Shown: positions 1 through 22,388 of the stretch, piece by piece
How the letters are laid out: every line of letters begins with the position of its first letter
How positions within the stretch are numbered: position 1 is the stretch's first letter
Virus record (IMG/VR): IMGVR_UViG_3300025141_000851
Span: 1-22,388 of that record
Direction: 5' to 3' (one strand)
Source: a virus
Length of the DNA stretch: 22,388 bases
Notes under the pieces: generated by a model
Told to the model about the DNA's origin: nothing
What the model saw: the letters and a program-made list of their open reading frames with translations, nothing else
Databases searched by the model: none
Translations under genes and position numbers: made by a program

Positions 1-66
1 AACGGCGAATTCAGCAAGTGAATTTCCTTTATTACTCTTTATTTTTTTCATTAAGTTTATGAACAT
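1..66 (-). CDS. Partial gene: type IV prepilin-like N-terminus (22 codons)
   Basis: Only the start of this gene is inside the window; it runs off the left edge. The ATG at 66-64 follows a strong ribosome binding site, AGAGGAG at 79-73, with a 6-base spacer. The translation reads MFINLMKKIK then SNKGNSLAEFAV. A lysine-rich N-terminus, then KG, then a hydrophobic stretch with glutamate five residues after the glycine (G-N-S-L-A-E), is the class III signal layout cleaved by prepilin peptidase, where Glu5 is the conserved pilin residue. That points to a pilin-like, membrane-inserted product. It lies downstream of the terminator at 219-245, so it probably has its own promoter in the 80-218 interval, where I see only a weak -10-like TATAAG at 130-125. 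The function in a phage is unknown to me. With 22 residues visible the gene call is firmer than the family call. Confidence 0.6.
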   Translation of the reverse strand, partial: MFINLMKKIKSNKGNSLAEFAV

Positions 67-89
67 TTAGTTCTCCTCTAACTTATTTA

Positions 90-116
90 AATGGGGTTTT
101 TCCTTGTGATAAACCC
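90..116 (-). promoter_or_regulatory. Hairpin in the leader of the pilin-like gene
   Basis: On the minus strand GGGTTT and AAACCC can pair around an 11-base loop, in the leader 25-50 bases before the start codon. It is not followed by a T-run, so it is not an intrinsic terminator. It could stabilise or regulate the leader. Weak evidence, single sequence only. Confidence 0.25.
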
Positions 117-218
117 TTTCCTACCTTATATGTTACAAGAATCGTACCAAACTACCATGCTGCCAAAGCTTTTTTTTAAGTGTTTATATTGTTAGATTTA
201 CATCTATGAAAAATAGGC

Positions 219-245
219 AAAAAAAAAGTACTCAAGTGAGTACTT
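219..245 (-). terminator. Intrinsic terminator of the ncRNA transcript
   Basis: On the minus strand an 8-bp perfect stem AAGTACTC/GAGTACTT closes a 4-base loop (ACTT) and is followed directly by nine T residues (complement of 219-227). This is a standard Rho-independent terminator. It lies about 700 bases after the promoter at 954-982 and just before the pilin-like gene, so it delimits the non-coding transcript. Confidence 0.8.
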
Positions 246-309
246 CTTTATGTGTATCATTTTGTTATAACAATAAGTTACACTAAATGTATGATTATGT
301 TACATGATA

Positions 310-366
310 AAAATAAGGGGGAAATGGGAGTAGTGATGGAGCTACCATGTACATCCCAAATCCCAC
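310..366 (-). terminator. Possible branched terminator or 3' domain of the ncRNA
   Basis: On the minus strand GGG-ATT-TGGGA (366-356) can pair with TCCCA-TTT-CCC around a 3x3 internal loop, enclosing a small ATGG/CCAT hairpin, and the 3' side runs into CCTTATTTTTAT. It may be a weak terminator or the 3' closing domain of the structured RNA upstream. The clean terminator at 219-245 is a stronger stop signal. Confidence 0.35.
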
Positions 367-947
367 AGATTTTCTCTCAATTCAACGACCAGTGTGTGGT
401 ATATTTCTCTTAGTCGGAAAGGAAGTTACCAAAGAACAAGACTATTAGTCACTATTCTTTCTTCCTTACATCTTCCCTCAGCCCTTGGTCAACTAGCCTA
501 CTTATTTTACGACCTAACGGGTCCAGAACTCTCTTGAGATTTCTGTTTTGTAACCTTATCCTATTTTTCAAAAAACTAATTCTTTGGGATTTCAAATTGG
601 TAGAAATCCCGAAACCACCATCTTTTTCAAATTATCGTAGAAAAAGACAAAAACCACGAATCTGGCCCGATGGAAGGGGTTCGAACCCAACAGCCATTCT
701 AACGAAACTCAAGTCATCAACTCTTTGTCTCTCTGACAACCAATACTCCGATGGGTGATTAATCCATCGTTAAGAGCGTCATCGGATTGGTCTACTCAAG
801 TGAGAGATTTTAACTCTTACAGGACTTTCACCACTCTTTCACCGAAATCTTCTTATGTGACTTTACGCCCTTAGTCACTTTTCAATGTTATCCCAATCTA
901 ATGGGTCGGGCTTAAATCAGTATTTTTAACATATCTCTCATTTCCTA
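310..947 (-). ncRNA. Large structured non-coding RNA candidate (about 630-730 nt)
   Basis: No credible gene is found here on either strand; the only plus-strand open frame (534-758) has no ribosome binding site and crosses the RNA-like folds. Sampled 60-base lines reach about 40-50% G+C, against roughly one third in the genes. A strong promoter (954-982) sits just upstream and a terminator (219-245) downstream. Minus-strand helices seen by eye: GCCCGA 911-906 with TCGGGC 670-665 closes a domain containing hairpins 905-902/895-892, 878-873/862-857, a long bulged stem 790-780/753-740 (5+6 bp with a 3-nt AGT bulge), 739-735/729-725 and a GGGTTCGAACCC hairpin at 688-677. A second part has 646-640/628-622 (7 bp), 610-603/593-586 (8 bp), 545-541/528-524, 523-520/514-511 and a nested arm 494-487/430-424 over 460-455/436-431 and 450-447/443-440. 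Size and setting resemble the ornate phage RNAs GOLLD and ROOL, but I could not match a consensus. Confidence 0.65.
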
Positions 948-953
948 TACCTT

Positions 954-982
954 AATATACGAAGAATGCAAACAAAAGTCAA
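954..982 (-). promoter_or_regulatory. Strong sigma70-type promoter of the ncRNA
   Basis: Minus strand: -35 TTGACT (982-977), exactly 17 bases, -10 TATATT (959-954), expected start near 947. Upstream of the -35 lie two A-tracts (about 983-1010) that look like an UP element. A 28-base block covering the A-tract, the -35 and most of the spacer is identical to that of the promoter at 1782-1810. It lies after the stop of the 38-residue membrane protein and directs transcription into the structured RNA region. Confidence 0.8.
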
Positions 983-1010
983 GAGCTTTTTTCACTTTTT
1001 TCAAGCTTTT

Positions 1011-1127
1011 TTATGGATGAAATGGAGCTCCATCAAGAATAAACATTATAACCATTAACATATATAATAGAGCTATACATACTAACCCCATTAACATATC
1101 TTTTACATTTTCTTTTATGTTAGACAT
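1011..1127 (-). CDS. Small single-pass membrane protein (38 aa)
   Basis: This short frame starts at ATG 1127-1125, inside the last codons of the upstream gene (stop 1122-1120), so the two are translationally coupled. GAGGTAGG just upstream can serve as the ribosome binding site. The product begins MSNIKENVKDML, continues with about 20 hydrophobic residues (roughly 12-31, rich in Leu, Ile, Val and Met) and ends in a short polar tail DGAPFHP. This is a typical single transmembrane helix with a charged N-terminus. It is the last gene of a three-gene unit driven by the promoter at 1782-1810, and its stop lies directly before the A-tract of the next promoter. Function unknown; small phage membrane proteins can act in lysis control or superinfection exclusion, but nothing here decides that. 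Confidence 0.6.
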   Translation of the reverse strand: MSNIKENVKDMLMGLVCIALLYMLMVIMFILDGAPFHP

Positions 1128-1425
1128 AACCTACCTCTTTATTAACTATTTTGGTCAACTGACCAGCATATTTTAACATTTTCTTACGAGCTATTTTCAT
1201 TTGTTTAAATGTAAGAAAATTAGTCTTATTATAAAACTTTACAAACGAACTCATAATATCACCATCAACACCACTAAAACCTACTCCATTATTATAGTAA
1301 GTTCCACCATTTTCCTTTTCATCTTCAGTCTGTAAATCATATATTCGTTTCATACCACGAATGACAGCGTCATCACGACTTTCTATCAAACCTTTAATTT
1401 CTTCTTTAGTCCAAACTTTCATCAT
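1120..1425 (-). CDS. Conserved small phage protein, unknown function (101 aa)
   Basis: The start ATG at 1425-1423 overlaps the stop of the previous gene (TGA 1424-1422) in an ATGA junction, so translation is probably coupled. The protein is hydrophilic and mixed-charge. Its core NGVGFSGVDGD, followed by a helical segment ending in RKKMLKYAGQL, fits a small domain that I remember from many marine phage genomes as a hypothetical protein, alone or attached to other proteins. No catalytic motif is visible. The basic C-terminal half (LTFKQMKIARKKMLKYAGQL) could contact nucleic acid, but that is only a charge argument. Expression should follow the promoter at 1782-1810, separately from the tail operon. 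Confidence 0.75.
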   Translation of the reverse strand: MMKVWTKEEIKGLIESRDDAVIRGMKRIYDLQTEDEKENGGTYYNNGVGFSGVDGDIMSSFVKFYNKTNFLTFKQMKIARKKMLKYAGQLTKIVNKEVGYV

Positions 1426-1760
1426 ATCAAATAATTAGGACCTGTCCAAGCATACCAATCAGAACTACCATCAAAAATTGAACCTCTAACGTGTTTAGCA
1501 GGAGCTCTCCAACCAGCCGCTTTAAATACATCACCAACAAAGTAAGGAATACCTTTCAACATACCATCTGTTTTAGCAACAAATCCCCAAACAGAATTAT
1601 CATGTATCACTTTATCAAATTTCCTACCAGGACTAATACTTAAAACAAGACCATCTGGTTTATAAGTTTTAGATGGATTCCAAGATTTATACTTATTATT
1701 GATTCCAATAAGTAAATCACTTATCGCTGAATCATACATTTTTTTGTTTTCTTTATTCAT
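1422..1760 (-). CDS. Conserved small phage protein, unknown function (112 aa)
   Basis: First gene after the promoter at 1782-1810; the leader is only about 15 bases and carries GAGG seven bases before the ATG at 1760-1758. The protein has a short helical N-terminus and then a probable beta-rich domain: SISPGRKFDKV, NSVWGFVAKTDG, GDVFKAAGWRAPAKHVRGSIF and WYAWTGPNYL. The pattern 'SPGRKF-K-V ... WGFVAK ... GD-FKAAGW-APAK--RG-IF ... WTGP-YL' matches a family I recall as a hypothetical protein of cyanophages and other marine myoviruses. Substrate and function are unknown. It ends in a 4-base overlap with the next gene. Confidence 0.75.
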   Translation of the reverse strand: MNKENKKMYDSAISDLLIGINNKYKSWNPSKTYKPDGLVLSISPGRKFDKVIHDNSVWGFVAKTDGMLKGIPYFVGDVFKAAGWRAPAKHVRGSIFDGSSDWYAWTGPNYLI

Positions 1761-1781
1761 TTTATCCTCAACTTCTACCTA

Positions 1782-1810
1782 AATATAACGATAATGCAAA
1801 CAAAAGTCAA
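1782..1810 (-). promoter_or_regulatory. Strong sigma70-type promoter of the small-gene operon
   Basis: Minus strand: -35 TTGACT (1810-1805), 17-base spacer, -10 TATATT (1787-1782), expected start near 1775, 15 bases before the ATG at 1760. An A-tract of the UP-element kind lies at about 1811-1827. A 28-base block (six A, GCTC, the -35 and TTTGTTTGCATT) is identical to the promoter at 954-982. It sits directly after the last tail-operon gene, which has no terminator of its own. Confidence 0.8.
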
Positions 1811-1834
1811 GAGCTTTTTTACTTTTTTTATAAC

Positions 1835-2257
1835 CTATATTTTCCTATCCTTCTCCCAAGACTCTATATCTATTATCGAATAAATTCGAGTTGGTATAAC
1901 ATTTAAATCATTCTCATTTGTTAACAATAACGAATTTCTATACTCTTCCCAAGGAATAGGAAATGTCTTGTCGAGTACACCATTATTCTTTTCTCGAATG
2001 ATTTGATTTATTGCGTTTATTGTATATAAACTATTTGTTTGTTTCTTTCTATGTAACGAAATTGTATCTCTTGTATCCGAACCTGCAAAGTCATAATCAC
2101 CTGTTATATTGTATGTACATATTAATTCATGATGGTCATTCTCATTAGTGAATACATAAATTTTATTGAATAGTATTTCATGGCATGCAATGATTAGGTC
2201 TATGGTATCATAGAGTTTATTCCTTTTCGTGAATGTACATAATAGTTGAGATTTCAT
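1835..2257 (-). CDS. Conserved phage protein, unknown function (140 aa)
   Basis: The last gene of the tail operon. Its ATG at 2257-2255 overlaps the stop of the 608-aa gene in a TAATG junction and has no separate ribosome binding site, so it relies on translational coupling. Visible features: an N-terminal strand QLLCTFT, the segment FNKIYVFTNENDHHELICTYNI, DTISLHRKKQTNSLYTINAIN, NNGVLDKTFPIPWEEY and a C-terminal LLLTNENDLNVIPTRIYSI. I recognise this combination as a hypothetical protein family that recurs in marine phages, with no assigned function. No membrane segment or catalytic motif is obvious. Its tight linkage with the polymerase-like and nuclease-like genes suggests a common process, which is inference. 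Confidence 0.75.
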   Translation of the reverse strand: MKSQLLCTFTKRNKLYDTIDLIIACHEILFNKIYVFTNENDHHELICTYNITGDYDFAGSDTRDTISLHRKKQTNSLYTINAINQIIREKNNGVLDKTFPIPWEEYRNSLLLTNENDLNVIPTRIYSIIDIESWEKDRKI

Positions 2258-4083
2258 TAGATAATATCTTTTAATTTTTTATCAATATCAAAAGCCCCTA
2301 TAATAGCCTGACCTTCATAATTTTGAGTTATACGACTTGATGAATTAGTACCAGTTCTTACCTTAACATAAAATTTACCAGCTTCGGCTATTTCTTGTAA
2401 TAAATAACAAGTAATTACATAATAAACGTTCTTAGGATTCTGCTCACTTTGTGGATGTATATCAATACCAATTAACTCAATATTAATATCATCTCCATCA
2501 AATCTTTTCTCTACCGTTTCCGCTGTACCTAAATAAGAATATGCTTTATCACCAGTTTCCATCTTACCATATACTTTCCAAAGTGGTTGATTAGTAGCTC
2601 CAAACAACATTTCAGTAATTAAATCTGCAATTATCTTTTTTAATTTAGAACTTTTACTTGTTAAATCTCCAACCATTTCTAATGTGGCCATATTAGCTAT
2701 TAAATTAAAAACAACTTTAGTACCTGGTTCTTTATCACCTTTAACCGCAGGTATCTTCTTTAATTTCCCCAATTCTTTTATTACACCATAACCCAAATCA
2801 CCAATATTATTTAGTTTCTTTTTTACAACACCAACTTCTTTAGCCAAATTAGAATACGCTTTTGCTGGACTATTATATATAGCTTTTACAGTAGCTCTCG
2901 TAGGAGCATTCATATCACCTTCCATTAACAAATTAACATCGTCTTCTGTCCACTCTTTAATTGTGTAACCACTTGTTAATTTATTAATAGTTTTTGCTTT
3001 TATTGTTGCTCCATCATTAAATGATTTAGAAAAGAAACCTTTAAGTTTTGATAATCCACTATTGACCAAATTCTTTGCTTTAGTAAAAATAGAAGAAGTA
3101 AAACTTTTTACCTTATCCCATAAACCCTCATAAATCATTTGCTCAATTTCATTAGGTTCATAGTGTGATAATAAATAATTTGAAGCTTCTTTGTTACTCA
3201 TTCCAAGACTATATGTACCCCTCAACTTTTTAGAAAATTTACCAATTTGGGAACTTCCAACACCTTTTTTAAGAGATGCTTGCATATAAATTATTTTATC
3301 TCCCAATTTTACCGTTCCATCTGATTCATTTCCTACAATTTCATTTGTATCATCTTTTAATGCTTTTAATAATGTACTAGCATCTACATTTGATAATATA
3401 GCGTCTGGTGTAGCAGTTTTAGCACCTTTTCTTGTAATACCTCTATTTACTTCTGCTTTATAAAAATCCATAATCTTATCATGAATAAAATTAGGTTTAA
3501 AACTAACCTTCTCGGCTACAAATACTAACATTCCCCACGCTAAACCACCAGCTACAGCAATATCTTGTAAATTATTTTCATAAAAATTAGGAACACCATC
3601 TTCCATTTTTAATTCAGGTAATGTAAAACCTTTTATCAAACCTACTCCGGCCGAATTCCAATCACCAGCTTTTCCTAATCCCTTTAATAACTCTTTTTTA
3701 GCTTTATCACATAAATCTATTATAGATTTACATTGTTTTTTAAAATCATTTATATCGTCTTTCTTTGTGATTTTAATTTTTTTAAATACTTTTGGTGATT
3801 CTAATAAATCAATAAATGGTTGTTGTGATACACCAGTTGTTCCTATTAAAGCCGCAGTTTCCATCATAGCCGTATTTAATGACGCATCTTGATTACTACC
3901 CTCATTTAATATAACATTTGGTATAAAAATTGGTTGAACCCCATCTATTAATTCTAACGAATAACCAAAATCTTTCATTACATCACGTAAAACTGTTCTA
4001 TGATATCTGTTAGTATAGATTGGTGCCCTACCACTCATCCTATCTGACCACTCTTTTACTAATTTGTCGTAGTTAATTTTCAT
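2257..4083 (-). CDS. Virion or DNA-processing protein with possible PD-(D/E)XK nuclease core (608 aa)
   Basis: The start ATG (4083-4081) overlaps the upstream stop in an ATGA junction. The N-terminal 45 residues (KLVKEWSDRMSGRAPIYTNR ... VLRDVMKDFGYS) are a helical segment that I recall at the N-terminus of several marine phage proteins. The middle holds KTATPDAIL (about 222-230) and, 40 residues later, IIYMQASLKKGVGSSQIGK (about 264-282). A 'K-x-TPD-hydrophobic' followed by a strand ending in 'x-SLK-K' and then 'Q-x-GK' is how PD-(D/E)XK restriction-endonuclease-like proteins often look, here with Gln-x-Ser-Leu-Lys at the catalytic strand. The C-terminal half is lysine-rich with no recognised domain; around 325-350 it has a long helix with FTSSIFTKAKNLVNSGL. 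Gene call very firm; nuclease assignment is inference from motif spacing only. Confidence 0.85.
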   Translation of the reverse strand: MKINYDKLVKEWSDRMSGRAPIYTNRYHRTVLRDVMKDFGYSLELIDGVQPIFIPNVILNEGSNQDASLNTAMMETAALIGTTGVSQQPFIDLLESPKVFKKIKITKKDDINDFKKQCKSIIDLCDKAKKELLKGLGKAGDWNSAGVGLIKGFTLPELKMEDGVPNFYENNLQDIAVAGGLAWGMLVFVAEKVSFKPNFIHDKIMDFYKAEVNRGITRKGAKTATPDAILSNVDASTLLKALKDDTNEIVGNESDGTVKLGDKIIYMQASLKKGVGSSQIGKFSKKLRGTYSLGMSNKEASNYLLSHYEPNEIEQMIYEGLWDKVKSFTSSIFTKAKNLVNSGLSKLKGFFSKSFNDGATIKAKTINKLTSGYTIKEWTEDDVNLLMEGDMNAPTRATVKAIYNSPAKAYSNLAKEVGVVKKKLNNIGDLGYGVIKELGKLKKIPAVKGDKEPGTKVVFNLIANMATLEMVGDLTSKSSKLKKIIADLITEMLFGATNQPLWKVYGKMETGDKAYSYLGTAETVEKRFDGDDINIELIGIDIHPQSEQNPKNVYYVITCYLLQEIAEAGKFYVKVRTGTNSSSRITQNYEGQAIIGAFDIDKKLKDII

Positions 4084-4985
4084 TTGTGTATATGTCCACC
4101 ATTTTGTTTATACCATTTATGATATTGTGATATGTTTCCTACAACAACTGGAACATTACCAGAAGCAGTTCCAATAAGTTTTTCAAGTTCAACTTGTTGT
4201 ACACCATTCATTTTATCAATAACTTTATCTAATACAAAAACACTTTTAATTTTAGTATCATATACTAAAAGTTCATTCCAAGCTTGTCTTTGCCAATGTT
4301 TATTACCACTAAGTGTTGTATCTGGTTCTACAAGATGTTTTTTAATTTCTTTTTTATGTTTTAACATCCATTTATTTGATAAGTCAATATACTTAACAAT
4401 CCATCTATTTGCAAGCATGTTTTTTTGTTTTTTAGTTTCATCGGAATCAGTTTTGAATCCCTTCTTTCTCATTTCTTTTTCTATTCTCTTTTCTTCTTTT
4501 TCCCATGTATCCCATCCATATATACCAGCTTTCTTACGCATAAAATAATGGTCATTTTGAGCATCCACATCACACATCCAAGGAGTAAAAAACCATGCCC
4601 GTCCTTGTTTATCTCTCCCCGTGGCCATATCCATAATCTTTCTTGCCAATAAATTTCCTTGTATGTGAAACACTATACCACCAGTTGTTTGAATACCACC
4701 ACCTGTAGCAAGTTTAGAGTCTATACCCATACGAGTAAATGCGGAAACAGGTTTCTTATTACCAAGTACATTTTTTACAAACTTAATATTTTTTATATCT
4801 GTCGCATGAAAAGCATTTACTGGTATTTTTTTACCTAATACCTTGTCTACTATCCCCGTTGTAAGTGGTACATTCTTTCCTTTTAGAACATAATCCATTA
4901 CTTTTTCTGTCCATGCGGGATATGTCTTACCATCAAGTTTTACTTGTCCACCCTTTTCTACTAATAAATCTTTCAACTTAATCAT
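4080..4985 (-). CDS. Phage protein of unknown function, possibly ADP-ribosyltransferase-like (301 aa)
   Basis: Start ATG 4985-4983 overlaps the stop of the polymerase-like gene by 8 bases; the 3' end overlaps the next gene by 4. The N-terminus MIKLKDLLVE is a short motif I have seen at the start of many marine phage proteins. Residues about 58-111 read AFHATDIKNI, then SAFTRMG, then a glycine-rich ATGGGIQTTGG and the strand VFHIQGN. A 'F/Y-H-x-T' strand followed by 'S-x-F-T' and a G-rich turn before a beta strand is reminiscent of the ADP-ribosyltransferase or RNA 2'-phosphotransferase fold, but the last catalytic Glu motif is not clear. A charged helical region (EKEEKRIEKEMRKKGFKT) follows. 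It could equally be a structural or ejected protein. Confidence 0.8.
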   Translation of the reverse strand: MIKLKDLLVEKGGQVKLDGKTYPAWTEKVMDYVLKGKNVPLTTGIVDKVLGKKIPVNAFHATDIKNIKFVKNVLGNKKPVSAFTRMGIDSKLATGGGIQTTGGIVFHIQGNLLARKIMDMATGRDKQGRAWFFTPWMCDVDAQNDHYFMRKKAGIYGWDTWEKEEKRIEKEMRKKGFKTDSDETKKQKNMLANRWIVKYIDLSNKWMLKHKKEIKKHLVEPDTTLSGNKHWQRQAWNELLVYDTKIKSVFVLDKVIDKMNGVQQVELEKLIGTASGNVPVVVGNISQYHKWYKQNGGHIHK

Positions 4986-6279
4986 TAAATTTGTCCGTTA
5001 TATTTTCCATTTTATGATAGTTTTGCCCCTTTGCGATTTTCACTGGGTACATACCACCTTGTTCTAAAATGTCCTTTACCATACCAATAAACCCCAACCC
5101 GTCACTAATTTTGAAGTCAAATAGAAATGAATCGTAACTATAAAGAACTAACTTGCTTTCATAATTTTCTATCTTAGGAATCAATTCCGCAAGAACTTTC
5201 ATATTATTCTCCGTCTCCATCAACTGAATAAGGTAATTGAATACTTTATTCTTATTCATTTCGGATAGATTATCTCTATATATTCTCTTATTATAAATAT
5301 CAGATGTTATAAAAGCTTCATCTTTATAGGTCTTCCAAGTCTTTTCTATATAATCATGAACTTTACCAAAAAATGGATTCATTTGAACCACTTCTATTGG
5401 AATATGACCATACAAATATTTAAATGAAAGTTTTTTACTTTCTTCATAATCACACCCATAAAACTTTGCCATATGTTTATGTACTGAACCATTAGGAAAT
5501 TTATAATCAACCACATCACCAATCAACCTTAAATGATATGCGTCATAATCCATCTCAACCAACATTCCACCATCAAATCTACTAATATATTTTTCTCTAC
5601 TACCATCAGTTTTATTTAACGCTGCAAAATTAGTACCACCAAATCTATTTGATGGTCTTCCAGTTGTTGTATATGGATTATACTCTGAATAAACTAATCC
5701 ATCTTTGGTCATTAAACCATGTTGTTCTATATATTGTAAACTTTCTAATACATCAAAATTATAAGTCTCATAACAAGTTGGTTGTTTACCAAGAGCCGAT
5801 ACTTTTATTTTATCAACAACTTCTCTACACCACTCAACGTGTTTCAATACAGGAACAACACAATTTAAATTAGAAAATTTATAAAAACGAGTATAAAAGT
5901 GTTGATGAGCATTAGTTATTATTTCATCAATCATAAGTGGTTCATTTTTTCGTAAATAATGCATCAATTGAATATCACATACATTCTCCCACTTTACAAA
6001 ATGTAATAACTTCTTTTTATCATAAGTATATACATTTTTTGATGTCCGAGTTAATGTAATATATTTGTTATCTAAATTAATAGTATCAGAATGTTTAAAT
6101 GGTAAAACATATTCATCCGTAGAATCATTAAGTAACCTAATATAAAATAGGCATAATTCTGTATCAATTGGATGTTTATTTACATCACATTGTATAGGAA
6201 TAACTACGGAATCGTTTTCTTCAAACTCTACCATGAATTTTTCCCACTCTTTGTGCGATTCAACTATAACCATTGACAT
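4978..6279 (-). CDS. Compact family A DNA polymerase-like protein (433 aa)
   Basis: Family A (Pol I-type) polymerase motifs appear in order: TTTGRPSNR (204-212) matches the TTGR-S element; motif A DYDAYHLRL (244-252) matches DYSQIELRI with the metal-binding Asp kept; motif B SKKLSFKYLYG (281-291) matches AKxxNFGxxYG with Lys, Phe and Tyr kept; FNYLIQ (347-352) matches the N-x-x-x-Q of the Q-helix; motif C YSYDSFLFD (380-388) matches VHDELVFEV with the second catalytic Asp kept. Unusual changes: motif A Glu is His, motif C HDE is YDS, and the motif B Arg four residues before the Lys is Tyr. The fingers are short (38 residues between motif A Asp and motif B Lys). Residues 1-150 resemble a degenerate 3'-5' exonuclease domain without a clear DEDD set. 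AAAGG lies 8 bases before Met3 (6273), which may be the true start rather than Met1. It is odd for such a gene to sit at the end of a tail operon. Confidence 0.85.
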   Translation of the reverse strand: MSMVIVESHKEWEKFMVEFEENDSVVIPIQCDVNKHPIDTELCLFYIRLLNDSTDEYVLPFKHSDTINLDNKYITLTRTSKNVYTYDKKKLLHFVKWENVCDIQLMHYLRKNEPLMIDEIITNAHQHFYTRFYKFSNLNCVVPVLKHVEWCREVVDKIKVSALGKQPTCYETYNFDVLESLQYIEQHGLMTKDGLVYSEYNPYTTTGRPSNRFGGTNFAALNKTDGSREKYISRFDGGMLVEMDYDAYHLRLIGDVVDYKFPNGSVHKHMAKFYGCDYEESKKLSFKYLYGHIPIEVVQMNPFFGKVHDYIEKTWKTYKDEAFITSDIYNKRIYRDNLSEMNKNKVFNYLIQLMETENNMKVLAELIPKIENYESKLVLYSYDSFLFDFKISDGLGFIGMVKDILEQGGMYPVKIAKGQNYHKMENITDKFND

Positions 6280-6293
6280 AACCTTTACTTGTT

Positions 6294-6301
6294 AATAAAT
6301 A
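6294..6301 (+). promoter_or_regulatory. Late-promoter-like octamer AATAAATA
   Basis: One of six NATAAATA octamers in gaps between the minus-strand structural genes; here it lies in the 24-base gap before the polymerase-like gene. T4 and cyanophage late promoters have this octamer on the sense strand, but here it reads on the plus strand, away from the gene. Meaning uncertain. Confidence 0.3.
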
Positions 6302-6303
6302 GT

Positions 6304-6930
6304 TTAATACTTAGTCATTCTTTCAAGCTTTTTTATTAAAATCTGTTTTCTACCTAACTCTGGTGAATATCTGTATTCATCTAACGCTGTAATTGGTAAA
6401 TCCGAAACTCCTTCAACAAATTTATCGGCTTTTTCAATTTGACCTATATTATCTGCCGCAACTTTTTCTCTTTTACCCTTAATTGACCATTTAATTTTAA
6501 CTTTTTTATAAGTTTCTGGTACTTTCCCAAAACCACTTGGGTCAATCTCAATTGCTACAGCTTCTGGATTAGACGCCATTTTTACAAAAGAACGCCAAAT
6601 AAATCCTTTTTTAACATCAGAAGGTTTAACTTTTGGTTTAAAAGGAACTGGTACATAACCAGGTTCAAAATCTTTAGCTGTTGTATATTCTTTAAAATCT
6701 GTTCTACCAGCAACCCTAACTATAACTTCAGATTTATATTCATCAAAATCACCACCAGTAACATATATTTCTCTTCCATCTGTTATATACATTATATGAT
6801 ATGGTATATCTGGACTAACCCACGCTTTATCAGTATATTTAAAATCATTTACACCAGTTTTTCCAGCATAAGTTTCTATTCTGTTAGACATTTTGGTTAA
6901 TTTTTTTATAAGATTTGTACTTTTAGACAT
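6304..6930 (-). CDS. Unknown protein downstream of the baseplate hub gene (208 aa)
   Basis: Start ATG at 6930 is preceded by AGGA with about eight bases spacing, and the gene follows the hub-like gene after 14 bases, so it belongs to the same transcription unit. The protein is basic and mostly predicted beta: IPYHIMYITDGREIYVTGGD, EVIVRVAGRTDF, then a proline- and lysine-rich VPVPFKPKVKPSDVKKGF linker, and a helical C-terminus ending in RKQILIKKLERMTKY. No signal peptide, membrane segment or catalytic motif is seen and I do not recognise the family. Position suggests a baseplate accessory or tail-associated protein, by context only. Confidence 0.75.
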   Translation of the reverse strand: MSKSTNLIKKLTKMSNRIETYAGKTGVNDFKYTDKAWVSPDIPYHIMYITDGREIYVTGGDFDEYKSEVIVRVAGRTDFKEYTTAKDFEPGYVPVPFKPKVKPSDVKKGFIWRSFVKMASNPEAVAIEIDPSGFGKVPETYKKVKIKWSIKGKREKVAADNIGQIEKADKFVEGVSDLPITALDEYRYSPELGRKQILIKKLERMTKY

Positions 6931-6944
6931 AAATTTTTCCTATA

Positions 6945-9900
6945 TTACCTAACTTTACCATCTGAAGTATAATGCCAATGTCCAGCTTTTCCAAGAGCTT
7001 TTTGTCTTGCACCAACGTCAGCTTGCAAGCGGTCTTGGCGTGTTTCTTGTCCTGTCGCTCTATTTGTTTCTTTGACACTTCCGTCTGAGAATGTTCTATA
7101 TTCAACAGCCTCGTATACTACTGTCCACACAAAAGAACTGGTGTATTCTTCACCAGAAGACGTTTCAGATATTCTTTCGAATTCATACGTTGCTGGTATC
7201 TGAGTATTTATTGTTGGTGGAGGCGGTGGCGGTGGAGGCGGTGCCGGTTCTTCAAAAGTTTGTTCTGCTAATAACGCGTCCATTTCAGTATTATCAATTT
7301 CTACATCACCTTCCATTTCTGCTTCTTCACCTGGTATTAATATTTTAGGTCTTTTTGGTGGTGGAAGGGCTGGTTTATAATCTGCTCGAGGCTTTCTCTC
7401 CAATGTAAATTCTTGATTTAAACCCAAATTAGTTCTTGTTTTACCTTTAGTTGGAATCATAGCTACACCAGCTTCTTCTTCATCACCAACTTCTTCTTCA
7501 TCCCCACCTTCTTGCATTTCAGCTTCCGTATTTGCAGTATCTACTTCTTTTTCTAATGTAGTAATTTCTGCAGTCAATACTTCATCTTTAGGAACATCAA
7601 CAATAACAGGCATTGTTTTACTATCTGTAGTTGAAGTAGCTTCTGCTACCTGTTCTATCATTTCACCTTCTAATACAGGTGGCTTTTCGGCCATTCTCAT
7701 TAAACCTCTTATTGTAGTTACCCAACCATCAGTTCCTATACTATGTGATATATCTATTGCTTGAAACGCTACCCAACCATTATATTCTGGTGGTAAATAA
7801 TTTGTAGTAAAAGCATTACCAGGAACAATACCACCTATCCCAGTAAGTTGAATTTCTATCTCTAAAGGTATAAGTAATGGTCTTGTTGTTAAACTACCTG
7901 TAGGACCAGTGGTAATTATCGCTCTCATTATTTCATTCCACTTAAATGCTCCTTCTGTTTTTAACGCTCCATATTCATCATACATTTTTCTTTCATCAAA
8001 ATTCCCTGTATAAATCTTATTATGAACATCACCATCTTTTATAGCACCTTCTTTAATACCTTTTATAGCGTCTATATTACTATAGAATACCGTTTCTTGT
8101 TCTTTTCTCTTTTTTTCTCGGTCAAGCATTTCTTGACGAGCTTGTTCTTCAGTAGCCTCACGGTTATTATCTGCCGTTCCATCCCCTAATACGGCCGTTA
8201 TCAATAATTCTGGCCCACTTGTTAACGATAATCCAAAATTTGCATCCATTGTTATTGCTGTCCCATCTGGGTCATCATACGTAAATCTATCACCGTTATA
8301 TCCAAAAGTTCCATATTCCCATGCCATTTTCATATCACCAAGTGATTTATCTGGATGTTTACCAATTGATTTACCATATCTAATAGACGATGGGTTTCCA
8401 GCAACGGATGGTGCGTTACCTTTACTATTTGCTCCAAACATAGCCGCTGTTTGCATAGAACTTGGTAATTTAGCTGTTAAACTATGTCCTTTTACAAGAC
8501 TTTTTTCATTCATAACATTAAAAACAAATAATTTCCCCTCTACATTTCCATCTACTAATCTACTTACACCGTCAGGGCCTGAACCTAATAAATCTACAAC
8601 TTTATTTTCACTATAATTTTCATCAGTAACCATAACTCGACCAACACCATGTATTTTACTTGGAAAAGTTGCATCAGTAACTTTTAATTTCCAAATACCA
8701 TATTCTTCATTTAATTGATTGAACATATTTTGCATACCACTTTCTACAGAAGTTATTCCTGTAAAAGCTTGTTTTATTACTTCCCAATGTATTATAATAT
8801 TTCTTAAATATCCAGATGTAGGGTCATCTGGAACTGCAAAATTAGAGAAACCTTTATCATCTGCCGCGTCTTCTAAATACTTTCTTAATTCACGAGTCCT
8901 ATAAGTATCATAATCTAAATTAGAATAATCCATATTACTTTGATGAAACCATTGACCAAGAAAAATAAATTTTTGTGGATTTGAAGTAAGTAAATGTTCA
9001 TGATTACATATTTTAACAGATTCCCATCTCCACCTATTTGTCTCACCAACTAATTTTGGTTTTCCACCTTCCATCATAGGTACAAGACTTCTAAATGTTG
9101 AAAGTAATTTACCATCTGTATTTACTTTTCCTAAAAATTTACTTAAAATATTATCTTCCATCCAACCCCACGATACATATGGGCCTACAACTTGATTTCC
9201 ACCTTGTTCGAGTTTAGGTCTCAATATACCAGCTGGTTGTTTTGCTGGTGGTAATGGATTTGTGCCCCATAACTTTCCTGGTGTTGTAACTAAACCTTCT
9301 ATCTCATTATCTAATTGTTCTACAAATTGTTCAAGTGTTGGAGCATAACTTTTATTATCTGTTATTTTTCCGCTCTCCTTTTTCCCGGCACCCTCAGGTG
9401 TTCTACCACTACCATCAGCGGCTGGAGCTATTTCACTTTTTGTTTGTTGTCCTAAAGTATTAACACCCATTGAAGTAATTTCCGTAGTACAATCAAATCC
9501 ACCATCATCGCGAGTCTTCCATTCAAAATTCTTAATAAGACCAGCCATAGCATCATACTTACCTTTATTCTTCCATATCATATCTTGAATTTCTTCATAT
9601 GCCGTACCATCTTTTATATCTTTTTTACTAAAAAATGTCACATCGGAAAAATCACCTACACTACTCCAACCCCATTCTAAAACAACTGGTTTACCATGTG
9701 CTAAAAAGTGTGGTGTTAATCTTCCTATATCAGTATATGAATGACAAACCCAATTTACTGTAGCGTTTCTAATTGCTTTAGTAGAACCTGCAAATTCAAC
9801 ACTAACAGAAGTAATACCTGGTAATGGTCTAAACCTATCCTCGCGAAACATAACGTTATTTCCAGCTTTATCTGTATAACCATCCCCACCTTTATCAAAT

Positions 9901-10328
9901 AAACTTCTATCATACATTTCTCTAAAACCACTTAGATGTTTAAATGTTGTATTTGTTCCTTCACCTTCCTTCATTAATTCACCACCCATTATACAAACAG
10001 TATCCATACCACCTCGTGGATTATTTTGTGTTACTACCTGTTGTGAAATTATTTTACCATCATCATCAAATTTTATATCAACTTTAATATCACCAATATT
10101 TTTCCCATCAGGCAGTGTTTCTTTGTCTTTTTCAGTATAATAAACATATTCCAAAGTAGAATCTATTGGTGAAAACATCCTAACCCATGATGATTTAGCA
10201 TAAGTATCTTTTATTGCTTTACCAACATCAGCTTGCCCAGTATTAGGTGAAACGTCTCTCGCAAGAGCATTCTCCATTTCATGTAATGTTCTCCTAACGT
10301 CTGGATGTATCTCAGAAAGGTTTAACAT
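6945..10328 (-). CDS. Large baseplate hub-like structural protein (1127 aa)
   Basis: The N-terminal part contains ITSVSVEFAGSTKAIRNATVNW and a following PHFLAHGKPVVLEWGWSS, a pattern I associate with large baseplate proteins of marine myoviruses. Residues about 851-880 (GWVAFQAIDISHSIGTDGWV) resemble the segment of gp27/gpD-type hub proteins in which a strand with His is followed by a Gly-Trp turn and a threonine strand. After this come about 140 residues of low-complexity acidic linker (EEEVGDEEEAG near 943-953), a run of nine prolines (after PA at about 1028-1038) and a C-terminal domain of about 85 residues rich in aromatic, Glu and Arg. That terminal domain behind a flexible linker may be a separate functional head. 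The gene starts 10 bases after the LysM-like gene; its function in the hub is inferred from family-like segments and position. Confidence 0.85.
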   Translation of the reverse strand: MLNLSEIHPDVRRTLHEMENALARDVSPNTGQADVGKAIKDTYAKSSWVRMFSPIDSTLEYVYYTEKDKETLPDGKNIGDIKVDIKFDDDGKIISQQVVTQNNPRGGMDTVCIMGGELMKEGEGTNTTFKHLSGFREMYDRSLFDKGGDGYTDKAGNNVMFREDRFRPLPGITSVSVEFAGSTKAIRNATVNWVCHSYTDIGRLTPHFLAHGKPVVLEWGWSSVGDFSDVTFFSKKDIKDGTAYEEIQDMIWKNKGKYDAMAGLIKNFEWKTRDDGGFDCTTEITSMGVNTLGQQTKSEIAPAADGSGRTPEGAGKKESGKITDNKSYAPTLEQFVEQLDNEIEGLVTTPGKLWGTNPLPPAKQPAGILRPKLEQGGNQVVGPYVSWGWMEDNILSKFLGKVNTDGKLLSTFRSLVPMMEGGKPKLVGETNRWRWESVKICNHEHLLTSNPQKFIFLGQWFHQSNMDYSNLDYDTYRTRELRKYLEDAADDKGFSNFAVPDDPTSGYLRNIIIHWEVIKQAFTGITSVESGMQNMFNQLNEEYGIWKLKVTDATFPSKIHGVGRVMVTDENYSENKVVDLLGSGPDGVSRLVDGNVEGKLFVFNVMNEKSLVKGHSLTAKLPSSMQTAAMFGANSKGNAPSVAGNPSSIRYGKSIGKHPDKSLGDMKMAWEYGTFGYNGDRFTYDDPDGTAITMDANFGLSLTSGPELLITAVLGDGTADNNREATEEQARQEMLDREKKRKEQETVFYSNIDAIKGIKEGAIKDGDVHNKIYTGNFDERKMYDEYGALKTEGAFKWNEIMRAIITTGPTGSLTTRPLLIPLEIEIQLTGIGGIVPGNAFTTNYLPPEYNGWVAFQAIDISHSIGTDGWVTTIRGLMRMAEKPPVLEGEMIEQVAEATSTTDSKTMPVIVDVPKDEVLTAEITTLEKEVDTANTEAEMQEGGDEEEVGDEEEAGVAMIPTKGKTRTNLGLNQEFTLERKPRADYKPALPPPKRPKILIPGEEAEMEGDVEIDNTEMDALLAEQTFEEPAPPPPPPPPPTINTQIPATYEFERISETSSGEEYTSSFVWTVVYEAVEYRTFSDGSVKETNRATGQETRQDRLQADVGARQKALGKAGHWHYTSDGKVR
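7213..7243 (-). repeat. Poly-proline coding tract
   Basis: A G/C-rich low-complexity stretch (GGTGG and GGCGG units on the plus strand) encodes a run of nine prolines (after PA) in the hub-like protein. Using different Pro codons within the run argues that the peptide, not the DNA repeat, is selected. It separates an acidic linker from the C-terminal domain. Confidence 0.7.
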
Positions 10329-10338
10329 AACCTAAGTC

Positions 10339-10632
10339 CTATTTGTTTAATCTGTGAAATTCTTGTAATATAGAATTTATATCTCTCGGTATACGAATTT
10401 TATCACCGACCTTTGGTCTTGATTCATGTGAATAACCATTAGCTTTTGCAAGAATCCACCAAAGTGTTGAGTCATTATAATATTTGTTTGCTAACCAATC
10501 AAATCTTTCAAAATCTCGAGCAAAATGAAATGTATCAGTATCCCTAACTAATATTTCTGGGTATCTCGTTATTTTAAGACTACGAACTCCATTCTTATCT
10601 TTTTTTACTTTAGTATATGAGTATCTATTCAT
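10339..10632 (-). CDS. LysM/gp53-like baseplate wedge protein (97 aa)
   Basis: The core reads FDWLANKYYNDSTLWWILAKANGY, then a short gap and PKVGDKIRIPRDI. 'D-x-LA-KYY-D-x-x-LWW-I-A-AN ... G-x-x-IRIP' is the signature of the LysM-like domain in T4 gp53-family wedge proteins and of the LysM tail proteins (gpX-like) of contractile tails. These help join the wedges to the hub around the tube end. The start codon overlaps the end of the previous large gene by 8 bases and the gene is followed after 10 bases by the hub-like gene, which is the expected neighbourhood. The length of 97 residues is short for T4 gp53 but normal for the stand-alone LysM-type tail proteins. Confidence 0.75.
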   Translation of the reverse strand: MNRYSYTKVKKDKNGVRSLKITRYPEILVRDTDTFHFARDFERFDWLANKYYNDSTLWWILAKANGYSHESRPKVGDKIRIPRDINSILQEFHRLNK

Positions 10633-13465
10633 TTTGAGTCATTACCTTCGTTATATTTGTTCCTGATGCATCAACAGGTGGGTTATTTTCATTATTAGAT
10701 GGGTCTGTTAAAAAGTTTTCATATGGTTTAGTACCATCCATCCAAGGTAAACTAAAGTGTTTACCTGTCATTGATAACGCATAATTTCCAATAAATTTAA
10801 ACCCTATTTGTATTGTTAAAAATTTAGGTAATTGTAATGGTTCATCTATATCCCAACCACCACTATCTTCTACAGTTACACCAATATTATCTATTAAACC
10901 TGGTGTATCTTTATATAAATTACCAATAGTTAATTCAACAAATGGTGGTGTCATTAAACGACCACCAGTTTCACCACCTTGTTTCCAAGTTGGATATCCA
11001 AGACCCATAAGATAATTAACTTTATCCCACAACGGAATCATTTCTTGTTTTGTATTAGGAAATACCTTAAAAGAAAATCCTATAGCTCTATCAGCTCCAC
11101 CATATGTATAAACTTTATCTGGTCTACCTATATATTGTGATTCATTCCAACTTGGTGATATAGTATCACTAATACCTTCCAATGTTGCTCTAAATACTAT
11201 ATATTTCTCATTAACTAAATCTTTAAATTTAAATGGTATAAAATCTAAATCAGAATTTGTACCATATGGTGTCATATTAACTTTATCTGTCAATTCATTT
11301 GCGTATTTTCCAGTATGACCTTTTTTTATTAAACCTTTTATATTCTTATCCCAAACTGGTAAAATACCTGGTGTACCAGGTTGTCCAACTGAATACATTA
11401 TCTCTTTACCACGATTTCTAAGTTCTCTATTCTTTTCATCACTATCTAAATTCTCAGTTTTAGAAACCTTTGATTCTGCAGGAGTTTTTAAAGTTTTCTC
11501 ATATATAACATCATCTCTTACATTAGTTTCACCTGGTAAATCACCATACGCTGACATAGCATAATTTCTAATAGGGTCTCTATCAGTTATAACACTTGGT
11601 GGTTGTGGTATTAAAAGTCTTTGTACGTCACCTTCATCAACTATTGGTTTTATAACATCACTTGGTCGTGACCATTCTGGTACAGCGTTCATTTTTGAAT
11701 CTGTTATACTAAAATATCTAGCTTGATTTACTAATAGTGATGGCCACCTCTCAACTGGATTAGATTTACCAGTATCACTATTTGGATGATGTTTCCACAT
11801 CATACCACGAGCAAGTAATACTGACATACCATTACTATCTTCTCTATTATCAGGCCACTTAGACATAGGATGATACTTACCAATATTTGTACCAATAGAA
11901 CTATTATCCCAATCATCCGTCTCTATATCAGTTCCCCACAAATTACTCCAAAATAATAATTGTGTATCATCATTACCAATTGCACCACTCTTTAAATCCT
12001 CATCGTCTGCATTTTTCCATATAAGACCTGGCCCTTGAGCTTTACCACTCATAACCAACGCTAATGAATCTTGATATCTTGTATATGGCCCACTATGTAA
12101 ATCTCTAGCCCAATCCATCTCATTTAAATGACCACCTACCCATCCAACTCCGGCGTAAACTGATTTACCAACACTCAATGCTCCTTTACCAACTGTAGAA
12201 GTTATATTCTTACCTTTACTCCATATATTCTTAGTAGAAGTTTTAATCTTAGTCCAATCAATTTTAAATCCATCGGATTCAGTTTGTAAGATATCTGTTG
12301 GTACTTCAAGTTTAGCTCGTTGTTCGTGATGTGGAAAGTATGTACGAAATCTTTCAAGTATTGGTGCAATTGTTTTCGACCCAGCGGTAAACGCCTCTTT
12401 ACCGAAATTAACAGCATCACCTGTAAAATTAATAGTACTCTTAGCGGCTCCTCCTAAGAACTCTAACGCGGCTCCTGCGGCTGATGCACCCGCTTCTCCA
12501 GCTTTACCAGCAACACCCTTTAATTTATCTATTAGTGGCCCTATAGGTTCTAATGCCGCAGTTAATGAATTACTCATCGAACCATGACTTTCTGCATGTA
12601 CCATTGGTACAATAGATACTAATCCAAGTGGATTCCATTGTCGTGTATGTTCAAATGGATTTAATTTATAAAATAAAAATTGTTTAACACCAAAAGTAAG
12701 ACCTTGTGGTGTAAGTATAAATTTTCCTATTCTTTTAACATCATCAACTGTTCTACCAATCATTGTACTTACCATACCAAGTCCTGGTACACCACTAACA
12801 GCATCAAGTCCTGCTTTATTACCAATTTCTTTTATAATAAATGGTTGGTCAAATCCTATAACATTATTATCTCTATATGGTAATTTATCATATTGTCCTT
12901 TTCTAAATTTAGCTTTTTCCAATTCACTTTCTACCTTACCATTAGCAGAATAATATTGATATGCGTCTGGAGTTTCTAAAGTTGGAAAGTTAAATGGTTG
13001 TCGTGGACTTCTACTCATATTTGGACTATTATCTGTTGTAACATTAAACCACTCAACCATTTCTGGTCTTTCAAGTGAAGTTATATCTGATAAATTAAAT
13101 GGATTATTATCTGGTCTTGTAATTGATAATATATCTGATAAATTAAATGGATTTAAATTATCTAATTCCGAATTAAATAATGAAGCGTCACTATTAATAA
13201 AAAGTATAGGTTCTATCCCTGCCGTGTGTCTACCAATTGGATTTGTATCAACTACTTCTGGAATACCATTCATAGTAAATAGTGTTGGTGGCCCACTAAA
13301 GTTAAGAGTAAATCCTGTTGCGTTAAGATTTGGGAAATAATCTACTGGTCCAGGATGTGAATATCCACCCAACGATGTTGGTTGACCTAAATTATTACCA
13401 GTAGGAGAACCTAATGCTGTTCCAGCTCCAACGGCTAAGTCACTTGTTAAATTAACTAATCCCAT
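10625..13465 (-). CDS. Large tail/baseplate protein with tube-like C-terminal domain (946 aa)
   Basis: A GTG four codons upstream (13477) also opens the frame, but the ATG at 13465-13463 has GGTGGAG at the right distance (6 bases), which decides the start; it lies just before the stop region of the tape measure gene. Residues 1-150 are Gly/Asn/Pro-rich with a 16-residue tandem repeat (NPFNLSDI twice). A stretch near 305-360 is Ala/Gly-rich and hydrophobic (KAGEAGASAAGAALEFLGGAA). The C-terminal 200 residues (IVFRATLEGISDTISPSWNE, GFSFKVFPNTKQEMIPLWDK, PFVELTIGNLYKDTPG, LTIQIGFKFIGNYALS) look like a beta-barrel related to tail-tube, gp48/gp54-like or tube-initiator proteins. By position between tape measure and LysM protein it should belong to the tube end or baseplate. 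The exact role is inferred. Confidence 0.8.
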   Translation of the reverse strand: MGLVNLTSDLAVGAGTALGSPTGNNLGQPTSLGGYSHPGPVDYFPNLNATGFTLNFSGPPTLFTMNGIPEVVDTNPIGRHTAGIEPILFINSDASLFNSELDNLNPFNLSDILSITRPDNNPFNLSDITSLERPEMVEWFNVTTDNSPNMSRSPRQPFNFPTLETPDAYQYYSANGKVESELEKAKFRKGQYDKLPYRDNNVIGFDQPFIIKEIGNKAGLDAVSGVPGLGMVSTMIGRTVDDVKRIGKFILTPQGLTFGVKQFLFYKLNPFEHTRQWNPLGLVSIVPMVHAESHGSMSNSLTAALEPIGPLIDKLKGVAGKAGEAGASAAGAALEFLGGAAKSTINFTGDAVNFGKEAFTAGSKTIAPILERFRTYFPHHEQRAKLEVPTDILQTESDGFKIDWTKIKTSTKNIWSKGKNITSTVGKGALSVGKSVYAGVGWVGGHLNEMDWARDLHSGPYTRYQDSLALVMSGKAQGPGLIWKNADDEDLKSGAIGNDDTQLLFWSNLWGTDIETDDWDNSSIGTNIGKYHPMSKWPDNREDSNGMSVLLARGMMWKHHPNSDTGKSNPVERWPSLLVNQARYFSITDSKMNAVPEWSRPSDVIKPIVDEGDVQRLLIPQPPSVITDRDPIRNYAMSAYGDLPGETNVRDDVIYEKTLKTPAESKVSKTENLDSDEKNRELRNRGKEIMYSVGQPGTPGILPVWDKNIKGLIKKGHTGKYANELTDKVNMTPYGTNSDLDFIPFKFKDLVNEKYIVFRATLEGISDTISPSWNESQYIGRPDKVYTYGGADRAIGFSFKVFPNTKQEMIPLWDKVNYLMGLGYPTWKQGGETGGRLMTPPFVELTIGNLYKDTPGLIDNIGVTVEDSGGWDIDEPLQLPKFLTIQIGFKFIGNYALSMTGKHFSLPWMDGTKPYENFLTDPSNNENNPPVDASGTNITKVMTQNE
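13083..13153 (-). repeat. In-frame 48-bp tandem duplication
   Basis: A 23-base block beginning ATATCTGATAAATT on the plus strand occurs at 13083-13105 and again at 13131-13153, a period of 48 bases. It encodes a 16-residue tandem repeat (NPFNLSDI followed by a variable xSxxRPxx) near the N-terminus of the large tail protein. The period is a multiple of three, so the frame is kept. Confidence 0.75.
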
Positions 13466-13466
13466 A

Positions 13467-16181
13467 TTACACTCCACCCTCGGCTAATCCTTTAACTTTA
13501 CCAGTTAAAGTATTCATTAAATCTGTATTAGCAACATTTAAAGTATCTATAGCAGTTTTAATTCCATCTAATTTCTCATTTGTTAAAGTCATATCCGTGA
13601 CATTCATAGCCGCTTCAGATTCTGCTCCAGCTTCTTCTCCACCACCTAATAACATTTGACCTAACATTCCAATACTACCTAAAGCAAGTAATACAGGTAA
13701 AGCAGGTAACAAGGCTAACGCTCCAATGGCTAACAAACCCATTCCCATTCCTAATGCACCAAACGCACCAGCTAAAACAAATATTCCACTAGCTAATGGA
13801 ACTAATGTAGACAATATTGGTGTAAAAGATGTAAGACCTTCCGCTAACATTCCAAAACCAGTTCCTATCGCTTGTATAGCGTATCCTAATACAAGTAATG
13901 CCGCGGCCATAATTAACATGGCGGCCGCACCCGCTATTATAGCAAGAGCACCAACACCACTCATCATTAACGCTCCAATAGCTACTAACACTAATACTAA
14001 TCCAAGTAAAGCGACACCAGCCTTAGCTAATGAACTCCATTCAACACTTCCAAACTCTTGTAGAGCTTTAGCAGTAACAAATAACGCCGCTGCAACAATC
14101 AACATAGCCGCGGCCCCCGCTAATACTTTCGTTGGGTTAATTTTTTCTACAAATTTAAGTGGATTACTATCCGTACCTGGAGTTTTATCTGGTAGTTTAG
14201 GCATTTTCATTTTATCTTTAATTTTACCTGTTACGCCTCCAACAAGGTCTTTACCTCTCTTGGCGGCCGCCCCTGCTAAATCTTTAGCGTACTTTGCCGC
14301 TCCAGTCATATGTAACTTTGCGGCTAACCATCTTGCGGCTTCTATCGCGGCAGTTTTTGTAGCGTCAAGTATTTGTGTTTTACCAGTAAGTTTACTCAAA
14401 AGCCACATACTTGTAAATATACCAAGTATCCAAGTACCAATATTGCCAAATTCATTCATAGCCGTAATTATTGAAGCTAATCCACTTATTAATTTTACTA
14501 CTGCAAATACAGCAATTCCAATTGGTAATAACGCTACCATAAGTATTGGTTTTAATACTTGCCATACTTCTAATAAATCTTGACCAAGGTCTCTGATTAA
14601 CTTCATTACATAAGCCATTCCTTTTGCTGTAGCGGCTTGTGATTTTGTTTGTTTGTTAAGATTGGATTGATTAGCTACCATCTTAGATAATTCAGTAACA
14701 CTAACACCAATAGACTGTGCTAACGCCCGTCTTTGAAGAACGTTCATTGCATTAAATTCTGCTTCAGTACCTACATTTTTTAATATTTCTTTTTGTAAAC
14801 CCTCCATATCACCAGAAAGTGCCATTGAACGAGCTTTATCAAGATTTAATTGTCTACCAAGTAGAATTTCGGCTTCCATTTGTGATTGAATACTCGATTC
14901 AAAATTTAATAAGTTATCTGCTATCTTAACCGATGTATCAAAGTTAATACCAAGTTTCTTTGCTTGTATAGCCGCTTTAGCGACATTCAAACCACCATCT
15001 TTAGCGAACGAAGCAAACGCTTCAGTATTTTGAGCTAAATCCTGCATAACTTGACCTGGTGCTACACCCTCGGCTTGAGCTAAATGACCAACAGTTTTTG
15101 CCATTTCAAATGCCGCTTCTTCTGACGCGGCACCAGTAGCTTTCATCGCTACCATTAAGTTAGCCGCATTAGTTCCACTTACACCCAATTCGGCTTTCAT
15201 CTTAGCCATACCACTTAACAATTCTGGTGTTACTGCATTAACTCCACCAAAGTTATCCATCAATCCAAGAGCCGCGTCCTTTACATCTCCGGCCTCAACT
15301 CCTGCCATTTTAAATGCCGCGGCTGTTTCCGATATTTGCATCTGTAAACCGGCGGCCGCTTCATCACTAATACCTAATTCTGATTTAAGTTCCATTGCCC
15401 CTTTAAACATATCATATAGATACTTACCAGCTAACAATAACCCAGCACCAAGAGCCATAACTGGATTCATAGCTATAGCTTTTAATTGAGCTCCGAATGC
15501 CATGGCTTGGGCATTCAAAGCTTTCATACCTGCCCCAAGGTTCTTTGTGGCGTCATGTTGTAGTTCTTGTGCTTTAGCTATTTTTTTCTGTACCTCTAAT
15601 CTTCGTTCGGCGGTATTAAGAGTTTCAAGAGCTAATTTTTGTTCATCTGCTGTCAAATCATATTGACCAGACATTATTTTAATTTTTTCTTCAGCAAGTT
15701 TTTTCGCTTGACCACCAAAATCTACTGCTTCAAATGCGGCCGTACCAATAGCCATTTGAGATTCATTTAACCTACTTGAATTATCTATTTGTTCTATTAA
15801 AAGTGACGATATGTCTGTTTGAAAATCAACTGCAGTACCACTTACATCGGCTACTCCCTCCATTTGTGCATTCAAATTTGCCGCTCCAACGGCCGCTGAT
15901 TTACCCATTTTTGCTAATTTTTTTGTTAAGTCAATACCAGTGTCTAACGCCTTATTACCTTGTTCTAATACTTTTTCTCCTTTTTCAAGTTCCGCTGTTG
16001 CTTGTATATTGTGTTTATTTCTTTTTTCGTAAAGTTTACCTACATCTTTTTCTAATTGTTGTCTGTCCTTGGCAGTAAGGAGCCCTTGGTTCTCTTCTTT
16101 ATTAAGAGCCTTTCTTAATTTAAGCTTCTTTTCTAAAGCTTGATTATCTTCTTCTGTAAATTGAGCTGGTCTTTTAGGCAT
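13467..16181 (-). CDS. Tape measure protein (904 aa)
   Basis: It sets tail length and is ejected with the DNA. Evidence: large size, an N-terminal 85 residues of charged coiled coil (QALEKKLKLRKAL, QLEKDVGKLYEKRNKH), a second coiled coil around 155-215, Ala-rich helices in the middle and several hydrophobic segments: near 245-260, near 550-580, and a long Ala/Gly/Leu stretch covering about 685-850 (for example AAMLIVAAALFV and GALAIIAGAAAMLIMAAALL). The position after tube and chaperone genes is the standard one. With the usual 1.5 angstrom per residue this predicts a tail of roughly 135 nm. The start ATG has only GGAA upstream. Alanine is often written GCG or GCC here, giving G+C-rich islands in an AT-rich genome. 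An antisense open frame at 13726-14583 is a by-product of that composition. Confidence 0.9.
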   Translation of the reverse strand: MPKRPAQFTEEDNQALEKKLKLRKALNKEENQGLLTAKDRQQLEKDVGKLYEKRNKHNIQATAELEKGEKVLEQGNKALDTGIDLTKKLAKMGKSAAVGAANLNAQMEGVADVSGTAVDFQTDISSLLIEQIDNSSRLNESQMAIGTAAFEAVDFGGQAKKLAEEKIKIMSGQYDLTADEQKLALETLNTAERRLEVQKKIAKAQELQHDATKNLGAGMKALNAQAMAFGAQLKAIAMNPVMALGAGLLLAGKYLYDMFKGAMELKSELGISDEAAAGLQMQISETAAAFKMAGVEAGDVKDAALGLMDNFGGVNAVTPELLSGMAKMKAELGVSGTNAANLMVAMKATGAASEEAAFEMAKTVGHLAQAEGVAPGQVMQDLAQNTEAFASFAKDGGLNVAKAAIQAKKLGINFDTSVKIADNLLNFESSIQSQMEAEILLGRQLNLDKARSMALSGDMEGLQKEILKNVGTEAEFNAMNVLQRRALAQSIGVSVTELSKMVANQSNLNKQTKSQAATAKGMAYVMKLIRDLGQDLLEVWQVLKPILMVALLPIGIAVFAVVKLISGLASIITAMNEFGNIGTWILGIFTSMWLLSKLTGKTQILDATKTAAIEAARWLAAKLHMTGAAKYAKDLAGAAAKRGKDLVGGVTGKIKDKMKMPKLPDKTPGTDSNPLKFVEKINPTKVLAGAAAMLIVAAALFVTAKALQEFGSVEWSSLAKAGVALLGLVLVLVAIGALMMSGVGALAIIAGAAAMLIMAAALLVLGYAIQAIGTGFGMLAEGLTSFTPILSTLVPLASGIFVLAGAFGALGMGMGLLAIGALALLPALPVLLALGSIGMLGQMLLGGGEEAGAESEAAMNVTDMTLTNEKLDGIKTAIDTLNVANTDLMNTLTGKVKGLAEGGV

Positions 16182-16198
16182 TAGTTAATTCCAATTTA

Positions 16199-22388: not shown

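Follow-up and report, generated by a model that had tools for sequence, protein, structure and literature searches.

The minus strand of a 22,388-base IMG/VR record (the window, that is, the whole stretch of DNA analysed here), a myovirus fragment whose minus strand also encodes tail sheath and tape-measure proteins, carries what is almost certainly a genuine structured RNA belonging to a new modular class. Judged from its sequence, the region 982-219 is a single predicted transcription unit with a sigma70-like promoter, a mini-ORF of 6 or 9 codons, a structured RNA and a hairpin terminator. Comparison with related phage sequences indicates that the RNA is a mosaic of independently folding modules, of a class in which phages exchange parts: a pseudoknot of tmRNA type, a tRNA-like domain, a domain called M6, 3′ hairpins and real tRNAs. 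Our overall best explanation, to which we give a probability of about 0.7, is a modular phage RNA made from parts of translation RNAs, which would be stable and act in trans around the translation machinery.

Transcription unit and coding content

The nearest named relatives of the window are Microcystis phage Mel-JY01, the Flavobacterium 'immuto' phages and one uncultured phage record. Further relatives (L numbers below) were fetched from viral contigs (IMG/VR) via neighbour genes, and the RNA region was then compared. The closest of them, L003, encodes a neighbouring protein that is 96% identical. Transcription of 982-219 on the minus strand would give one transcript of about 720 nt, in which the mini-ORF is followed by M1, M3, PK-A, PK-B, M6 and the hairpin terminator:

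982-954, minus strand: promoter-like element, TTGACT (982-977), 17-nt spacer, TATATT (959-954); 10 of 12 consensus bases
941-912, minus strand: mini-ORF ATG...TAA, MRDMLKILI*, or MLKILI* from 932; the stop abuts the first structured module
911-857, minus strand: M1, hairpins CCCA/TGGG (905-902/895-892) and GTGACT/AGTCAC (878-873/862-857), with loop GGGC (870-867) pairing with GCCC (911-908)
856-787, minus strand: window-specific spacer between M1 and M3, missing in L003 (which lacks about 849-662) and in L023
786-663, minus strand: M3, acceptor-like TCCGATG (786-780) with CATCGGG (672-666), then CCA (665-663)
659-621, minus strand: PK-A, found by motif search; S1 TCGTGG/CTACGA, loop 1 UUUUUG, S2 TCTTTTT/AAAAAGA
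619-586, minus strand: PK-B, with the PK-A motif; S1 GGTGG/CTACC, S2 GGGATTT/AAATCCC; covariation in sets A5 and A4
546-365, minus strand: M6 multibranched domain, outer helix about 546-536/375-365, inner hairpins 521-482, 476-416 and 415-387
363-321, minus strand: M6 second hairpin, 12 + 4 pairs, with covariation including a C-G/G-C swap
304-246, minus strand: conserved 3′ tail; identity of the 3′ end 94% with L003 and 100% with L004
245-219, minus strand: intrinsic terminator, palindromic stem AAGTACTC-ACTT-GAGTACTT, then a T run

The near-consensus promoter and the terminator had both been noticed in the original prediction and are upheld. The two promoter hexamers are also found upstream of a neighbouring gene (1810-1782), where a 35-nt stretch matches at 86%, and nearly all related RNAs of the own-promoter type have a TTGAC element upstream. 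The 20-nt palindromic stem of the terminator becomes a 12-bp helix if A-U pairs are counted. The region also lacks a plausible gene, as predicted: on the RNA strand no ORF exceeds 47 aa and none is in common with L003 or L116, while the plus strand has two ORFs of 53 and 74 aa, both short. The raised G+C content is equally real (RNA 37.3%, M6 41.6% and M1 plus M3 43.4%, versus 33.8% for the window). At the window edge (1-66, minus strand) a gene start, MFINLMKKIKSNKGNSLAEFAVTT..., is cut off; it resembles a type IV prepilin-type signal, and a Pfam search with 54 aa of this gene taken from L004 gave no match.

Structure is shown by covariation and not by folding energy. The minus strand folds with an unremarkable energy (z = -1.66, 1 of 20 shuffles as good), and a 266-nt sub-domain gives z = -0.60 versus shuffles. 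Since these energies are no different from what shuffles give, the dozen local helices on which the prediction had relied are no evidence by themselves.

Covariation in the M1 and M6 domains

The 5′ pseudoknot domain M1 was compared in 16 distinct sequences. Cells were paired at 88.4% versus 76.3% after shuffling, double-change cells numbered 22 versus 6.3, and all slid registers were far worse. The pseudoknot GCCC/GGGC becomes CCCC/GGGG in L109, L110 and L136, three sequences that the automatic alignment had placed one column off; hand correction restores their first helix and over-shifts the third by one. A covariance model of M1 (R1) scored the window at 81.4 bits and gave 18 matches in 54 sources, i.e. 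the window and 17 other loci. About half of the M1-pattern matches (L207-L211, L213-L216, L218, L220-L224) proved to be chance matches, protein-coding or otherwise unrelated, and were discarded. In L105, L107, L124 and L162, M1 is replaced by another 5′ module, GTTACCCTG...ATAGGGGTAG, with a hairpin CACTTCGG/CCGAAGTG that reads CACTTGGG/CCCAAGTG in L107, a compensatory change.

These data replace most of the helices originally named. The letters of a 'closing stem' at 911-906/670-665 are present, but L003 lacks about 849-662 while retaining GCCC at 911-908, and covariation pairs this GCCC with GGGC (870-867) inside M1, as a pseudoknot. A bulged stem at 790-780/753-740 is, on direct reading, absent from L023, the sole other close copy of that domain. 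The claim of a structured RNA thus stands on covariation, although most of the helices put forward for it are not the conserved ones.

M6 (about 230 nt, 546-321) has ten pairs with compensatory change, according to RNAalifold and pair counts on the window, L003, L116, L122 and L189. In these five sequences, which represent two clades, 96.6% of cells were paired versus 91.3% when shuffled, with 18 double-change cells versus 7.3. A stretch of M6, TTAGGTCGTAAAATAAG, resembles a tmRNA stretch, CTCGGTCATAAAATAAG, by letters alone.

A tRNA-like domain

M3 combines its acceptor-like stem with a T-arm-like hairpin, TTGGG-TTCGAAC-CCCTT (690-674), in which 3 of the 5 T-stem pairs are standard; the two mismatches are the reason for calling it 'tRNA-like' and not a tRNA. 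The window M3 has one clear homologue, in L023, with ACTGATG/CATCGGT and a perfect T-arm, TGGAG-TTCGAGT-CTCCA. Comparable domains with TTCGA loops occur in L139, L162, L116, L122 and L168, and direct reading reveals a G3.U70-like wobble in the L116 and L168 copies that the window M3 does not have.

Tandem pseudoknots of the tmRNA type

PK-A and PK-B are copies of one H-type pseudoknot, (G)GUGG, loop 1, S2, CUAC(C), nAUUUG, S2′, whose recognition started from a conserved 25-nt stretch. Pattern scans picked up 104 and 89 viral contigs, coding chance matches among them. Among 58 PK-B-type motif matches picked without regard to S2, 37 had S2 complementarity of at least 5 bp, versus 10.4 with swapped partners; none of 500 swaps exceeded 21. 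When pairs were counted in subsets of fixed length, 95-96% of cells were paired and the covariation score was two to three times that of shuffled alignments; for S2 covariation the values were 21 versus 6.9 and 14 versus 4.7 in the two subsets, A5 and A4.

The base that opens loop 1 varies with the top of S2: 24 copies have U with U-A, 38 have G with a tandem G.A step and one has C with C-G. Exceptions were two copies in which G stands over U-A, plus two register artefacts. This tracking fits a base triple, and two ancestral variants may partly account for it. In PK-A, loop 1 and S2 could possibly form a U.A-U triple helix.

In genuine tmRNAs of related phages (L112, L135, L250 and others, by ARAGORN), the last pseudoknot has the same motif, and the window pseudoknots match it in register as well. 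RF00023 or ARAGORN were positive in the relatives L005, L250 (RF00023, 84.4 bits) and G001. In G001 (216 kb) the sole pseudoknot match, at 163506, lies inside its RF00023 tmRNA (163170-163607), and an M1-type RNA is found elsewhere in the same genome (143871-143940). The tmRNAs of L005, L006, L008, L009, L112 and L135 have tag peptides ending in YAYA(A), and those of L005, L006, L008 and L009 lie about 4 kb from a homologue of the window's 112-aa gene. L229, from 3129, and several dozen similar contigs show one motif pseudoknot and then another apparent pseudoknot (AGGGTTTCACG..AACCCT, GAGTTAGG..AACTC). These sit after the stop of a gene of about 148 aa ending AEYADTFAIYPK, convergent with an apparent tail sheath gene; a permissive Rfam search of L229 gave matches centred on the terminator.

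Gain and loss of modules among relatives

L003 lacks 188 nt (about 849-662, covering M3), keeps M1, PK-A, PK-B and M6, and just before the 3′ tail carries a 3′ hairpin module and a complete tRNA-Pro(UGG) (2022-2097, RF00005 68.3 bits), both absent from the window. L023-L025 have only M3, PK-A and PK-B, behind their own promoter. L004 has protein genes at the site and retains the last 88 nt alone, identical. These differences make the locus a hotspot where modules are gained and lost. Dozens of marine phage contigs contain the same modules in different arrangements and copy numbers, together with added tRNA-like domains, real tRNAs and hairpins. Thus L125 has three tandem pseudoknots; L116 and L122 have M1, a tRNA-like domain, a pseudoknot, M6 and a tRNA-Gly-like element; and L114, L132 and L197 have PK-A, PK-B and a short tRNA-like element. 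In L121, L114, L132 and L197 a tRNA or tRNA-like element comes after tandem pseudoknots, and in L003, L116 and L122 one comes after M6. Versions without M6 (L023, L137) measure about 250 nt.

Large contigs scanned contained roughly one array locus per genome. The bacterial genomes searched yielded no convincing tandem array, and a bacterial origin was rejected, the sole bacterial-genome match (L292) lying in an apparently protein-coding stretch and looking like chance. A BLASTN search of 50,697 phage records with the region and with related arrays returned nothing useful.

Other elements accompany the arrays. A manA RNA (RF01745, 56-67 bits) is found a few hundred nt downstream in L105 (927-1121), L107, L125, L139, L159, L162, L193, L198, L204, L266 and L270, and in L003 at 4496-4696; in L139, L105 and L266 the gene next to it encodes a protein that we take to resemble the T4 gp32 ssDNA-binding protein. 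A separate element, GGGTCGGAGTTNNNAGATTANCAT, which looks like another structured RNA, lies downstream of arrays in L109, L110, L185, L187 and L196, and occurs twice within about 250 nt in L109 and L110.

Arrays abut stop codons

In all 19 distinct leaders of own-promoter RNAs, 0-14 nt separate the end of an ATG mini-ORF from the first module. The expectation from dinucleotide shuffles is 7.0 of 19 (P about 2e-9); leaders and arrays share ancestry, so that such probabilities overstate independence. Similar peptides are encoded in several leaders (MLKILI, MLLKIVV, MEILKILV, MNLKTL, MILKTLS). In other phages, arrays begin 2-11 nt past the stop codons of full genes belonging to six unrelated families. 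In both settings the structure thus lies against a stop codon.

Comparison with known RNA families

At gathering thresholds the window matched no Rfam family, GOLLD, ROOL, tmRNA, group I and II introns, RF00005 and manA included. A permissive search (window 1-1100, E<=10) produced chance-level matches only, none of them to GOLLD, ROOL, tmRNA or introns. The membership in GOLLD or ROOL that had been proposed as one option is therefore not supported. The other option, a new class of such RNAs, fits the data, but as a modular mosaic and not as a single fixed fold. Covarying M1, tandem pseudoknot and M6 modules stand behind a promoter or a stop codon, which is what marks the new modular class, and a limited search of Rfam 15 and of open-access literature found no description of it. 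The wider prediction, that this is a large and structured phage ncRNA which has its own promoter and terminator and lies close to tRNA-like sequence, is supported: its modules covary, and conserved reading frames are absent.

The phage RNAs GOLLD and ROOL occur close to tRNAs, and some of them have tRNAs in the linker (PMC12286853). The window RNA resembles them in being several hundred nt long, highly structured, phage-encoded, furnished with pseudoknots and close to tRNAs (PMC12286853), but shows no sequence or structure match to them and consists of exchangeable modules strung together behind a 5′ mini-ORF, with short versions in some relatives.

With tmRNA (RF00023) it shares the last pseudoknot of the phage tmRNAs, with motif GGTGG..CTACC.ATTTG in the same register, and G001 has both RNAs. 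The window RNA is nevertheless not a tmRNA: it has no RF00023 or ARAGORN match and no mRNA-like tag frame, its mini-ORF lies 5′ of the structures, and its domain order differs. No complete tRNA cloverleaf was detected in the window (ARAGORN, RF00005). Because L003 lacks 188 nt, a group I intron in a tRNA was considered; it was rejected, as the missing block holds the tRNA-like domain, is too short for an intron plus a tRNA and matches no intron family.

The 3′ end of tobamovirus RNA carries an upstream pseudoknot domain and a tRNA-like structure. Some relatives of the window RNA similarly have tandem H-type pseudoknots and then a tRNA-like element right behind a stop codon. There is however no known sequence relation, the present RNAs belong to DNA phages with a single locus per genome, and the tRNA-like part of the window RNA precedes its pseudoknots. 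Finally, manA, described from marine sequences and cyanophages (PMC2864571) with mannose, nucleotide and photosynthesis genes as published neighbours, is likewise a structured RNA of marine phages and lies downstream of arrays in many relatives, but is a separate element, absent from the window.

Possible functions

A ribosome on the mini-ORF, or on a gene whose stop abuts the array, would together with the compact pseudoknots leave little bare RNA, so that the molecule may be long-lived. Such a stable RNA made of translation-apparatus parts would act in trans at or near the translation machinery, for instance by binding tRNA or tmRNA partners or by carrying and presenting a tRNA. An action directed at translation is suggested because the parts are a tmRNA pseudoknot, a tRNA-like domain and a tRNA; taken on its own, a stable RNA with this function is a tentative proposal that we rate at somewhat below even odds.

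The main rival, which we consider rather unlikely, treats the arrays as 3′-end stabilisers of phage mRNAs, 3′UTR cassettes that would block 3′-to-5′ exonucleases as in tobamoviruses, the window unit being a mini-gene with an oversized 3′UTR. The position of arrays behind the stops of six gene families and of the mini-ORFs in all leaders examined would be expected of such cassettes, as would the pseudoknot-then-tRNA order in L121, L114, L132 and L197 and a loop 1 and S2 that would allow a U.A-U triple helix, the top S2 pair being matched by the first loop base in almost every copy. A general stabiliser, however, should follow many genes and not occupy about one locus per genome; a 6-codon ORF hardly needs protection; and M6 lies downstream of the window pseudoknots, which are therefore not the 3′ end.

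By analogy with GOLLD and ROOL, the RNA might instead assemble into a cage or scaffold with M6 as its body and the tRNA as cargo or processing signal. Its size, its multibranched fold, the tRNA(-like) elements 3′ of M6 and the tRNA proximity of GOLLD and ROOL themselves (PMC12286853) speak for this, but the absence of an Rfam match to either family and the versions of about 250 nt without M6 make it improbable. We hold it equally improbable that the pseudoknots and tRNA-like domain are a decoy for tmRNA or host translation, sequestering SmpB, EF-Tu or an aminoacyl-tRNA synthetase: the pseudoknot is identical in type to that of phage tmRNAs, and M3 offers a TTCGA T-loop and an acceptor-like stem, to which the L116 and L168 copies add a G3.U70-like pair, but the window M3 has no G3.U70 and an imperfect T-stem, L003 lacks M3 entirely, and there is no mRNA-like tag ORF. 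Decay of a tRNA/tmRNA cluster into a non-functional remnant surviving by chance might explain why the window lacks the tRNA-Pro of L003 and why protein genes replace most of the RNA in L004. This reading is contradicted by the compensatory changes in M1, the pseudoknots and M6, and the promoter and terminator are retained; we consider it very improbable.

In terms of the preferred trans-acting RNA, marine T4-like phages might thus possess a combinatorial RNA gene at one locus, where a kit derived from tRNA, tmRNA and pseudoknots is reshuffled, and where a ribosome-engaging mini-ORF with its stop against the first fold would yield a stable RNA targeting the translation machinery, a picture that we advance with less than even confidence. 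The modular class adds an unlisted family of large structured RNAs from mostly uncultured marine phages, in which RNA evolves by domain shuffling, as proteins do. Its natural short and long versions constitute a ready-made deletion series for the function of each fold, and the fact that tmRNAs and the present RNAs both use one pseudoknot provides a testable link between phage RNAs and ribosome rescue.
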